From Chitinivibrionales bacterium (GTDB lineage Bacteria; Fibrobacterota; Chitinivibrionia; Chitinivibrionales; FEN-1185): 64,000 nt of DNA. Positions 1 through 64,000 of this stretch are shown in pieces; position 1 is the stretch's first letter; each line of letters starts with the position of its first letter. Made by a program: the position numbers and the translations under genes. The notes under the pieces were generated by a model. That model was not told where the DNA came from, searched no databases, and was given only the letters and a program-made list of their open reading frames with translations. The DNA lies in contig DATJAL010000030.1 in the NCBI GenBank assembly GCA_035516255.1, forward strand, positions 1 through 64,000. Direction: 5' to 3'.

Positions 1-1
1 G

Positions 2-124
2 GATAAGTACCTCGAAAGAAGACGAAATAGGTTAACCCGAGAACGCTTTCTGAAAAATCGTCCGTCCGGTCAAATAAAAGCGGATTGGGCGGTCAAATTG
101 AGCCGGATTGACCGGTCATTTTGA
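2..124 (+). other. Possible 3' end of a gene cut by the window edge
   Basis: An open frame runs in from the window edge and stops at a TGA at 122-124, giving about 40 residues rich in Arg and Lys. Its last third is made of the 23-bp tandem repeat described separately. I do not recognise the protein. A transposase or helper-protein C-terminus is possible because repeat-rich ends are typical of some insertion sequences, but this is a guess. Confidence 0.2.
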
Positions 125-180
125 TCCGGATTCGTCGGTCATTTTGAGGCGGATTTGGCGGTCATTTTGAGGCGGATCGG
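66..180. repeat. Five tandem 23-bp repeats
   Basis: Five consecutive 23-bp units start at 66, 89, 112, 135 and 158. Each begins (c/g/t)cggtca and contains a ccggat or gcggat core; units 3 to 5 share cggtcattttga. Multiple short direct repeats like these are found at the ends of IS21-family elements, where the transposase binds. That is an inference from layout, and no transposase is visible in the window. The repeats fall inside the last visible integron cassette, which has no other recognisable gene. Confidence 0.6.
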
Positions 181-257
181 TCAGGCTATAACAATAAATA
201 AGCCTAATATTATTGTTAAATAAATTGTGATACGTTTTTTGGTCATTTTATTTCCAT

Positions 258-395
258 GGCTAACGCCGCGCTAATATGCCGGACTACGACCGCATTTTCC
301 CTCCGCAAACCACGAATCTTTTATGAAGAACCAGCCGACCGCGAGCCACAGGTGTTTGCAAATGCGGACGGTCATGATTTAGCGCGTTGTTAGGC
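258..395 (-). repeat. attC site 1 (integron cassette recombination site)
   Basis: Read on the minus strand, R'' is GCCTAAC (389-395), L'' is GCGCTAA, L' is TTAGCGC and R' is GTTAGCC (258-264). The arms between them are imperfectly self-complementary (GACCGTCCGCATTT against AAATGCGGTCG), the fold-back shape that integron integrases recognise. The site closes the cassette whose gene is at 404-1321. R'' matches that cassette's own leading GTTAGGC at 1331-1337. Confidence 0.92.
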
Positions 396-403
396 GTTCT
401 CCA

Positions 404-1321
404 TTAGTATTCCTTAAATTGTATTCTTATTATACTTTCTTTAATTGGCTTATATTTTACTTGTTTCAAAATAGGGCAAACTGCAACTGTATCATTAACA
501 AATTTAAACCTGGCTCCGCCCCCTAAAGTTAAATTGAACATTGAATTTAGATTGCAAAAAAAATGGATTTTATGATCTAATTTATTATAAATCCAATACT
601 CATAAATTTCTTTTTTGCAATCCTTTGAAATAATTGGGCTGCAAGAATAGCTAAATATGACTATTTTCCCAGATTGCCCATCATAATTAAAGTCGCTTGG
701 AAAACCAGTAGGTTTCTGAATAAAAGAAATATTGAAATTGGTATCGTTTTGAATTAAATATTTATTTGCATTTGATAATTCAATGTTAGTTGTTCTACTG
801 TCTAAAAGATTAAAAATATTTACCCATTTTTCTCTTGAATCTATTCTGTTAATTACCAATAAATTCCCATAAAAAAATGGCCCTCCACCAAAATTGTAAC
901 CAATATTCTTTTCAATAAAATCTATACTATCAATTAATTTACCACTATCGGCAGAAAACTTATGTAGCTTTGTGCCGAAATAAACGTAAAGATAACCATT
1001 CAAATATTTTAAATCAAGAGCGGATTTATTGAATTTCCATTTTATTTCTCCCTTATTATTGCATTTATATATTTCGGGTCCAAATTCGAAGTAGACTGAG
1101 TATTCACTGTCAACATCAAAATTAGTGATTTGTCTATTAAAGCAATCGTTCATTTCTGTTCTCAAGCAATTTTTACAATTACCATACTTAATTGAGAATA
1201 TTGTATCAACAGTAAATATTGCTTTATTGTTTATTAATAATTCTCTTGAGAAAGGTAAGTTACTCTCAGAGTAAAGGCTTGTAGTTAAGAATAGTAATGT
1301 AAATAATAATTTCTTATTCAT
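404..1321 (-). CDS. Cassette-borne secreted protein of unknown function
   Basis: This 305-residue protein starts with a Lys-rich n-region and a hydrophobic signal peptide (MNKKLLFTLLFLTTS). The start at 1321 is chosen because the longer frame only translates attC sequence. The body is rich in Asn, Lys, Tyr and Phe. It has short stretches such as YLYVYFGTKLHKF and SADSGKLI that resemble PQQ/WD-type beta-propeller blades, so an exported propeller protein is possible, but I do not recognise a family. It is the fourth gene of the array counted from attI. Base composition is strongly AT-rich, unlike the GC-rich core genes, as expected for a captured cassette. Confidence 0.75.
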   Translation of the reverse strand: MNKKLLFTLLFLTTSLYSESNLPFSRELLINNKAIFTVDTIFSIKYGNCKNCLRTEMNDCFNRQITNFDVDSEYSVYFEFGPEIYKCNNKGEIKWKFNKSALDLKYLNGYLYVYFGTKLHKFSADSGKLIDSIDFIEKNIGYNFGGGPFFYGNLLVINRIDSREKWVNIFNLLDSRTTNIELSNANKYLIQNDTNFNISFIQKPTGFPSDFNYDGQSGKIVIFSYSCSPIISKDCKKEIYEYWIYNKLDHKIHFFCNLNSMFNLTLGGGARFKFVNDTVAVCPILKQVKYKPIKESIIRIQFKEY

Positions 1322-1330
1322 TTTTATCTC

Positions 1331-1468
1331 GCCTAACGCCGCGCTAATTTGCCGGACTACAACCGCATTTTCAGCTTGCAAACCACCAATCTTGCTTGAA
1401 GAACCGACCGACCGCTAACCAAGGGTGTTTGCAGATGCGGACGGTCATGATTTAGCGCGTTGTTAGGC
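1331..1468 (-). repeat. attC site 2
   Basis: It has the same ~137-bp architecture as the other sites. R'' GCCTAAC (1462-1468) and R' GTTAGGC (1331-1337, minus-strand reading) flank L'' and L' boxes and long fold-back arms. It closes the cassette holding the gene at 1474-1995. Its R'' is the exact complement of the GTTAGGC that opens that cassette at 2015-2021, so the cassette is intact. Confidence 0.93.
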
Positions 1469-1473
1469 TTTAA

Positions 1474-1995
1474 TTAGTGTAAATTGCTTATTATTACAGC
1501 AGCCAATATTCCACCAAGTATTCCACCTAAAATTGAACTCGTTATTATTGTGGCATTTTTAGTATGATCCTTATTAACTCTTTCTTTCAATTCTATGCTA
1601 TCTACCGAATTTGATTTTAATTCCTTCTTAAATTCTGAACTATCTTGGAAATTGCTTTTTATTAATAATGCAGTTGCTCGATAACAAGAACTTAAGAAAT
1701 CCGGCCTTCTTTCTTCGATAATATTTACCACGTCTGCACCACAATTGCACGCTTCCTTTCTAAATATTTCAATTGCATCATCTTCACCGCATGCAAAAGA
1801 AAAACCGCTGTCGCCGACCTTAACTCTACCAATAATTTTCACTGAAGTTGAATCGATACGCACATTTTTAACTACATTAACATTACAATTTGAATTCTTT
1901 TTATTATTATCGTATTTATATCCATTTCTTATAACAATATGCGTACATCCAATGCCAAGCAATAGAATTGCAAATGAAATTAAAACGTATTTCAT
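1474..1995 (-). CDS. Cassette-borne lipoprotein with C-terminal membrane segment
   Basis: This 173-residue protein has a lipoprotein signal (MKYVLISFAILLLGIGC, lipobox LGIGC, Cys17). A Cys-containing middle part (FACGEDDAIEIFRKEACNCGAD) follows, then a charged linker and a C-terminal hydrophobic Gly-rich helix (GGILGGILAAVIISN). The middle section recalls small secreted proteins with an 'ADVV' strand, but I cannot assign a family. A lipidated N-terminus combined with a C-terminal glycine-zipper helix suggests an envelope protein. It is the third cassette gene from attI, is AT-rich and sits 20 bases from its attC. Confidence 0.8.
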   Translation of the reverse strand: MKYVLISFAILLLGIGCTHIVIRNGYKYDNNKKNSNCNVNVVKNVRIDSTSVKIIGRVKVGDSGFSFACGEDDAIEIFRKEACNCGADVVNIIEERRPDFLSSCYRATALLIKSNFQDSSEFKKELKSNSVDSIELKERVNKDHTKNATIITSSILGGILGGILAAVIISNLH

Positions 1996-2014
1996 TTATT
2001 TCTCCTTTTTATGA

Positions 2015-2152
2015 GCCTAACGCCGCGCTAATATGCCGGACTACGACCGCATTTTCTCTCCGCACGCCACCAATCTTGCTTGGATAGGCGAGGGCTGGCA
2101 CGCCAAGAGTGTTTGCAAATGCGGACGGTCATGATTTAGCGCGTTGTTAGGA
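2015..2152 (-). repeat. attC site 3
   Basis: R'' TCCTAAC (2146-2152) and R' GTTAGGC (2015-2021) are read on the minus strand. The internal L boxes and arms are nearly identical to sites 1, 2 and 4. R'' complements the GTTAGGA that opens this cassette at 2597-2603, which shows the cassette (gene 2162-2581) is complete. Confidence 0.93.
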
Positions 2153-2161
2153 GTTCTTTCT

Positions 2162-2581
2162 TCATTTCGTAAATACAAAAGGGTATGTTACTTCTGTGAC
2201 ATCATCCCGTTTCTCTATTTGGTCAAAATTTATTGAATTTATTATTACCAATATTTTGGAATCAAACCCGGGGCTATTTGAATTGGATTCAGTAATCTTA
2301 CTTGATGTAACAACTCCCAAATAGTTTATCTTGAAGAATACAACAACCTTCATATAATCCGGATATTTGTCCTTAAATTCCTCATTATATAATTGCCTTA
2401 CTCTTCCAATATTTCCCATTATCCCTTTCATAAGATTCTCTCGGCTTCTACCACCAGTTAACGCTCCGCCTTTTACAAATCCAGGCTTAGCCTGTTCTGA
2501 ATTGGTTGAATTCTGATGGATAGTTTTGTTTGTGCAGCCAAGGCAAAGAGGTAAGAGCACGAGAATTAATATGGATTTCAT
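2162..2581 (-). CDS. Cassette lipoprotein with AgmX/PglI (TonB-C-like) domain
   Basis: This is a 139-residue lipoprotein with signal MKSILILVLLPLCLGC and Cys16 as the lipidation site. The start at 2581 is chosen because upstream codons lie inside attC. After a short linker, the C-terminal ~100 residues follow the AgmX/PglI C-terminal domain pattern: GGRSRENLM, RVRQLYNEEF, a strand pair VVVFFKINYLGVVTSSKI, ES, and the ending DVTEVTYPFVF. That domain is common in Fibrobacterota and myxobacterial envelope proteins and resembles the TonB C-terminal fold. In those proteins it is usually attached to a membrane anchor or FHA domain, so a lipidated free-standing version on a mobile cassette is unusual. 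Confidence 0.82.
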   Translation of the reverse strand: MKSILILVLLPLCLGCTNKTIHQNSTNSEQAKPGFVKGGALTGGRSRENLMKGIMGNIGRVRQLYNEEFKDKYPDYMKVVVFFKINYLGVVTSSKITESNSNSPGFDSKILVIINSINFDQIEKRDDVTEVTYPFVFTK

Positions 2582-2596
2582 TGTTTTCAATTTTAC

Positions 2597-2734
2597 TCCT
2601 AACGCCGCGCTAATATGCCGGACTACGACCGCATTTTCTCTCCGCACGCCACAAATCTTGTATGAGCAACCGACCGACCGCGAACAAAGGGTGTTTGCAA
2701 ATGCGGACGGTCATGATTTAGCGCGTTGTTAGCC
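2597..2734 (-). repeat. attC site 4 (first attC after attI)
   Basis: R'' GGCTAAC (2728-2734) and R' GTTAGGA (2597-2603), minus-strand reading, carry the same L'' GCGCTAA and L' TTAGCGC boxes and fold-back arms. R'' complements the GTTAGCC at the proposed attI junction (3279-3285), so the cassette carrying 2729-3259 is complete. The stop codon of that gene lies inside the attC. Confidence 0.93.
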
Positions 2735-3259
2735 GGATTTCTTTTGTATTTTTGGTAATATAAAATTGTAATCTAGAAATGAAGAATCCTTTAAACAAAA
2801 TGAATATAGCCTCAAGGAATCTTCATCGTTGAAAATGGCCTCGATTTTGCAATTGTTTCTATTATAGGCTTCGGAGTGCCATGGAAGACAAGGGATCCTT
2901 AATGTAAAACAATTATTAATAACAAAACGGCCTCCACCTCCAATGCAAAGAAAATCCATACGATCTTTCTTAGAGTAAGCCTTCTCGACATTTACCTCTT
3001 TTATTGATTCAACAAAAATCTGTGGTAATATCCTTATTGTGTCATATTCATAAACATACTTACGAGCTCCTGGTTCACTTTGGGCAGATTCTTTTTCTTT
3101 TGATACAACCAATAATTTTACTGAATCAATCTTCATTGATATAAGATGTTTGTAGGATATTCCCTTATATTTGTTTGGACTGCAATTAAAGAGTACCAAT
3201 GCAAATGAGATGAATATTGCAGTAAAACAATTGTTGTTTAATGCCAGCTTTGTTATCAT
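2729..3259 (-). CDS. First-position cassette lipoprotein, unknown function
   Basis: This 176-residue protein has a signal peptide ending in a lipobox-like LVLFNC (Cys26). The mature part has a charged segment, a GGGGRFVINN motif and four or five Cys residues (FLCIGG, NNCFTLRIPCLPW, NNCKIEA, YSFCLKD). I recognise no family. It is the cassette nearest the integrase, so it should be the best expressed from any Pc promoter in the attI region. The start at 3259 lies 20 bases from the attI junction. Its 3' end overlaps the attC by six bases, a compact arrangement typical of cassettes. Confidence 0.78.
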   Translation of the reverse strand: MITKLALNNNCFTAIFISFALVLFNCSPNKYKGISYKHLISMKIDSVKLLVVSKEKESAQSEPGARKYVYEYDTIRILPQIFVESIKEVNVEKAYSKKDRMDFLCIGGGGRFVINNCFTLRIPCLPWHSEAYNRNNCKIEAIFNDEDSLRLYSFCLKDSSFLDYNFILPKIQKKSG

Positions 3260-3278
3260 TATTATTTCTTTTGATATT

Positions 3279-3345
3279 GGCTAACAGATATTAGTCTTTA
3301 AACGACATAAATAATTAAGTCGACAGACGACATAACAATAATTAT
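3279..3345 (-). promoter_or_regulatory. Putative attI region
   Basis: Between the first cassette and intI lies a core site reading GTTAGCC on the minus strand (3279-3285), the boundary expected for attI. Two direct copies of cgacataa (3303-3310 and 3328-3335), 25 bp apart, could be integrase-binding direct repeats like those of attI1. The segment is AT-rich and could hold the cassette promoter Pc, but I could not pick a convincing -35/-10 pair. Confidence 0.55.
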
Positions 3346-3383
3346 TTTAACCGGTAAACCATCCACCTCCCAAGGATACACTT

Positions 3384-4682
3384 ATGACCCTTCATCAGTC
3401 AAGTTTGCTCTTGACAGACTATACCGCCACTTTGCAAAAACTACGTGTTCCTGATAATAAAAGCAAGTTCTACGTCTTATGGGTCAAGCGGTTTGGGCGG
3501 TTTCTCAATGGTGTTTCATTTGAGCAGGCATCTCCCGGGATGGTGGAAGCCTTTCTGGATGACCTCGCCACCGATCCGAAAATCGAGGAATGGCAGGTTG
3601 ACCAGGCGCGTGAGGCGGTGATGATCCTTTTTTCCGATCTTCTCAAAATGAACCTGCATTACTCGGGGTTCCGGAAAAATGAGGGGTTCAAGGATTCACT
3701 CGCCCCTGGAGATCGTCTCGAAACGCTCCACGGCCGCCTGCTCGGGAAGGTCGTTTCGGAAATCCGGGTCCGCCATTATTCCCTCCGTACCGAGGAAGCG
3801 TACCTGGCCTGGATACGGCGGTTCATCACCTTTCACGATTTGCGGGACCCGCAGGACCTCGGCCCTCGCGACATCGGGAAATACCTGGATTTTCTCGCGG
3901 GCAAGCGCAATGTTTCGGCGGCAACGCAGAACCTTGCGCTTAATTCGCTCGTGTTCCTGTACAAACAGGTTCTCGGAAAAGATCCCGGCGAATTCGGCGA
4001 TTTCACGAGGGCGAAAACGGGTTCTCATGTTCCCACCGTGCTTTCCAGGGACGAAATCGAGCGGTTGCTTGGAAACCTTGACGGCGCGTATCGGACCATG
4101 GCGGGGATTCTCTGGGGGGCGGGCCTCCGCGTGATGGAATGCGTGCGGCTCAGGATACAGGACATCGATTTTGACCTGCGCAGGATCGTCGTGCGGGATG
4201 GCAAGGGCGCAAAAGACAGGATCACCATGCTTCCCGCGCGGTTCGTCGCGCCTATCAAGGAGCAGATCGGTGTGTCCAGAAAGCTGTTTGACGACGATAG
4301 GGCCCACAAGGTCCGAGGCGTGTATCTCTGGCCCGCCATCGAGCGGAAGTTTCCCAACGCCGGCAGGGAATGGATTTGGCAGTATGTTTTTCCGTCGGAA
4401 AGGCTTTCGGTCGACCCGCGCACCAGGAGCGTGCGGCGGCACCACCTTGATCCCAACGTGCTCCAGCGCCGCATCAAACGCGCCGCGCTTGATGCGGGCA
4501 TCGCCAAGCGCGTGAGCTGCCACACGCTGCGCCACACCTTCGCCACCCAGCTTCTGCAGGCGGGCGCAGACATCCGCACGGTGCAGGAGTTGCTGGGCCA
4601 TTCCGATGTGTCAACAACGATGATCTATACGCACGTGCTCAACCGGCCCGGCTTGGCGGCGGCCAGCCCGGCGGACGCCTGA
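3384..4682 (+). CDS. intI: Integron integrase (tyrosine recombinase)
   Basis: This 432-residue tyrosine recombinase inserts and excises cassettes at attI/attC. An SAM-like core-binding domain spans about residues 112-205 (HYSLRTEEAYLAWIRRF). The catalytic domain has Arg249 (GAGLRV), His380 and Arg383 (HTLRHTF), His406 (LLGHSD) and nucleophile Tyr415 (MIYTHV). The segment around 312-345 (VYLWPAIERKFP, EWIWQYVFPS) is the extra patch that separates IntI from XerC/D. An additional ~100-residue N-terminal region makes it longer than class 1 IntI (337 residues). An AAGGA ribosome site precedes the ATG. The gene is GC-rich like the core genome, unlike its AT-rich cassettes, and diverges from the main array. 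Confidence 0.96.
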   Translation: MTLHQSSLLLTDYTATLQKLRVPDNKSKFYVLWVKRFGRFLNGVSFEQASPGMVEAFLDDLATDPKIEEWQVDQAREAVMILFSDLLKMNLHYSGFRKNEGFKDSLAPGDRLETLHGRLLGKVVSEIRVRHYSLRTEEAYLAWIRRFITFHDLRDPQDLGPRDIGKYLDFLAGKRNVSAATQNLALNSLVFLYKQVLGKDPGEFGDFTRAKTGSHVPTVLSRDEIERLLGNLDGAYRTMAGILWGAGLRVMECVRLRIQDIDFDLRRIVVRDGKGAKDRITMLPARFVAPIKEQIGVSRKLFDDDRAHKVRGVYLWPAIERKFPNAGREWIWQYVFPSERLSVDPRTRSVRRHHLDPNVLQRRIKRAALDAGIAKRVSCHTLRHTFATQLLQAGADIRTVQELLGHSDVSTTMIYTHVLNRPGLAAASPADA

Positions 4683-4710
4683 GGCTGGAATCCCCCCGCG
4701 GACCGTTGCG

Positions 4711-4753
4711 TTTACAAATGCGGACGGTCATGATTTAGCGCGTTGTTATGTGG
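4711..4753 (-). repeat. Half attC site, cut off at the 3' side of intI
   Basis: Only the R''-L'' half of an attC is present: acaaatgcggacggtcatg, then ttagcgcgttgttatgtg. It matches the right ends of sites 1-4, but the L'-R' half is missing and the sequence runs straight into the 28 bases after the intI stop codon. Its R'' (CACATAAC on the minus strand) complements the GTTATGTG opening the PrsW cassette at 5849. It is therefore the genuine attC of that cassette, truncated. Confidence 0.88.
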
Positions 4754-4756
4754 AAA

Positions 4757-5839
4757 TTAGATTTTAATTAAATTGTCTTGACTTATTCCTAAAAAGTATT
4801 TTGCAAGAATCGATTTTTCGAATTTCTCTTTGTCATTTGTCTTTATTTTATTAATTTCGCTATCCATTTCGTCTACATTTATGTACCCGATTTTTCTATA
4901 ATCGTCTATATAATTTCCAGAAAACAGTGAATAAAGATTGCCATTTTCATTTAATTTATAATTTTTTGTTATTGCATCATAATTTCCTGAGAAATAATGA
5001 AAGAGCCAAAATATTGAATCTCTTGTTGCAATTATCTTTCCACAATTAGCACATTTAAACAATTTAGCTTTCCCAATTTTATAGTAATTCTTCTTATCAT
5101 TATTGCCGCAATTAATACAAATTGCTTTTTTACTCCCATTTGGAGTTTTCAAATTATTAACATATGATTGAAATGAGACTTTTCTATTTAATGCAGTTAA
5201 ATATGAAAAGCAGAAGAATATTTCTTTCCAATAATATCTGTACAATACAAATAAAACAATCCATCCCAAACCAATAAGTATTAAAAAATCAAAGGTTCCA
5301 TGAAGAATAGAAGCGAAAACGAAAGCTCCAAATATTGTATTTATTTTATACCCCAAATTATTATATAGATATATAGCCAAACCCATAACTGCCGAAAATG
5401 CAATATGCATTGGTGTTGATATTCCTAATCTAATAAACAAAAGAGGTAAATTCCCTTGCTCTTTCGTTGCATACATTATGTTTTCTATTAATGAAAACCC
5501 TAATGTCAAGCATGATATATAAATAATATAATCAATTGGTTCATCTAAATCTTTTGATAAAAATGGAAGCAAAACAACAAATGTGATAAGTTTAGCAAAT
5601 TCTTCAACCGGTCCTATTTTAAAATATGCATCCAAGAAATTATTTTGAAAATTATACCCAATATTTTTAAATAATATATAAAGTCCAATAGATATTAGTA
5701 CGGATATTATTCCACCAATTACCGTAACAAATGACATTTTAACAATTGGTTCTTTTTCAAATATATCGTGATCTCTAATGTAATTAATTGAAAAAGCACC
5801 CAAAATAAACGAAATTACAACTGCGATATATTTTATCAT
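4757..5839 (-). CDS. Cassette-borne PrsW-family intramembrane protease
   Basis: This 360-residue membrane protein resembles PrsW glutamic-type intramembrane proteases. Conserved family positions are visible: PVEEFAK (the EExxK-like motif), FSLIENIMYA, HIAFSAVMG and HGTFDF, each in a hydrophobic helix. About seven or eight helices cover residues 1-210. The C-terminal part carries a CxxC...CxxC zinc-ribbon-like segment (ICINCGNNDKK, FKCANCGKII). PrsW in Bacillus cleaves an anti-sigma factor; the substrate here is unknown. The start at 5839 is set by a GGAG site and by the attC just upstream. The gene is AT-rich, and its cassette lies on the far side of intI from the main array. Confidence 0.85.
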   Translation of the reverse strand: MIKYIAVVISFILGAFSINYIRDHDIFEKEPIVKMSFVTVIGGIISVLISIGLYILFKNIGYNFQNNFLDAYFKIGPVEEFAKLITFVVLLPFLSKDLDEPIDYIIYISCLTLGFSLIENIMYATKEQGNLPLLFIRLGISTPMHIAFSAVMGLAIYLYNNLGYKINTIFGAFVFASILHGTFDFLILIGLGWIVLFVLYRYYWKEIFFCFSYLTALNRKVSFQSYVNNLKTPNGSKKAICINCGNNDKKNYYKIGKAKLFKCANCGKIIATRDSIFWLFHYFSGNYDAITKNYKLNENGNLYSLFSGNYIDDYRKIGYINVDEMDSEINKIKTNDKEKFEKSILAKYFLGISQDNLIKI

Positions 5840-5848
5840 TATTTCTCC

Positions 5849-5985
5849 ACATAACGCCGCGCTAATATGCCGGACTACGACCGCATTTTCAGCTTGCAAA
5901 CCACCAATTTTGCTATGAGAACCAGCCGCCCGCACGCAAAAGCTGATCGCACCCGCGGACGGTCATCAGCGAGCGCGTTGTCAGC
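5849..5985 (-). repeat. attC site 5, with a degenerate outer end
   Basis: The left half matches the other attC sites: R' GTTATGT on the minus strand, L' TTAGCGC and the arm that pairs with gcggacggtcat. The right half has drifted: caccc replaces the usual tttgcaaat, the L'' box is gone (cagcgagcgc), and the end reads gttgtcagc. It probably belongs to the cassette with the lipoprotein gene 6027-6485 and may fold poorly. Confidence 0.8.
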
Positions 5986-6026
5986 AGCTCTTTCATTGCT
6001 TTTTAGTGTTGTGGCTATGGATTTAC

Positions 6027-6485
6027 TTAATTTGCTTTAAATTTTCCCCAATTGCTTGGAGGTATCGGACCAAAATAGGGAAGATATTTGTCTATCAATC
6101 TATATCCAATACTGTCGGCTAAGGCCATTAATAGTGTGTCTTTACTAAACGATTTTACCCAATTTTTATAAATTTGACCATTTAATGAAAGGGTATCTGA
6201 TTTCCATAGGTATGAGCTTGCGTATCGTTGCCAAGAAGAATCTGCGAAAATGAGGTATGCTATTAATGAATCTGTTCTAATTGTTATTATTGACTGAATT
6301 AATGTGTTGGAAAATACGGTGTCAGTTTCATAGGAAGAATAGATTGCCGAATACCCGTACCAATACCAGTTTCCAATTAGATTTTCAGTGTCGATGCTTG
6401 AGATGGGATTTGAATTGTTTCTTGTACATCGTGCAAAGAATAAAATACCCATGAGACAAATTATGCACAAGAGCGACCTATTCAT
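6027..6485 (-). CDS. Probable cassette lipoprotein, unknown function
   Basis: This 152-residue protein has a signal peptide ending LFFARC (Cys20). The mature part, ENLIGNWYWYGYSAIYSS..., resembles lipocalin-like 'GxW' secreted domains, which begin with a Gly-x-Trp strand. It is AT-rich and oriented like the other cassette genes, and attC site 5 lies just downstream. Upstream, cgctgac (6504-6510) shares GTCAGC with the R'' end of site 5 but lacks a clean GTT core. The outer boundary of this cassette therefore appears eroded. An ATG preceded by AAGGAG-like sequence supports the start at 6485. Confidence 0.72.
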   Translation of the reverse strand: MNRSLLCIICLMGILFFARCTRNNSNPISSIDTENLIGNWYWYGYSAIYSSYETDTVFSNTLIQSIITIRTDSLIAYLIFADSSWQRYASSYLWKSDTLSLNGQIYKNWVKSFSKDTLLMALADSIGYRLIDKYLPYFGPIPPSNWGKFKAN

Positions 6486-6693
6486 CCTTTTCTCCTTTTT
6501 TACCGCTGACGGGTGTCAGTTTACAAACTCCATGATGTCAAATCATCATCGTTACTTTTACCGCTTTTCCGCATATTCAACTTTGAATATAATAATCCCG
6601 TCATCCAATCACAAATCAAGCCCTATTTCTTATAAAAATCCGTAAAAATTATATATTTTGTGCAGTCAGGCGGTCTTATACGGAAACGGCGTT

Positions 6694-8037
6694 ATGAGGC
6701 ATGCTGCGATTAGTGCGGTGTCGTTGGGCATGATTTTATGCCTCTTGATTATCGTCGCCCATTCGCAGACCATAAAGCTCGGGCCCGCGGAACTTATTTA
6801 CAGCGACGCCGCCCTCAACGGTAAAACAATCATGCCCGGTGTAAGGCCCGGCGGTTCGGTGCGCACCATCACCGTTGACAACGGCGACCCGCCGCATTTC
6901 ATCATCGACGCGCCGCTCAGCACGATCAGAAACGGCACCGCCATGGATTTTCTCGTCAGCAACTGGCAGGGAATCGACAAATGCCTCGGCACGCCGCTGG
7001 ACCCTTTCCAAAAAAGATACTGGGGCCTTCCGCGGGAGAAGCTGTGGATGAATTCCTCGGTGTTTCTCAAGGACCGGGACACCGTCTCGGGCGGGGGCGG
7101 GGGCGCGGAGTATTGGCGGGACGTGCCGTGGATTTCGAATGTCTATAGGGTGCAGGATGACGGGGTCCCCGGAATCGGAAAAGGAGACCTGCTCGGGTTC
7201 GCGCACGTGGAGTGCTCGAAGGTGCCGAAAAACGGCGCCGGGTTTTACCGGAAGACTCTTTACAAAATAGGATTGGCGTTCTGCCGCGCCAAAGACGGCG
7301 CGGCGAAATGGGTGTATTGTTCGGACATCCTGTTCACAAAAGACCGGTACGGCGAGGAAATTTCCGATTGTAAAAAATATCCCTGGGGCAACGGCATGAC
7401 GTGCCCCGGCTTTCTGCTCCATAACATCGGCGGGGCCCCGTACATAGTGAAAAACGATTCGTTCTACGTGTACTTCATGGACTGGGACACCGCAGACACG
7501 AAATGGAACGCCAGGCACTGGCCCGCGCGCATCTGCGTCGCGCGTGCGCGGGTGAAGGACGCGCTTGAGGAAATTTCAAAACGGATCGCGGCGCCGCCGG
7601 TCGCCTGCCCGCCTCCGTTTTCCGATTTGTGGAGAAAGTTTGACGGCAGCGCATGGTCGATCATGGGCAACAGCGCAAAAAGTGCGGGCAGGGAGGTGTT
7701 TGCGCCGTACCATGGCGACCCCGGCCTCGACATTCACGGCGACGCGGCCTATTGCGGGCCGCTTAAAAAATATCTGATCACCGTTGACATGCCGGGCGCG
7801 GGAAAGCTGCTGCTCTATTCTTCGAAGGACGGCCTGCATTGGGACGGTGCGCCCCTGGAGCTCGACGACGATACGGCATGGCGAATGCCGCATTCCTGTT
7901 TCGCAACGCTTGCATCCGACGCGTCAATTGATTGCCATGAAGTGGGAAAGCAGTTTTATGTGATTTGGCCGCGCACGAAAAATGCAGACCCGACGGTCCA
8001 GGAATTGTGGAGACGGGAAGTTGATATCGTCAAGTAA
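6694..8037 (+). CDS. Secreted protein of unknown function, propeller-like
   Basis: This is a 447-residue protein. I start it at 6694, where ggaaacgg lies 4 bases upstream; an in-frame ATG-like start at 6658 has no better ribosome site. Residues 1-24 form a signal peptide. The body has repeated aromatic strands (YWRDVPWISNVYRV, DSFYVYFMDWD, KYLITVDMPGAGKLLLYSSKDGLHW) that resemble the blades of five-bladed beta-propeller glycosidases such as GH43-like proteins. The last, 'LYSSKDGLHW', is typical of that fold. I see no catalytic assignment. It is the first GC-rich, host-like gene after the integron. Confidence 0.7.
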   Translation: MRHAAISAVSLGMILCLLIIVAHSQTIKLGPAELIYSDAALNGKTIMPGVRPGGSVRTITVDNGDPPHFIIDAPLSTIRNGTAMDFLVSNWQGIDKCLGTPLDPFQKRYWGLPREKLWMNSSVFLKDRDTVSGGGGGAEYWRDVPWISNVYRVQDDGVPGIGKGDLLGFAHVECSKVPKNGAGFYRKTLYKIGLAFCRAKDGAAKWVYCSDILFTKDRYGEEISDCKKYPWGNGMTCPGFLLHNIGGAPYIVKNDSFYVYFMDWDTADTKWNARHWPARICVARARVKDALEEISKRIAAPPVACPPPFSDLWRKFDGSAWSIMGNSAKSAGREVFAPYHGDPGLDIHGDAAYCGPLKKYLITVDMPGAGKLLLYSSKDGLHWDGAPLELDDDTAWRMPHSCFATLASDASIDCHEVGKQFYVIWPRTKNADPTVQELWRREVDIVK

Positions 8038-8045
8038 TAGGTTTT

Positions 8046-8252
8046 GTCTGGTGGGGGAGTCTCCCCCTGGGGTGCAGCTTCCGCCGCTGGCCCGGAGGGC
8101 CGGGGTGAGGTCATCCTTGACGCACCACATGTCCGGTTGGCGCCAATGCAAGTTATTTACTAATAAGAACTTCGCCGCCGCGTTAGGGGCGACTGGAGGC
8201 GCCGGAGCGCGGTGCTGCCCGGCCGACCCCGCAAAGCGGGGGAACGTCCAAC
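8046..8252 (+). repeat. Intergenic composite: repeat A (short) followed by repeat B
   Basis: Repeat A starts 9 bases after the stop at 8037 (ggtgggggagtctccccctg, then gtgcagcttccgccgc). Repeat B runs from about 8130 (ggttggcgccaatg, actaataagaacttcgccgc, gcgttaggggcgactgga) to 8252 (gggggaacgtccaac) and ends 65 bases before map. The two families recur throughout the window, see the repeat findings. Confidence 0.75.
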
Positions 8253-8316
8253 TTTTTTAAAACTCACTAATACTGCGATTACTCTCGCCTCTACAACCAA
8301 CTATTTTTATCTAACT

Positions 8317-9240
8317 ATGCAATCCGTCCCCAACCGCAACGCCCCCTGCTACTGCGGCAGCGGCAAGAAATACAAGAAATGCCATATGCTGCTGGACCAG
8401 AAGTCGGGCGCGGCGCAAATAAAACCGAAGCGCAGGCTCGCCAAGACGCAATCCGAGATCGAGGCCATGCGCGGGGCCGGCGCCTTCAACGGCGAGCTCA
8501 TGGATTACATGCGGCGGTTTGTCAGGGCCGGCGCATCGACCCTGGAGCTCGATACGCTCGCGCACGACTACACCGTGCAACACGGCCATACGCCCGCGTG
8601 CCTCAATTACAAGGGTTACCCAAAGTCAATCTGCACGTCCATCAACAACGTCGTGTGCCACGGCATCCCGTCGGCGCATGACGTGCTCAACAACGGCGAC
8701 ATCGTGAACGTCGACCTCACCACCATCGTGGACGGCTTTTACGGCGATTCGTCGGAGACGTTCATGATCGGCGACGTGGGGGAGAAGGCCAGGCATCTTG
8801 TGATGGTGACGGCAAAGGCGATGCTGCTCGGCATTGCCGCATGCAGGCCGGGCAATCATCTGCAGGCCATTGCCCGGGCCATTGAGCCGTATGCGCGGGC
8901 GCAGGGCTGCTCCGTGGTGCACCAGTACACGGGCCACGGCGTCGGCACTCAGTTCCACGAGCACTTCAGCGTGTATCACCATATCGCGACCGACGGCGAC
9001 GACGTGGAGCTCGAGCCGGGCATGACGCTCACCGTGGAGCCCATGATCAACCTCGGCGGATGGGAAGTAGTCACCGACCCGCGCGACAAGTGGACCGTGC
9101 GCACCAAGGACGGCTCGCTGTCCGCCCAGTTCGAGCACACGGTGCTCGTCACCGGTGGCGCGCCCGAAATCCTCACGCTCACCCCGTCGCAAAAGAAGGC
9201 GGGCGCGGCCATCATCGTGCCCGGCATGGACCTTTCATGA
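8317..9240 (+). CDS. map: Methionine aminopeptidase, type I, with SEC-C motif
   Basis: This 307-residue enzyme removes N-terminal Met from nascent proteins. The N-terminus carries a SEC-C zinc motif (PCYCGSGKKYKKCH, residues about 8-21), an arrangement known for a subgroup of bacterial MetAPs and thought to aid ribosome association. The catalytic pita-bread domain follows. It shows the metal-ligand regions VNVDLTTIVDGFYGD, GHGVGTQFHEHF, LTVEPMI and FEHTVLV. The start at 8317 is chosen so the protein begins just before the SEC-C motif; upstream sequence is repeat B. The stop overlaps the hflX start (ATGA), indicating one transcript. Confidence 0.95.
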   Translation: MQSVPNRNAPCYCGSGKKYKKCHMLLDQKSGAAQIKPKRRLAKTQSEIEAMRGAGAFNGELMDYMRRFVRAGASTLELDTLAHDYTVQHGHTPACLNYKGYPKSICTSINNVVCHGIPSAHDVLNNGDIVNVDLTTIVDGFYGDSSETFMIGDVGEKARHLVMVTAKAMLLGIAACRPGNHLQAIARAIEPYARAQGCSVVHQYTGHGVGTQFHEHFSVYHHIATDGDDVELEPGMTLTVEPMINLGGWEVVTDPRDKWTVRTKDGSLSAQFEHTVLVTGGAPEILTLTPSQKKAGAAIIVPGMDLS

Positions 9241-10448
9241 AGCCCACCCGCCTCTTCGACACCGATGTTCCCCCGCCCTCAGAGCGCGTGATCCTTGCCG
9301 GGCTGTTTACAGAAGGGACCGATCCGGAGCTGTTCGAGATTGACATGAAGGAAATGCGCATGCTGTGCGCCACCGCGGGCGCCACCATCGCCGAGACCGC
9401 GGTGCAGCGCCGCGACGCGCCGGTCGCGTCGACCTACATCGGCACGGGCAAACTGGAAGAGATCCGCGGGCTCATGAAGCGGCACGGATGCAAGACCGTG
9501 GTCATCGACGGCCAGCTGTCGCCCGGCCAGGTGCGCAACATCGAGAAGATCGTGGAGGGCAAGGTGATCGACCGCGCCCAGCTCATCCTCGACATTTTCG
9601 CCAAGCACGCGCGCACCAACGAGGCCCGCATCCAGGTGGAGCTCGCGCAGATGAAAACGCTGTACCCGCGGCTCACGCACGCGTGGACCCACTTTTCCCA
9701 GCAGGTGGGCGGCATCGGCACCACCGGGCCGGGAGAAAAACAGCTCGAGGTGGACCGCCGGCTCATCAAGAAAAAGATCAGCGACCTCAACGACCGGCTC
9801 AAGGCAATCGAGAAATCCCGCGCCACGCAGCGCAAGTCGCGCGCGGGCGAGTTCAAGGTGACGCTCGTGGGCTACACCAACGTGGGGAAATCGTGCCTGC
9901 TCAACGCGCTGTCGGGCGCCGACGTGCTCGTGCAGAACAGGCTTTTTGCCACGCTCGATACGGCCACGCGCCGTACGTTCATACAGGGGATCGGTGAGAT
10001 CGTCATCTCCGACACGGTGGGCTTTCTGCGCAAGCTCCCGCCCGATCTTGTCGCGTCGTTCAGGGGGACGCTCGAGGTGGTGTCGCAGGCCGACCTGCTC
10101 CTCATCGTGATGGACGCGGCGAGCCCGTGGTCGGACCGCCAGCTCGCGACTGTCAAGGAAGTGCTCGCCGACCTCGGCGCCGACCACATCCCGCACCTGC
10201 TGCTGTTCAACAAGATCGACCTTGTCGCCGATCCGGTCGCGCGGAAAAAACTTTCGGTCAATTATCCCGACGCGCTGCTCGTTTCCGCGCTTTCGCCGGA
10301 TGACATGGCCGTGGTGAAGGAGCATGTCGCGGAAATAATCAGGACGTATAAAAAAGACGCCGCCGCGGCCGACATCATAGCGAAGAAGACGAAGGAACTG
10401 AACAGGGATCCGGATGAGCCGGCGGGATTGCCCTGGGAAAATAGATAA
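9237..10448 (+). CDS. hflX: GTPase HflX
   Basis: This 403-residue GTPase splits or rescues ribosomes. The N-terminal HflX domain contains the signature VASTYIGTGKLEEI and VIDGQLSPGQVRN, followed by the linker ARTNEARIQVELAQMKTLYPRL and the Gly-rich GGIGTTGPGEKQLE. The G domain has G1 GYTNVGKS, a G2/G3 region with DTVGFLRKLP, and G4 NKID. It starts at 9237 by overlapping the map stop codon as ATGA. The C-terminus ends soon after the G domain, as in short HflX proteins. Repeat B, in reverse orientation, begins within a few bases of the stop. Confidence 0.95.
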   Translation: MKPTRLFDTDVPPPSERVILAGLFTEGTDPELFEIDMKEMRMLCATAGATIAETAVQRRDAPVASTYIGTGKLEEIRGLMKRHGCKTVVIDGQLSPGQVRNIEKIVEGKVIDRAQLILDIFAKHARTNEARIQVELAQMKTLYPRLTHAWTHFSQQVGGIGTTGPGEKQLEVDRRLIKKKISDLNDRLKAIEKSRATQRKSRAGEFKVTLVGYTNVGKSCLLNALSGADVLVQNRLFATLDTATRRTFIQGIGEIVISDTVGFLRKLPPDLVASFRGTLEVVSQADLLLIVMDAASPWSDRQLATVKEVLADLGADHIPHLLLFNKIDLVADPVARKKLSVNYPDALLVSALSPDDMAVVKEHVAEIIRTYKKDAAAADIIAKKTKELNRDPDEPAGLPWENR

Positions 10449-10456
10449 AATTTTAA

Positions 10457-10845
10457 TTCAGAGTTGGGCGTTCCCCTCGCCTTCGTCAAGACTCAGGCTC
10501 GGGTCGGCCCTCCTTCCGGTCCACCCCTTCGGGTGCTTCTCCCTCGTCAGGGATTTCCAAGGGTCACAAGGGTCGTCGTCCTTCGGCCCGGCCTCCAACC
10601 CGCCTGACGCACCGGAATTGGCAGTATTGCCGGTTTTCATCATCCCCCTTGTCAAGGGGATGGCGCCGGAGGCGGAGGGGGATGGACCACCGCGGTCGCG
10701 TTGCGAAGGGGCGACGCCTCGGGTAATCGGCGACCCGGCCGATGGGCATAGGGCGGTCCGGCAACGAGGCGAACAGCCGAGCCCGGAGGGAGACCGACCA
10801 TAGCCCGCGCTTCAGCGAGGGCGAGGGGAACGCCCAACTTAATTT
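10457..10845. repeat. Intergenic composite: inverted repeat B facing a forward repeat B
   Basis: This 421-base gap is filled by two copies of repeat B in opposite orientation. One runs from gttgggcgttcccc just after hflX. The other ends at ggggaacgcccaac, 25 bases before the next gene. The forward copy contains gggcggtccggcaacgaggc and gccgagcccggagggagacc, shared with copies at 32.3 and 47.6 kb. Several short open frames cross it but none has coding character. Confidence 0.75.
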
Positions 10846-10869
10846 ATCAAATCAAAAAGAATCATTTTT

Positions 10870-11991
10870 ATGCAAGCACCACAACTTTTATCCAAGCCCC
10901 GCTACTCCATCCTCGACGGCCTGCGCGGCGTGGCCGCGGTCATGGTGGTGATCTTCCACGTTTTCGAGGCGCATGCCCGTGGCCATTTTGACCAGATCGT
11001 AAACCACGGATACCTGGCGGTCGATTTCTTCTTTGTCCTCTCCGGCTTCGTGGTCGCCTATGCCTACGACGACCGCTTCGTCTCCATGGGCGTCATGGGT
11101 TTTTTCAAGCGGCGGCTGGTCAGACTCCATCCCATGGTCATCATGGGCTCGGTCGTCGGCGCGGCGCTCTTTTACTTTGGAGACTCGGTGGTGTGGCCGG
11201 ACATCCACAAGGTGCCGGCGTGGAAGATGCTCGGGATGACGCTGATCGGTTTTACCATGGTGCCGGTGCCGGTCTCAATGGACATACGCGGCTGGCGGGA
11301 GCTGTACCCCATCAACGGACCGGCCTGGACCCTGATGCTTGAGTATATCGCAAACCTTTTGTACGGGCTTGTCATAAGGCACTTGCCCAAGTGGGCGCTG
11401 GGGGCGCTGGTGTCCGCCGCGGGATGCGCGCTTGTCAACCTTGCGGTGTTCGGCCCCCACGGCGACGTGGTGGGCGGCTGGTCCATGACGGGGGAGCAGC
11501 TGAACATCGGGTTCACGCGGCTCGTGTATCCGTTCTTTGCCGGCCTGCTGCTTTTCCGCATGGTAAAGCTGATAAAAATCAAACACGCCTTTTGGCTGTG
11601 CAGCCTGCTCATCGTGACGGTCTTTTGTGTGCCGCGTATCGGCGGCGCCCATCATCCCTGGATGAACGGCCTGTACGAGTCGTTTTGCATAATCTTCATT
11701 TTTCCGCTTATCGTGTTTCTGGGGGCAAGCGGCACGCATGAAGGGAAATACGCCTCACGCGCGTGCAAGTTCCTGGGCGACATCTCGTATCCGATTTACA
11801 TCACGCACTATCCGATAATTTACTGGTACACCGGGTGGGTCGCCGACAAAAAACTTTCCTTCGGCCAGGCATATCCCGTCGGGCTGCTCGTAGTAGTATC
11901 CAGTATCATTCTCGCATATTTGTGCTTCGGGTTTTATGACGTGCCGGTGCGGCGGTGGTTGGGGAAAAAGGTATTATTAAAAAATGAATAA
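10870..11991 (+). CDS. Acyltransferase 3 family membrane protein
   Basis: This 373-residue integral membrane acyltransferase of the OafA/YrhL/NodX type O-acylates sugars or other envelope glycans. The N-terminus has the family motifs: YSILDGLRGVAAVMVVIFHVFE (with the conserved His), GYLAVDFFFVLSGFVVAY, and the arginine motif FFKRRLVRLHP. About ten hydrophobic helices follow, ending with ISYPIYITHYPIIYW and a DVPVRRWLGKK tail, both typical. The acceptor cannot be read from sequence. The gene stands alone between repeat composites; its start lies 25 bases after repeat B. Confidence 0.92.
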   Translation: MQAPQLLSKPRYSILDGLRGVAAVMVVIFHVFEAHARGHFDQIVNHGYLAVDFFFVLSGFVVAYAYDDRFVSMGVMGFFKRRLVRLHPMVIMGSVVGAALFYFGDSVVWPDIHKVPAWKMLGMTLIGFTMVPVPVSMDIRGWRELYPINGPAWTLMLEYIANLLYGLVIRHLPKWALGALVSAAGCALVNLAVFGPHGDVVGGWSMTGEQLNIGFTRLVYPFFAGLLLFRMVKLIKIKHAFWLCSLLIVTVFCVPRIGGAHHPWMNGLYESFCIIFIFPLIVFLGASGTHEGKYASRACKFLGDISYPIYITHYPIIYWYTGWVADKKLSFGQAYPVGLLVVVSSIILAYLCFGFYDVPVRRWLGKKVLLKNE

Positions 11992-12002
11992 AATAATTTT
12001 TA

Positions 12003-12335
12003 TTGCGGGGGAGGTCTACCCCTTCGGGTACTTCCAAGGGTCGTCCCCCCGGGGTGCAGCTTCCGCCGCCTCCTTGACAAGAAATAGAATCAAAAAGGCG
12101 GCGGCGATCCGCACACGCACCCCTCTTTGGCGCCGGTGCCCCCGTGATTCGCAGGCACGCTTAGTGGCCGGCGAGACGAAGGTGGCAGCGCGAGCTTTAC
12201 ACGGTGGAGAAAGGCAAGTATTATAGCAATTTCGGAAAGATGTTAAGGCTTTTACAAATGCAATAATTGACCTATTACGGCGCGTCAGGCAGGACTGGAG
12301 GCGGCCAGGGGGAAACGCGAAGCGGTGCCCCCACC
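12003..12335 (+). repeat. Intergenic composite: repeat A followed by an inverted repeat-A end
   Basis: Repeat A starts 12 bases after the stop at 11991 (gcgggggaggtctacccctt). It holds a GC hairpin (ccgccgcctc ... ggcggcggcg) around an AT-rich loop. Near 12280 a fragment of repeat B occurs (gcgcgtcaggcaggactgga). At 12307-12335 the complement of the A end (gggggaaacgcgaagcggtg) closes the block directly in front of the next gene. Confidence 0.7.
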
Positions 12336-12349
12336 AAATGAGACTTGTT

Positions 12350-13246
12350 ATGAGTAATCAAATATCATTCCTAAAACCCGAACACCTCGCCCCGATCCGA
12401 AACCTCACCCTTCGGACCAAGGCGATCGTCGAGGGAACCATCGCGGGACTTCACAAAAGTCCCTATCACGGGTTTTCCGCGCAGTTTCTCGAATACCGGC
12501 CCTACCTGCCGGGCGAGGCGGCGCGCCGCATTGACTGGCGCAAATACGCGAAGACCGGCCGGTCCGTGGTGCGGCTGTACGAGGACGAGACCAACCTGTT
12601 CGCGTGGCTGCTTCTTGACAAAAGCGCCTCGATGACGTTCAATTCCACCGCGGCGATGAGCAAATTCGAATATGCCCGGACGCTGGCCGCGTCGCTTTCG
12701 TGGATCCTCGTCCGCCAGCGCGACGCGGTGGGGCTGTACGCCTTCGACAGCGGCGAACACGTGATGCTGCCGCCGCGCTCCACCAACACCCAGCTCAAGG
12801 CCATACTCACGCGCCTCGAAACCATGGCGCCCGGCGGGACCACCGCCATTGCACGGTCGCTGTCGCGGCTCGCGGAGACGATCCGCAAGCGCGGGCTGTG
12901 CATCGTCATCTCGGACCTGCTCGACGAGCCGACGGCGATCATCACGGCACTGCGGCATCTGCGGTTCAAGCGCCAGGACGTGATGGTGCTGTGGGTGCTC
13001 GACCCGCTCGAGCGCGCGTTTTCCGCCGCCGGCGGCCTTGACGTACGCGACCTTGAGACGGGCGCCGGCGTCGCGGTGGACGGCCTCACCGCGTCGGAAT
13101 ATTTTTCCCGGGGCATGCTCGGCCACCAAAAGGCGATCGAGGACGCGTGCCGGTCGCTGAGGATCGGGTTTGAGCCCGTGGTCACCAGTGAACCGTTCCA
13201 GAAGGCGCTGTTGCGCGTCTTGGCAAAACGGAGGCGGCTGTTTTGA
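12350..13246 (+). CDS. DUF58 domain protein
   Basis: This 298-residue protein contains the DUF58 signature (GFSAQFLEYRPYLPGEAARRIDWRKYAKTG) followed by a vWA-like region with a DxSxS metal site (LLLDKSASMTF) and later VISDLLDE. Such proteins are normally partners of MoxR AAA+ ATPases and Bat proteins in envelope or stress functions; no MoxR gene is in the window. I use the ATG at 12350; an in-frame ATG at 12338 abuts repeat A. Translation of the next gene is coupled: its TTG start overlaps this stop codon. Confidence 0.9.
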   Translation: MSNQISFLKPEHLAPIRNLTLRTKAIVEGTIAGLHKSPYHGFSAQFLEYRPYLPGEAARRIDWRKYAKTGRSVVRLYEDETNLFAWLLLDKSASMTFNSTAAMSKFEYARTLAASLSWILVRQRDAVGLYAFDSGEHVMLPPRSTNTQLKAILTRLETMAPGGTTAIARSLSRLAETIRKRGLCIVISDLLDEPTAIITALRHLRFKRQDVMVLWVLDPLERAFSAAGGLDVRDLETGAGVAVDGLTASEYFSRGMLGHQKAIEDACRSLRIGFEPVVTSEPFQKALLRVLAKRRRLF

Positions 13247-15237
13247 GCGGAATATCCTTTGTCCATCCGGAATTTCTCTGGGCGCTTTCCGGCCTGGCCA
13301 TCCCGGTCATTGTCCATTTCCTCAACCGCAAGCGATCACGGCGGCTCGAATTCTCCACGATCAGGTTTTTTTCAGCCGGAGCCGTTTCCACCAGCAGGAT
13401 GCGGCGGATCAAGCGGCTTCTTCTGCTGCTCGTGCGCATGGCGGCGATAGCCGCGGTGGTGGTCATCTTCAGCGGGCCCTATAGTGCAAAAGACCCCTTC
13501 ATGGTCCTTTCGAATCCCGGCGCGTCGGTGTACGCCTTTGTTGATCCCACCATGAGCATGGACTACCGCGACGCGGGAATGCCCCTGTGGAAGAAAAGCT
13601 TTTTCCTGTGCGATACGCTTTCCCAATACCTGCCCGCGGCGGCGAAGCGGTATTTATACAACGAAGGACGGTCCGAATTCGTACAGGTAAAGTCATTCGG
13701 CGCGCCCCCCGAACCGTTTGTCAGGCACGGCCCGGCGGACATTGACAAAATGGCGTTCGCGCTCCCCGGTTCGACCGGGCGCGGGGCCGGCATGGCCGCG
13801 CTTGCGGTGTTGTCTGATTTTCAGCAGAACATCGGCGGGCCGCTTGACACCATGCTTGTCCGCGTTTCTTTGCCCGTGCTTCTCGTGAGCGTCGCCCCTT
13901 CGGAGCCCCGGAACTGCGGCATTCGGGACGTGTCGCTCTCGGCGGCCAACCGGTCCGTGATAACGGTGCGCGTCGCCTGCCAGGGGAGAAATCTTGACAG
14001 TGCGGGAATATCGGTTTCCGCCGGCGGCATGCGCTGCGGCCGCGCCGCGGTGAGCGCCGGTCCCGGCCGGGCCGAAAACGTGCCCGTGACCGTCACCGCC
14101 GATTTGCAAAACCCGCTCGGCACGGTCACGCTCGACTGCGACGACCCGTTCCCGGCCGACAATGCATGGTATTTTGTGCGCGGCGGGGGCGGCGCCCTGC
14201 GCGTGCTCGTGGTGGGCGAGCCGGACGAATGCTTTCCCGTCGCCGCCGCGTTCAATTCGCTGGGCGCGTCGCAATGGGCGGCCAAGAGCCGGCAGGCCCA
14301 TATCGTATCGTACGACGACATCGATTCCGCGGCGCTCGTGGTGCTTTGCGGGGTGAGGCAGCTGTCGCCGCCGCTTGCCATCCTGCTGCACAACCGGTCG
14401 TTCGGCCAGAAGGCGATCCTGTTTTCGCCGGCGACCGACAGCGCATACGCAAATGTAAACGGGACGATCCTTCCGGTGCGCGATCCCGCGTCATGCGCCG
14501 TGGTTTATGACCCAAAGCCGCACGCCGTTGTCCTGCCCGACACGGTGTCCCAGTTGTTTTCCGGGTTCAAGCGCCTCAAGGACGCGGACGCGGCGGTGTC
14601 CCGCTACTGCACCGGGCTGCCGGGCGGCGCGCTGCTGCGTCTTGACAACGGCAAGCCCTTTGCGACCCACCTCGTCGACTCCATGGGGAATTCCTGGGTG
14701 ATGGCCGCGGCGCCGCTCGGCATGGCGCGCGAGGCGAGGCCCGGCGGAGCCCTGTTCGAAACCGGGCTGTACGTGCCGCTGCTTGACAGGCTGGCAAAGT
14801 TCGCGCTGTCGGCGATCCAGAAGGGACAGCAGTCATGGGTCGCGGGCGTTCCCGCGAAAAACCCCTTTTTCGGCGCCAAGCGCGGCGCGCTCGTGTTCGA
14901 CGCCGCCGGAAAACTCATTTCGCGTTGGTCAAGCCAGCCGCTCGTTGCGTTTTCGTCGCCCGGCCATTACCGCATCCAGCCCGACGGCCAGCCGTCGTTC
15001 TGGGTGGCGGTTGAAATGGACACCGCAGAGGCAGACTTCACGTACAGGGCGCCCGTCATCCCCGCTTCAAAAGCCGCGTCGGTAAAATTCCTCTCTTCCC
15101 GGCAGTTCGGGGCGTTTGTAAAATCCAGACGGTCTGGTTCTTATTCACAATGGGTCTGGATTGTTCTGGGCTTGCTTCTTCTCGCAGAGGTGTTTTTGTG
15201 GGAGAAGAAACGAATGCCTTCAAGTTTGCAAAAATAA
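13243..15237 (+). CDS. BatA-type protein with N-terminal double membrane segment
   Basis: This 664-residue protein starts with the BatA N-terminal double-transmembrane domain: FVHPEFLWALSGLAIPVIVHFLNRK, then RRLEFSTIRFF and a second helix LLLLLVRMAAIAAVVVIFSG. A large extracytoplasmic region follows, with a vWA-like start (VYAFVDPTMSMDYRD) and predicted beta-rich parts. A third helix (VWIVLGLLLLAEVFLW) lies at the C-terminus. Start codon TTG at 13243 overlaps the DUF58 stop (TTGA). The pair resembles the MoxR-DUF58-BatA operons of Bacteroidota and Planctomycetota. Function in the envelope is inferred from family context only. Confidence 0.88.
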   Translation: MSGISFVHPEFLWALSGLAIPVIVHFLNRKRSRRLEFSTIRFFSAGAVSTSRMRRIKRLLLLLVRMAAIAAVVVIFSGPYSAKDPFMVLSNPGASVYAFVDPTMSMDYRDAGMPLWKKSFFLCDTLSQYLPAAAKRYLYNEGRSEFVQVKSFGAPPEPFVRHGPADIDKMAFALPGSTGRGAGMAALAVLSDFQQNIGGPLDTMLVRVSLPVLLVSVAPSEPRNCGIRDVSLSAANRSVITVRVACQGRNLDSAGISVSAGGMRCGRAAVSAGPGRAENVPVTVTADLQNPLGTVTLDCDDPFPADNAWYFVRGGGGALRVLVVGEPDECFPVAAAFNSLGASQWAAKSRQAHIVSYDDIDSAALVVLCGVRQLSPPLAILLHNRSFGQKAILFSPATDSAYANVNGTILPVRDPASCAVVYDPKPHAVVLPDTVSQLFSGFKRLKDADAAVSRYCTGLPGGALLRLDNGKPFATHLVDSMGNSWVMAAAPLGMAREARPGGALFETGLYVPLLDRLAKFALSAIQKGQQSWVAGVPAKNPFFGAKRGALVFDAAGKLISRWSSQPLVAFSSPGHYRIQPDGQPSFWVAVEMDTAEADFTYRAPVIPASKAASVKFLSSRQFGAFVKSRRSGSYSQWVWIVLGLLLLAEVFLWEKKRMPSSLQK

Positions 15238-15240
15238 AAG

Positions 15241-15424
15241 TATCTGGTGGGGGAGGGCTCCCCCTCGCTTTGGCCCGGTCGCTCCTCGTTTTTACCTTTT
15301 GTTTCCCATCCGCAATTATGTGCGACCGGTCCTCCGCTGCCCCCTCCTGGGTGCAGCCGGGAACCATCCGCTGCAAGCCCGAACCTGCCGCTGGGCGCGC
15401 CCTTGTAGCCCTTGATTACCATGG
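15241..15424 (+). repeat. Repeat A, full copy
   Basis: It begins 7 bases after the stop at 15237 with ggtgggggagggctccccct. The large hairpin pairs ggcccggtcgc (about 15272-15282) with gcgaccggtcc (about 15323-15333). A conserved ~80-base block follows (cctccgctgccccctcctgg, gtgcagcc, gctgcaagcccgaacc, ccgctgggcgc). The remaining 110 bases before metH are AT-rich; I see no cobalamin or SAM riboswitch there. Confidence 0.8.
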
Positions 15425-15536
15425 CATTCCATGTGATTGTAATTCATCACGCCCATTTCACAAAAACAAATAGTACCATAAAACTCATCAGGGGAAACTT
15501 TTCCCTCATAGATCATTTATTTTTTATATTGAAATC

Positions 15537-18500
15537 ATGAACAAAGCCAATCATCCATATCTTGAACTACTGTATTCCAGGACCCCTATAATTTTCGACG
15601 GAGCCATGGGAACACAGATTCAGGAACTCGGGGTCAGGCCTTCCGATTTCCGCGACCACGAAGGATGCAATGAGATCCTCAATGTGTCGCGGCCCGATCT
15701 CATCACCAGGATCCACACCAACTACCTGCGGTCAGGCGCGCATGTCATCGAGACCAACACCTTTGGCGCGAACCGCGCAAAGCTCATGGAATACGGGCTC
15801 GACGGCTCGGTCGCGGAAATCAACAAAACGGCCGCGCAGCTCGGCAGGGCCGCGGTTGCGGAGGCGTGCTGCAACCATGCCTGTTTCGTGTGCGGCACCA
15901 TGGGACCCACCGGCATTCTCTCGTCTCAAAGCGCGGGCCGGAAGAAATTCGATTTCAACGGGACCGCTGCGCTGTTCCGCGAGCAGGCCACGGCGCTGCT
16001 CGACGGCGGGGCGGACCTCCTGCTCCTCGAGACCATGCATGACCTTCTCGAGCTGCGCGCCGCGGTTTCCGGGATCAGGGGTCTTCTTGACGAACGCGCA
16101 ATTACTATTCCGCTCCAGGCGCATGCGAGCATGGACGCGGCCGGCCGCATGCTTCTGGGCTCGGACCTCATCGCGTTTCTTGCCGCGGCCGCGGGCATGG
16201 GCGTCGACGTTGTCGGCCTTAACTGCAACACCGGGCCGCATGAGATGAAACGCCACGTGGAGGAACTGCTGGGTCTGTCGCCGCTGCCGGTGTGCATGAT
16301 GCCGAACGCGGGCATGCCGAAAAACGTAAACGGCAAGGCCGTATATGACATGGGGCCCGACGAGTTCTGCAACACGATCGTTCCGCTTGTCTCGGAGAGG
16401 GGGCTCAATGTCACGGGAGGGTGCTGCGGCACGACGCCGGCGCACATCACCGCGCTTGCGAAGGCGCTTGACGGAAAGAAGGCCGCCCGGCGCACCATAA
16501 CGCCGAAAACGTTTTGCGGGTCCGGCATTTCGGGAAAAGACCTTGAAACGGAAAAAAAACCTTTTATCATCGGCGAACGGCTCAACACCCAGGGCTCCAA
16601 AAAGACAAAGGAGCTTGTTCTTGCAAAAAATTACGACGAGCTGTATCAGGTGGCGCTGGGCCAGGCCCAAATGGGGAGCAGCATTCTTGACTTGTGCGTG
16701 GCGGTGAGCGAAGCCGACAACGAAAAAGAGACCATGGCGGCGCTCGTTTCGTTTTTGTCCGAGCGCGTGGCGCTGCCCTTTTCCATCGACTCAACCGATC
16801 CCGCGGTCATCGAGGCGGCGCTCAAGGCCTGCCCCGGGGCCGCGCTTGTCAATTCGATCAACCTCGAGGCGGGCGGCAAGCGCGCCCGCGCGATCCTGCG
16901 GCATGCCAAACAATTCGGCTGCCCAGTCATCGCGCTCACCATCGATGATGACGGAATGGCAAAGACCGTCGAGAAAAAAATGGAAATCGCCCGCCGGCTC
17001 CGCGACCTTGCCTGCGGCCAGTTCAATCTGCCGGAGCATTTTTTATACATAGACCCGCTCACCTTCACACTCGCCGCCGGGGACGCCGAAGGCGCAAACG
17101 CGGCGAAGGCGAGCCTCGAGGCGCTTGCCCGGATAAAAACGGAAATGCCGGGCGTGCGCACGGTCATGGGCGTGAGCAACGTTTCGTACGGCCTTTCGCC
17201 CGCGTCGCGCAGGGTGCTCAACAACGTCATGCTCAATCACGCGGCCGAGGCCGGGCTCGACGCGGCGATATTCAATCCGCTGCATCTTGACAGAATAGAT
17301 ACCTATGCCCCGGCGGTCCGCGAAAAGGCCGAGGCCCTGCTGTTCAACCGCGCGCCGCAGGCGCTGGCCGATTTTATTACCGTGTTTGACGATAAAAAAA
17401 GCGGCGGCGCCGGTATGAGCCGCGAAGCGGAAAAAACCGCGCTTTCGCCTGAGGAGCAGCTCCGCAACAAGGTGATCAACCGGGACCGCCGCGACCTGGC
17501 GCCGTTAATAAACGGTTTGCTGGAAAAACACGAGCCGCAGCGCATCCTCGACGAGATTCTGCTGCCCGCCATGGCCATGGTCGGCGAGAAAATGGACAAA
17601 GGGGAAATGATCCTGTCGTTTGTGCTGCAGGCCGCCGAGGTCATGAGGGAGGCGCTTTCCATCCTTGAGCCGCGCCTTGCGTCGAAAAACATGGCGCGGC
17701 GGGGGAAAATCGTGCTTGCCACGGTGTACGGCGACGTTCACGACATCGGGAAGAACCTGGTCGCCACGATCCTCAGGAACCAGGGATACAACGTGGTCGA
17801 TCTCGGCAAACAGGTGCCTTCCCCGGACATCGTCGCCGCGGTGAAGCGCGAAAAGCCCGACGCCGTGGGCCTTTCCGCGCTGCTGGTCTTCACCAGCCGC
17901 GAAATGGCCGCGTGCGTGGCGGCGCTTGACAGGGAAGGAATAAGCGTGCCCGTGCTCATCGGCGGCGCTGCCGTGAACAGGGACTTTGCCTCGCGCATTT
18001 CGCGTCTGGAAAGCGGCGGCGCCTACGCGGGCGGCGTGCATTACGCAAAGGACGCGTTCGAGGCGTCGAAGATCCTTGAGGGGATAAAGAAGCCCCAGGC
18101 TTTTATGGAGAAAAAGGCGGAGCATCCGGCGGCCGGCCGGCCGCCTATAGAAGCAAAAACGCAGAAGCCGGAGCAGCCGCCGTATCCCGAAATGGTGACG
18201 CCCCAGTTCTACGGCACAAGTCAGGTGTTGAGGTGGGATGTGAAGTCGCTCTTGTCAACAATCGACACCAAACGCCTGTTCAAAGGGTATTTCGGCGGCG
18301 GCAATCTGGATAAAGAGGCCTTTAAAACAGCTTGCGAAAAGGAATTTCAACCGGCGTATGACCAGATTACACGGCTTATCAGCACGGAAAACCTTGTCGA
18401 TGCTGCGGGGCTGTACGGGATTTTTCCGGCATATACTGACGATGACAAACTGGTAATCCTTGACCCCGGCGACTATTCCTCGCACCGTGCCGAATTTATT

Positions 18501-18929
18501 CTGCCAAGGGTCGAACGCAAAAAAAACCGTTCCATCGCGGATTACTTCCGGCCCGAAGGCGACGTGATTGCCGTGCAGATCGTCACCATGGGCAAGGCCA
18601 TTGACGAAAAATGCAGCGCCTTTCTTAAAAACGAAAACAAGTACGCCCTCGGGTTTTATCTCAACGGCCTGGCCAATTATCTCACCGAACTTCTTGCCGA
18701 TAAAGTCACGGCGGAGATCCGGCGCGCGTTTCTGATTCCCGCCGACCGCGGCAGGAGGTACAGCTTCGGGTATCCGGGACTTCCGGGCGTGGAGGAGCAG
18801 GTGAAACTGTTCGAGCTCCTCGGCGTTGAGGAACGGCTCGGCGTGTCGCTGACTTCCGGCTTCCAGATGGTGCCCGAACATTCGACCATGGGAATTTTCG
18901 TGCACCATCCCGAGGCGGAGTATCTTTGA
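15537..18929 (+). CDS. metH: Cobalamin-dependent methionine synthase
   Basis: This 1130-residue enzyme transfers a methyl group from methyltetrahydrofolate via cobalamin to homocysteine. Domains in order: homocysteine-binding barrel (about 1-310, zinc ligands in GLNCNTGP and GGCCGTT); pterin-binding barrel (about 335-600, FIIGERLNTQGSKK); cobalamin cap (about 630-700); B12-binding domain with DVHDIGKN, His735 being the axial cobalt ligand; and a C-terminal AdoMet-binding reactivation domain (about 880-1130, RAEFILPR, YSFGYPGLP). All parts are present although the protein is somewhat shorter than E. coli MetH (1227). No riboswitch was found upstream. A weak ribosome site precedes the ATG. Confidence 0.97.
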   Translation: MNKANHPYLELLYSRTPIIFDGAMGTQIQELGVRPSDFRDHEGCNEILNVSRPDLITRIHTNYLRSGAHVIETNTFGANRAKLMEYGLDGSVAEINKTAAQLGRAAVAEACCNHACFVCGTMGPTGILSSQSAGRKKFDFNGTAALFREQATALLDGGADLLLLETMHDLLELRAAVSGIRGLLDERAITIPLQAHASMDAAGRMLLGSDLIAFLAAAAGMGVDVVGLNCNTGPHEMKRHVEELLGLSPLPVCMMPNAGMPKNVNGKAVYDMGPDEFCNTIVPLVSERGLNVTGGCCGTTPAHITALAKALDGKKAARRTITPKTFCGSGISGKDLETEKKPFIIGERLNTQGSKKTKELVLAKNYDELYQVALGQAQMGSSILDLCVAVSEADNEKETMAALVSFLSERVALPFSIDSTDPAVIEAALKACPGAALVNSINLEAGGKRARAILRHAKQFGCPVIALTIDDDGMAKTVEKKMEIARRLRDLACGQFNLPEHFLYIDPLTFTLAAGDAEGANAAKASLEALARIKTEMPGVRTVMGVSNVSYGLSPASRRVLNNVMLNHAAEAGLDAAIFNPLHLDRIDTYAPAVREKAEALLFNRAPQALADFITVFDDKKSGGAGMSREAEKTALSPEEQLRNKVINRDRRDLAPLINGLLEKHEPQRILDEILLPAMAMVGEKMDKGEMILSFVLQAAEVMREALSILEPRLASKNMARRGKIVLATVYGDVHDIGKNLVATILRNQGYNVVDLGKQVPSPDIVAAVKREKPDAVGLSALLVFTSREMAACVAALDREGISVPVLIGGAAVNRDFASRISRLESGGAYAGGVHYAKDAFEASKILEGIKKPQAFMEKKAEHPAAGRPPIEAKTQKPEQPPYPEMVTPQFYGTSQVLRWDVKSLLSTIDTKRLFKGYFGGGNLDKEAFKTACEKEFQPAYDQITRLISTENLVDAAGLYGIFPAYTDDDKLVILDPGDYSSHRAEFILPRVERKKNRSIADYFRPEGDVIAVQIVTMGKAIDEKCSAFLKNENKYALGFYLNGLANYLTELLADKVTAEIRRAFLIPADRGRRYSFGYPGLPGVEEQVKLFELLGVEERLGVSLTSGFQMVPEHSTMGIFVHHPEAEYL

Positions 18930-18979
18930 TATTCCGATTTTGTCGGCCGGAAAACCGTGGCAGGATATTTTTACCCCGC

Positions 18980-19435
18980 CTATTGCTTTACAAAAACGAA
19001 CACGACCGTGGTGCCGGTGGAGTCGTACGCAAACGAGGTCGGTCGGTTGGGGTTCCCCGGCTCGTTTGCCGCATAGGTAAGCGTGTCGCTCGAGACTTTG
19101 TAGATGCCCAGACTTGTTTTTCCCACGTAGGCCGTATTTGCGCATTGCGTGATCACCACGTCCATTGTTTTCGGATTCGAAGCGGCATTGATCGAAAAGG
19201 TGCCCGCGTACCCGATGATCAAACCAAGTGAAAAAGAAAAATTATTGCCCGTGAAAACCGCGGTAAAGGTGTTTGTATCCCCAAGGGTATGGCCTTTCCA
19301 TGTGCCTTCGAGCGAGGTGGCCGTCGGACCCGGACCGGTGGGGCCGGAGGAGGTGGAACTGGAACAGTTCAAAATTGCGGTAGATAGACAAATGGTAACC
19401 AGACAGGCAAATAAGCATGAAATGAATGAACGCAT
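18980..19435 (-). CDS. Small lipoprotein, TIGR03067-like
   Basis: This 151-residue protein has a lipoprotein signal peptide ending STAILNC and a Ser/Gly/Pro/Thr-rich linker. A beta-rich domain follows, starting LEGTWKGHTLGD and ending TLTYAANEPGNPNRPTSF...VVFVFVKQ. The start (G-x-W) and the ending (RPTSF then a hydrophobic strand and Lys) match the pattern of the TIGR03067/lipocalin-like secreted domains. I use the ATG at 19435, which has GGAG 8 bases upstream, rather than the GTG at 19444. It is convergent with metH. Function unknown. Confidence 0.8.
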   Translation of the reverse strand: MRSFISCLFACLVTICLSTAILNCSSSTSSGPTGPGPTATSLEGTWKGHTLGDTNTFTAVFTGNNFSFSLGLIIGYAGTFSINAASNPKTMDVVITQCANTAYVGKTSLGIYKVSSDTLTYAANEPGNPNRPTSFAYDSTGTTVVFVFVKQ

Positions 19436-19675
19436 AATGGGCACTCCCTGATGAAGTTTTATTCCGTCAATTATCTCTTTTCAATCTGCGTGAAAACTTT
19501 ACGCCGGCTCCATGCTAATCATAATCCTACAGTTCCGCCGGCAAAAATTCAATCATGGCTTTCCGCCCAACTCTTCAATTTCATGAACCCTTCACCGGCT
19601 TTTAGCGACTATTGTTTTGTTAAGCGACAAAGGCGTGTTCCATAATCCCTTGCCGTTATCCTCGGCGGGCGGCCG

Positions 19676-20917
19676 ATGAAAAACCTTCTTCATTCATTCT
19701 GCGCCATTCTTGTCCTTGCATTACTCGGTTCCGTTTTTGCATCCACCTATCCATCGGTAAATAAAAGTACCGGGCATTCCATCGCCAAAACCACGGCCAC
19801 GGGCCTTTCCAAATCAGCAGCCTCCGACACGATCATGAATGTCCAGGATTTCATGTACGACGGCAGTGATTCGCTGGCCGAAGTTTTCACCTACCGTTAC
19901 GACCAGAAGCTCCGTCCGTTTGCGCGGACCGGCTATACCATGTTTGACAGGTTTGAGTACGACAAGCGCGACATGCCGGTGGTAACCTGCATCGTGGGCG
20001 GCACTCTGCTGGAATGGTTCACCACGGCCTACGACACCCAGAGCCATTGGTTGACAAGAGATACTTATCATTATTGCCCGACCTCGACATACGGTTCAAA
20101 TCCGGCATATTCAAGTTTTATGTATGATTCCCTGACGGGCAGGATCGCCAGGGAAGACGTCTGCGACGGCATCGGGTGGGTGATGTATTCGCTCACCTAT
20201 TCCTACGACCGGTTCGGCAGGCTCGTCAAAGTATATGCGCCGGGCGTGGTGCGCACCGAGCTTGTCTACGGCCCTGTTCCCAAACCGGCGCCGGTGACGG
20301 TTGCGACCATGCAGGGTGATTGGCGCACCGGTTCGATGGATTACGGTTGCTCCACGATCCGGTTGGAGGGATATTCAAGCGATTATACGTTTGTTGGAGA
20401 TTCGTTTTTTTGCAGAAGGTATTGTTTTACCGACGCGATAAACCCCTCGGACACCTGCAGCACGACATTTGAGTGGACGTTGTATATCAGGGGAGCTTTC
20501 AGCATCAACCAGGACAGCATTGTTTTTATCGGGCTCTATACCGACAGCAATTTCGTTATAAGAACCGGCGGCTGCGCTTACGGACCCAGGCAGTGGGGAA
20601 CCTGGAACCAGACCTATCTTTACCAATTGAGCGGAACGACCATGATCCTGTTTGATCATTCGTTCGGTTATCTGCCCGAGCCAACCCCGGTCATCTGGAT
20701 GAATAAAACAGTCTCAACCGCTTCCAGGCCTGCGGCCTTGTCAAGTCCCCGGCCCGCAGCCGCCCGCATTATTGAAACGGCGTATTACACCGCAAGCGGC
20801 CGCAGGCTTTCCCTCACGCCGGCGCAGCTTCGTTCCCATCCCGGAATCGTCATCACGGCGCAGCGCTTGGCTGACGGCAAAGTTGAGGTCAAAAGAGGAT
20901 TCGGCAAATTCAGATAA
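19676..20917 (+). CDS. Secreted protein with YD-repeat-like strand and sorting-like tail
   Basis: This 413-residue protein has a signal peptide (LLHSFCAILVLALLGSVFA). The middle contains short strands of YD/RHS type, e.g. YSYDRFGRLVKVYAPGV and FEYDKRD. The C-terminal ~45 residues (IIETAYYTASGRRLSLTPAQ...VEVKRGFGKF) resemble the short beta-sandwich C-terminal domains ('Y...GRRL...') found on many secreted proteins of Fibrobacterota and Bacteroidota. No enzymatic motif is seen. A strong terminator follows at 20936. Confidence 0.75.
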   Translation: MKNLLHSFCAILVLALLGSVFASTYPSVNKSTGHSIAKTTATGLSKSAASDTIMNVQDFMYDGSDSLAEVFTYRYDQKLRPFARTGYTMFDRFEYDKRDMPVVTCIVGGTLLEWFTTAYDTQSHWLTRDTYHYCPTSTYGSNPAYSSFMYDSLTGRIAREDVCDGIGWVMYSLTYSYDRFGRLVKVYAPGVVRTELVYGPVPKPAPVTVATMQGDWRTGSMDYGCSTIRLEGYSSDYTFVGDSFFCRRYCFTDAINPSDTCSTTFEWTLYIRGAFSINQDSIVFIGLYTDSNFVIRTGGCAYGPRQWGTWNQTYLYQLSGTTMILFDHSFGYLPEPTPVIWMNKTVSTASRPAALSSPRPAAARIIETAYYTASGRRLSLTPAQLRSHPGIVITAQRLADGKVEVKRGFGKFR

Positions 20918-20935
20918 GGGAAATTCACCGAGAAT

Positions 20936-20963
20936 AAAAACGCCCTCGGGTGAGGGCGTTTTT
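20936..20963. terminator. Bidirectional Rho-independent terminator
   Basis: A perfect stem (aaaaacgccctc / gagggcgttttt) with a 4-base loop lies between two convergent genes (stops at 20917 and 21003). It has A-runs and T-runs on both sides, so it can work in both directions. Confidence 0.93.
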
Positions 20964-21002
20964 ATCATACCACTATTTGTCAATTAAAAAACATCCAATA
21001 TA

Positions 21003-23240
21003 TCACGGATATTCCAGCACGCTCGACGACGCCACGCCGCCCACGCCGTTGATGACGTGCGTGATCTCCCCGCCGCCCAGTTTCTCCGTCACCAGGTGGT
21101 GCATCTTGACGCCGGGAGCGTTCGCGGGAACTTCAAACGCGTTGGTGGAGACCACGTCGTTCCTGAAAACGGAGTACACGCCGAGGCCCCAGGCCTCGTG
21201 GGTCAAGACGCCGTCGGAAACCTTGTACGACGGAAAACCGAGAATGCCGTTGCCCTCCGACCAGCTGGCGTTGTCCGGCGGGTCGTAAGGCATTTCCGAT
21301 TGGTAAAAGAACGTGCGGCCGTTGTTGCCGTTCCACCAGGTCTGAAAGGCCTGCGTGTGCTCCACGAACAGGCCGTACACGGTCACGTTGTTGCCGTTCA
21401 CGATAAGGCCGTTTGCGTTTTTATTCGAGTTCCAGCCCGCGCCCGTGCCGTGGTCGGCGCGCCACAGCCAGGTATGGTCGTAGATCACGTCGTTGCTGTT
21501 GATCATGACAAAGCAGGTCGCCAGACCGTTGTACTGGCCGCCCACCCTGCAGAAAATGTCATACAGGCATGTCGGATTTTTGGAATGGTCAACGGTTGAA
21601 CCGGAGTCGCCGATTTCCAGCAGCACGGGCGCGTTCTGCATGCAGCCTTCGAGCAGGAAGCCCCCGACCTTCACGCCGTCGACGTCGGACACCTTCAGGG
21701 CGACGTTCCCGTTGGTCGGGACAAGCGTGGGATAGCCGATGCCCAAAACGATGGTGCCGGGCCGCGTGACCAGGACCGTGCTTTCCAGGTTGTAGTGTCC
21801 GGGCGTGAACAACAGGTTTTTCCCCTGGCTCAAGGCGGCGTTGATGCTCGCGGCGTTGTCGGAGGTCTTCGTGATGTAGAACAGGTCGATCGGAAGCCGC
21901 GTGCCGGGAGTCGCGCCGTTTGCCCACGAGACTCCCGCGGTGCTGTCGCGCCTGAGATCGGGGACGATAACGGAATAATTATTGCTTTTGTCAATTACGA
22001 GGAACGGCTTTTCCGCGATGAGCGGGGTCTTTGCCACCACCGTGCGGTTGACGCCCGACGAGGCGGGCGCGCCCGTGACGCCCACGAACACCATGTTCCA
22101 GTTGCCGCCGCTCCAGGTGCCGTACGCATCGTTTCTCGAAAAGTACTGCTGCTGCGACCCCGAGCTTATCGTGCCGTCAACCTTGCTGTCCGCGAAAAAA
22201 CCGCCGCTCGACCATCCGCCGTCGTCGAGCGCCACGTCGCCCTTGATGTGCATGCGGCGCACCGGCGCGCCCTGCGAGGCCGCCCAGCGGTTCAAACCGC
22301 TCGTGGGGGTCACGCAGATGCCCGCGCACGCCCGCCAGAACGTGCACGTGGCGTTGCCGCCCATCCAGTCGGCCTCGGAATGCACCTGTCCCGTTATCTG
22401 CACGCTGTCCGGGCTGGTGCCGAGGCCCAGCACCTCGGTGTAGAAGCCGACGTTGACATCAAGGGAATACGACCCGGGCTTGAACAGCAGCGCGTACCGG
22501 TTCCCGCCGAACTGCGCGGCCAGCTGCGGGTCGTTGATCGCCGAAAGCTGGCTCTGCATGGCCGCCATGTCCTGCGACGGGTCGAAGATATACACGTTCG
22601 GTCCGAAATCCGGCGATGTTGCCGCCTGGCTCAGCGTGATATTCTTTGTGCCGGTGAGAACGGTCAGCTGCTCCATGTACGATGCATACCCGGACTTTGT
22701 GGCCTGGAGCCAGTCGGACGCGGCGGTCTTTTGCAGCGGCCCGCGTGAAGATCCCGGATCCGGATCAAAAACCATTGTTTCCGACAAAGGGTTGATCTTG
22801 CAGGTGACAGCTTGTTCGCCGGATTGCAGCCGCATCAGGACCATGGACCGCCCGAGGTCCCTGAGACTGAAGGGAACCTTTGTCGTTCCCCGCGCAAGAT
22901 ATCCATTATACGCCGTCGCCAGGAGTGCGCCGCGTGCGTCAAAAAGCGTTATCTTTACAAATGCGGGTGAGGCGAGGTTGAAAATAAACGAATTGTTTCG
23001 ATAGAAAACTCCTTGGGCGCCTGCGTGATCGGGCCGCGGGGTTGCAACGGAAACGGCGCCTAAAAGCGAGTACGCTCCGTTCGCGTCGGTGGTGTCTGAA
23101 AGGCGCGAGGCGATCAGGTTGACAATGACGCCCTGCAGCGGTTGGCCCGCGCTATTGGTGACCGTACCGGATAGGGAAATGACCTGGCTGGAAGCAATCG
23201 AAGCAATTGATAAAAGCATGATCAACGGAAACTTCGTCAT
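21003..23240 (-). CDS. Large secreted protein with regulatory-like domain and beta-helix
   Basis: This 745-residue protein starts at 23240 (GGAG 7 bases upstream). After the signal peptide there is a carboxypeptidase-regulatory-like domain (SLSGTVTNSAGQPLQGVIVNL...DTTDANGAYSL). A short Fibrobacter-type beta domain follows (FVKITLFDARGALLATAYNG). From about residue 215 comes the long module NVYIFDPSQDMAAMQSQLSAI, PGSYSLDVNVGFYTEVLGLG, RRMHIKGDVALDDGGWSSGGFFADSK. This module matches a family of actinobacterial and myxobacterial proteins that is misleadingly annotated 'coagulation factor 5/8 domain' or 'adenylyl cyclase'. Its repeats suggest a right-handed beta-helix. A carbohydrate-active role is plausible but unproven. 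A 14-G tract (coding strand) lies 34 bases upstream. Confidence 0.82.
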   Translation of the reverse strand: MTKFPLIMLLSIASIASSQVISLSGTVTNSAGQPLQGVIVNLIASRLSDTTDANGAYSLLGAVSVATPRPDHAGAQGVFYRNNSFIFNLASPAFVKITLFDARGALLATAYNGYLARGTTKVPFSLRDLGRSMVLMRLQSGEQAVTCKINPLSETMVFDPDPGSSRGPLQKTAASDWLQATKSGYASYMEQLTVLTGTKNITLSQAATSPDFGPNVYIFDPSQDMAAMQSQLSAINDPQLAAQFGGNRYALLFKPGSYSLDVNVGFYTEVLGLGTSPDSVQITGQVHSEADWMGGNATCTFWRACAGICVTPTSGLNRWAASQGAPVRRMHIKGDVALDDGGWSSGGFFADSKVDGTISSGSQQQYFSRNDAYGTWSGGNWNMVFVGVTGAPASSGVNRTVVAKTPLIAEKPFLVIDKSNNYSVIVPDLRRDSTAGVSWANGATPGTRLPIDLFYITKTSDNAASINAALSQGKNLLFTPGHYNLESTVLVTRPGTIVLGIGYPTLVPTNGNVALKVSDVDGVKVGGFLLEGCMQNAPVLLEIGDSGSTVDHSKNPTCLYDIFCRVGGQYNGLATCFVMINSNDVIYDHTWLWRADHGTGAGWNSNKNANGLIVNGNNVTVYGLFVEHTQAFQTWWNGNNGRTFFYQSEMPYDPPDNASWSEGNGILGFPSYKVSDGVLTHEAWGLGVYSVFRNDVVSTNAFEVPANAPGVKMHHLVTEKLGGGEITHVINGVGGVASSSVLEYP

Positions 23241-23273
23241 AAACAACTCCAGTGCCCCCCATTTCGGTTCTCT

Positions 23274-23287
23274 CCCCCCCCCCCCCC
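23274..23287. repeat. 14-base poly-C tract in the 5' leader of the beta-helix gene
   Basis: Fourteen consecutive C (G on the coding strand) lie 34 bases before the start codon at 23240, upstream of the GGAG ribosome site. Tracts this long are prone to slipped-strand mispairing and can tune promoter spacing or leader length. They are also prone to sequencing error. Confidence 0.9.
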
Positions 23288-23591
23288 GGATCATTTCAGT
23301 AATAATTTGGCTGAAAGATTCATCCAAAATCAATATGCCGGTCAATATTCATAATATAAGATAAAAATGTGCAAATGAAACATGTTTTTTAAGAATTTAC
23401 TTTAAAAAATGCGAACAAAGTAATTCGTAACTACTTGTAAAATAGGTAGTTAAAATTCTAAAAACATTGCGAATATAATTATTTTGCGAACATGAATGGC
23501 CCGGATTTTCTCAATTTCACCCATGCGGCAGGGGGTGCCGTGCCGATATATGGGGGTAGGGAAAGCCAACTTGACAAATAATTATAAATTC

Positions 23592-23620
23592 TTGACAAAA
23601 AGAACTTTGCATGGTACAAT
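23592..23620 (+). promoter_or_regulatory. Strong sigma-70-type promoter of the pilin gene
   Basis: TTGACA at 23592-23597 and TACAAT at 23615-23620 are separated by exactly 17 bases, which is one mismatch from full consensus. A start of transcription near 23627 would give a leader of about 133 bases before the pilin ATG at 23760. Confidence 0.85.
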
Positions 23621-23626
23621 TATTAC

Positions 23627-23759
23627 AGGTGCGACGAACTTCAGCGGAGCGGCAAACGCTCGGGAAGGGAGGCAATCAGGGTTGCATGAAGAAGTGCTCA
23701 TGTAATCCATGCAACATCATGTGGATGGAGAAGGCCTCCGTAGTGAAAGGAGGTTTCTT
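23627..23759 (+). ncRNA. Structured leader RNA, riboswitch-like, upstream of pilin
   Basis: The leader holds three stems: gagcg/cgctc around gcaaa (23656 region), gttgcatg/catgcaac (23682-23689 with 23708-23715), and cctcc/ggagg. In the last, cctcc (23738 region) can pair with the pilin ribosome site aaaggagg. The segment gcggcaaac...ggaggcaatc is faintly like a c-di-GMP-I (GEMM) aptamer, but key consensus positions are missing. It could instead be a simple translational control hairpin. Confidence 0.45.
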
Positions 23760-24191
23760 ATGGAACGGGTTAAAAAAAGCAACAACGGGTTCACAATGGT
23801 GGAACTGATGGTGGTCATCGCGGTGATAGGAATTCTGTCGTCAGTGGCGATTCCCAAATTTCTCGATGCCTCGCAAAAGGCGAAAGCGACGGAATTTCCC
23901 ACCCAATTGACGGCGATTTATACCGGGGAGTTGGCGTATATCACGGAGCAGAGCACGTATGCGTCCACATTTGCAAACCTGAAGGATCAGGCGGGCGTTG
24001 ACGTTGCCTCGTCAACGACCTGGTTTACGTATAGCCTTTCGGTGTCGGGCAGCACCGCATTTACGGGTACGGCGAGCGTCAACAGCCCCGGCTTTGGACA
24101 GGTCACCACCAGCGACTTTGCCACCATTGATCAGACAAATTCGAAATTCTGCACCTCTGCATTGCAGAGGTATTGTCCAAGCTGGAAGTAG
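23760..24191 (+). CDS. Type IV pilin / type II pseudopilin-like protein
   Basis: This 143-residue protein has a class III signal: a short basic leader (MERVKKSNNG), cleavage after Gly10, then FTMVELMVVIAVIGILSSVAIPKF with the conserved Glu5 of the mature protein and a ~20-residue hydrophobic helix. The C-terminal part has two Cys (FCTSALQRYC) that could form the pilin disulfide loop. The start is fixed by aaaggagg 8 bases upstream. No other pilus genes are nearby, so assembly would need genes elsewhere. The strong promoter and long leader suggest it is highly expressed and controlled after transcription starts. Confidence 0.92.
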   Translation: MERVKKSNNGFTMVELMVVIAVIGILSSVAIPKFLDASQKAKATEFPTQLTAIYTGELAYITEQSTYASTFANLKDQAGVDVASSTTWFTYSLSVSGSTAFTGTASVNSPGFGQVTTSDFATIDQTNSKFCTSALQRYCPSWK

Positions 24192-24256
24192 CGAATCTTG
24201 GAAAAGGGTCTTTGATAAAAATAGCGGGATCACGTCAATCACAAGGCGATGCGGTG

Positions 24257-24285
24257 AAAAGGCCTGGGGTAGCGGGGCCTTTTTT
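24257..24285 (+). terminator. Terminator of the pilin gene
   Basis: The stem aaaaggcc / ggcctttt with a GC loop is followed by a run of T. It lies 66 bases after the pilin stop codon. Confidence 0.85.
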
Positions 24286-24438
24286 ATTGCTTTTTGAGAA
24301 TCAAGCAAGCCGCGCGGTGTCGGCATAATGACAGGACGTATTGAACATTATTCCCTTTGATCCATGTCCCTGCACATAGCATATTCTTGCCATGGTAACG
24401 GCGACGCGTGCCGATCCAAAAACAAAATGGAGGATGCC

Positions 24439-25326
24439 ATGATGTACGGTCAACCGGCGGACAAGGAACGCGCCTACGGATATCCTGCCGAGCAGGTTCC
24501 GATTGACAGAGAAATAATGTTTTCGAACCACAAGGGCGAATACAAGAAGGGGATCGAAAAGCGCCAGACAAAACTGCTCGGGAAGATGTCGTTCATCAAA
24601 CCCTTCATGGCGCAGGATGAGAAGATATTGCTCATCACCACGGGATGCTCTCCGATGTCGGTGCTCGACCATCTGCTGACCGGATACCTCGTGTATTATC
24701 TCAAACAGTCCCTGTTCGTGTTCACGAACAAAAGAATTTTCCATGTGCCGACATCAAGAAATTACACGTATAAGAATTCCATCGCCCGAATCCAGCCCGC
24801 GGACTGCAAAGAGATTAAAATGAGCATGGGAACGCTTGCCGTCACCTTTCAAAACGGAAAAAAGGAAAGGTTCCATTACATTGCTGGACCGGAACGGAAA
24901 AAAATCAGCGCCATCCTCCCCGCCATTTCACAGACGGGAATGCCCGGTCAGACCGGCGGAAAGGAGCATCTCTGCCCGCGCTGCGGCACGGAACTTGTCA
25001 ATGACGAATACCTCTGTCCCAAATGCCGGCTCGAATTCAAGACCAGGGCCGATGCGAGAAGAAACGCCGTTTTGTTTCCGGGCGGCGGATATTTTTATAC
25101 CGGCCATCCCTGGCTTGGCATCAACTACGGGATCGTCGAACTGATCTCCATTGGCCTGATCATAACGTTTTGGATTGACGCTGCAAAGGGAGTGAAGGGT
25201 TCTGTTGAAGCGCTGGCAGTATTGTTGGTCATACTGGCCTTTGTAAAACTGATATCGGTATTTCATTCCAATCAGTTCATCAGCGAGTATATCCCGAAAG
25301 AGAAGAAGGTGGTAGCGAACTTTTAG
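24439..25326 (+). CDS. Membrane protein with PH-like and zinc-ribbon domains
   Basis: This 295-residue protein starts at 24439 (GGAGG 5 bases upstream); upstream codons have no ribosome site. Residues about 55-170 look like a bacterial PH domain (QSLFVFTNKRIFHVPT, TLAVTFQNGKKERFHY). A zinc ribbon follows (CPRCGTELVNDEYLCPKC), then two hydrophobic segments at the C-terminus (ISIGLIITFWI and VEALAVLLVILAFV), preceded by PGGGYFYTGHPWLGINYG, which resembles TM2-type motifs. It is probably a membrane-associated regulatory or scaffold protein; the function is not known. Confidence 0.8.
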   Translation: MMYGQPADKERAYGYPAEQVPIDREIMFSNHKGEYKKGIEKRQTKLLGKMSFIKPFMAQDEKILLITTGCSPMSVLDHLLTGYLVYYLKQSLFVFTNKRIFHVPTSRNYTYKNSIARIQPADCKEIKMSMGTLAVTFQNGKKERFHYIAGPERKKISAILPAISQTGMPGQTGGKEHLCPRCGTELVNDEYLCPKCRLEFKTRADARRNAVLFPGGGYFYTGHPWLGINYGIVELISIGLIITFWIDAAKGVKGSVEALAVLLVILAFVKLISVFHSNQFISEYIPKEKKVVANF

Positions 25327-25357
25327 GAATCCTGTTTTTAATTTGAGTCGATACTCG

Positions 25358-25386
25358 GCAAGGGCGTTCGCGAGGACGCCTTTTTT
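25358..25386 (+). terminator. Rho-independent terminator
   Basis: The stem aagggcgt / acgcctttt with an 8-base loop and T-run lies 31 bases after the stop at 25326. Confidence 0.82.
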
Positions 25387-25490
25387 GCCCCGATCAAATT
25401 ATCGTCCCAAAATGGTTTTTTGGATGGCAACCATCATCACGATGCTCATAGCTTCCAACCTGTCTTGGTATAGCGTATTTTTCCCATAGC

Positions 25491-26459
25491 ATGGTCACCA
25501 TCACTATTTCTCTCAACGACGCCAACCAGCGCCTCGACCGTTTTCTCCGCAGGCGCCTCAGTTTGCGCACGCTTTCGGACATCTACCGCATGATCCGCAC
25601 CGGGTTTGCGCGGGTGAACGGGAAAAAGGTAAAGGAAAACTACCGCCTGCGGCAGGGCGACACGATCGAATTGCGCATGGACGAAGCAGAGCTTTCGCCG
25701 GAAAAACAGGAAAACCAACAGGCGCTCGCGGACCTTTCCAGGACGGAATTTTACCGGCGCAATCTGAAAATCGTTTTTGAAGATGACGGGCTTATCGCAT
25801 GCGACAAGCCGCCGCACCTTGTGGTGCATCCGGGGACCGGCCACGACGGCCACGCCACGCTCATCGACCTTGTCAAAAGCTACATGCTTGCAAAGGGAAA
25901 GCGTGATGCGGACCCGGTGCTCGTGCACCGGCTCGACCGTGACACTTCGGGAATCATTCTTGTCGCCAAGAACAAGGCCGTGGTGAGAAAGCTCCATGAT
26001 CTGCTGCGCGGCCGAGCGCTCATCAAGAAATACCTGGCAATATGCCATAACGGCCCGCCGCAACAGCAGGGCTTTGTCGAGGCCGACCTGGTGAAAACGC
26101 TCGAGCGCAACCAGGGCACCAAGATGAGGGTCGGTGAAAAGGGCCTTTATTCAAGAACCGAATACAAGGTCGCGAAAAGGGGGCAGGGCCTTTCCAAACT
26201 CGAGCTGACCATTGTCACCGGCCGCACGCACCAGATCCGCGTGCACATGGCGCACATCGGGTGCCCGGTCGTGGGCGACGTGCGTTACGGCGATCCCGCC
26301 GCGGACGCCGACGTTTTCAGGCGCACCGGCGCGCCCAGGCGGCTGTACCTCCATGCCGGCATCATCTCCTTTGTCCACCCCGCAGACGGAAAACGGCTCA
26401 CCCTGACCGTTCCCGAGCCTGAAGAATTCTCCGCCATCATGAAATCAGCCCACTGCTAA
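25491..26459 (+). CDS. RluA-family 23S rRNA pseudouridine synthase
   Basis: This 322-residue enzyme isomerises uridine in rRNA. An S4 RNA-binding domain covers about residues 1-60 (QRLDRFLRRRL, ARVNGKKVKENYRLRQGD). The catalytic domain has motif II HRLDRDTSGIILVAK with the nucleophilic Asp, plus GRTHQIRVHMAHIGCPVVGD near the end. Both RluC and RluD types have this layout and I cannot separate them by eye. The insertion before the catalytic domain (about 60-80) is longer than in RluD. Confidence 0.93.
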   Translation: MVTITISLNDANQRLDRFLRRRLSLRTLSDIYRMIRTGFARVNGKKVKENYRLRQGDTIELRMDEAELSPEKQENQQALADLSRTEFYRRNLKIVFEDDGLIACDKPPHLVVHPGTGHDGHATLIDLVKSYMLAKGKRDADPVLVHRLDRDTSGIILVAKNKAVVRKLHDLLRGRALIKKYLAICHNGPPQQQGFVEADLVKTLERNQGTKMRVGEKGLYSRTEYKVAKRGQGLSKLELTIVTGRTHQIRVHMAHIGCPVVGDVRYGDPAADADVFRRTGAPRRLYLHAGIISFVHPADGKRLTLTVPEPEEFSAIMKSAHC

Positions 26460-26555
26460 AACTTTTTGACTTTTTGGTTGAACGGTAAATTGTTGGAGTG
26501 GTAAAATTATAGTTACCATTGGGTGTGATCCTTTTGCTTGTTGAAGAATACGGAT

Positions 26556-26619
26556 GTCATTCCCGCGAAAGCGGGTATATTCTTATGTTAAGATGGGCTC
26601 CCGCTTTCGCGGGAGTGAC
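26556..26619. repeat. Dispersed inverted repeat ('gtcattcccgcgaaagcggg' type)
   Basis: Two 20-base arms (26556-26575 and 26600-26619) form a near-perfect hairpin. A related element lies at 51217-51292. Hairpins of this sequence type are widespread between genes in many bacteria and behave like small non-autonomous elements. Confidence 0.85.
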
Positions 26620-26669
26620 AATACGGGGGAGTTTTATTTCCTGCTCGTAAGTTTGATTTTGTTTTTTAT

Positions 26670-26872
26670 CGCCGCGAAGCGGCATGCCGCTGAGGATGCG
26701 TTGCGAAGGGGCGACGCCTCGCGAGCGTAATGCGAGCGAACTCGCGCGCCCCTTTGCTGGAGGGGGTGCGGGTGCAGATCACCGCCGCCTCCGCGATATC
26801 ATTTTTTCAATAAGGGAGGCGGCGGAAGCTGCACCCCAGGGGGAAACGCGGAGCGGTGCCCCCACCCGTATA
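26670..26872. repeat. Intergenic composite: part of repeat B and an inverted repeat A
   Basis: The sequence gttgcgaaggggcgacgcctcg matches 10700-10722. From 26790 an inverted copy of the A end appears (a ccgccgcctcc / ggaggcggcgg stem around an AT-rich loop, then gctgcaccccagggggaaac). It ends 24 bases before the kinase gene. Confidence 0.7.
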
Positions 26873-26895
26873 TTTATTAAAAATAAAAAACAATT

Positions 26896-29664
26896 ATGGC
26901 CATTCCCGACACCCCACGCTCATTAAAAAGCTCTCTTGACAAGGGGAAGCTCAAGATCCACAACCTGCTTCCCTCGCTCGAGCGCACGTACCTGCCCATC
27001 GGGTCGATTATCGGCAAGTACCGCATCATCGAGGAGATCGACCGGGGCGGAATGGCCGTGGTGTACAAGGCGCTGCAGCTCGACCTCGACCGCGAGGTGG
27101 CGCTCAAGGTGCTGCCCGCCAACATCACCATCAACCGGAACTTCGTTGAGCGGTTCCTGTCCGAGGCGCACGCGGTGGCGAAGCTGAACCATCCCTACAT
27201 CGTGAATATCCACGAGGTGGCGGTCGAGAACAACGTGTACTATCTCGCCATGGACTACATCCCGGGCGTCAACCTCTATTACCACCTCAACTACCAGAAA
27301 CCCAAGCTCATCGAGGTGCTCGAGATCACTGCCAAGCTCGCGGACGCGCTCGGCTACGCGCACCGGCAGAAGATCGTGCACCGAGACCTCAAGCTCAACA
27401 ACGTGATCATGAAGGACAACGTCACGCCCGTGCTCATCGATTTCGGGCTCGCCAAGGCGCTCGAAAGCGAGGAGGGGACCGCCACCAAGACCGGCGAGAT
27501 CATGGGCTCGCCCGCCTACATGGCGCCCGAGCGGCTGTTCGGCAAGGGCGCCGACGCGCGCAGCGACGTGTGCAGCCTGGGCATCATGCTGTACGAGATG
27601 TTGACATTCAAGAATCCCTACCTCGACCCGCGCAGCATCCATCAGACCACCATGAACGTGATCGACGCCAGCCCCATCCCGCCCCGCAAGCTCGTGATGT
27701 GGCTGCCGCCCGAAATCGAGGCCATCACGCTCAAGGCGATGCACAAGGACCCGGACAAGCGGTACCAGACCATGGAGGAGTTCGCCGAGGACATCAGGCG
27801 TTACCAGAAGGGCGAACCCGTGCTCGCCAACCCGCCGTCGCTGTGGTCAAGGCTGCGGCATTTTGTCCGCAAGCGGTGGCCGTTCATCGCCATGTTCTTC
27901 CTGTGCGTCGTGTTCGCCGGCATCTTTTCGTATTTCAGGTATGCGCAGTCGAAAAGGGAGCGGCCCTACTGGCAGCTCACGTACCAGAAACACTTTGCCG
28001 GCCTCGCCATCGGCGACGAGTGGTCGCAGTATCCGGGCGTGTCCGAGAAGAACGAGGGTTGGTCGGCGAAAAACGGCGAGCTCTTCTCGCCGTCGGGCGC
28101 GTCGTTCATCAGGCTCGACCGCCGCATCACCCGCGACGAGCGCGTGGAGTTCGACATCCGGGGCGTGGGGAACAATTTCTTCAATGCCGGGTTCTTTCTG
28201 TACGGATCGCGGCCGGACTCCGGATACGGGTTCCACCTGTTCAGGGGCCCGGACGCCGAATGCGGCATCTCGTTTCCGGGCAGCACCCATCTTTTTTCCG
28301 ATTACAACCCGCTCGACCTCGTGCCGGCAAGGCATTTCCATGTGGTGGTGGAATGCAAGGAGAACGTGATCACCTTCAGGGTGAACGACCTGCTTGTCGG
28401 GAAGATATGCGACTTTTTCCCGCCGCTCGGCGCCGACCACCAGGCCATGGGCTTTTTCGTGAACGGCAGCAGGTGCGCCATTGACAACATGAAAATCTAC
28501 CAGTACGCCATTCCCATGATGCCGAACGCCACGCTCATCGCAGACCGGTTCGCCAAGCACGGCGCCATAGAGACCGCGATCGAGGAATACCAGGAAATGC
28601 TCACCGATTTTTCTTCCGAGCCCATCACGCAGGACATTCAGCTCAGGATCGCCGAATGTTACATCAGGCTGGGCAAGTACGACAAGGCGCAGGCCGCGCT
28701 TTCGAGCCCGGAGCTTGCAAAAGCCGACGAGCAGATGCGCCTTAGGGCGCTTTATCTCAAGGGCCTCATCCAGGGCAGGAAGGGAAACCCGTCGTCGTCC
28801 GACAGCGCATTTTTGGTCCTGGGCAACCTGGCCAACGCGAGCCCCCTGTTCCAGTCGGCCATGTTCACCATGGCGCGCAAAATACTCGACCAGGTCGACC
28901 AGGGCGACGCGGCCGCCGCGGAGAGCAAGGTGATATTCCTGACGCAATATTATCCCCGGTACTCACGCCTGCTCGGCAGGGTGCACCTTGCCGTGCTTGA
29001 CTATTACGCCAGCCAGGGCGCTCTCGACGCCGCGATCGAGGTGGGGCAGGCCATTGTCAAGCTCCACAGCATGGACAACGACATCGGCGCGCTGGCGAAG
29101 GTCAGGCTCGGCGAGATGTTCATGGCTAAAAACCGGAAAAACCAGGCCGTTGACGTGCTCAACCAGTGCGTGGCCTCCTACGTGCCGTCCCAGGGGCTGT
29201 GGCTGGCATGGATGGAGCTCGCCGCGATTTACGAATACGAATCGGACTACGCGAACGCCTACACCACCTACCGCAAGGTGTACGAGGACTGCCCCAAGGC
29301 GCTGGTCATCCCGTGGCTCGCGCGGATAAAGATGGGCGAGCTCGCCGACCGGACCACGAGCGACGAGACGCCCAAGGGAATTTTCGACGACGTGGTGAAG
29401 AGCCCGCATCCCTTTGCGCTGCCGCGCGCCATCGCGCAGCTGTACCGGGGCGCCGCCACCCCCGAGGAATTCAAGGCGTTCTGGGACATCCTCCATCCCG
29501 ATGACCACCGGTACCTGGTCTATTTTGTCAACAAAGCCATCCTCGACAAGCGGCCCGACAAGGCCCAGGAATACCTCAACGAGCTCGAGGAATCGCTTCC
29601 GACCGCCTCGTGGGAGCTGATGCAGGCCTCGCAGTTGCGCAATGTGATCAGAAACATGAAATAG
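26896..29664 (+). CDS. Transmembrane Ser/Thr protein kinase with C-terminal TPR-like region
   Basis: This 922-residue Hanks-type kinase has a kinase domain (about 40-305) with the Gly loop IDRGGMAVVYKA, Lys71 (VALKV), catalytic HRDLKLNN (Asp164), DFG at 182-184 and APE (YMAPERL), so it should be active. A single membrane helix at 329-347 follows. The extracytoplasmic part begins with a beta-sandwich LamG/DUF1080-like region (about 360-540, HFHVVVECKENVITFRVNDLLVGK). It continues with TPR-like helical repeats to the end (GAIETAIEEYQEMLTDF, ECYIRLGKYDKAQAAL). It probably senses an envelope signal. No cognate phosphatase is adjacent. Confidence 0.93.
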   Translation: MAIPDTPRSLKSSLDKGKLKIHNLLPSLERTYLPIGSIIGKYRIIEEIDRGGMAVVYKALQLDLDREVALKVLPANITINRNFVERFLSEAHAVAKLNHPYIVNIHEVAVENNVYYLAMDYIPGVNLYYHLNYQKPKLIEVLEITAKLADALGYAHRQKIVHRDLKLNNVIMKDNVTPVLIDFGLAKALESEEGTATKTGEIMGSPAYMAPERLFGKGADARSDVCSLGIMLYEMLTFKNPYLDPRSIHQTTMNVIDASPIPPRKLVMWLPPEIEAITLKAMHKDPDKRYQTMEEFAEDIRRYQKGEPVLANPPSLWSRLRHFVRKRWPFIAMFFLCVVFAGIFSYFRYAQSKRERPYWQLTYQKHFAGLAIGDEWSQYPGVSEKNEGWSAKNGELFSPSGASFIRLDRRITRDERVEFDIRGVGNNFFNAGFFLYGSRPDSGYGFHLFRGPDAECGISFPGSTHLFSDYNPLDLVPARHFHVVVECKENVITFRVNDLLVGKICDFFPPLGADHQAMGFFVNGSRCAIDNMKIYQYAIPMMPNATLIADRFAKHGAIETAIEEYQEMLTDFSSEPITQDIQLRIAECYIRLGKYDKAQAALSSPELAKADEQMRLRALYLKGLIQGRKGNPSSSDSAFLVLGNLANASPLFQSAMFTMARKILDQVDQGDAAAAESKVIFLTQYYPRYSRLLGRVHLAVLDYYASQGALDAAIEVGQAIVKLHSMDNDIGALAKVRLGEMFMAKNRKNQAVDVLNQCVASYVPSQGLWLAWMELAAIYEYESDYANAYTTYRKVYEDCPKALVIPWLARIKMGELADRTTSDETPKGIFDDVVKSPHPFALPRAIAQLYRGAATPEEFKAFWDILHPDDHRYLVYFVNKAILDKRPDKAQEYLNELEESLPTASWELMQASQLRNVIRNMK

Positions 29665-29703
29665 CGCCGGTCTCTCGTCTTGACAACCTGACTCATTTAT
29701 AAA

Positions 29704-29805
29704 TTCACCGCAAAGACGCAAAGAGCGCAAAGGTGAAAAGTGAGTTTGTACGGGACATGTTCTCAGATAAATTATTCTTTGCGACCTTTGCGCCTTTGCG
29801 GTGAG
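29704..29805. repeat. Inverted repeat of 'cgcaaagacgcaaag' type
   Basis: The left arm 29704-29733 (ttcaccgcaaagacgcaaag...) and right arm 29775-29805 (...gcgcctttgcggtgag) are inverted copies. It fills the gap between the kinase and PHP genes together with AT-rich sequence. Related cag/gag-rich elements occur at 51827 and 54560. Confidence 0.8.
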
Positions 29806-29948
29806 GTTTTTCTTTCTTTGCAAACAATCCGGGCTAAAAACGCGCCCCACAGCCGTAAAATTATTAAAACGCAATAAAGCCTTGAATTGAAAATCGTCGT
29901 TGGTTATTTTATACCTTTCCATTTCAACCATAAACCCATGTCAGGACA

Positions 29949-30818
29949 ATGTTTCGCGATTTTATTGCTGGAAAGAAATATGTAGATCTCCACATTCACA
30001 CGAAATTTTCAGACGGGACGCATCCGGTAGAGGAAATTCTGGAATTCGCCGCGGGCAAGAAGCTCAAGGCGCTTTCGATCACCGATCACGACTGCGTGGA
30101 CGCGTATCCGTTCGCCCAGGAGCTCGGGGCCAAACACGGCATAGAAGTGATACCGGGCGTGGAACTTTCGAGTGAAATAAGCGGGGCCGATATCCATATC
30201 CTTGGATATTTCCTTGACACGAACAACCCGCGGCTGGTTGCGAAGCTCGTGGAACTCAAAAAGGCCCGCCACGTGCGCGCGCGCAAGATCGTGGAGAACC
30301 TCAACCGCCAGGGCGTCGACCTTCGCTTCGAGACCGTGCTTAACATCGCGGGAACCGCGGCGATCGGCAGGCCCCATATCGCGGCAGCGCTGCTCAAGGA
30401 AGAGCTCGTGTACTCGTTCCGCGAGGCGTTTGAAAAACTCATCGGCTACGATTCGCCCGCCTACGTTGAAAAGCTCAGCATGCCGCCCAGGGAGGTGTTC
30501 CAGCTCATCCGCGGCGCGGGCGGCATCCCGGTGCTTGCGCACCCGGGCGTCACCAAGGTGGACGAGCGGATTCCGGAGTTCATGAGCGAAGGGCTCATGG
30601 GCGTCGAGGTGTTCCATTCGGAGCACAACACCGCCGTCGAGCGGCATTACCTCCAGTACTGCCGGAAGAACGGGCTCGCCTACACCGGCGGCTCCGATTT
30701 CCACAACGGCAGCCAGAGCAAGTCGGAGATCGGCGTCCCCAAGGTGCCCTACAGCGCCGTGGAAAGCCTCAAGGAAAAACTCGCCGCCTTTGCCGCGGGC
30801 ACGGACGCCGCCGTATGA
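29949..30818 (+). CDS. PHP-domain phosphoesterase (YciV/RNase AM-like)
   Basis: This 289-residue protein has the four PHP metal motifs: VDLHIHTKFSDG, LSITDHDCVDA, VIPGVELSS, and later PVLAHPG, GVEVFHSEH and YTGGSDFHN. Members of this COG0613 group include 3',5'-nucleoside bisphosphate phosphatases and the 5'-3' exonuclease RNase AM. The insert GRPHIAAAL is shared with that subgroup. The stop overlaps the next start (ATGA), so it is translationally coupled to the sugar nucleotidyltransferase. Confidence 0.9.
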   Translation: MFRDFIAGKKYVDLHIHTKFSDGTHPVEEILEFAAGKKLKALSITDHDCVDAYPFAQELGAKHGIEVIPGVELSSEISGADIHILGYFLDTNNPRLVAKLVELKKARHVRARKIVENLNRQGVDLRFETVLNIAGTAAIGRPHIAAALLKEELVYSFREAFEKLIGYDSPAYVEKLSMPPREVFQLIRGAGGIPVLAHPGVTKVDERIPEFMSEGLMGVEVFHSEHNTAVERHYLQYCRKNGLAYTGGSDFHNGSQSKSEIGVPKVPYSAVESLKEKLAAFAAGTDAAV

Positions 30819-31891
30819 TCGCCGTTCCCCTCATCCTTGCCGGGGGCAGGGGCGAGCGGTTCTGGCCCCTTTCGCGTTCGTCAAATCCCAAGCAGCTGCT
30901 TCGCCTTGCGGGCAATAAAACCATGGTCGAGGAAACGCTCGCCCGCGCGCGTGCCGCCTGCGGCGGCGCGCAACCGCTCGTGATCACGGGGCGGCAATGC
31001 GCCGCGGCCATGCGCCGGGCGCTCGGCCGCCGCGTCGCGTATGACTGCATCGTTGAGCCCGTGGGAAAAAACACGGCGCCCGCCATCGCGCTCGGCGCGC
31101 TGTGGGTGCGCCGCCGCCATGGCGACGCGGTCATGCTCGTGGCGTCGGCCGACCATGCCATCGCGCCGAAACAAGCGTTTGTCAAGGCCGTGCGCAGCGC
31201 CGCATTTCTTGCCCAAAAGACGGGTTCCCTGGTGGTGTTCGGCATCAGGCCCACGCGTCCCGACACGGGTTACGGGTATATCAACATCGGCAAACCGATT
31301 TCCGGGGCCGGCGGCACCGCGTCGTACCAGGTGCGGCGCTTTGTTGAAAAACCGTCGGCCGCTGTCGCGCGGGAATATGTGCGGTCGGGAAACTACTTAT
31401 GGAACAGCGGCATGTTCGTTTGGAAAACGTCGGCGATATTATCTGAAATCAAGGAGCACATGCCCCGTCTGTACCGCCAGGCTTGCGCGGTTGAAAGGGC
31501 CGGTTTTACAAAGGCTTCCATTGACCGGTATTATAAGACCTGCGAAAGCGAATCAATCGACTACGGCATCATGGAGAAATCGTCGCGCATCGCCGCCGTG
31601 TGCGGCGCGTTTTGCTGGGACGACATCGGCTCGTGGGAGGCGATGACGAGGGTACACCCGAAAAACAAAAAAGGCACGGTCGCGGTCGGGCCGGCGGTTT
31701 TTGACCATGAAAGCTCAAACTCGATTATTTATAACGCCTCGCCATTGCACGTCGCATCCATCGGCCTTGACAACGCCGTTCTTGTCGTCACTCCTGATGC
31801 GGTGCTCGCCGTTGCAAGGCCTTTGCTTCCGGGATTAAAAAAGTATCTTGGGATGATGAAGGAAAAGAAGTTTCCGGCGAAGCTGTTCTGA
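30815..31891 (+). CDS. manC: Mannose-1-phosphate guanylyltransferase
   Basis: This 358-residue nucleotidyltransferase makes GDP-mannose for glycan synthesis. Family motifs: LAGGRGERFWPLSRSSNPKQ at the N-terminus, EPVGKNTAPAIALGA, VMLVASADHAI, RPDTGYGYINIG, FVEKP, YLWNSGMFVWK and FCWDDIGSWEAM. It has no C-terminal phosphomannose isomerase domain, so it is the short monofunctional form. It overlaps the PHP gene by four bases. Repeat A starts about 26 bases after its stop codon. Confidence 0.94.
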   Translation: MIAVPLILAGGRGERFWPLSRSSNPKQLLRLAGNKTMVEETLARARAACGGAQPLVITGRQCAAAMRRALGRRVAYDCIVEPVGKNTAPAIALGALWVRRRHGDAVMLVASADHAIAPKQAFVKAVRSAAFLAQKTGSLVVFGIRPTRPDTGYGYINIGKPISGAGGTASYQVRRFVEKPSAAVAREYVRSGNYLWNSGMFVWKTSAILSEIKEHMPRLYRQACAVERAGFTKASIDRYYKTCESESIDYGIMEKSSRIAAVCGAFCWDDIGSWEAMTRVHPKNKKGTVAVGPAVFDHESSNSIIYNASPLHVASIGLDNAVLVVTPDAVLAVARPLLPGLKKYLGMMKEKKFPAKLF

Positions 31892-31916
31892 TTGATTTTT
31901 CTGACTAATAATAATC

Positions 31917-32393
31917 TGGCGGGGGAGCTATCCCCCTCGCTGCGGCCCGGACGCGCTCCGAATTATTTCCAATGATGCCGTGTCCAAAGATTTGCGCGTC
32001 CGGTCCTCCGCTACCCCCTCCTGGGTGCGGCCGGGTACCGACAGTGGCAAGCTGCAACCATCCGCTGGGCGCACCCGCGGAGTGCGGTTGAAATGGGATC
32101 CTTATATACCTGGCTTCTTCTTATTATCAAGATGTCCTGCAAAACTTATTTTGGTATTATTAAATCATGTGTCCGACCGGCGCCAGAGATGTTGTTTGAC
32201 TAATCGGAACCCCGCCGCCGCGTTAGGCGGGACTGTAGGGCGCGCAAGAGCGCGTTGCCGGCCGACCCATCGCCAGAGGCGACTACGGGCGGTCCGGCAA
32301 CGAGGCCGCGGGCCGAGCCCGGAAGGAGGGCCGACCCCTTTTGGGAGCGAAAAGTTAACGCCCCCAAAGGGGGTAACGCCCAGATCAATACTT
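31917..32393 (+). repeat. Intergenic composite: full repeat A followed by full repeat B
   Basis: Repeat A (31917-32090) shows ggcccggacgcgc pairing with gcgcgtccggtcc and the conserved cctccgctaccccctcctgg block. Repeat B (about 32150-32393) starts with cctgcaaaacttattttggt and ends with gggggtaacgcccagat, 20 bases before the next ATG. It fills the whole 520-base gap and I see no gene in it. Confidence 0.8.
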
Positions 32394-32412
32394 GAAAAAT
32401 AAGGTTGCATTC

Positions 32413-32763
32413 ATGAGCACGGTCATCTGGGTTCTTGGCAAGGAGACGATGCGCGAAGACGACTATGACCATTTTTACCTTTTGGAAGCGCTGGAAAAGC
32501 TGGATGCGATATGCGTGAGAGAACACATCCGGAAGATATCGGAGTTCGTCGATCGGGCGGACGGCAGCACGAAGAAGAAATGGCACCGGCCCGATGAGGG
32601 GCTGGCCGTTCTGAAGCATCTTGTGGAGTACCTTGACAAAAAGGGTGATGAACTGGCGGATATTGACGCCGAGGCATTAAAGGAAGAGCTGGCAGATTGC
32701 ATTGACAAGATAGAACAAATCAAGAAAAACAAGGATTTGTTCCAGCTAACCGTGGTCATGTAA
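32413..32763 (+). CDS. Small acidic helical protein, unknown function
   Basis: This 116-residue protein (start at MSTVIWVLGKETM) is mostly charged and helical, with a likely coiled coil in the second half (ELADIDAEALKEELADCIDKIEQIKKNKD). I recognise no family. A longer start (TTG at 32392) would reach into repeat B and is less likely. It has coding-like codon use and sits alone between two repeat-B pieces. A partial repeat B (32815-32905) follows. Confidence 0.65.
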   Translation: MSTVIWVLGKETMREDDYDHFYLLEALEKLDAICVREHIRKISEFVDRADGSTKKKWHRPDEGLAVLKHLVEYLDKKGDELADIDAEALKEELADCIDKIEQIKKNKDLFQLTVVM

Positions 32764-32814
32764 GGCTGAACAAGGTGTGGTATTGATGGGCCCCTCATCA
32801 ACAGGGCCGCTCAA

Positions 32815-32905
32815 GCAATCCAGCAAAACTTATTTTGGTGTTATCAAATAACCCGTCCGACGGTGCCAGGGATGGCTTTTGACTAACCGGAACTTCGCCC
32901 GTTTT
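32815..32905 (+). repeat. Left end of repeat B only
   Basis: This ~90-base piece (ccagcaaaacttattttggt, cgtccgacggtgccaggga, ttttgactaaccggaacttc) matches 32145-32210 and stops at cgcccg, just before lpxB. It shows that the left part of repeat B can occur alone. Confidence 0.75.
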
Positions 32906-32917
32906 AAAACCTAATTT

Positions 32918-34087
32918 ATGGAAAAAAAACCAGTATCCATCATGTTCGTCGCCGGCGACCCTTCGGGCGACGAGCACGCCGCCGCCGTGATCGGGCGTCT
33001 CAAGGAAATGCTCCCCGACGCCCGCCTGTTCGGCATCGGCGGACCGTGCATGCGGGAAAAGGGGTTCGAGGCCGTGCTGCCGTTCGAGCCGTTCAACCGC
33101 ATGGGCATCGCCGAGGTGCTCCTGCACCTGCCGTTTTTCCTGAACGCAAAATCTATTCTTATAAAGCAACTTAAGAACACGAGACCCGCCGCGCTCGTGT
33201 GCGTGGATTATCCGGGGTTCAACATACCGCTCATGAAGGCGGCGAAAAAACTCGGCGTGCCCGTGGTATGGTACATCGTGCCGCAGGTTTGGGCGTGGAA
33301 GAAGAAGCGCGCCGAGGTGCTGGGGAGGTTCGCCTCGTTCATCGGCGTGGTGTTCCCGTTTGAAAAGGAATATTTCACGGCCTACCCTGCGCCTGTGGAA
33401 TACGTGGGCCACCCGCTCGTCGAAGCGCTTGACAGAGAGCAAACGGTGGCCCCGAAGCGGCTCATGCTTGACAAAAGCAGCCCTGTCCGGCTTGCGATCG
33501 TGCCCGGCAGCAGGCGGCAGGAAGTCTCGCGCCTGCTGGGCCCCATGATGGACGCCGCCATGATTCTCAAGCGCGAATTTCCAAACCTTACGGTTGCGGT
33601 GTCGAGAAGCAGGGGGCTTGAATCCGGTCTTTTCGAAGCGTCGGCGCGCCGGTTTGAAAAGGAATTCCCCGGCGCCGTCGCCGTGAGCCGGGAGCCGCTT
33701 CCCTTGCTTTTAAGGAATAGCGACTGCGCGCTGGTCACCTCGGGCACCGCCACCCTGCAGGCCGCGCTCCGCGAAGTGCCGCTGGTGGTGGCCTACAAAA
33801 CCTCCGCCGTGACGTATTCGCTGTTGAAAGGCATGATCACCCTGCCGTACATCGGCCTGCCCAACATCGTGGCGGGCGAGCGCATTGTGCCAGAATGCAT
33901 CCAGCATGACGCGACCGGAGAGCGGTTCGCGGCCGAAATCCGGCGCTTTATTATTGACAAAGAATATTACGCCGCAACCGTGCTTAAACTGTCGCAGGTC
34001 CGCGCCAAGCTCGGTGAAAAGAAACCCTCTGTTGAAATCGCCGCGGCAATCGGGGCAGCGGCAAAGTCCGGTGTCCTCGCGCCATGA
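32918..34087 (+). CDS. lpxB: Lipid-A-disaccharide synthase
   Basis: This 389-residue GT19 glycosyltransferase condenses UDP-2,3-diacylglucosamine with lipid X in lipid A synthesis. Family motifs: MFVAGDPSGDEHAA at the N-terminus, GIGGPCM, NRMGIAEVLLHLPF, VCVDYPGFNIPL, WYIVPQVWAWKKKR, the catalytic-loop region EKEYFTAYPAPVEYVGHPL, LAIVPGSRRQEV and VTSGTATLQAAL. It indicates an LPS-type outer membrane. The stop overlaps the start of the DUF362 gene. Confidence 0.96.
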   Translation: MEKKPVSIMFVAGDPSGDEHAAAVIGRLKEMLPDARLFGIGGPCMREKGFEAVLPFEPFNRMGIAEVLLHLPFFLNAKSILIKQLKNTRPAALVCVDYPGFNIPLMKAAKKLGVPVVWYIVPQVWAWKKKRAEVLGRFASFIGVVFPFEKEYFTAYPAPVEYVGHPLVEALDREQTVAPKRLMLDKSSPVRLAIVPGSRRQEVSRLLGPMMDAAMILKREFPNLTVAVSRSRGLESGLFEASARRFEKEFPGAVAVSREPLPLLLRNSDCALVTSGTATLQAALREVPLVVAYKTSAVTYSLLKGMITLPYIGLPNIVAGERIVPECIQHDATGERFAAEIRRFIIDKEYYAATVLKLSQVRAKLGEKKPSVEIAAAIGAAAKSGVLAP

Positions 34088-35346
34088 GCTCGCCAGTCTC
34101 TTCCATTCACGTAAAACGATCAACGGTTGCTCTTGTCAAATGTGAATCATACAATGACACCGAAGTGCTCGCGGCAATGCGGCGCGGCATCGAACTGCTG
34201 GGCGGCATGGCGAAGTTCGCAAAGCCCGGCGAGACCATCCTCGTGAAGCCGAACGCGCTGGCCGCGTGCGCGCCCGACCGCTGCGTCACCACGCACCCGT
34301 CGGTGTTCGCGGCCGCGTGCGCGTGCCTGCAGGAGGCGGGCTGCCGCGTCACGTACGGCGATTCCCCCGCACTGTATGCGGGCTGGGGGAAATGCGGTGC
34401 GGCCATGAACAAGTGCGGGTTTAGCGCGGCCGCCGAAAAACTCGGCATTCCCTGCGCTGATTTTGAAAACGGCCGGATAGTGGCGCGCGCGGCCGGCGCA
34501 TCACGCAGGAACATCGTGATCGCAAACGGCGTTCTGGCCGCGGACGGCATGGTGAGCGTGCCGAAGCTCAAGACCCACGGCCTCGTCCGCGTCACCGGCG
34601 CGATAAAAAACCAGTTCGGCTGCGTGCCCGGCGTGTACAAGGGCCGCTATCACGCGTCCGCGCCCGACGTGCGCGATTTTTCCCGGCTGCTCGCGGACAT
34701 CACCGCGTTTGTAAAGCCCCGGCTTTATATCCTGGACGCCCTGATCGCCATGGAGGGGAACGGCCCGCAAAACGGCGACCCGCGCAGGCTCGGCCTTCTC
34801 ATGCTGTCGCGGGATCCCGTGGCGCTCGACGCAATCGCGTGCACCATCATCGGGCTCGAGCCGGCTTTCGTGCCCATGCTTTTGGCGGGCGAACAGGCCG
34901 GGCTCGGCACTTCGCGGATGGATGAGATCGAATGCGTGGGCGACGCCGTCGAAAATTTCATGACGCCGGATTTCAAGGTGTCGCGGCTCCCGGCGGTTTC
35001 TCCCAATTCCCTGCTGCGCGCGATACGCAACCTGCTGGTGACAAGGCCGGTCATTCGCGCCGCATCATGCACCCGGTGCGGACAATGCGTCGGCGCGTGC
35101 CCGGTGGAGCCGCGCGCTCTCGATTGGGGAACGACGGGCAAAAAAATGCCGCCTGTTTACAAATACAACAGGTGCATCCGGTGCTTCTGCTGCCAGGAGC
35201 TGTGCCCGGCCGGCGCGGTTCGCGTCAAGACGCCGGCGCTCGGCAGGCTGCTGCCCGTGGCGGCATATCTGTCGCTGTGGGTCTCGAATGTCAGGGCGAG
35301 GGGAAAGCGGAAGACGGGCTCGCATGAACGCTGGGCGAGGCAATGA
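34084..35346 (+). CDS. DUF362 protein with two 4Fe-4S clusters
   Basis: This 420-residue protein has an N-terminal DUF362 domain (residues about 15-290: ILVKPNALAACAP, VPKLKTHGLVRVTGAIKNQFG, DALIAMEGNGPQNGDPRRLG, LLMLSRDPVALDAIAC). The C-terminal ferredoxin module has two clusters, CTRCGQCVGACPVEP and CIRCFCCQELCPAGAV. Such proteins are common in anaerobes; their substrate is not known. It overlaps lpxB by four bases, but a functional link to lipid A is not established. The ATG at 34084 is the coupled start. Confidence 0.92.
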   Translation: MSSPVSSIHVKRSTVALVKCESYNDTEVLAAMRRGIELLGGMAKFAKPGETILVKPNALAACAPDRCVTTHPSVFAAACACLQEAGCRVTYGDSPALYAGWGKCGAAMNKCGFSAAAEKLGIPCADFENGRIVARAAGASRRNIVIANGVLAADGMVSVPKLKTHGLVRVTGAIKNQFGCVPGVYKGRYHASAPDVRDFSRLLADITAFVKPRLYILDALIAMEGNGPQNGDPRRLGLLMLSRDPVALDAIACTIIGLEPAFVPMLLAGEQAGLGTSRMDEIECVGDAVENFMTPDFKVSRLPAVSPNSLLRAIRNLLVTRPVIRAASCTRCGQCVGACPVEPRALDWGTTGKKMPPVYKYNRCIRCFCCQELCPAGAVRVKTPALGRLLPVAAYLSLWVSNVRARGKRKTGSHERWARQ

Positions 35347-35441
35347 TTCCCCATGACAAAGGACGGATCCCCGATCAGGTCGGGGATGACAAAAAAGAAC
35401 AATTTGTAAAGGCACCCTGCTTTATTTCTTCATCGAATACG

Positions 35442-36035
35442 CTAATCATTCAATCCCTTTCCCTTGAGAATCCGCTGCACGCATTTGTCAACCCTCGACT
35501 CCCGGGTTTCGGATTGTTTGGGCTGCGAGAAATAAAAAAGGTACGCTCGTTGCCGTCCCGGCGTCAACGCCTCAAACGCGGTTTTCAAACCGGGATTATC
35601 ATCCAGTTTCCTCTTAAATTCCACGGGAATTTTGAAATCCGAAGTTCTTTTCAAATCCACTTTCAATCCGGCTTTTTCCACTTCAATGGCTTCATGAATA
35701 TAGGCTTTCAACACGGGTTCAATCTTCACTATTTCCTGAACATTGGTGAACCGGATCTGGCGCCCCGCCTGCACGTTCTCCGTTTGCTGGATGAGAACGC
35801 CTTTGGCATCTTTCAACAAGGCGCCTTTGATGAACAGGATCGTGCAGTATTCCTTAAATCCGTGTATTAAAACCACATTGCCGCCGTTGAACGAGTAACA
35901 GGGCACACCCCACTTCAATTCTTCGAAGAGCCCGCAGTCAAGAATGATCGCCCTCAATTTTTTGAATTCTTCCCTCCACTTTTCTGCTTTGTCGAGGAAT
36001 GCGTCGACCTTGGCATTGGTTGTAGTCTTTGGCAT
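35442..36035 (-). CDS. YdeI/OmpD-associated family protein (DUF1801-type)
   Basis: This 197-residue protein has an N-terminal DUF1801/YdhG-like domain (WREEFKKLRAIILDCGLFEELKWGVPCYSFNGGNVVLIHGFKEYCTLFF-like stretch). A C-terminal YdeI-type tail follows (PVEFKRKLDDNPGLKTAFEALTPGRQRAYLFYFSQPKQSETRESRVDKCVQRI). Members are described as stress or bacteriocin-tolerance proteins, with little biochemical evidence. It stands alone, convergent with the DUF362 gene. Confidence 0.88.
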   Translation of the reverse strand: MPKTTTNAKVDAFLDKAEKWREEFKKLRAIILDCGLFEELKWGVPCYSFNGGNVVLIHGFKEYCTILFIKGALLKDAKGVLIQQTENVQAGRQIRFTNVQEIVKIEPVLKAYIHEAIEVEKAGLKVDLKRTSDFKIPVEFKRKLDDNPGLKTAFEALTPGRQRAYLFYFSQPKQSETRESRVDKCVQRILKGKGLND

Positions 36036-36294
36036 GGTGAACCTGTCCAGTTTGTTTCCACCTTGTTGAATTCGGTTATGTGCCGTGTTTATTTATGCCG
36101 TAGAACGGTTGGGTTTTTAGATGGTTGCAACGTGCGCCGTGTTACGACGTGGACAGCGTTAGAAAACGTGACGGAGTGAAGCGACTTGACACGTTTTATT
36201 CAAACGCTGGACATGTGCGCGTTTCGCGCGAACATAACGCGGCTGTTGGTGGATTTGCTGCCCGTTTGTGTTGCTGTGGCGCATAACTGTAGAT

Positions 36295-37359
36295 TTATTT
36301 CTTCTCTGATTCTGTTTTAGGAGAATTGGAAAGCCTTGAAGCTAATTCGTCTTCAAGTTCTGATACAGTTGGAAGTTTTGAAGATAGATTTTCAGGAATT
36401 GCATGAGTGAGAAGATAATCGCTTATGCCGATTGGTTTGTTGATGTCGCGTAAAGAGTATTCCGCTTCAATTTTATCCTTTTTCTTGCAAAGCAAGATTC
36501 CTATTGTTGGATTATCATCCGGACGCTTCAACTGGCTATCAACGGCGGATAAATAAAAATTGAGTTTCCCTGCAAATTCAGGTTTGAACTTACCGGCTTT
36601 AAGTTCGATCACCACGAAACACCGGAGTTCAAGATGATAAAAGAGCATGTCAAGAAAGTACTCGTTATCACTCACAATAAGCTTGTATTGCCTGCCGATG
36701 AAAGCAAAACCTTTTCCTAATTCGAGGAGGAAGTCTGTGATTCTATCGGTTAACGCCGTTTCAACGGCGCGTTCCTGCGCATCGTCTTCAAGCCCGAGAA
36801 AGTCAAAATTATAGGGATCTTTTATTGTTTCCTGAGCAAGACCTGAGTGCGATATCGGCAAGGTTCTGGGAAAATTTGTGAGCGATTTTCCTGTTCGCCG
36901 ATATTCGTCCTTTTCAATTTTCATTTCCAGGATGTCTCGCGCCCAACCGTTTTCAATAGTTGCTGAAACATACCAGAGTGCCTCGTCGACATCTTTTATC
37001 TTGCTTGTTATCAGACGGTTATGACCCCAGGGAGTTTGTGCCACAGGCTGTGGCACAATTGGAGAACTGGCGGAATAAAAAAGATACCACTGGCGGATTG
37101 CATAAAGGTTCCGCCGGGAAAACCCTTTCATGTCAGGAAATTCGAATGACAGGTCGCGGGACAAACGGTCAATAAACCCGCTGCCCCAGTTGGCTGCTTT
37201 TTCCTTTTCAATTATTTCGCCGCCAATGTGCCAGTAAAGCTTGATAAGTGCTTCATTGAGAGACAAGCCTGCTTTTTGCCGGGCAATGGTAATTTGCTGC
37301 TTCAAACCGGAAAGCCAGGAGCCGTATTCTGGAGAAAGTTGTTGTTCTGAGTCATTCAT
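36295..37359 (-). CDS. PDDEXK nuclease, YhcG/DUF1016 family
   Basis: This 354-residue protein has the DUF1016 N-terminal helical domain (GLKQQITIARQKAGLSLNEALIKLYWHIGGEI, FPDMKGFSRRNLYAIRQWY). The C-terminal YhcG PDDEXK nuclease domain contains FAFIGRQYKL, the catalytic run YFLDMLFYHLELRCFVVIELKAGKF (Asp, Glu-x-Lys) and DDNPTIGILLCKKK. Members are often found near restriction or other defence genes. A short gap separates it from the DUF2075 helicase upstream; both are less GC-rich than the surrounding core genes, suggesting a transferred pair. Confidence 0.92.
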   Translation of the reverse strand: MNDSEQQLSPEYGSWLSGLKQQITIARQKAGLSLNEALIKLYWHIGGEIIEKEKAANWGSGFIDRLSRDLSFEFPDMKGFSRRNLYAIRQWYLFYSASSPIVPQPVAQTPWGHNRLITSKIKDVDEALWYVSATIENGWARDILEMKIEKDEYRRTGKSLTNFPRTLPISHSGLAQETIKDPYNFDFLGLEDDAQERAVETALTDRITDFLLELGKGFAFIGRQYKLIVSDNEYFLDMLFYHLELRCFVVIELKAGKFKPEFAGKLNFYLSAVDSQLKRPDDNPTIGILLCKKKDKIEAEYSLRDINKPIGISDYLLTHAIPENLSSKLPTVSELEDELASRLSNSPKTESEKK

Positions 37360-37382
37360 AATAGGAAGTCTTTTTTCGTTGT

Positions 37383-39357
37383 TTAAATCACCGGAATCCC
37401 GATATCAGTAAGATAATAAAATGTCGGGTCGTAGAATGCCGGGTTTCGAGTCGGATCAATCGGATCGCCCTCCGGAACAACAATAACCATACCTTGCCGT
37501 GCGCGGGTTAACAGAACCCGGTACGCATTCTTCAGATAATTCCGGCGTTCTTGTTTCTTGATGTGATTCCAGCGGTCACCGCAAAATGACCAATGTTCCC
37601 ATCCTTCCATAGCGGAAATCAGCATCCCACGTTACGCAGGCCCAATCAAGCTCAAGACCCTGTACATGGAACTCCGTGGCAACATCTTCAAGATAATACG
37701 ATGACCGTACATCTTCCTTGCCATCGAGAAACCAATGAATCGGATCCATCGGTGATTTCACATCAATTGCATGCGGCTTTAATCGCTGCGCCTGCGAGGA
37801 AACCACAATACCGTACCGCTCCGTTCCGCGCGCTTTTTCCCTCAGCCATTGTTTGGCTTTGGAAAAATTCCTGGTGATAACAATTGGATATTTCACATTT
37901 ACATTTAATAGTGTTTGCCTCGCTTCGGTCGATTCAAGGTCAAGCAGCTGTTTTACCAATAGCGAAACGTTCTCTGCGCGAAATGAGCGCATCGAAACCG
38001 AAAGATGCAATTCGTCCTTATAGGTTACATTCGGGCGGGATTTAATAGCTTCCAAAATCTCGCCTGCGCCATACTCACTGTCGGTAAGTCGGGGGGATAT
38101 GAATATGCGCCAGTCCGGGAAAGACCTGATCAACGATTCTACCCATTCGCTGATTCCGGCTTCACCGGTGTTAATTTCCTGGCCACCTCCTACAAGGCAG
38201 ACAACCACTGCCCAGTCCGGGTGCCTGTCAAGGCATGATATTAAGAATTCAGGTTCTGATTTCATAAACCCAGGCGTTTTCTTTTTCCGGAGCATGAAAT
38301 TGGCCGTTTGTTCAAGGTTCCAGGCTCGCTGGGCTTCATCGAAGAGCGCGACATGCTCGATAGGGGGTTTTGTGGTGTCAACAAGACAATCGTCTCGAAA
38401 ATGATGCACGTTTTGAATGAATATTTTCACATCACTTAATGCCTCGCCCTTCCTGAGTTTCCGCCCCTGCTCTTTTTCATGTTGCACTTTATCCCGTGCT
38501 AATGCTTCGCGCAAAATTGCGACAAGCGGGCCATTGCCTGAAAGAAAGACGCTGTAGAGGTCATTGTCCCTGTCAATGTGTTTGGTGGCAATGTTGAGGC
38601 CAACCAGTGTTTTGCCGGCTCCTGGAACGCCTGTTAAAAAGCAGATCGATTTATGACAGTTCTCTTTTGAAGAACGGACAATGTCGGAAATTGCATCGGA
38701 TGTCCGGCTGAGGTTGATCGCACTAGCGTCACTGCGAGAAATATCGGCAACGGAATGGCCATTATACAGCGCCATTGCGGCTTCAATGATTGTCGGGGTA
38801 GGGCAGTAACGTCCGGTCTCCCAGATTACTCCATCAATTTCAGGTCCCTTGCAAAAACGCAAGACTTCATCAAGAACATTGCCAAGCAATTCTACGGTGC
38901 ACTCAACGGGGTGAAGAAGTTTGTCGCGATGCGGAGTAGTCGCAACGACAGGAACGGCTGTTTTTGCAGTTGTCGGAACAAGGATTGGAGCGATAAACAG
39001 ATCATGACTGGATTCGTGAAAGTTTTTCAGGTCAAGCGAATAATCCCAGACCTGGTCTTTTCCCGAGGAAGTAAATTCTTTTTCGCCGGCTTTGAATTCA
39101 ATGACAAAAATCACCGGGCCAATAAGAAGTACCACGTCAATCCGTTTGCCCATTCGCGGAATTGAATATTCAAAATATACCGATCCTTTTCTTCCCCGCA
39201 GCACAGCTTGCAGAATGGATATTTCCTCGACCCAGGCGTTACGTTGCGATTGTCCTACATCAAAATCACTTCTTGAAGTAAGCTTGCCGAGAACTTCATC
39301 GGAAGATGATTTTAAGAAACCCTCAATTGAATCTGAATAATATTCCCGTTTTGTCAT
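37383..39357 (-). pseudogene. DUF2075 nuclease-helicase, frameshifted near its C-terminus
   Basis: The first frame (39357 to 37576) encodes 593 residues: an N-terminal PDDEXK-like part ([31 protein letters not shown]), Walker [10 protein letters not shown] and Walker B-like [11 protein letters not shown]. It ends in [18 protein letters not shown]. The true continuation GWEHWSF...YLKNAYRVLLTRARQGMVIVVPEG lies in another frame (37625 to 37383). Removing one G of the pair at 37607-37608 joins the two as [14 protein letters not shown], as the family requires. The lost part contains helicase motif VI, so the protein is inactive if the shift is real. The alternative is a sequencing error. Family members are DUF2075 (schlafen/UvrD-like) ATPases. 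Confidence 0.85.
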
Positions 39358-39696
39358 TTACGGTAATTTAATCTATGCGAATGTTTATCTTCAGTAATGC
39401 GCCACAATTCTTCTGACTTTCAAACGGGCAGCATTTACACCACCTACAGGTATGTTGCTTTCATAAAGCATACCCTTTCGGCATGCATGCTGCTACCTAC
39501 CTGCAACATACCTGCCAAAACGGGACATTTTCTGCAGGTCGATGCGCCTTGGGCCTTTCCCCCTAAATCAACATTCACGCCCTTGCACAAATCAAGAAAG
39601 AAAAATCGAATAATTTGGAACAAAGGAGAAAAACAAAATGAGAGGTCGGTCTTCAGCGGCCGGAAGCCGGCGAAGCGGAAAAAATTCAGGCAATGT

Positions 39697-41412
39697 TCAA
39701 TACTCCGCCTTCCATTCCACCCCGATGAGTTTCGCACCTTCCGCCAGGGTTCTTGCCGCGAGCATTTTGTCCGCGAGTTCCTTCGCCTTTGCGCCGTTGA
39801 TGGCGCCGATCTGTTTCTGCAGCTGCGGGATCCGGCGCGGGGGAATTGTCAGATGGGAAATTCCCATGCCCACGAGCACGGGGATCAGCGGCTCATACGA
39901 CGCTATTTCGCCGCACACCGACACCGGTTTGTCGCGGCGGGCGCCGGCGTCGGCCACCGTCTTGATCGCGCGGAGGACCGCCGGGTGCCAGGGAACGTAC
40001 CAGTCGGTCATCTGTTCGTTGGTGCGGTCGACGGCGAGCATGTACTGCACCAGGTCGCTGGTACCGATGGCGAGGAAATCGGCCTCGGCGGCCAGGTCGT
40101 CGGCGATGCCCACGGCGCAGGGCAGCTCCACCATGGCGCCTATCGAGGGCGCGTGCTGGTGCGCCGTGCCCGCGTTCGCGAGGGCGGCGGCGTGCTCGGC
40201 GACGATGCGCTTTGCATGGAGGAAACTGTCCACCGAGGGGACGAGCGGGAACAGGATGCGCACGGGACGGTCGTGCCCCGCGCGCAGGATCGCGCGCACC
40301 TGCGTGTCGAAGATCTCGCGGTGCCTAAACGTGAAGCGGATGCCGCGCAGGCCCAGAAACGGGTTGGTCTCCTGCCGGGTGGGAAAGTAGCGCAGGATCT
40401 TGTCGCCGCCGATGTCGAGCGTGCGGAACACCACGCCGCCGGCGCCGGTGTGCTCGGCCACCTTCCGGTACACCGCGCACTGCTCGTCCTCGGTGGGGAA
40501 GCCGTTGCGGATGAGGAAGGGCATTTCGCTTCTGTAAAGTCCAACGCCCTCGGACCCGATGGCGGCGGCGAGTTTTGCCTCGCTCACCAGGCCGATCGCT
40601 GCGTGCAGGAAAACGCGCATGCCGTCGGCCGTTCGGGTCTGCGGCGCGGCGCGCTCCCGGTGCTGGGCTTTGCCTTTTGCGCCCAGCACGTCCCGGTAGC
40701 CGGCGATGATATCGGGTGCCGGGGCGACGTGCACGTTGCCCACGTTCGCCTCGAGCAGGAGCAGGGTGCCGTCGGGAATGTCGCCGAGCTCGGCCGCGTC
40801 GACGAGCACCAGCGGCAGGTCGAGGCTGCGCGCCAGCACCGAAATATGCGCAGTGACGCCGCCCTCGGTGAGGATCACGCCCGCCACGCTCTGGGCCACC
40901 AGCCGCAGAATGTCCGAGGGGAACAGCCTTGACGTGATAAGAATCCTGCCGCTGTAATCCGACAGCTCCGCCGCGCCGGTGCCGGCGAGGTTGCGCAGGA
41001 TGCGGCCGGCCAGGTCGCCCAGGTCCTGCGTCTTTTCCCGGATGCGCGGGCTTGCGCTCTGCGATAAAACGGCGTTATACTCCTGCCATACCGTCTTCAC
41101 GGCGGCGCCCGCCGGCATGCCCGACGTGATGAGGCCGCGGATGCGGCCCGAAAATTCATTGTCGTCAAGGATGGCCAGGTGCGCGCCGAAGATCTGGGAC
41201 ACCTGCTCGTCCACGCGCTCCTGGATGGCATGCTGGAACGCCGCGAGCTGCTTGCGCGTTTTGTCAAGTGCATTTTCGAAATCCCTGGCGGTCCATGCGT
41301 CGCTCAGCGGGCCGGTGAACGCGTCCGGCGAACCGGTCTTGACAATTGCCGTACCCAGGGCCACGCCTTCGGAGGCGGGCTGGCCGTGGATCAAGCGGGG
41401 GAGGGTGGACAT
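39697..41412 (-). CDS. ptsI: Phosphoenolpyruvate-protein phosphotransferase (PTS enzyme I)
   Basis: This 571-residue enzyme passes phosphate from PEP to HPr. The N-terminal domain has the phosphorylated His189 in GGVTAHISVLAR. The C-terminal PEP-binding barrel has GVGLYRSEMPFL, LDIGGDKILRYF, NPFLGLRGIRF, GTSDLVQYMLAVDR and SVCGEIA with the catalytic Cys near residue 500. No HPr or EII gene is adjacent and there is no GAF domain, so it is a standard EI rather than PtsP. A 19-base direct repeat (cacaaatcaagaaagaaaa) flanks the gene at 39586 and 41506. Confidence 0.94.
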   Translation of the reverse strand: MSTLPRLIHGQPASEGVALGTAIVKTGSPDAFTGPLSDAWTARDFENALDKTRKQLAAFQHAIQERVDEQVSQIFGAHLAILDDNEFSGRIRGLITSGMPAGAAVKTVWQEYNAVLSQSASPRIREKTQDLGDLAGRILRNLAGTGAAELSDYSGRILITSRLFPSDILRLVAQSVAGVILTEGGVTAHISVLARSLDLPLVLVDAAELGDIPDGTLLLLEANVGNVHVAPAPDIIAGYRDVLGAKGKAQHRERAAPQTRTADGMRVFLHAAIGLVSEAKLAAAIGSEGVGLYRSEMPFLIRNGFPTEDEQCAVYRKVAEHTGAGGVVFRTLDIGGDKILRYFPTRQETNPFLGLRGIRFTFRHREIFDTQVRAILRAGHDRPVRILFPLVPSVDSFLHAKRIVAEHAAALANAGTAHQHAPSIGAMVELPCAVGIADDLAAEADFLAIGTSDLVQYMLAVDRTNEQMTDWYVPWHPAVLRAIKTVADAGARRDKPVSVCGEIASYEPLIPVLVGMGISHLTIPPRRIPQLQKQIGAINGAKAKELADKMLAARTLAEGAKLIGVEWKAEY

Positions 41413-41614
41413 GGGAGCTCCCTATCGGATAGGCGAATTATTCCTGAAGGTCGCGGTTTCATTCCGTGCTCGTCGGCTTGTCTGATAAATCAATTCTCGC
41501 GTTTTCACAAATCAAGAAAGAAAAGAAAGCGGAAAAACGCCCGAGTACCTCCTCAACGGTGGGCAAATCGAAAAAGAATTAGGGCGTCGCACAATAATCA
41601 AACGGAAAGCCGCC

Positions 41615-42661
41615 TCACTCCTTCACCACCAAACTCTTCCCGTTCCTGCCTTTTTTAATCACCCGTCCGACAATCTGGGTCCTCGCATATCCTTTGTCAA
41701 TCAATTCCGCTTTCATCCTGTCGGCCTTTGCTTCCGGTGCGCACAGCAGCAGCCCGCCCGACGTCTGCGCGTCGAGGCAGAGCATTTTCATGGAATAGTC
41801 GACGTCCTTTTCAAACAGGCATTCTTTTTCCACGAACTCCTGGTTGCGGAAGGCCGCGCCCGGGATGCAGCCTGATTCGGCGAGCTCGTACGCGCCCGCG
41901 AGCACGGGTATCTCCTCCGAATCCAGTTCCAGGGTCACGCCGCTTGCCTGCGCCATCTTGAGGCCGTGGCCGAGCAGGCCGAAGCCGGTGATGTCGGTGG
42001 CGCAGCGGACGCCGTATTTCCGCATGACCTCGGCGCCGGCCTTGTTGAGCAGTTTCATGTTGTCAAGGCACGCCTCGTAGTCCTTGTCTTTTGCGTCGCC
42101 CACGCGCCTGCCCGCGACCATGACGCCCGCGCCCAGGGGTTTGGTGAGGATGAGCGCGTCGCCGGGTTTTGCCCGGTCGTTGGTGATGATTTTGTTCGGG
42201 TGCACCACGCCGGTGACCGCGAGTCCGTATTTGGGCGGATAGTCGTCTATGGTGTGGCCGCCGGCGACCACGGCGCCCGCCTCCTTGATTTTCCGCAGGC
42301 CGCCGGCCAGGATCTCCCGCAGCACGTCAAGAGAAATTTTCGATGACGGGAACATGCAAAGGTTGAGCGCCGCGATGGCCTTTCCGCCCATGGCGTATAC
42401 GTCCGAGAGCGCGTTGGCGGCCGCGATCTGGCCGAACTCGAAGGGGTCGGAGCAGACCGGGGGGAAAAAGTCGGTGGTCAGGATGACGGCGATATCATCT
42501 GTCAATTTGTACACGCCGGCGTCGTCATGCGTTTCGATGCCCACGAGCAGGCGTTTGTTCACGATTTTCGGCAGGCCTTTGAGCGCGTCGGACAGTTTCT
42601 GGGCCGGTAGTTTGGCGGAGCAGCCGCCGTGTTCAACGGTCGAGAGGAGGTCGAATGACAT
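41615..42661 (-). CDS. selD: Selenide, water dikinase
   Basis: This 348-residue enzyme makes selenophosphate, the selenium donor for Sec-tRNA and selenouridine. Active-site Cys14 (EHGGCSAK, with Lys17) is encoded as Cys, not Sec. The ATP-binding aspartates lie in ETHDDAGVY and LTTDFFPPV; further motifs are DVYAMGG, AGGHTIDD, LTKPLGAGV, DITGFGLLGH and DAQTSGGLL. It fits with yedF (52995), a DUF3343 gene (53611) and a UGA-containing DUF1573 gene (59354-60112) in the same window. selA, selB and selC are not in the window. Confidence 0.96.
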   Translation of the reverse strand: MSFDLLSTVEHGGCSAKLPAQKLSDALKGLPKIVNKRLLVGIETHDDAGVYKLTDDIAVILTTDFFPPVCSDPFEFGQIAAANALSDVYAMGGKAIAALNLCMFPSSKISLDVLREILAGGLRKIKEAGAVVAGGHTIDDYPPKYGLAVTGVVHPNKIITNDRAKPGDALILTKPLGAGVMVAGRRVGDAKDKDYEACLDNMKLLNKAGAEVMRKYGVRCATDITGFGLLGHGLKMAQASGVTLELDSEEIPVLAGAYELAESGCIPGAAFRNQEFVEKECLFEKDVDYSMKMLCLDAQTSGGLLLCAPEAKADRMKAELIDKGYARTQIVGRVIKKGRNGKSLVVKE

Positions 42662-42730
42662 TGGAGTATCCCGGTTGATTGATAATTACTATATTACCTA
42701 CTAAAGATAAATTCAAATCACGGCTCAAGC

Positions 42731-43162
42731 ATGAAATTCGGAAAGGGGAGCGCCTTGAAGAAGATAATCCTACTTTGCATTCTTGTTTTTTCGACGTCAA
42801 CTTTTGCCTGGAAAAAAGAAGCGCATTTCATCAGCCTGCCCATCATCGAGGGCGCTGGGCTTTACACGTCGATACGCTGCCTGATGGACACGAAATCCGC
42901 GGCCACGCAGGTCCCGTCAATCGCCACCATCACCCTGCTCGCGGGAAACGCGACGCTCGGTGCGGTCTCGGTGTTCGGCCCCCAGGAAAATTATCCGGTG
43001 CTGCGCACCATTCACCGGTACGTGGGTTTCGGCATCACCGCGGCCGCCCTGTGGATGAGCGTCGCCGCGGGAAACGACAGAAACGTGAATAATTTGACGA
43101 GGAATATTTCTTACGGATACACGGCGGTGACGACGGTGCCGATTATCATATTCTCTTTTTAA
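42731..43162 (+). CDS. Small exported or membrane protein, unknown function
   Basis: This 143-residue protein has an N-terminal signal or anchor (KKIILLCILVFSTSTFAW). Three further hydrophobic stretches follow (FISLPIIEGAGLY, SIATITLLAGNATLGAVSVF, YVGFGITAAALWMSVAA), and the protein ends FISF-like with TVPIIIFSF. It looks like a compact membrane protein with a conserved His pair (RTIHRYVG). I recognise no family. It diverges from selD, with 69 bases between the two starts. Repeat A begins 11 bases after its stop. Confidence 0.7.
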   Translation: MKFGKGSALKKIILLCILVFSTSTFAWKKEAHFISLPIIEGAGLYTSIRCLMDTKSAATQVPSIATITLLAGNATLGAVSVFGPQENYPVLRTIHRYVGFGITAAALWMSVAAGNDRNVNNLTRNISYGYTAVTTVPIIIFSF

Positions 43163-43172
43163 CAAATAAGAT

Positions 43173-43702
43173 TCTGGTGGGGGAAGTTTCCCCGTGGGGT
43201 GCGGTTTCCGCCGCCTCCTTCACAGAAAAGAATAAAACAAAATCCTGAGGCGGCGGCGGTCCGCACCCGCACCCCCTCCCGGGTGCAGCCATGTACCGGC
43301 GGTTGCAAGCCCGCACCTTCCGCTGGGCGCGCCCTTGATGCCACCGATTGCCAAGGAATCCTGAAAAGTTTATTTAAATCCGATAATTTTGGATTTTTAA
43401 AGTTAACTTACCTTGCTTATTTCCCTTTTGCTGCGAGTCTTCCGCAAATTGAGAGGAAAAAACGGTAGTGACAATTTATTGCCTGATCGGCGCCATCAGA
43501 AGTTATTGACGAATCAGAATCTCGCCGCCGCGTAAGGCAGGACTGGAGGCCGCGCTGGAGCGCGGTGCTGCCCGGCCCTCGCCGCCAGGCATACAGGGGC
43601 CGTGGCAGCCGGAGCCGAAGGCGAGACCGGAAGGACGGCCGACCCCGAACAAAAAAGGCGGGTATTTAACCGCCTTTTTTGTTCGGGGGAACGCCCAGAT
43701 TT
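43173..43702. repeat. Intergenic composite: repeat A then repeat B
   Basis: Repeat A (43173-43350) contains ccgccgcctcc / gaggcggcggcgg around an AT-rich loop, then the conserved ccctcccgggtgcagcc...gctgggcgcgccc block. A 130-base AT-rich spacer follows, then repeat B (43475-43702: tcgccgccgcgtaaggcagg, ggaggccgcgctggagcgcg, ending gggggaacgcccagat). B ends directly at the stop of the convergent ferritin-like gene. Confidence 0.8.
43643..43688. terminator. Perfect 19-bp bidirectional terminator inside repeat B
   Basis: The arms 43643-43661 and 43670-43688 are perfectly complementary (ccccgaacaaaaaaggcgg / its complement) with an 8-base loop. It lies between convergent genes and carries A and T runs in the stem. 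Confidence 0.9.
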
Positions 43703-44191
43703 TTATTCTTCATCTAGATGATTAAACTCCGCGTTCTCCAGAAACGTCTTCGGCTCAGCCACGAACTCCAGCAGATGCTCCACCAGGTGCTCGTGCTTCT
43801 GCTCTTCCTGGATAAGGTATGTCAGGATTTCCTTTTGCGGGGACGAGGGTGATTTTGCGAGCATGTCTTCGTACAGCGTGATGCTTTTTCGCTCCATCTC
43901 CAGTGCCTTGGAATATGCCTTTGAATATTCATACACGGTTTCGGGAAAAGAGAAGTGGGACGACAATCCCGCGAATATCCGCTTTGCCTCGGCCGAAACC
44001 GTGCCGGACGACGACGGATGGGGGAACGTGGTGTTCCGCCATGAGTTGAAAAGCTCGTAATGCTGCTGCTCCTCGCCTGCAAGGAGTTTGAAGATTCCGG
44101 ACAGTCCGGGAACAGGGGTCTCCCGGGCGAGCTTTTCGTAATACCGTTTGCCTTCCTGTTCGATGTTTTTCGCGAGTTCGAGCGGGTCCAT
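43703..44191 (-). CDS. Ferritin-like / rubrerythrin-type diiron protein
   Basis: This 162-residue four-helix protein has ferritin-like metal motifs: IEQEGKRYYEKLA (Glu), LLAGEEQQHYELF (Glu-x-x-His), MERKSITLYEDML and LIQEEQKHEHLVEHLLEF (Glu-x-x-His). There is no rubredoxin domain. The start at MDPLELA (44191) has AAGGG 7 bases upstream; a longer start at 44209 would overlap the upstream stop as TAATG, which would also allow coupling. It is the last gene of a redox/iron group with DOMON, DUF4405 and ferritin genes. Confidence 0.86.
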   Translation of the reverse strand: MDPLELAKNIEQEGKRYYEKLARETPVPGLSGIFKLLAGEEQQHYELFNSWRNTTFPHPSSSGTVSAEAKRIFAGLSSHFSFPETVYEYSKAYSKALEMERKSITLYEDMLAKSPSSPQKEILTYLIQEEQKHEHLVEHLLEFVAEPKTFLENAEFNHLDEE

Positions 44192-44208
44192 GAGGTTTCC
44201 CTTCAGCA

Positions 44209-44745
44209 TTACAGCGTGATGGTTTTAGTCGCGTCGTCCTTGTGCTTTTTCTTTATGTCGTTCGTGGCGCCGGTCGCGAAAATCAATTTCACCTTTGCGC
44301 CGGGCACCAGCTTGACGTCCTTGGGGTCGCCGCTGTCAAGCGGGATGGTGAACGAGAGCGTGGTGACGCCGCTTGCCTGCGTGCAGTCGCCGGCGATGAT
44401 GTTGTTTGTGCCGCCGAGCACCGTGTCGGGCGCGTGGGTGAACATGCCGTCGCCGAACTCGTCGGACACCACTGCCTTTCCGTCAATCACGCTGCCCAGG
44501 ATCAGATTGGCGCCCTGCATGGCGCTTTTGGGATTGAAGCCGACCGCGATCCAGCCGTTGGTCTTGCACGAGACTTTTGCGACGAGGTTTGCGCCGTCGA
44601 TCCGGTAATTGAACGTGAATTTTCCCGCGATGACGGTTTTCATGGGCGGTTCCTTGCTTGTTGCAGCAGCGGAGTCCTGTCCGAAGGTGAAAACGGCTGC
44701 GAGGCACAGGGCGGTCGCAGCGACGGCCGCACGGCGGGAAATCAT
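44209..44745 (-). CDS. Secreted DOMON-domain protein
   Basis: This 178-residue protein has a signal peptide (MISRRAAVAATALCLAAVFTFGQ). A DOMON beta-sandwich follows (FTFNYRIDGANLVAKVSCKTNGWIAVGFNPKSAMQGANLILGSVIDGKAVVSDEFGDGMF). The typical 'GWIAVGFNP...M.GA..I.G' pattern marks heme- or sugar-binding DOMON domains. The conserved Met (SAMQGA) is a known heme b ligand in cytochrome-type DOMONs. GGAG lies 8 bases before the start at 44745. The adjacent DUF4405 gene suggests a membrane cytochrome partner. Confidence 0.85.
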   Translation of the reverse strand: MISRRAAVAATALCLAAVFTFGQDSAAATSKEPPMKTVIAGKFTFNYRIDGANLVAKVSCKTNGWIAVGFNPKSAMQGANLILGSVIDGKAVVSDEFGDGMFTHAPDTVLGGTNNIIAGDCTQASGVTTLSFTIPLDSGDPKDVKLVPGAKVKLIFATGATNDIKKKHKDDATKTITL

Positions 44746-44981
44746 GCTTTGCTCCTCTTTTTGAAAAAGGTTGATTTGATCCATGTCCAATTGAGGTAGG
44801 TGTGAAGAATGATAAGCGCAAACAGAATATATCCGGTAATCAGGTGAAGTTGACGCACCGTCCCGAACGGGATCACGTCGGAGAAAAAGGTAAAAAGAAC
44901 CGCGGTCACTGCCTGCGCAAGAACAAAAATTGCCAGTGCCGGGTTGACGTATTTTAATGCAGTTGTCTTCGAAAACGCCAT
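44742..44981 (-). CDS. Small DUF4405-type membrane protein, possible heme b anchor
   Basis: This 79-residue protein has two membrane helices (YVNPALAIFVLAQAVTAVLFTFF and LHLITGYILFALIILHTYLNW). His residues in helix 2 (RQLHLITG and LHTYLNW) match the spacing used for heme b in DUF4405/cytochrome b561-type proteins. The start at 44981 is set by AGGAGG just upstream. Its stop overlaps the DOMON start by four bases, so the two are co-translated and probably work together in electron transfer across the membrane. Confidence 0.82.
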   Translation of the reverse strand: MAFSKTTALKYVNPALAIFVLAQAVTAVLFTFFSDVIPFGTVRQLHLITGYILFALIILHTYLNWTWIKSTFFKKRSKA

Positions 44982-45010
44982 TGATCCTCCTTTGTAAAGG
45001 GGCAATAGGG

Positions 45011-45565
45011 TTACGCCCCGCCTCCGGCCGCCTTCATCGCGGCCTCGACGCCCTTTGAAAAGTCCGTGGGGACCGTGGTCATGCGGGCGGCCTTTTCCTT
45101 GTCGAGAAGGTAGAGCGCGGCAGTGTCGGTGCCAATGAGCTTGAGCTGGGCGATGATGTCGTTGTCGTTTTCCTCCTCTTCGGTCTGCTCCGTGACATAC
45201 CACTGCAGAAACACCTCGCTGGCGTGGTCTTTCTCCTTTTTCGCAAGCTCCACGAGCCCGGCGATGCATTTCGTGATGAACTGCTCGTGCGCGAGCGTCT
45301 TGGTGAACATGTCCATGGGAGACTTGAACTCGGACGGCGGCTCCTTGATGGGGAGCAGCTTCACCTTGCCGCCCATCTTGATCACGTATTCATAGAATTT
45401 CATGGCGTGCAGCATCTCCTCGTGGTACTGCACCATGAACCAGTTGGCGAACCCCTTGAGCCCCTTGAACGCGCAGTCCGCCGACATGGCACTGTAGAGG
45501 TATGCGGAATACATTTCGTTGTTGATCTGGACGTTCAGGGCCTCTTCCATTTTTTTTGAGATCAT
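45011..45565 (-). CDS. Ferritin (non-heme)
   Basis: This 184-residue bacterial ferritin-like iron store has LNVQINNEMYSAYLYSAMSADC, WFMVQYHEEMLHAMKFYEYV (Glu-x-x-His), KTLAHEQFITKCI and HASEVFLQWYVTEQTEEEEN, the last typical of FtnA. The C-terminal tail after YLLDKE is longer than usual and Ala/Gly-rich. AGGAGG precedes the ATG at 45565. It heads the group ferritin - DUF4405 - DOMON - ferritin-like, spaced by 29 bases and overlaps. Confidence 0.94.
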   Translation of the reverse strand: MISKKMEEALNVQINNEMYSAYLYSAMSADCAFKGLKGFANWFMVQYHEEMLHAMKFYEYVIKMGGKVKLLPIKEPPSEFKSPMDMFTKTLAHEQFITKCIAGLVELAKKEKDHASEVFLQWYVTEQTEEEENDNDIIAQLKLIGTDTAALYLLDKEKAARMTTVPTDFSKGVEAAMKAAGGGA

Positions 45566-45680
45566 GCGATCCTCCTGTTAAATAAAATGGATGATACTAT
45601 TCGGAACGAATATCCTCTTTCGGCAACTGGAAACATAATAAAAGGCGCATCCAGACTCACGGAAAATCATCCAGGAATCA

Positions 45681-45887
45681 TCATTTCTCCTCCCATTTGC
45701 CTTTTTTCCGGTGACACTCGATTTCGCGGTCCGCTTCGGCCTTGATCCGATACGCAATGTCCCTCACGATGCCGTACAGCACGCCGCACCCGTCATCGTC
45801 GCGTTCCAGGTCGCCTTTGTCCGCAAGGGCCAGAAGCTGGCGGGAAAGCTCGAGGGTCTGGCGAATGTTCTGATTGTAAGGCTTCAT
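45681..45887 (-). CDS. Small conserved protein, unknown function
   Basis: This 68-residue protein starts at MKPYNQNIRQTLELS (45887, AAGGCGG upstream). It carries the striking segment LERDDDGCGVLYGIVRDIAYRIKAEADREIE. I recall similar short helical proteins with a 'DGCGVLYG...RD.AY.I' core in anaerobic bacteria, but no function is known to me. It lies between the ferritin group and the divergent thioredoxin gene. Confidence 0.75.
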   Translation of the reverse strand: MKPYNQNIRQTLELSRQLLALADKGDLERDDDGCGVLYGIVRDIAYRIKAEADREIECHRKKGKWEEK

Positions 45888-46162
45888 AGGTCCGCCTTTT
45901 TCATGATGGTCCCGATCATTGTAAAATCTAAACTGCATTTCCTATGCCAACGGCAGAGCAAAGTGATGAAAGCTGGCATTTTTTAAAAGGTCGATATAAA
46001 AGCCGTATGAAATTTGAATCGGGGAGTACCAAGTCAAAAATTATGATAAGGCAGCATTATAATTATACACATATGTCTATTTTTATCGGACATTCCAAAC
46101 ATTTTTCAGAATAATTGCTCCATTTTCCGGTTTTTTCCCATAAAAAACAATTATTGGCGGAT

Positions 46163-46177
46163 TGGCACATCATTTGA
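46163..46177 (+). promoter_or_regulatory. Possible sigma-54-type promoter upstream of thioredoxin
   Basis: TGGCAC at 46163-46168 and TTGA at 46174-46177 have the spacing of a -24/-12 promoter (GG to G distance as in the consensus), but the -12 element reads GA instead of GC. It lies about 45 bases before the start at 46223. The rest of the 335-base gap is AT-rich and shows no gene. Confidence 0.3.
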
Positions 46178-46222
46178 AGAAATAATGTCAAACATACTGA
46201 TAATCAGGACAAGGAGATGAAA

Positions 46223-46537
46223 ATGCATAAGGAAACCAGTGATTTGACTTTTGAAAATGATGTGCTTAAATCCGGCGTGCCGGTGCTTGTGGATTTCTGG
46301 GCGCCGTGGTGCGGCCCGTGCAAAATAGCGGAACCCATTCTCGAACAGATCGCCCAGAAAACGTCGGGAAAGGCCCAGGTCTTCAAGATGAATGTCGACG
46401 AAAACAGCCTTATTCCCGGCAGGTACGGCATTACCGCGATTCCTACGGTGATTGTGTTCAGGAACGGAAGGATCGAAAGGGAATTCGTGGGCGTGCAGCC
46501 CGAAAACGTTTATCTCGGCGCGCTGGCGCTGACCTGA
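46223..46537 (+). CDS. Thioredoxin
   Basis: This 104-residue thioredoxin has the active site FWAPWCGPCK and the cis-Pro loop ITAIPTVIVF. AAGGAG lies 6 bases before the ATG at 46223; the in-frame ATG at 46217 is too close to it. A second thioredoxin-fold gene follows 50 bases later in the same direction, suggesting a cytoplasmic and an exported pair. Confidence 0.94.
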   Translation: MHKETSDLTFENDVLKSGVPVLVDFWAPWCGPCKIAEPILEQIAQKTSGKAQVFKMNVDENSLIPGRYGITAIPTVIVFRNGRIEREFVGVQPENVYLGALALT

Positions 46538-46587
46538 TTTCTCAAGGCAGGGATTATATTCTCCTTCTTGGATGAAAGGAAATCCCT

Positions 46588-46995
46588 GTGATGAAAAACA
46601 CGTTCCTTGTTCTGGTGTCGCTTCTTGGCCTCGTTTGTTGCGGATGCGGCGGAGAAAAAAAATCCGTCATAGTCCCGGTTCTCACCGGCAAGGAACTATC
46701 CAGCATCATAGACAACTCCGGCGACACGCTTATAGCATTTGACAATTACGCCGACTGGTGCGTGCCGTGCCACGTGCTCGAGCCCACGCTCGAGGAAGTC
46801 GCCCGAGAGAACCAGAAGAGGGTCGACTTTTACAAGGTCAACGTCGACCAGGTGACCGAGGCGGTGCAGACCTTCGGCATTCCCGCGGTCCCGTTTGTTG
46901 CTTTTGTCAAGAACAAGAAGGTCGTTGCCTCGCTCACCGGCGTGCAGCCGAGGGAAAGTTACGAGAAGATAATAAAGGATAATAGTAAAAAATAA
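46588..46995 (+). CDS. Thioredoxin-fold lipoprotein
   Basis: This 135-residue protein has a lipoprotein signal (FLVLVSLLGLVCCGC). A thioredoxin fold follows with active site YADWCVPCHVLEP and cis-Pro loop FGIPAVPFVAFVKNKK. The Trp-Cys-Val-Pro-Cys active site resembles DsbD-gamma/TlpA-like exported thioredoxins. A GTG (46588) or the next ATG (46591) may start it; AAAGGAA lies upstream. It probably serves disulfide exchange in the periplasm, lipid-anchored. Inverted repeat B begins about 12 bases after the stop. Confidence 0.9.
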   Translation: MMKNTFLVLVSLLGLVCCGCGGEKKSVIVPVLTGKELSSIIDNSGDTLIAFDNYADWCVPCHVLEPTLEEVARENQKRVDFYKVNVDQVTEAVQTFGIPAVPFVAFVKNKKVVASLTGVQPRESYEKIIKDNSKK

Positions 46996-47006
46996 ATTGA
47001 TAATTC

Positions 47007-47222
47007 TGGGCGTTCCCCCGTCGCAGAGGGGGCGGTTTGCGAACCGTCCCCTATGCGACGGGGGCGGCCGTCCTTCCGGTCTCGCCTTCGGCTCGGGCTG
47101 CCGAGGCCCCTATATGCCTGACGGCGAGGGCCTGGCAGCACCGCGGCTCCAGCGCGGCCTCCAGTCCTGCCTAACGCGGCGAGAGATTTCCGGTTAGTCA
47201 AAAGCTATTTGTGGCGCCGATC
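47007..47222 (-). repeat. Repeat B, inverted
   Basis: Read from the right it starts gatcggcgccacaaatagc, ttttgactaaccggaaatct, gccgcgttaggcaggactgg. It passes through gcggtgctgcc and ends at gggggaacgcccag, 12 bases from the thioredoxin stop. A cccccgtcgca / tgcgacggggg stem at its outer end could act as a terminator. Confidence 0.8.
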
Positions 47223-47494
47223 GGACAGTAGTTTTTACCTTCCAAACAACACTCGCAATAACTTCTGCTGGAACAATATTTTCTTCCGCCGTGTAAAGCC
47301 TGACCTGCCGCTGACTGGTCGCTAGCCACCCGGGTTTTCGCATACCACAAGACTCGGGCGTCAGAGAGGGGGCACCTGCCTTCGCCGTAGCGGCTTCGCG
47401 CAGGCAGGCAACGTAACCTCTGCGGTTCATCCCCCTCCGCCTCCGGCGTTTTCCCTCTTTGAAAGGGGGAAAAAGATGTGCGGCAAGTTACCTT

Positions 47495-47655
47495 TTATCC
47501 GCGCGCCAGGTTGGACTGGAGGGTGAGCAAGAGCGAATTGCCGGCCGTCCCCTCGCCGAAGGCGACTTCGGGCGGTCCGGTAACGAGGCGAATAGCCGAG
47601 CCCGGAAGGAGAACCGTCGCCGCGCTTCGCGGCGGGGCGCCCAGATTTTTATGTT
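47495..47655 (+). repeat. Repeat B, forward
   Basis: It contains aggttggactggagggtgag, gggcggtccggtaacgaggc, gccgagcccggaaggag and the closing gcggggcgcccagattttta. Together with the inverted copy at 47007 it brackets about 270 bases of GC-rich sequence with no gene. The next 120 bases before lysS are AT-rich. Confidence 0.75.
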
Positions 47656-47779
47656 TTAACACTGTCTGAATCTTCATGGTATTTTCCCCCCGAATCAACT
47701 ATTTTTCCTATTCTTTATCGGATCACTTTCAGTCAAACACCAAAGCAGAAATTATCAAAAAAGCAAGGAGCCCATTTCC

Positions 47780-49255
47780 GTGGAATTGTCCGGACCGCCA
47801 AACGACCAGCGCGCCGTACGCATCGAAAAAATAAAAATGCTGCGCGAGGCGGGCGTGCTGCCGTACGCGGAGCGTTTTGAAAAAACCCATTCCCTGGCCC
47901 AGGCAAGGGCGCTTGCCGACGGCGCCAAACAGGTGCGCGCGGCAGGCCGCGTGGTGGCGCTGCGCGGGTTCGGCAAGCTCACCTTCGGCCATTTGCTCGA
48001 TTTTTCGGGCACCATGCAGTTTGCGCTTCAGAAAAACAAGCTGGCCGCGCAGTTCGAGCTGTTCATGAAAACCGTTGACATCGGCGATTTTGTCGGCGTC
48101 GAGGGCGACATCATCACCACCAAAACGGGCGAAAAGACCATCGACGTAACGCAATGGACCTTTCTCACTAAAACCTTGCGGCCGCTGCCGGAAAAATTCC
48201 ACGGGCTTACCGACCCGGAACTGGTGTACCGGCGGCGCTACCTCGACCTCATCACCTCGCCCGAGCACATGGAGCGCTTCAGGAAGCGAACGCAGGTCAT
48301 CAAGACCATCCGCGACTACCTCGACGCCAACGGGTTCACCGAAATCGACACGCCCGTGCTCGCCAACAAGGCGTGCGGCGCGCTGGCAAAGCCCTTCGTC
48401 ACGCACCACAACGCGCTCGACATCGACGTGTACCTGCGCATCGCGCCAGAAACCTACCTCAAGCGTGCGATCGCGGGCGGGTTCGAGCGCGTATACGAGT
48501 TCGCGCGATGCTTCCGCAACGAGGGCCTCGATGCGTCGCACCTTCCGGATTTCACCCTGCTCGAATATTACTGCGCCTATTGGAATTATGATGACAACAT
48601 GAAATTCACCGAGGCGCTCCTCAAACACCTGCTCATGCAGGTGTGCGGCGGGCTCTCCATCAAATACGAGAACACGCAGATTTCGTTTGACGGCGCGTGG
48701 CCGCGCGTTTCGTTCCGCGACCTCATCCTCAAGGACTGCGGCATCGATATCAACCAGTTCGCCACCAAGAACGAGCTGCTCGCGGAAATCAAGGCAAGGG
48801 GCATCACCTTCGAGGACGACGTGGACGTGAAGCGCGCCGGCCGCGGTAACCTCGTCGACCTTCTTTACAAAAAGGTGTCGCGTCCCGCGCTTGTCGATCC
48901 CGTGTTCGTGATCCACCACCCGCTCGATCTGTCGCCGCTGGCGCGGAAAAACGACAAAAACCCGGACGTGGTCGACCGCTTCCAGCTCGTGGTGAACGGG
49001 TGGGAGATCGTCAACGCCTACTCCGAGCTCGTGGACCCCATCGACCAGGCCCGGCGCTTCGATGAGCAGGCGAAAGCGCGCGCGCAGGGCGACGCCGAGG
49101 CCATGGAGGTGGACAACGATTTCCTGCTGTGCATGGAATACGGCATGCCGCCCATCTCGGGATGGGGCATGGGCGTGGACCGCGTGGTCGCGCTCTTGAC
49201 AAACGCGCCAAACCTCCGGGACGTGATCCTGTTCCCGCTCATGAGGCCCGAGTAA
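47780..49255 (+). CDS. lysS: Lysyl-tRNA synthetase, class II
   Basis: This 491-residue enzyme charges tRNA-Lys. An OB-fold anticodon domain covers about 50-150 (VVALRGFGKLTFGHLLDFSG). The class II core has motif 1 (VIKTIRDYLDANGFTEIDTPVL), motif 2 (RIAPETYLKRAIAGGFERVYEFARCFRNEG, LPDFTLLEYYCAY) and motif 3 (GWGMGVDRVVALLTN). Start codon GTG. The core lacks some loops of E. coli LysS, resembling the shorter variant seen in some deep-branching bacteria. It leads a lysS - lolC/E - lolD operon with 2- and 7-base gaps. Confidence 0.94.
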   Translation: MELSGPPNDQRAVRIEKIKMLREAGVLPYAERFEKTHSLAQARALADGAKQVRAAGRVVALRGFGKLTFGHLLDFSGTMQFALQKNKLAAQFELFMKTVDIGDFVGVEGDIITTKTGEKTIDVTQWTFLTKTLRPLPEKFHGLTDPELVYRRRYLDLITSPEHMERFRKRTQVIKTIRDYLDANGFTEIDTPVLANKACGALAKPFVTHHNALDIDVYLRIAPETYLKRAIAGGFERVYEFARCFRNEGLDASHLPDFTLLEYYCAYWNYDDNMKFTEALLKHLLMQVCGGLSIKYENTQISFDGAWPRVSFRDLILKDCGIDINQFATKNELLAEIKARGITFEDDVDVKRAGRGNLVDLLYKKVSRPALVDPVFVIHHPLDLSPLARKNDKNPDVVDRFQLVVNGWEIVNAYSELVDPIDQARRFDEQAKARAQGDAEAMEVDNDFLLCMEYGMPPISGWGMGVDRVVALLTNAPNLRDVILFPLMRPE

Positions 49256-49257
49256 CC

Positions 49258-50505
49258 ATGGCACGGCCCCTGGAGCTGTTCGTCGCGATGCGGTACCTGC
49301 GCGGCAAGCGCAGGATGGGGTTCATCTCGTTCATCACCTGGATTTCGGCGGGCGGCGTGTTTCTGGGCTCCCTCGTGCTGGTGGTGGCGCTGTCGGTGGC
49401 CAACGGGTTCGAAAAGGAAGTGCGCGACCGCATCGTGGGCATCACCGCGCACGCCAAGATCCTCCAGTATTATTCGCGGCCCCTTGTCAATTACGATTCG
49501 CTCCGCACCCGCATCCTCAAATGCCCCGGCGTGGTGGCCGCCACGCCCTACATCATGGAAAAGGGCGGCATCGAGTATGAAAACTCGAAGGAGGGCGTGA
49601 TGATCATGGGCGCCGAGGCGGCCGCCGAGACCACGGTCACCGAAGTGGGGCGCAAGATCACGTTCGGGACGTGGGCCCTCGATTCCGCAATGTCAAGCAA
49701 GCACCGGAAGCTGCCCGGCATCGTGGTGGGCGTCGGCCTGGCCGACAAGATGGGCATCAGGCCCAGCGCCGAGGTGGTGGTGGGCGGGCTCACCAGCGAG
49801 GCGGCGGAAGGCGGGATCACCTCGATCCCCATGGAGCGCTTCGTGGTGCGCGGCGTGTTCGAGACCGGCATGTACGAATACGACGTGGGCCTGGTGTACC
49901 TGTCCATCGCTTCGTGCCAGAGCCTCTTTTCGATGAAAGGCGTTGAGGGAATCGCCATCCGGACCATCGATCTCTTCAAGGCCGACGCCATCGGCCGGGC
50001 CGTGAAGGACTCGCTGGGAGGGTATCCGTACCATTCGCTCGATTGGAAGTCGCAGAACAAATCGCTGTTCGAATGGATGAAACTCGAACGGTTCGTCATC
50101 TTCATCGTCATTTCCCTGATCATCGTGGTGGCGGCGTTCAACATCGTGTCGTCGCTCGTCATGATGATCATCGAGAAGCGCCGAGAGATCGGCATCCTCA
50201 TGGGCATGGGCGCCACCGGCGGCTCCATCCTGCGCATATTCATGTTCAACGGCGTGGTGATCGGCCTGCTCGGCTCCACGCTCGGCACCGCCCTGGGCGT
50301 GGCGATCTGTTTTGTGCAGTACCACTACCGGTTCATTCCCATCCCGGGCGACATCTACTTCATCAACAAGCTGCCGGTGATGGTACAGTGGGCCGACATC
50401 GCCGCCATTTACCTGAGCGCCAACGTGATCTGCTTCCTGGCCACGCTGTACCCGGCCTGGAGCGCCTCGCGCGTGCTGCCGGCCGAAAGCATCAGGATCG
50501 AGTAG
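49258..50505 (+). CDS. LolC/E-type lipoprotein-releasing ABC permease
   Basis: This 415-residue inner-membrane permease extracts lipoproteins for transport to the outer membrane. The N-terminus has MRYLRGKRRMGFISFITWISAGGVFLGSLVLVVALSVANGFEKEV, the LolC/E signature with the first helix. A periplasmic MacB-like domain follows (about 45-270), then three C-terminal FtsX helices (FIVISLIIVVAAFNIVSSLVMMIIEKRREIGILMGMGATGGSILRIFM). It is followed after 7 bases by its ATPase. A single LolC/E gene implies a homodimeric LolF-like arrangement unless another copy exists elsewhere. The number of lipoproteins in this window fits. Confidence 0.94.
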   Translation: MARPLELFVAMRYLRGKRRMGFISFITWISAGGVFLGSLVLVVALSVANGFEKEVRDRIVGITAHAKILQYYSRPLVNYDSLRTRILKCPGVVAATPYIMEKGGIEYENSKEGVMIMGAEAAAETTVTEVGRKITFGTWALDSAMSSKHRKLPGIVVGVGLADKMGIRPSAEVVVGGLTSEAAEGGITSIPMERFVVRGVFETGMYEYDVGLVYLSIASCQSLFSMKGVEGIAIRTIDLFKADAIGRAVKDSLGGYPYHSLDWKSQNKSLFEWMKLERFVIFIVISLIIVVAAFNIVSSLVMMIIEKRREIGILMGMGATGGSILRIFMFNGVVIGLLGSTLGTALGVAICFVQYHYRFIPIPGDIYFINKLPVMVQWADIAAIYLSANVICFLATLYPAWSASRVLPAESIRIE

Positions 50506-50512
50506 GGTATTT

Positions 50513-51205
50513 ATGGACGCCATGGTTGAAGTTTTCCATCTGACAAAGACCTTCACCGACGAGGCAGGCGCATTCGACGTGATCAGGGACGCTTCTTTCA
50601 CCATTGATAAAGGAGAAATGGTCTCGCTGGTGGGCGTGTCGGGCGCGGGCAAGACCACGCTCCTGCAAATACTGGGAGGGCTGGATGCGCCCACGGCCGG
50701 GGAGGTGCGCATCAACGGAAAGCCGCTGGGCGCGATGAGCGCGAAGGGCCTCGCCGCGTTCCGCAACCTGAGTCTGGGGTTTGTGTTCCAGTTTCACCAT
50801 TTGCTGCCCGATTTCACCGCGCTCGAAAACGTGGTGCTCCCCGGCATGATCGCGGGTAAAACCAAACGGCAATGCGAGGCGCGGGCACGCGAACTCCTCG
50901 AGCTGCTCGGCCTGTCGCGGCAGGCGAGCCATCTGCCGTCCGAGCTTTCGGGCGGCGAGCGCCAGCGCGTTGCGCTCGCGCGCTCGCTGTTCAACCAGCC
51001 CGCGCTCATCCTGGCAGACGAGCCGACCGGCAACCTTGACAAAGAAAACGGGCACATCCTGCTCGAGCTTTTCAAGAAGGCGAACCGGGAGCTGCGGCAG
51101 ACCTTTCTCGTCGCCACGCACAACGCGGAATTGACACAAGGGATGCACCGGACGGTGTATATTGAGGACGGGAAGATAGTGAGCAAAGGCAACCTTAATA
51201 AATGA
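50513..51205 (+). CDS. lolD: LolD-type ABC transporter ATPase
   Basis: This 230-residue ATPase has Walker A GVSGAGKTT, Q-loop FVFQFHHLLPDFTALENV (the 'FQFHHLLPDFTALENV' run is characteristic of LolD), signature LSGGERQRVALARSL, Walker B LILADEPTGNLD and H-loop ATHN. It follows the permease by 7 bases. It powers lipoprotein release. Confidence 0.96.
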   Translation: MDAMVEVFHLTKTFTDEAGAFDVIRDASFTIDKGEMVSLVGVSGAGKTTLLQILGGLDAPTAGEVRINGKPLGAMSAKGLAAFRNLSLGFVFQFHHLLPDFTALENVVLPGMIAGKTKRQCEARARELLELLGLSRQASHLPSELSGGERQRVALARSLFNQPALILADEPTGNLDKENGHILLELFKKANRELRQTFLVATHNAELTQGMHRTVYIEDGKIVSKGNLNK

Positions 51206-51216
51206 TTTATGACGGT

Positions 51217-51292
51217 GTCATTCCCACGAAAGCGGGAATCCATCCTGGAATCTTCACAGGAAAAGATGGACTCCCGCTTCCACGGGAGTGAC
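51217..51292. repeat. Dispersed inverted repeat, second copy
   Basis: Arms gtcattcccacgaaagcggg and cccgcttccacgggagtgac enclose a spacer with its own short stem (tccatcctgg). It is the same type as 26556-26619 and lies just after the lolD stop. Confidence 0.85.
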
Positions 51293-51339
51293 AGGCAATA
51301 GTTGAGGTTCCTAAGTAGAAATTATTCAGGATATTTTTC

Positions 51340-51870
51340 ATGACCCTCTGCGACTACTGCCACAGCGCGCCCGCCACGGTGCACATCACGCAGATCGCGC
51401 ACCACAAGACCATTGTGTCGCACCTGTGCGAGACCTGCGCGCGCGAGCAGGGCGTTGTCGTTGAGGTGGGGCGCGACGGCATTGTACCCGAGGTGCAGGT
51501 GCAGGCCGACGCGCAGGCCGGGCCGGCGGAAAAGGAAAAAGATCGCGAGTGCGGCTTTTGCCATCTTACCTTATCGGAATTCAAGGCGCAGGGACGGCTC
51601 GGTTGCCCGCAGTGTTATAAGGAATTCGACCGGGAAATCGAGGCGCTTCTTGTCAAGGTGCATGGCTCGGCCGTCCACAGGGGCAAGGGGCATGTGGCGG
51701 CGGGCGACGCCGGTACGGCCGGCGACCTAACCCGGCTGCAGCGCGAACTTTCAGAGGCGGTGGCGCGCGAGGAATTCGAACTCGCGGCGCAGCTGCGCGA
51801 TGGGATCGATCGTTTAAAGGAAGACAGCCACGGAGGCGCAGAGAGCACAGAGAAAATCAAAAATAAATAA
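51340..51870 (+). CDS. mcsA: McsA-like zinc protein with UVR motif
   Basis: This 176-residue protein has two treble-clef CxxC pairs in each half (LCDYCHSAPATVHITQ, HLCETCAREQG; CGFCHLTLSEFKAQGRLGCPQCYKEF). A C-terminal UVR motif follows (LQRELSEAVAREEFELAAQLRDGIDRLKED), the layout of McsA, which activates the arginine kinase McsB encoded next. The last dozen residues (HGGAESTEKIKNK) come from an inserted repeat (51827-51914), so the native C-terminus probably ended near RLKED. The gap to mcsB is made of that repeat. Confidence 0.93.
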   Translation: MTLCDYCHSAPATVHITQIAHHKTIVSHLCETCAREQGVVVEVGRDGIVPEVQVQADAQAGPAEKEKDRECGFCHLTLSEFKAQGRLGCPQCYKEFDREIEALLVKVHGSAVHRGKGHVAAGDAGTAGDLTRLQRELSEAVAREEFELAAQLRDGIDRLKEDSHGGAESTEKIKNK

Positions 51871-51914
51871 AAACTTTACTCATTCAATCTCCGTGTCCTC
51901 TGTGTCTCCGTGGC
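51827..51914. repeat. Inverted repeat ('ccacggaggcgcagag' type) overlapping the mcsA 3' end
   Basis: The left arm 51827-51852 (gccacggaggcgcagagagc...) and right arm 51888-51914 (...cctctgtgtctccgtggc) form a long hairpin. The left arm encodes the final residues of McsA, and the right arm ends 12 bases before the mcsB start. Confidence 0.85.
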
Positions 51915-51925
51915 ATTCTTGTATT

Positions 51926-53008
51926 ATGATACAATCAATCCTCACCCACAACATGCCGCCCTGGCTGTCGGGCGAAGGCCCCGACGCCGACGTGGTGGTG
52001 TCCTCCCGCGTGCGGCTCGCCCGCAACCTTGCGCAGCACAGGTTTCCGGGCCGGGCGTCGATGTTCGAGCGCGCCGAGGTGTTTCAGGAGGTTTCCGCCG
52101 CATTCAGGGAAACGCCGCAATGCAGCTCGTTCAACCCGGTGTCGTTCAGCAAACTTGACAAAAATGAACAGCGGTTCCTCGTAGAGGAGCGGCTTGCGGG
52201 CGCCGGGCTCGAAAACGCCGAGGGCGAGCGCGGCATCATCCTTGACGAAACGCGCCGCGTGAGCGTCATGGTGAACGGAGAAGACCACCTGAAGCTGCAA
52301 ATCCTTGACGCGGGCCTGCGGCCGCAGGAATTGTGGGGCGTGGTCGACGCCATCGACGACGCCGTGGGCATGCGGCTCACGTACGCGTTTGACGGCCGCA
52401 GCGGGTTTCTCACCTGCCGCCCCGCCGATGCGGGAACAGGGCTGCGTGCGTCGTTCCTCGTGCATTTGCCCGGGCTCACGCTCGCGCGAAGCGTTGATAC
52501 CGTCCTGCGCGGCGCGGCCCAGATGGGCGTTTCGGCGCGCGGTTTTTTAGGGGAGCACTCGCCGGTCGCGGGAGACCTGTACGCACTGTCGAACGCCTCG
52601 GCAATGGGGTCCACCGAGAACGCCATTCTTGACAACACGGCAACCGTGGCGAGGCACATCGCCGGGGTCGAGCGCAAGGCGCGCCAGCGCCTGCTCGAGG
52701 AAGCGCACCTCAGGCTTATTGACAGAATCCAGCGCGCCTGGGGCGTTCTCTGCCATGCGCGGCTCCTGGGCGTCAACGAGTTCCTTGCCCTGGCATCGGA
52801 TCTGCGCCTGGGCATCGAGTGCAACCTTTTTGACAAATGTACCAGGAGCGAGCTCAACCGGCTCACGCTGTTTATGCTGCCCGGCCACCTGCGGGCGTAT
52901 TACAAGAAAACGATGGACGACGAGGAATGCCGGGCGGCGCGGGCCGACCTGGTGCGGGCGTTTTTTAAAAGAAAAAAAACTGGAAAGAGGACCCATGAAA
53001 ACGGTTGA
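51926..53008 (+). CDS. mcsB: McsB-like protein arginine kinase
   Basis: This 360-residue enzyme of the ATP:guanido phosphotransferase fold phosphorylates protein arginines. Motifs: VVVSSRVRLARNLAQHRFP, NGEDHLKLQIL, FLTCRPADAGTGLRASFLVHLPGL and, further on, the nucleotide-binding STENAILDNTATVARHI region. It starts at 51926 because upstream codons lie in the inverted repeat. In Bacillus, McsAB marks proteins for ClpCP; no ctsR or clpC is adjacent. Its end overlaps yedF by 14 bases, an unusual coupling to a selenium gene. Confidence 0.94.
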   Translation: MIQSILTHNMPPWLSGEGPDADVVVSSRVRLARNLAQHRFPGRASMFERAEVFQEVSAAFRETPQCSSFNPVSFSKLDKNEQRFLVEERLAGAGLENAEGERGIILDETRRVSVMVNGEDHLKLQILDAGLRPQELWGVVDAIDDAVGMRLTYAFDGRSGFLTCRPADAGTGLRASFLVHLPGLTLARSVDTVLRGAAQMGVSARGFLGEHSPVAGDLYALSNASAMGSTENAILDNTATVARHIAGVERKARQRLLEEAHLRLIDRIQRAWGVLCHARLLGVNEFLALASDLRLGIECNLFDKCTRSELNRLTLFMLPGHLRAYYKKTMDDEECRAARADLVRAFFKRKKTGKRTHENG

Positions 53009-53600
53009 CGCGCGCGACATGGCGTGCCCCAAGCCGCTCATTCTTGCACGAAAGGCGCTCAACGGGCTTGCCGCGGGCGGCCGCGTTCGGGTGATGGTTG
53101 ACAACGAGACCTCGGTGCAGAACATCAAGCGGTACTGCAGGGACAACGGCGTCGGCGCGTCGGTCTCAAAGCAGGGACGGCTTTTCGCGCTGACGCTTGC
53201 AAAACGCGGGACAAAGGCGGCCGCGGCAAACGAGGCTGCCTATTCCGGTTCCGGCGCCCCGGCAAAACCGCACGTGGTCGTTTTCAGGAGCGACACCATG
53301 GGAACCGGTCCTGCCGAGCTCGGCGCCGTGCTCGTGAAAGCGTTTGTCAATACCATTAAAGAAGTGAAGCCGCTGCCGAGCCACTTGATTTTCTATAATT
53401 CGGGAGTCAATCTGGTGGTGGAGGGGTCCGCCCTCATCGGGCCTTTGTCTGATCTTGAGAAAATGGGCGTGAAAATCCTCGCCTGCGGTACGTGCCTCGA
53501 CTACTTCAACCTCAAGGACAGGCTCAAGGTGGGCGACGTGTCAAACATGTTCACGATTCTCGAAACCATCACCGCCGCCGGCCATGTAGTAACCACCTAG
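52995..53600 (+). CDS. yedF: Selenium metabolism protein YedF
   Basis: This 201-residue protein has an N-terminal TusA-like domain with the conserved Cys-Pro (DARDMACPKPLILARKAL, Cys11). A C-terminal DsrE-like domain follows (VVVFRSDTMGTGPAELGAVLVKAFVNTIKE), ending with ILACGTCLDYFNLKDRLKVG. This fusion is the YedF type, typically found in genomes with selD and thought to handle selenium or sulfur. The start at 52995 has AAAGAGG upstream. It is followed after 10 bases by a DUF3343 gene. Confidence 0.93.
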   Translation: MKTVDARDMACPKPLILARKALNGLAAGGRVRVMVDNETSVQNIKRYCRDNGVGASVSKQGRLFALTLAKRGTKAAAANEAAYSGSGAPAKPHVVVFRSDTMGTGPAELGAVLVKAFVNTIKEVKPLPSHLIFYNSGVNLVVEGSALIGPLSDLEKMGVKILACGTCLDYFNLKDRLKVGDVSNMFTILETITAAGHVVTT

Positions 53601-53610
53601 CCGCACGTCA

Positions 53611-53826
53611 ATGAACAACGTGATCGCCGTATTCGATTCGACCCGAGCCGCCATCAATGCGGAAAAACTGTGCGCAAAGAACGGCATATCCTGCCAGGTG
53701 ATTCCCGTGCCGAGGGACATTTCTGCCGAGTGCGGGATAGCGCTGGAAATCAATGCGGGTGACAAGGACAGCGTTGAAAAGATTTTTAATCAAGGGAATG
53801 TTAAAGTGAGGTTTTATAATAGATGA
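53611..53826 (+). CDS. DUF3343 protein, putative Se/S carrier
   Basis: This 71-residue protein matches DUF3343 ('putative Se/S carrier-like'): VIAVFDSTRAAINAEKLCAKNGISCQVIPVPRDISAECGIALEI. The CGIAL motif holds the conserved Cys, and two more Cys precede it. Such genes are commonly near yedF in selenium-using bacteria. It lies 10 bases after yedF and presumably shares its transcript. Confidence 0.9.
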   Translation: MNNVIAVFDSTRAAINAEKLCAKNGISCQVIPVPRDISAECGIALEINAGDKDSVEKIFNQGNVKVRFYNR

Positions 53827-53896
53827 ATTTTTCATTACAACAATATCGATGCTGGTTTATCCGCATTCGTGCTCTTGTTTTGATCTTAGAAAAAAC

Positions 53897-53926
53897 TTGA
53901 TCAGCCATACCCAATCCACCTATATT
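53897..53926 (+). promoter_or_regulatory. Possible promoter of rubrerythrin
   Basis: TTGATC (53897-53902) and TATATT (53921-53926), spaced 18 bases, lie about 58 bases before the rubrerythrin start. The region is AT-rich and otherwise empty. Confidence 0.4.
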
Positions 53927-53983
53927 GTTGAATGCAAAAAACGGAAAATCATCCATAAATATACAAACTGAAAGGACAGCACC

Positions 53984-54559
53984 GTGAAAGCCATCAAGGG
54001 CTCAAAAACCGAAAAAAACCTTCTCGCGTCCTTCGCCGGGGAATCCCAGGCGCGCAACCGCTACACTTATTTCGCGAGCGCTGCGAAAAAGGAAGGCTTT
54101 GCGCAGATCGCCAACATTTTCGAGGAGACCGCCGACAACGAGAAGGAGCACGCGAAGCGCATGTTCAAGTTCCTCGAAGGGGGCATGGTTGAGATGACCG
54201 CGTCGTATCCCGCGGGAAAAATAGGCACCACGAAGGAAAATCTCGCGGCAAGCGCGGACGGCGAGCACGAGGAATGGACCCAGCTCTATCCTGGATTCGC
54301 AAAGACGGCGCAGGAGGAAGGGTTTGCCGAGGTCGCGGTGATGTACAAATCCATAGGCGTGGCGGAGGCGCAGCACGAAAAGCGGTACCGCGGCCTGCTT
54401 TCCAATGTGGAAAAAGGCAAAGTGTTCAAGAAGGACGGGAAGGTTTTCTGGCGCTGCAACAACTGCGGCTACATCCACGAGGGCACCGAGGCGCCGAAGA
54501 CCTGCCCGGCGTGCAACCATCCGCAGGCGCATTTTGAGGTATTGGCGGAGAACTGGTAA
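53984..54559 (+). CDS. Rubrerythrin
   Basis: This 191-residue peroxidase of anaerobes has a diiron four-helix domain (LLASFAGESQARNRYTYFASAAKKEG; EETADNEKEHAKRMFKF; HEEWTQLYPGFAKTAQEEGF; GVAEAQHEKRY). A C-terminal rubredoxin domain follows with two CxxC pairs (RCNNCGYIHEG, CPACNHPQAHFEV). Start codon GTG at 53984 with GAAAGGA upstream. It is followed by a free rubredoxin, a likely electron donor. Confidence 0.96.
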   Translation: MKAIKGSKTEKNLLASFAGESQARNRYTYFASAAKKEGFAQIANIFEETADNEKEHAKRMFKFLEGGMVEMTASYPAGKIGTTKENLAASADGEHEEWTQLYPGFAKTAQEEGFAEVAVMYKSIGVAEAQHEKRYRGLLSNVEKGKVFKKDGKVFWRCNNCGYIHEGTEAPKTCPACNHPQAHFEVLAENW

Positions 54560-54695
54560 AAAGATTCACCACTGAGACGCGGATAGACAGAGAAAAAACA
54601 GGGTTGGAAGTTGAAGGTTGAAAGTTGGAAGCCAGTCCATTCCGTAAACCTTCATCTTCACTTTCAACTTCCAGCTCTGAACATGTAACTTTGTA
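54560..54695. repeat. Small inverted repeats between rubrerythrin and rubredoxin
   Basis: It contains a gttggaagttgaaggttgaa-type arm (54603-54631) and its inverse (tttcaacttccag, 54661-54674), plus a ctgagacgcggatagacaga stretch similar to the arms near 51827. The rubredoxin ribosome site (AAGGAG) follows. Confidence 0.65.
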
Positions 54696-54706
54696 AGGAG
54701 AACACC

Positions 54707-54865
54707 ATGAAACGGTATGTTTGCAATGCATGCGGATGGATTTACGATCCGGCAGTCGGCGACCCTGACGGCGGCATCGCGCCGGGAACGCCGTTTGAAA
54801 AACTCCCCGCCGACTGGGTGTGCCCGCAGTGCGGCGTCGGTAAAGACGAATTTTCCCCTGAGTAA
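54707..54865 (+). CDS. Rubredoxin
   Basis: This 52-residue iron protein has the sequence pattern [20 protein letters not shown]...[23 protein letters not shown], with the two CxxCG iron-binding pairs and the aromatic core typical of rubredoxins. AAGGAG lies 8 bases before the ATG. Electron transfer to the neighbouring rubrerythrin is the likely role. Confidence 0.96.
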
Positions 54866-54898
54866 AGTAAACGGTCCGAGGGTACCTCGTCACTCGCG

Positions 54899-55027
54899 TT
54901 GCGGCGCCAAAAAATATCCCTGCAGCGACTGCCTCGCGTGCCAGTGGTGCGCCGAATCACGCTGCAGAATGTGCAGGATGTCAAGGGCGGGCTGCTGCAA
55001 CGAGCCCCCAAGGCGAAAAGGAAATAA
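54899..55027 (+). other. Cys-rich reading frame without a clear start
   Basis: Directly after rubredoxin, in the +1 frame, a stretch encodes CGAKKYPCSDCLACQWCAE, then SRCRMCRM and AGCCNEPPRRKGNKK, with ten Cys in about 40 residues. The pattern C..C..C..WC...RC..C looks like a small metal-binding protein and I consider it real. No ATG or good GTG/TTG with a ribosome site is in frame; the frame is open back to 54717 across rubredoxin. It ends at 55034, overlapping the zwf start. Confidence 0.5.
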
Positions 55028-55030
55028 AAA

Positions 55031-56359
55031 GTGAAAGCGGCATGCGGCACTTCGGGATTTGCCATCGTGATCCTCGGCGCGTCGGGCAACCTGGCGCAAA
55101 AAAAGCTCATGCCGGCGCTGCACCGGCTTTACCAGCGAAGCGAGCTTGCCGACTGCTCGATCATCGTGGGCGCGGGCCGCACGCCGTTCACCGATGAACA
55201 GTTCAGGCGGCGTTTCACCATCACCGACGACTTCGGCGGCAAGCTTTTTTATCACCAAGGCCTGCAGGGGCTCAGGGAATATCTTGCGGGTAAAGGATCA
55301 TTTTCCCGCGTCATTTTCTTTTTTGCGCTTCCGCCCGACACCTATGCGCCCACCGCGGCCGAGCTGAGGCGCGAGGGCTTCTGCGGGAACACCTCCATCA
55401 TCATCGAAAAACCCTTTGGCTCCGATGTTGCCTCGGCGCGGCTGCTGAACCGCGAGCTGTCGGCCTGTTACACCGAACGGCAGATTTTCCGCAACGACCA
55501 CTACCTTGCCAAGGAAGCGGTGCAGAACATCCTGGTATTCCGGTTTGCAAACTCGCTGTTCGAACCGGTGTGGAACGGCCGGCACGTCGAGTCGATCCAG
55601 ATCAGCGCGTGCGAACAGGCCACGGCCGCGGACCGCGCGCAGTATTTTGACAAGGCCGGAATCATCCGTGACATGGCGCAGAACCATCTCATGCAGCTCT
55701 TGTGTTTGCTCACCATGGATGCGCCCGCGAGCCTTGGCGCCGAAGACATCCGGCGCAAAAAAATCTCCATCCTGAAATCGCTTTCCGTTTCGGAATGCCG
55801 CCGGTGCCAGTACGACGGGTACCGGTCGGAAAAGGGCATTGCCCCGGATTCCAAAACCGAGACGTTTGCCGAGCTGTCGATGCGTATCGCGGGCGAACGG
55901 TGGAAGGGCACGAAGATCTTCATTCGCACCGGCAAGGCGCTGCACAGGACCGGAACGGAAATCGGCGTCCGGCTGCGGCCGCCCGCCAGAAACCTGTTTG
56001 CCGGGCAGCCCAATGTGATCGTTTTTAAGATCCAGCCGGCGGCAGGGATCATCCTGGGGCTGTCGGGAAAGAAGCCGGGCGAGGTCAGCATCGCGGGCAC
56101 GCGCATGACGTTTTGCTACAACAAGGCCTTTGACGCCGAAATCCCCGGGGCGTACCAGAAACTCCTGCTCGACGCCATACGCGGCGACCACACGCTGTTC
56201 GTCGGGGCGAAGGAAACCGAGGAGTCGTGGCGCGTGCTTGACGCGGTGCTTGACAAAGGGCCGCTCGGCACCTATGCAAAGGGCGCTTTGCCGCCGGCAG
56301 GGCTCGACGCCGACTGGATTGATTTCGACGGCTTTGCGGCCGAATGCGCAACGGACTGA
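55031..56359 (+). CDS. zwf: Glucose-6-phosphate 1-dehydrogenase
   Basis: This 442-residue enzyme oxidises glucose-6-phosphate in the pentose phosphate pathway. It has an N-terminal Rossmann motif IVILGASGNLAQKKLMPAL (the GASGDLA type with Asn), IIIEKPFGSD and the catalytic region IFRNDHYLAKEAVQNILVFRFAN with the conserved His-Tyr-Leu-x-Lys-Glu. The substrate and structural domain follows (FDKAGIIRDMAQNHLMQLLCLLTMD). GTG start at 55031. It is shorter than E. coli Zwf (491). NADPH from it could feed the nearby peroxide-defence proteins. Confidence 0.94.
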   Translation: MKAACGTSGFAIVILGASGNLAQKKLMPALHRLYQRSELADCSIIVGAGRTPFTDEQFRRRFTITDDFGGKLFYHQGLQGLREYLAGKGSFSRVIFFFALPPDTYAPTAAELRREGFCGNTSIIIEKPFGSDVASARLLNRELSACYTERQIFRNDHYLAKEAVQNILVFRFANSLFEPVWNGRHVESIQISACEQATAADRAQYFDKAGIIRDMAQNHLMQLLCLLTMDAPASLGAEDIRRKKISILKSLSVSECRRCQYDGYRSEKGIAPDSKTETFAELSMRIAGERWKGTKIFIRTGKALHRTGTEIGVRLRPPARNLFAGQPNVIVFKIQPAAGIILGLSGKKPGEVSIAGTRMTFCYNKAFDAEIPGAYQKLLLDAIRGDHTLFVGAKETEESWRVLDAVLDKGPLGTYAKGALPPAGLDADWIDFDGFAAECATD

Positions 56360-56402
56360 TATATTTTTGCATGACGAAACAACCGCAATGACAGGAGGTT
56401 TT

Positions 56403-56897
56403 ATGGCCCTATCCTACAGTGCCGACGAAATTTACGAAATTGGCGTCACCATCGAGAAAAATGGGAAGAAATTTTACGAGGCTTCCGCGGGCATGGCAAA
56501 GGAAAAAACGGTGAAAGACCTTTTTACTTCGCTTGCAAAATGGGAAAACCAGCATGTGAAGCTGTTCGAGGGCCTCAAGGCGGGCCTGCCGCAGGCGGCG
56601 CGCGAGCCGGTGTCGTACGATCCGGCCAACGAGCTGCAATTATACTTGAAGGCCGCAGCCGATTCCCATATTTTCCGCGCCGACGCCGACATTCCCGGCC
56701 TCGTGTCGCGCTGCAAGACCGCGATTGACGCGCTTTCAATGGCTTTGGTGTTTGAGAAAGACTCAGTGGTGCTGTATTCCACCATGCTCAACCTGGTGCC
56801 GGAGAACCTGGGAAAAAAAGACGTGGAGAAAATTCTGAACGAAGAGTTGAAGCATGTGAGCATCATAATGGGGGAAATGGAGAAATTGAAAAAATAG
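56403..56897 (+). CDS. Ferritin-like diiron protein
   Basis: This 164-residue helical protein has Glu-rich metal motifs: IEKNGKKFYEASAG, LAKWENQHVKLFEGL (Glu-x-x-His), VFEKDSVVLYSTML and ILNEELKHVSIIMGEMEKL (Glu-x-x-His), the pattern of rubrerythrin-type four-helix domains without a rubredoxin tail. AGGAGG lies 7 bases upstream of the ATG. It is a paralogue of the 43703-44191 protein, both in oxygen/iron stress surroundings. Repeat A starts 8 bases after its stop. Confidence 0.88.
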   Translation: MALSYSADEIYEIGVTIEKNGKKFYEASAGMAKEKTVKDLFTSLAKWENQHVKLFEGLKAGLPQAAREPVSYDPANELQLYLKAAADSHIFRADADIPGLVSRCKTAIDALSMALVFEKDSVVLYSTMLNLVPENLGKKDVEKILNEELKHVSIIMGEMEKLKK

Positions 56898-56904
56898 CGA
56901 AGTT

Positions 56905-57090
56905 TATTGCGGGGGAGGTTTCCCCCTCGCTCCGGTCCGGCCGCGCTTCTCCCTATTTCACCGAATCGTATCCGTAAGTTTGCGCCGCCGGTCCTCCGCT
57001 ATCCCCTCCTGGGTGCAGCCAGGCACCGATAGCTGCAAGCCCGAACCTTCTGCTGGGCGCACCCTTGTGGCGGCGGTTGTCTGGGACAAG
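56905..57090 (+). repeat. Repeat A, full copy
   Basis: It begins gcgggggaggtttccccctc 8 bases after the stop at 56897. The hairpin pairs ggtccggccgcgc with gcgccgccggtcc (one mismatch). The conserved block cctccgctatcccctcctgg...gctgcaagcccgaac...tgctgggcgcacccttg follows. The rest of the gap (to 57272) holds a short GC piece and then AT-rich sequence; I see no gene. Confidence 0.8.
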
Positions 57091-57272
57091 GATGTTTTTT
57101 CTGATTTAGCTTACTGCTGACCGCTAGATTTCGGGGCGCACCCGCGAGCGGCAGTCGAGAGGAAATCCTCATGATGAGGACAAATCAAAAAATTAAAGCA
57201 TACTCCTGAGATATTTTTTCCTATATCTGAAATATCAGCAAATAATACAAAAAATATTTTTCTTAAAATATT

Positions 57273-57674
57273 ATGCCTGATCCGTCATCCTCAAGAAAAA
57301 CAATTCTCGACCATCTCACCCGCTACGGCGTGCTTGACAAAGACGCAATGGCGCAAAATCGGAAACAGCAGAGAAAATCCGGCATACAAAAGAGCGGAAA
57401 AAGAAAATTCAGGATGACGCTCGATCTGCATGGAATGACATCGCCTAAGGCCATGGCGGCATTGCGTGAAGCGGTAAACGAATGTTCCGAGAAAGGGATA
57501 GCTGAACTGCTGGTGATTCACGGCTACGGGCTTCATTCGGCGCCGGCGGAGGGTGGAGTACTTAAAACAGCGGTGAAGCAGTATATTGAAGCAATCAATG
57601 GTTTACGTGTACGGAGTTTTACCACTGCCGCGCCCAAAAATGGCGGGGAAGGGGCGACACTGGTGAGATTCTAA
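57273..57674 (+). CDS. Smr-domain protein
   Basis: This 133-residue protein has a basic N-terminal region and a C-terminal Smr domain with LDLHGMTSPKAMAALREAVNEC, LLVIHGYGLHSAPAEGGVLKTAV and a closing strand. The LDLHG and IHGxG motifs are those of Smr nucleases, which act on branched DNA or stalled-ribosome mRNA. It is a stand-alone Smr protein without the MutS part. It starts at 57273 in an AT-rich leader. Confidence 0.9.
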   Translation: MPDPSSSRKTILDHLTRYGVLDKDAMAQNRKQQRKSGIQKSGKRKFRMTLDLHGMTSPKAMAALREAVNECSEKGIAELLVIHGYGLHSAPAEGGVLKTAVKQYIEAINGLRVRSFTTAAPKNGGEGATLVRF

Positions 57675-57748
57675 AAGCCTACATAATCCGCCGTCTCGGG
57701 AGAGAAGCGGCTTTACGGAAGGAACTTTGCAATTCCGATTATTCGCCG

Positions 57749-58129
57749 TTACTGGCCTGTCCCGACGCTCGATACGCTGTCGGTGGAGGTGTAATTCCAT
57801 GTGACCGCGTACGTGCTGCCGTCAAAGCTCGATCCAAATTCACACCTGTACTTGGTATTGTTTTTGAGGAAGGTGAAACTTGCCGCTTGCGGCGTGATGG
57901 TCCAAGTTTTTGTGCCTTGGGGAACATAGGTGCCGAGATTGACTTCGTAGGTGCCGTTGGGAATGTCCGTGGGCAACGGCTTGGACTCTCCGGCATTGAT
58001 CGTAAATATTTGGGCTCGAAAGTTGAAGTCAATGGCTTCCGAGGCATTGTTATCGACGGTAATTGAATTGTTATTTACGCACCCAATGCAACAGAGTGCC
58101 GCCGTTGTCGCCGCTATTTTTTTCCACAT
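57749..58129 (-). CDS. Small lipoprotein, unknown function
   Basis: This 126-residue protein has the signal WKKIAATTAALCCIGC (Cys17, lipobox CIGC). The beta-rich mature part (VDNNASEAIDFNFRAQIFTINAGESKPLPTDIPNGTYEVNLGTYVP) resembles small secreted 'P-pilus-like' or Fn3-like sandwich domains. I recognise no family. GGAGAAGG lies upstream of the ATG. Confidence 0.8.
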   Translation of the reverse strand: MWKKIAATTAALCCIGCVNNNSITVDNNASEAIDFNFRAQIFTINAGESKPLPTDIPNGTYEVNLGTYVPQGTKTWTITPQAASFTFLKNNTKYRCEFGSSFDGSTYAVTWNYTSTDSVSSVGTGQ

Positions 58130-58328
58130 AGGCCTTCTCCCTGATTAAACATTCTACTTTTAACAATAAAAAGTTAAAATCAGCCAAGTCATTGTTTGAG
58201 ACAATTACATTATACAATCATGTCAACCGGAATGTAAAGTGAATTTTATAACTTCCGTTGTTCCCGTATGTTGCCGATTGCCGCAATCCGGTTGCTCAAG
58301 CGGTCAGGGGTGACGATAAGCAAAATCG

Positions 58329-59267
58329 TCAATCGGCCATTCTGTAAAACAATCTTTTATTTACCGCTTCGGTACGAACCTTTTTTTCTTTTACCAGGCG
58401 TGAAAGGATCGAAGAGACCTCGTTGACAAGCCCGCCGCTTGTTGAGGTAAGATCCTCGACCGTCGAGGGACGGCGGCGCAGGGTGGCAAGGATCGCGGAC
58501 TCGAGCTCACCTCCGGCCAAAAGCCGCGCAGGCGCGGCATACTGGCGCGAGAGTATCTCCACCGGAAGTGGTTTGAGGAATTCCGCTATTTCGAGAAGCC
58601 GTTCCGCGGAAGCCGGTGTGATCGAAGCGACGGCGCCGGGCCGGTCGAGCGTGTTGAGCTGGACGCGGCCCGGGCCGATTTCGGCAAATGCGTTTTTCAG
58701 CAGACGCAGCTCTTCCGCTGAATCGTTGGCGCCCGGCACGATAAACACCTCGAGCCACAACGCGCCCTTGTATTCCTCCGCGAAACGGACGAGCCCTTCG
58801 ATAATTCTCTTATTGTCAAGACCCTTGTGCGGCCGGTTCACCTTTTTAAAGGCGGTGCTGGATACCGCGTCGAGTGACGGCAGGACATAATCGAACAGGG
58901 CGGCGCTTTCCCGCACCTCCGGCAGGGTGAAGAGGGTGCCGTTGGTGAGGAGCGCCGTCGCATAGCGTGGGAAATTCTTCTTTAAAAACCCTACGATCGT
59001 CCCAAGCCCCGTGTTCAGCGTCGGCTCGCCCGAGCCGGTCACGGTCACCACGTCAAGAACCGGCGATGGTGCGAGAAAACCGGAAAGCTCGGCAATAACC
59101 TCCGCGGCGGGTACCCATTCGCGGCGTTCGGCAGACAGGGTGGTGGTGCTTCCACATTCGCAATAAACGCAATTGAGGTTACATACCTTGAGAGGCATTA
59201 TGTCAACGCCAAGCGAAACACCGAGCCGGCGCGAAGCAACAGGTCCAAACAGGTGCTTATAGTCCAT
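58329..59267 (-). CDS. Radical SAM protein (COG0731-like) with C-terminal winged helix
   Basis: This 312-residue protein has the radical SAM motif CNLNCVYC (CxxxCxxC). It is preceded by the family start DYKHLFGPVASRRLGVSLGVDIMP, with VTVTGSGEPTLN and LLTNGTLF after it. The C-terminal ~70 residues (ESAILATLRRRPSTVEDLTSTSGGLVNEVSSILSRLVKEKKVRTE) form a winged-helix-like module. I use 59267 because homologues begin at MxYKxLFGP. The substrate is not known. Confidence 0.9.
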   Translation of the reverse strand: MDYKHLFGPVASRRLGVSLGVDIMPLKVCNLNCVYCECGSTTTLSAERREWVPAAEVIAELSGFLAPSPVLDVVTVTGSGEPTLNTGLGTIVGFLKKNFPRYATALLTNGTLFTLPEVRESAALFDYVLPSLDAVSSTAFKKVNRPHKGLDNKRIIEGLVRFAEEYKGALWLEVFIVPGANDSAEELRLLKNAFAEIGPGRVQLNTLDRPGAVASITPASAERLLEIAEFLKPLPVEILSRQYAAPARLLAGGELESAILATLRRRPSTVEDLTSTSGGLVNEVSSILSRLVKEKKVRTEAVNKRLFYRMAD

Positions 59268-59289
59268 GGCGAGCATGGTAAAGATGATG

Positions 59290-59320
59290 AAAGCCGGGCT
59301 TTAAAAGAAAGCCCGGCTTT
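59290..59320 (-). terminator. Terminator of the DUF1573 selenoprotein gene
   Basis: The arms aaagccgggcttt and aaagcccggcttt enclose a 5-base loop (aaaag). It lies 34 bases downstream of the DUF1573 stop and 14 bases before the radical SAM start. Confidence 0.85.
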
Positions 59321-59353
59321 GCAAAAAAGTGAAAAAGGCGCTTGTCGCAGCCC

Positions 59354-60112
59354 TTATTTTTTCTGGTCCGTGCTTGCGCTCGCCTCGATGTTTCCGGTAG
59401 TCTTCACCTCCCCGGCGTCCGGGTGGTTGGTCTTTATGACGAACTCGCCCGTTTTACTGTCCTTTTCCTCGAAGCGCGTCGATACGGCGAGACGGTAAGC
59501 CCATATCCCGCCGGCACCGGCCGAGTCCGGTCTTGTCAATTTGAACTCGCAGTGCAGGGGCAGGGTGTTCTGCCACGGCGTCTGGCCGGACGAACCCGAG
59601 CCAGGGGTGAAAAACACCTCCAAGACCTTCAGGTCGGGCTTGTCGGTGGAGAGCGTCAGATCGGTCTCATAAAGACCGTTGCTCCCACGCCGCATCTGGG
59701 GGTAGCCCGGGGAAACGGCGACCGGAACTTTTACAAAGCCCTTCATGCAAAGCTGCAGACTCGGTTTATTTTTGGCGTTCGAGTTCACGGTGAGGCATTT
59801 GGTGAAAGCGCCGTCGTGTACCCGATCCAGCGCAACTTCTTCGGTAACGGTGCCTTCCCGACCGGGAAGGATGGTCGTGTCGAAACCGACCACGGTGCAC
59901 CCTCAGCCAGGCCTCGCTTCGCGTATAACAAGCACGCTGTCGCCCGTGTTCTTGATTTTGAACATATGCTTCGCCGATGAAACGGTTCCCTTTTTGATGG
60001 TGCCTGCGTCGAACTCGTCGGCGTCGGCCGAGATCAGGGGACCGGTCTTGGTGGCTGCGGGGACCAGGAACATGCTGCCAAGTAAAAGAAGTGTTGAGAC
60101 TGTTTTCTTCAT
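59354..60112 (-). CDS. DUF1573 protein with an in-frame UGA, candidate selenoprotein
   Basis: Read through one UGA (59905-59903), this is a 252-residue exported protein: signal peptide (MKKTVSTLLLLGSMFLVPA), then a DUF1573 domain FDAGTIKKGTVSSAKHMFKIKNTGDSVLVIREARPG-U-GCTVVGFDTTILPGREG. Family members have Cys-Gly-Cys at this point (RxSCGCTV), so UGA at codon 70 replaces the first Cys and Cys72 is kept. Both halves share one frame and homology continues across the UGA without a gap. A SECIS-like hairpin begins 10-12 bases after the UGA (59892-59872). selD, yedF and DUF3343 lie in the window. Gly replaces the usual Ser before the site. A simple nonsense mutation is the alternative. Confidence 0.82.
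59872..59892 (-). promoter_or_regulatory. Candidate bacterial SECIS hairpin
   Basis: On the minus strand TGGTCG (59892-59887) pairs with CGACCA (59877-59872). Alternatively GTCG (59890-59887) pairs with CGAC (59882-59879) with a GTTT loop. Both place a GU in the apical loop, 10-12 bases after the UGA, as in known bacterial SECIS elements recognised by SelB. Confidence 0.6.
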
Positions 60113-60187
60113 GATTCACGACTCCTGTAATTCGTGCCTAATAAATATAATATATACAATTACCCGTGATACATGGATGAGAATCAT

Positions 60188-60650
60188 TTAAGGAGGTCCA
60201 GATACATTCCCATTGTTTATTTCACGCCCGATTACGTATTCGATTTTCTTCTTTGGAATATTGTAAATCTCCATGACGGGGCAGGGGGAGATCTTTTTCT
60301 CACTCTGATATTTTCGTCAAGGCGGGAAAGCGAATCGGCTTTCCCTTCGTCATCGGCATCCAGGATGATGCCGCTAAGGCTGCGCAGTTTTTCCTTTGCC
60401 ACGTCCCGGGGACTGCCGTAATACAGGTCGAACCCGAGGCCGGCCGAGATTTTTTCTTTCTTAAGCGCGCCATGCACGCTGTCAATGACCTGCTTGATTT
60501 TAGCGTATTCGCCTGTGCGTTTCGCGTACACGATGGTCATGGCCTTCACGGTTTTCTCGCGGACGGCAACCTTTGAAAACGCGTCGAAGCAGGACAGCAT
60601 GCCGCCCCCAGGGCGAGAACGAGCGCCAGGATAACGAGAAACGGTTTCAC
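60188..60650 (-). pseudogene. GyrI-like small-molecule-binding protein, broken by two frameshifts
   Basis: The gene begins with GTG at 60650 (membrane anchor MKPFLVILALVLALG). It shifts frame near 60608 at a run of five G and continues as CFDAFSKVAVREKTVKAMTIVYAKRTGEYAKI...LGFDLYYGSPRD...GIILD. It shifts again near 60300 to give KKISPCPVMEIYNIPKKKIEYVIGREI before the stop at 60188. This order matches GyrI-like/SRPBCC-unrelated 'AraC effector-binding' proteins with an N-terminal anchor. One extra G in the first run would restore frame 1. Either it is decaying or the assembly has errors here. Confidence 0.7.
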
Positions 60651-60662
60651 GCGGCCTCCGGA

Positions 60663-61223
60663 TTACCCGCCGAATTTTCCCCTTCCGTAAAGATACAAAT
60701 TATTGCCTCTTGAGTCGATCGCGACAATGACCGGCAGATTTTCGACTTCGAGACGGTACACCGCCTCGGGTCCCAGATCAGCGTAGCACACCACCGTAGA
60801 TTTCCTGATGCGTTTCCCGATAAGCGCGCCAAGGCCCCCGCCCGCCGCAAAATAAACGGCGCAATGTTTTTTCATGGCGTCAACAACGGCCTGCCCCCTG
60901 TTTCCCTTTCCGATCATTGCCGCAAGGCCTGATTTCGCAAGAAGCAGGGGCGTATAGGCGTCCATGCGGGAACTCGTGGTGGGGCCGGCGCTCATGCCGC
61001 CGGTTTTGGGGTTCCGCGGCGTCGGGCCGGTGTAGTAAAGTATTTGCCCGCGAAGGTCAACAGGCAGGGGTTTTTTTTTCAGGATGAGCTCGTGCAGCCG
61101 CCGGTGCGCCGCGTCGCGCGCCGTGTAGATGACGCCCGAAATCAATACTTCATCTCCCACCTTGAGCGAGGAAATGTCGCGCGAAGAAAGGGGAGGGACG
61201 ATAAGGTGCTTCGCCGCTGTCAT
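60663..61223 (-). CDS. Class I fumarase / tartrate dehydratase, beta subunit
   Basis: This 186-residue subunit corresponds to the C-terminal domain of FumA. Motifs: LKVGDEVLISGVIYTARDAAHRRL, LPVDLRGQILYYTGPTP, GGMSAGPTTSSRMD and MIGKGNRG. The start at 61223 overlaps the alpha-subunit stop (ATGA). With the alpha subunit it hydrates fumarate to malate using an oxygen-sensitive 4Fe-4S cluster, as expected in an anaerobe. Confidence 0.93.
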   Translation of the reverse strand: MTAAKHLIVPPLSSRDISSLKVGDEVLISGVIYTARDAAHRRLHELILKKKPLPVDLRGQILYYTGPTPRNPKTGGMSAGPTTSSRMDAYTPLLLAKSGLAAMIGKGNRGQAVVDAMKKHCAVYFAAGGGLGALIGKRIRKSTVVCYADLGPEAVYRLEVENLPVIVAIDSRGNNLYLYGRGKFGG

Positions 61224-62061
61224 AGCGTCACCGTGGCATGCCGCGCCGCGTGGCACGAAAGCGAGATTGCGACCGGCAGCGTCGCGATGTGGCAGGGGAA
61301 CGTTTCGATGTGCGCGTCGAGCGCGGTCACGGTCCCGCCGAGTCCGCCGGGCCCCACGCCGGATGAGTTTACTTTGTCAAGGATTTTCCTCTCCAGCGCC
61401 GCGAACCGCTTGTCGCGGTTCCTGCTGCCGAGCTTTCTCAGAAGGGCTTTTTTTGACAGGAGGACCGCGGTTTCGGCGGTGCCGCCGATGCCGATGCCGA
61501 CGATGACGGGCGGGCACGGGTTTCCGCCGGCCTTTTTCACGGTTTGGACCGCGGCATCAACGATGCCCGCCTCGCCGTCGGACGGCATGAGCATGAACAA
61601 ACAGGTCATGTTTTCCGACCCGCCGCCCTTGGGCGCCAGCGTGATTGAAAGCGAACCGTCTTTCGTTTGCGTAAGATGGATGATGGCAGGCGTGTTGGTA
61701 AAAGTGTTTTTTCTTTGATACAACGGATCGTTCACCATGGACGGCCGCAGATATCCTTTTTTATACCCGAGCTTTGTTCCTTCATTTATCGCATCGGTCA
61801 AGGTTCCGCCGGAAATTCGCACGTTGCCGCCCATTTCAACGAAAAACACGGCGATGCCTGTGTCCTGACAAATCGGAATACATTCCCTGCGGGCGATGCG
61901 GGCGTTTTCGGCAACGGCGGCCAGCAGGGAGCGTCCGAGCCGCGATTTTTCCTTTTTCCGCGCGCTCCGGATTGCCGACCGCACGTCTCGGGGCAGGACA
62001 AACGCCGCGTCAAGGCACAGCCGCTGAACGCTTTCAACGATCCGTTCGTAGGGAATGGATC

Positions 62062-62065
<4 letters not shown>
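61220..62065 (-). CDS. Class I fumarase / tartrate dehydratase, alpha subunit
   Basis: This 281-residue iron-sulfur subunit has three Cys positioned as in FumA/Ttd[32 protein letters not shown] and [19 protein letters not shown]. The [41 protein letters not shown] end is typical. The ATG overlaps the malic enzyme stop (ATGA) and its own stop overlaps the beta subunit, so the three genes form a tight malate-fumarate operon. Fumarase rather than tartrate dehydratase is favoured by the malic enzyme neighbour. Confidence 0.94.
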
Positions 62066-63348
<1,283 letters not shown>

Positions 63349-63800
63349 CGGAATGGGGTCCTTGTTATTAGCTGAAAATATTTTTTGAAAAAATGGTCCA
63401 GGAATATGATGACAAGTAGTGTAAAATAGATGAAATTATGCGGAATATGAAAGAGGATATGGTTAAATAGTCCAAATAAGCAGCTGGTGAATCTGAAAAA
63501 TATCCAAATCATGGTCCAATGTCTGTTTTCAATCAAATAAAATAAATTCAATCATAAAACAAATTTTGTCCTCTCTACACCTCATAAAAAATTCCCCTTT
63601 ATAATTCATTGCAATACAAGCCAATACGTTTCTAACTGTCGTGATGCAGGATTGTTTGGGGTTGTACGCCCCCAAAAATAAAATTGCAAAAACAAATTAA
63701 CTCCTTGAAAACCAACCATGGCACGCTATTTGAATCATTAATTTCCCAAACTCGAGCGTGATTATTCAAAACGTAGAAGCTGAATTTACAAAAAAGAAAG
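63349..63800. other. AT-rich intergenic region
   Basis: This region upstream of the malic enzyme gene is strongly AT-rich. Short open frames on the minus strand lack ribosome sites and coding character. Promoters for the malic enzyme operon must lie here but I could not pick a clear one. Confidence 0.5.
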
Positions 63801-63806
63801 ATAAGG

Positions 63807-63909
63807 AAAAGACGGCACTTCGGAAAAAGGTGCAACCCAATCCAGTCCTCGCCTTTACTCTGGGTCCGTCTTTTTTCTTTAGGGAGAGAGGTAATCCTCT
63901 CTCCCTTTT
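63807..63909 (+). terminator. Two tandem terminator-like hairpins, possible small structured RNA
   Basis: The first structure is closed by aaaagacgg / ccgtctttt (63807-63815 with 63866-63874) and contains two inner stems (cac...gtg; accca / tgggt), forming a three-way junction followed by a T-run. Six bases further, gggagagagg / cctctctccc (63882-63891 with 63896-63905) is followed by TTTTA. It could end a + strand transcript or be a riboswitch plus terminator for a gene beyond the window; no ligand class was recognised. Confidence 0.55.
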
Positions 63910-64000
63910 ATTTGGGGTGCCATTGCCACAATCAGGCAAGGATCTTGTAACTTATTGGAATTATTATTAATAAGGTTTATTGTATTTTTTATTATTTCCC

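Follow-up and report, generated by a model that had tools for sequence, protein, structure and literature searches.

Beside a gene for an integron integrase, near the start of a contig of a Chitinivibrionales bacterium, lies a row of small genes separated by long repeats. The question that this locus raises is whether the row is an integron, what the matched ends of its cassettes can tell about how it was assembled, and whether its integrase serves one attachment site or several. The window, that is the whole stretch of 64,000 nucleotides analysed, belongs to contig C30 and begins at the contig's first base. Its left part holds the following features; here and below, lipoprotein and secreted-protein calls were made by eye, and calls of PrsW and TonB-like domains by profile.

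258-395, minus strand: attC site closing cassette d (R'' 389-395, R' 258-264; fold z -3.1; 164.8 bits, from a model that this site partly built)
389-1337, minus strand: cassette d, gene for a secreted protein at 404-1321; ends R'' GTTAGGC (389-395) and opening core GCCTAAC (1331-1337), 8-nt match
1331-1468, minus strand: attC site closing cassette c (fold and own-genome covariance model)
1462-2021, minus strand: cassette c, lipoprotein-like gene at 1474-1995; ends R'' GTTAGGC (1462-1468) and opening core GCCTAAC (2015-2021), 8-nt match
2015-2152, minus strand: attC site closing cassette b (fold and own-genome covariance model)
2146-2603, minus strand: cassette b, lipoprotein-like gene at 2162-2581 with an AgmX/TonB C-terminal domain; ends R'' GTTAGGA (2146-2152) and opening core TCCTAAC (2597-2603), 9-nt match
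2597-2734, minus strand: attC site closing cassette a (fold z -1.9; own-genome covariance model)
2728-3285, minus strand: cassette a, the first behind attI, gene at 2729-3259; ends R'' GTTAGCC (2728-2734) and opening core GGCTAAC (3279-3285), 7-nt match
3279-3360, minus strand: attI (core and about 75 nt conserved; TTATGTCGT present twice on the minus strand as a direct repeat)
3384-4682, plus strand: intI, integron integrase of 432 aa (TIGR02249, 446.6 bits against a cut-off of 265)
3384-3659, plus strand: second, N-terminal core-binding (SAM-like) domain of IntI (PF13495, E 1.2e-10)

The repeats are 138 nt long and consist of an R stem, an unpaired spacer and an L stem, forming an R''-L''-L'-R' hairpin. 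When folding was compared with shuffled sequences, three of the four sites left of intI gave z <= -2.4 and the remaining one z -1.9; among the five full sites of the window, four lie between -1.9 and -3.1, and one decayed site stands at +0.55. Their near-identity, as first described, is borne out with a mean column identity of 90% over 13 sites. A covariance model built from 13 attC sites of this genome finds 18 strong sites on 6 contigs here (the model-building sites included, with several arrays cut by contig ends), those beyond the window being on C5, C9, C35, C47 and C50. Applied to the one further genome of the genus that was scanned, a sister genome with no part in the model, it detects 12 sites (E <= 2.5e-6), and it detects none in six more distant genomes of other genera. 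Were the repeats generic ones between small genes and not attC sites, the outcome of an Rfam search of the window, in which no family was matched, would be as expected; this reading is highly improbable in view of the integron integrase, the attI, the stem structure, the matched ends and the independent sites of the sister genome.

The placing of attI at the right edge of the array is likewise supported, its core abutting cassette a, and the roughly 75 nt of attI recur in two further places in this genome and in two places in the sister genome. A promoter scan around attI returned three weak matches, little above shuffled sequences. The last 300 residues of IntI align with IntI4 of 2a3v, the best PDB match, and R249, K274, H380, R383, H406 and Y415, which we take to be the catalytic residues, are all present by alignment; judged from its sequence, IntI is presumably still functional. 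Taken together, integrase, conserved attI, folding attC sites and matched ends support the integron reading, and the locus is almost certainly a chromosomal integron. IntI, encoded rightwards from 3384, would carry out recombination between attI at 3279 and the attC of a cassette folded as single-stranded DNA, the cassettes lying leftwards of attI on the minus strand. Sedentary chromosomal integrons of the Vibrio type have a divergent intI, an attI, near-identical long attC sites, mostly unknown cassette proteins and matched ends, all of which recur here. They are unlike the present system in that the latter has small arrays spread over several contigs, three attI copies in a single genome and cassettes behind intI as well. 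The term superintegron denotes a large array of 20 or more cassettes.

A further oddity of IntI is its tandem core-binding domain. Residues 1-92 constitute the second such domain, with four helices resembling the canonical ones in a predicted structure (mean pLDDT 82, pTM 0.52). It occurs in 24 of 80 named relatives, these being the loci kept as nearest to IntI, and some of the 24 served to build the domain profile. A literature search of titles and abstract starts returned nothing on a tandem core-binding domain of integron integrases.

The matched ends formed the core of the preliminary description, according to which the R'' of each closing attC and the core that opens the same cassette are exactly complementary over 7 nt. 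This is so in all four cassettes at 258-3285, and the boundaries and orientation of the cassettes are supported as well. Under random re-pairing of the ends, four matches in four have a probability of 0.084 for these cassettes alone, which is weak evidence because two of the cores are identical; cassettes of the same kind were therefore gathered from the rest of the genome. Both ends could be located in 16 cassettes (those cut by contig ends being left out, and C9_c being dropped as its neighbour's R' box is lost), of which 13 match exactly, against a permuted mean of 2.4 and a maximum of 10 in 200,000 permutations, so the pattern is real. No exact match is seen in C30_6, which agrees over 6 nt up to a mismatch, in C5_x, a 3-kb cassette agreeing over 4 nt, or in C9_d, with 3 nt. 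In the 13 matching cassettes the match spans 7-11 nt, and complementarity extends beyond the core by 1.44 nt on average, compared with 0.30 in crossed pairs (P 5e-6). This extension was considered as a possible novelty and rejected, since PMC2727003 already describes end complementarity of 9-11 nt for most cassettes. By contrast, exact complementarity between R' and R'' of one and the same attC within the array is limited to 2 of 13 sites, which is what one would predict for a match that is a property of the cassette rather than of the array site. R'' and opening core are the seam of the cassette's own attC, adjoining and paired in the hairpin stem in the circle and lying apart in the array. 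Matched cassette ends are textbook integron anatomy, and in this respect the locus adds one more chromosomal integron.

What the ends cannot do is to identify the process that placed them. The cassettes had been called intact on the strength of their ends; the ends are indeed intact, and excision is not proven by an end match. The stronger claim of insertion by integrase rather than copying is not borne out, as homologous recombination within the near-identical attC sites or copying of whole cassettes preserves the match equally. The 167 nt of one cassette, present at an end of both C9 and C47, show 1 difference between the copies, while its two attC sites are unlike at 11 of 138 positions, all of which lie outside the last 34 nt beside R''. 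This pattern looks like an exchange within attC, to go by the distribution of differences; such an exchange keeps end matches, and the match therefore cannot separate integrase from homologous recombination. Accordingly, one alternative holds that the arrays are now reshuffled by homologous recombination through near-identical attC arms, with the integrase playing no current part. The 90% likeness of the attC sites and the C9/C47 cassette, nearly identical yet with an exchanged attC body, speak for it. It is nevertheless rather unlikely, because unlike cassettes abut three attI copies with exact seams and no attC on the intI side, and because the catalytic residues of IntI are intact.

To the right of intI, arrays of the same type continue in the same single orientation, and intI is thus flanked by them on both sides:

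4692-4751, minus strand: half attC closing cassette 5 (R''/L'' arm retained as far as about the hairpin loop, without the L'/R' arm)
4745-5855, minus strand: cassette 5, gene for a PrsW-like membrane protease at 4757-5839, 10-nt terminal match
5849-5986, minus strand: decayed attC closing cassette 6 (z +0.55; 120.8 bits)
5980-6510, minus strand: cassette 6, lipoprotein-like gene at 6027-6485; ends match over 6 nt only

The half attC is sixty bases long and starts nine bases past the intI stop codon. A 3' flank common to two intI copies of the sister genome is missing here. The region would be what is left of a second, decaying array, joined by a rearrangement to the 3' end of intI; the fusion would have brought together that end and the eroded far end of the second array, which would explain both the cassettes on either side and the missing 3' flank. 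Among the 80 named loci, 30 offer 1.5 kb on both sides, and these include no clear case of arrays flanking intI on both sides; size-matched repeats occur in 3 of the 30 and were judged by eye not to be attC-like. Six proteins are encoded by the cassettes between 404 and 6485, namely four lipoprotein-like proteins, one secreted protein and the PrsW-like membrane protease, with N-termini assessed by eye. Tandem 23-base repeats of the GGTCATTTTGAGGCGGATT type occupy 66-180, inside a cassette cut by the contig end.

The part that merits specialist attention is the pattern of multiple platforms. The genome holds three attI copies, one beside the intact intI of C30 and two beside dead intI genes on C50 and C5, in a draft assembly that breaks within arrays, whereby some array ends are lost and a mixture of strains is possible. 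On C50, attI is accompanied by an intI that has lost a large internal part, and on C5 by only the start of intI; the two dead genes have an in-frame TAG in common and are about 96% alike. Directly next to each of the three attI copies stands a cassette whose ends match. The first cassettes at C50 and C5 are unrelated to each other, each with an 8-nt end match. A literature search of titles and abstract starts gave no description of several or orphan attI sites.

The attI of C30 is identical to that of C50 at 73 of 75 positions and to that of C5 at 72 of 75 (96-97%), whereas the leader behind attI agrees at 10/25 and 9/25 (36-40%) and the 5' end of intI at 96/138 and 99/138 (70-72%), respectively. 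The informative-site contrast (11:1:0 versus 14:22:24) has a Fisher P of 1.4e-5. The attI copies are hence more alike within the genome than their neighbour gene allows. At the live intI on contig C9 of the sister genome, attI is 84% alike and the intI start 75% alike. In that genome, one attI is paired with a live intI, a second is followed by 3.1 kb in which intI is lacking, and one live intI stands without a recognisable attI; the orphan attI there shows no particular resemblance to its live partner (51/66). Fast decay of the dead intI genes was considered and rejected, as their differences from C30 by codon position (11, 12 and 19) resemble those of the live pair of C30 and the sister genome, G001 (10, 6 and 18); by this codon pattern, the dead genes diverged mostly as live ones. 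A BLAST hint that the C50 and C5 genes are nearer to the second intI of G001 was unsupported, as end alignments give 66-76% to all three live copies. The common TAG sits within the extra N-terminal domain, and a shorter IntI, started internally, might have stayed alive on the dead platforms until the later deletions.

Two explanations offer themselves, an exchange of attI between platforms or an attI that follows the one working integrase. Judged by sequence comparison, there is an about even chance that the single live IntI serves, or recently served, the platforms with dead intI in trans. More tentative is the wider reading of a distributed integron, in which one live integrase acts on at least three attI sites in trans and these are kept alike while their own intI genes die, so that attI would track the resident integrase and not the neighbour gene. 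A reading with a somewhat better, still less than even, chance is that the likeness of the attI copies reflects recent duplication or gene conversion and that the extra platforms are inert relics. The similarity indeed ends at the border of attI and leader. Moreover, C50 and C5 differ at 3 of 75 positions in attI and at 5 of 138 in the dead intI, so that attI drifts as fast as the adjoining dead gene, and there is no sign of selection on attI since the split. Inert relics are hard to reconcile with the unlike attI-proximal cassettes at platforms with a common dead intI, which call for recombination that postdates the death of intI. Should the distributed integron hold, an integron need not consist of one integrase and one attI, and dead platforms could stay usable; cassettes would be spread over several chromosomal sites, and the evolution of attI could be measured apart from that of intI.

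Two known arrangements come close to these platforms. In Xanthomonas, according to part of PMC12444791, inactivated intI genes stand beside retained arrays as they do here, and strains with the same intI lesion usually carry identical arrays. Unlike the Xanthomonas integrons as presented in that part, platforms with the same lesion here hold different cassettes within one genome, in which a live intI is also present. CALIN, or attC clusters without intI, are matched by the arrays of C9, C35 and C47, where a genome-wide search found no intI in arrays that are cut by contig ends; mobilisation of CALIN in trans is stated in the same part of PMC12444791. C50 and C5 differ from CALIN in keeping an attI, which is not required by the definition of CALIN.

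Several minor observations concern attC sites elsewhere. The own-genome model gives a weak nineteenth match on C17 (E 0.017), and a lone attC lies on C5 at 16254-16393, about 5.4 kb past the dead platform on the side of intI. Both genomes of the genus also carry a second type of attC, distinguished by its L box (C50, about 130-227; L155, 2476-2614). On C5, at about 4765-5995, an attC is interrupted by roughly 1.2 kb of inserted DNA that has inverted ends and is flanked by GGACGGT at both sides. Additionally, each of the two genomes has an attC cut at the R'' box by the same element end (90% alike):

C35 17574-17665, and 1-85 of C19 in the sister genome: attC-cutting element end, both contigs ending inside the element

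This element is possibly an insertion sequence targeting attC, with the IS1111-attC type as a candidate identity.
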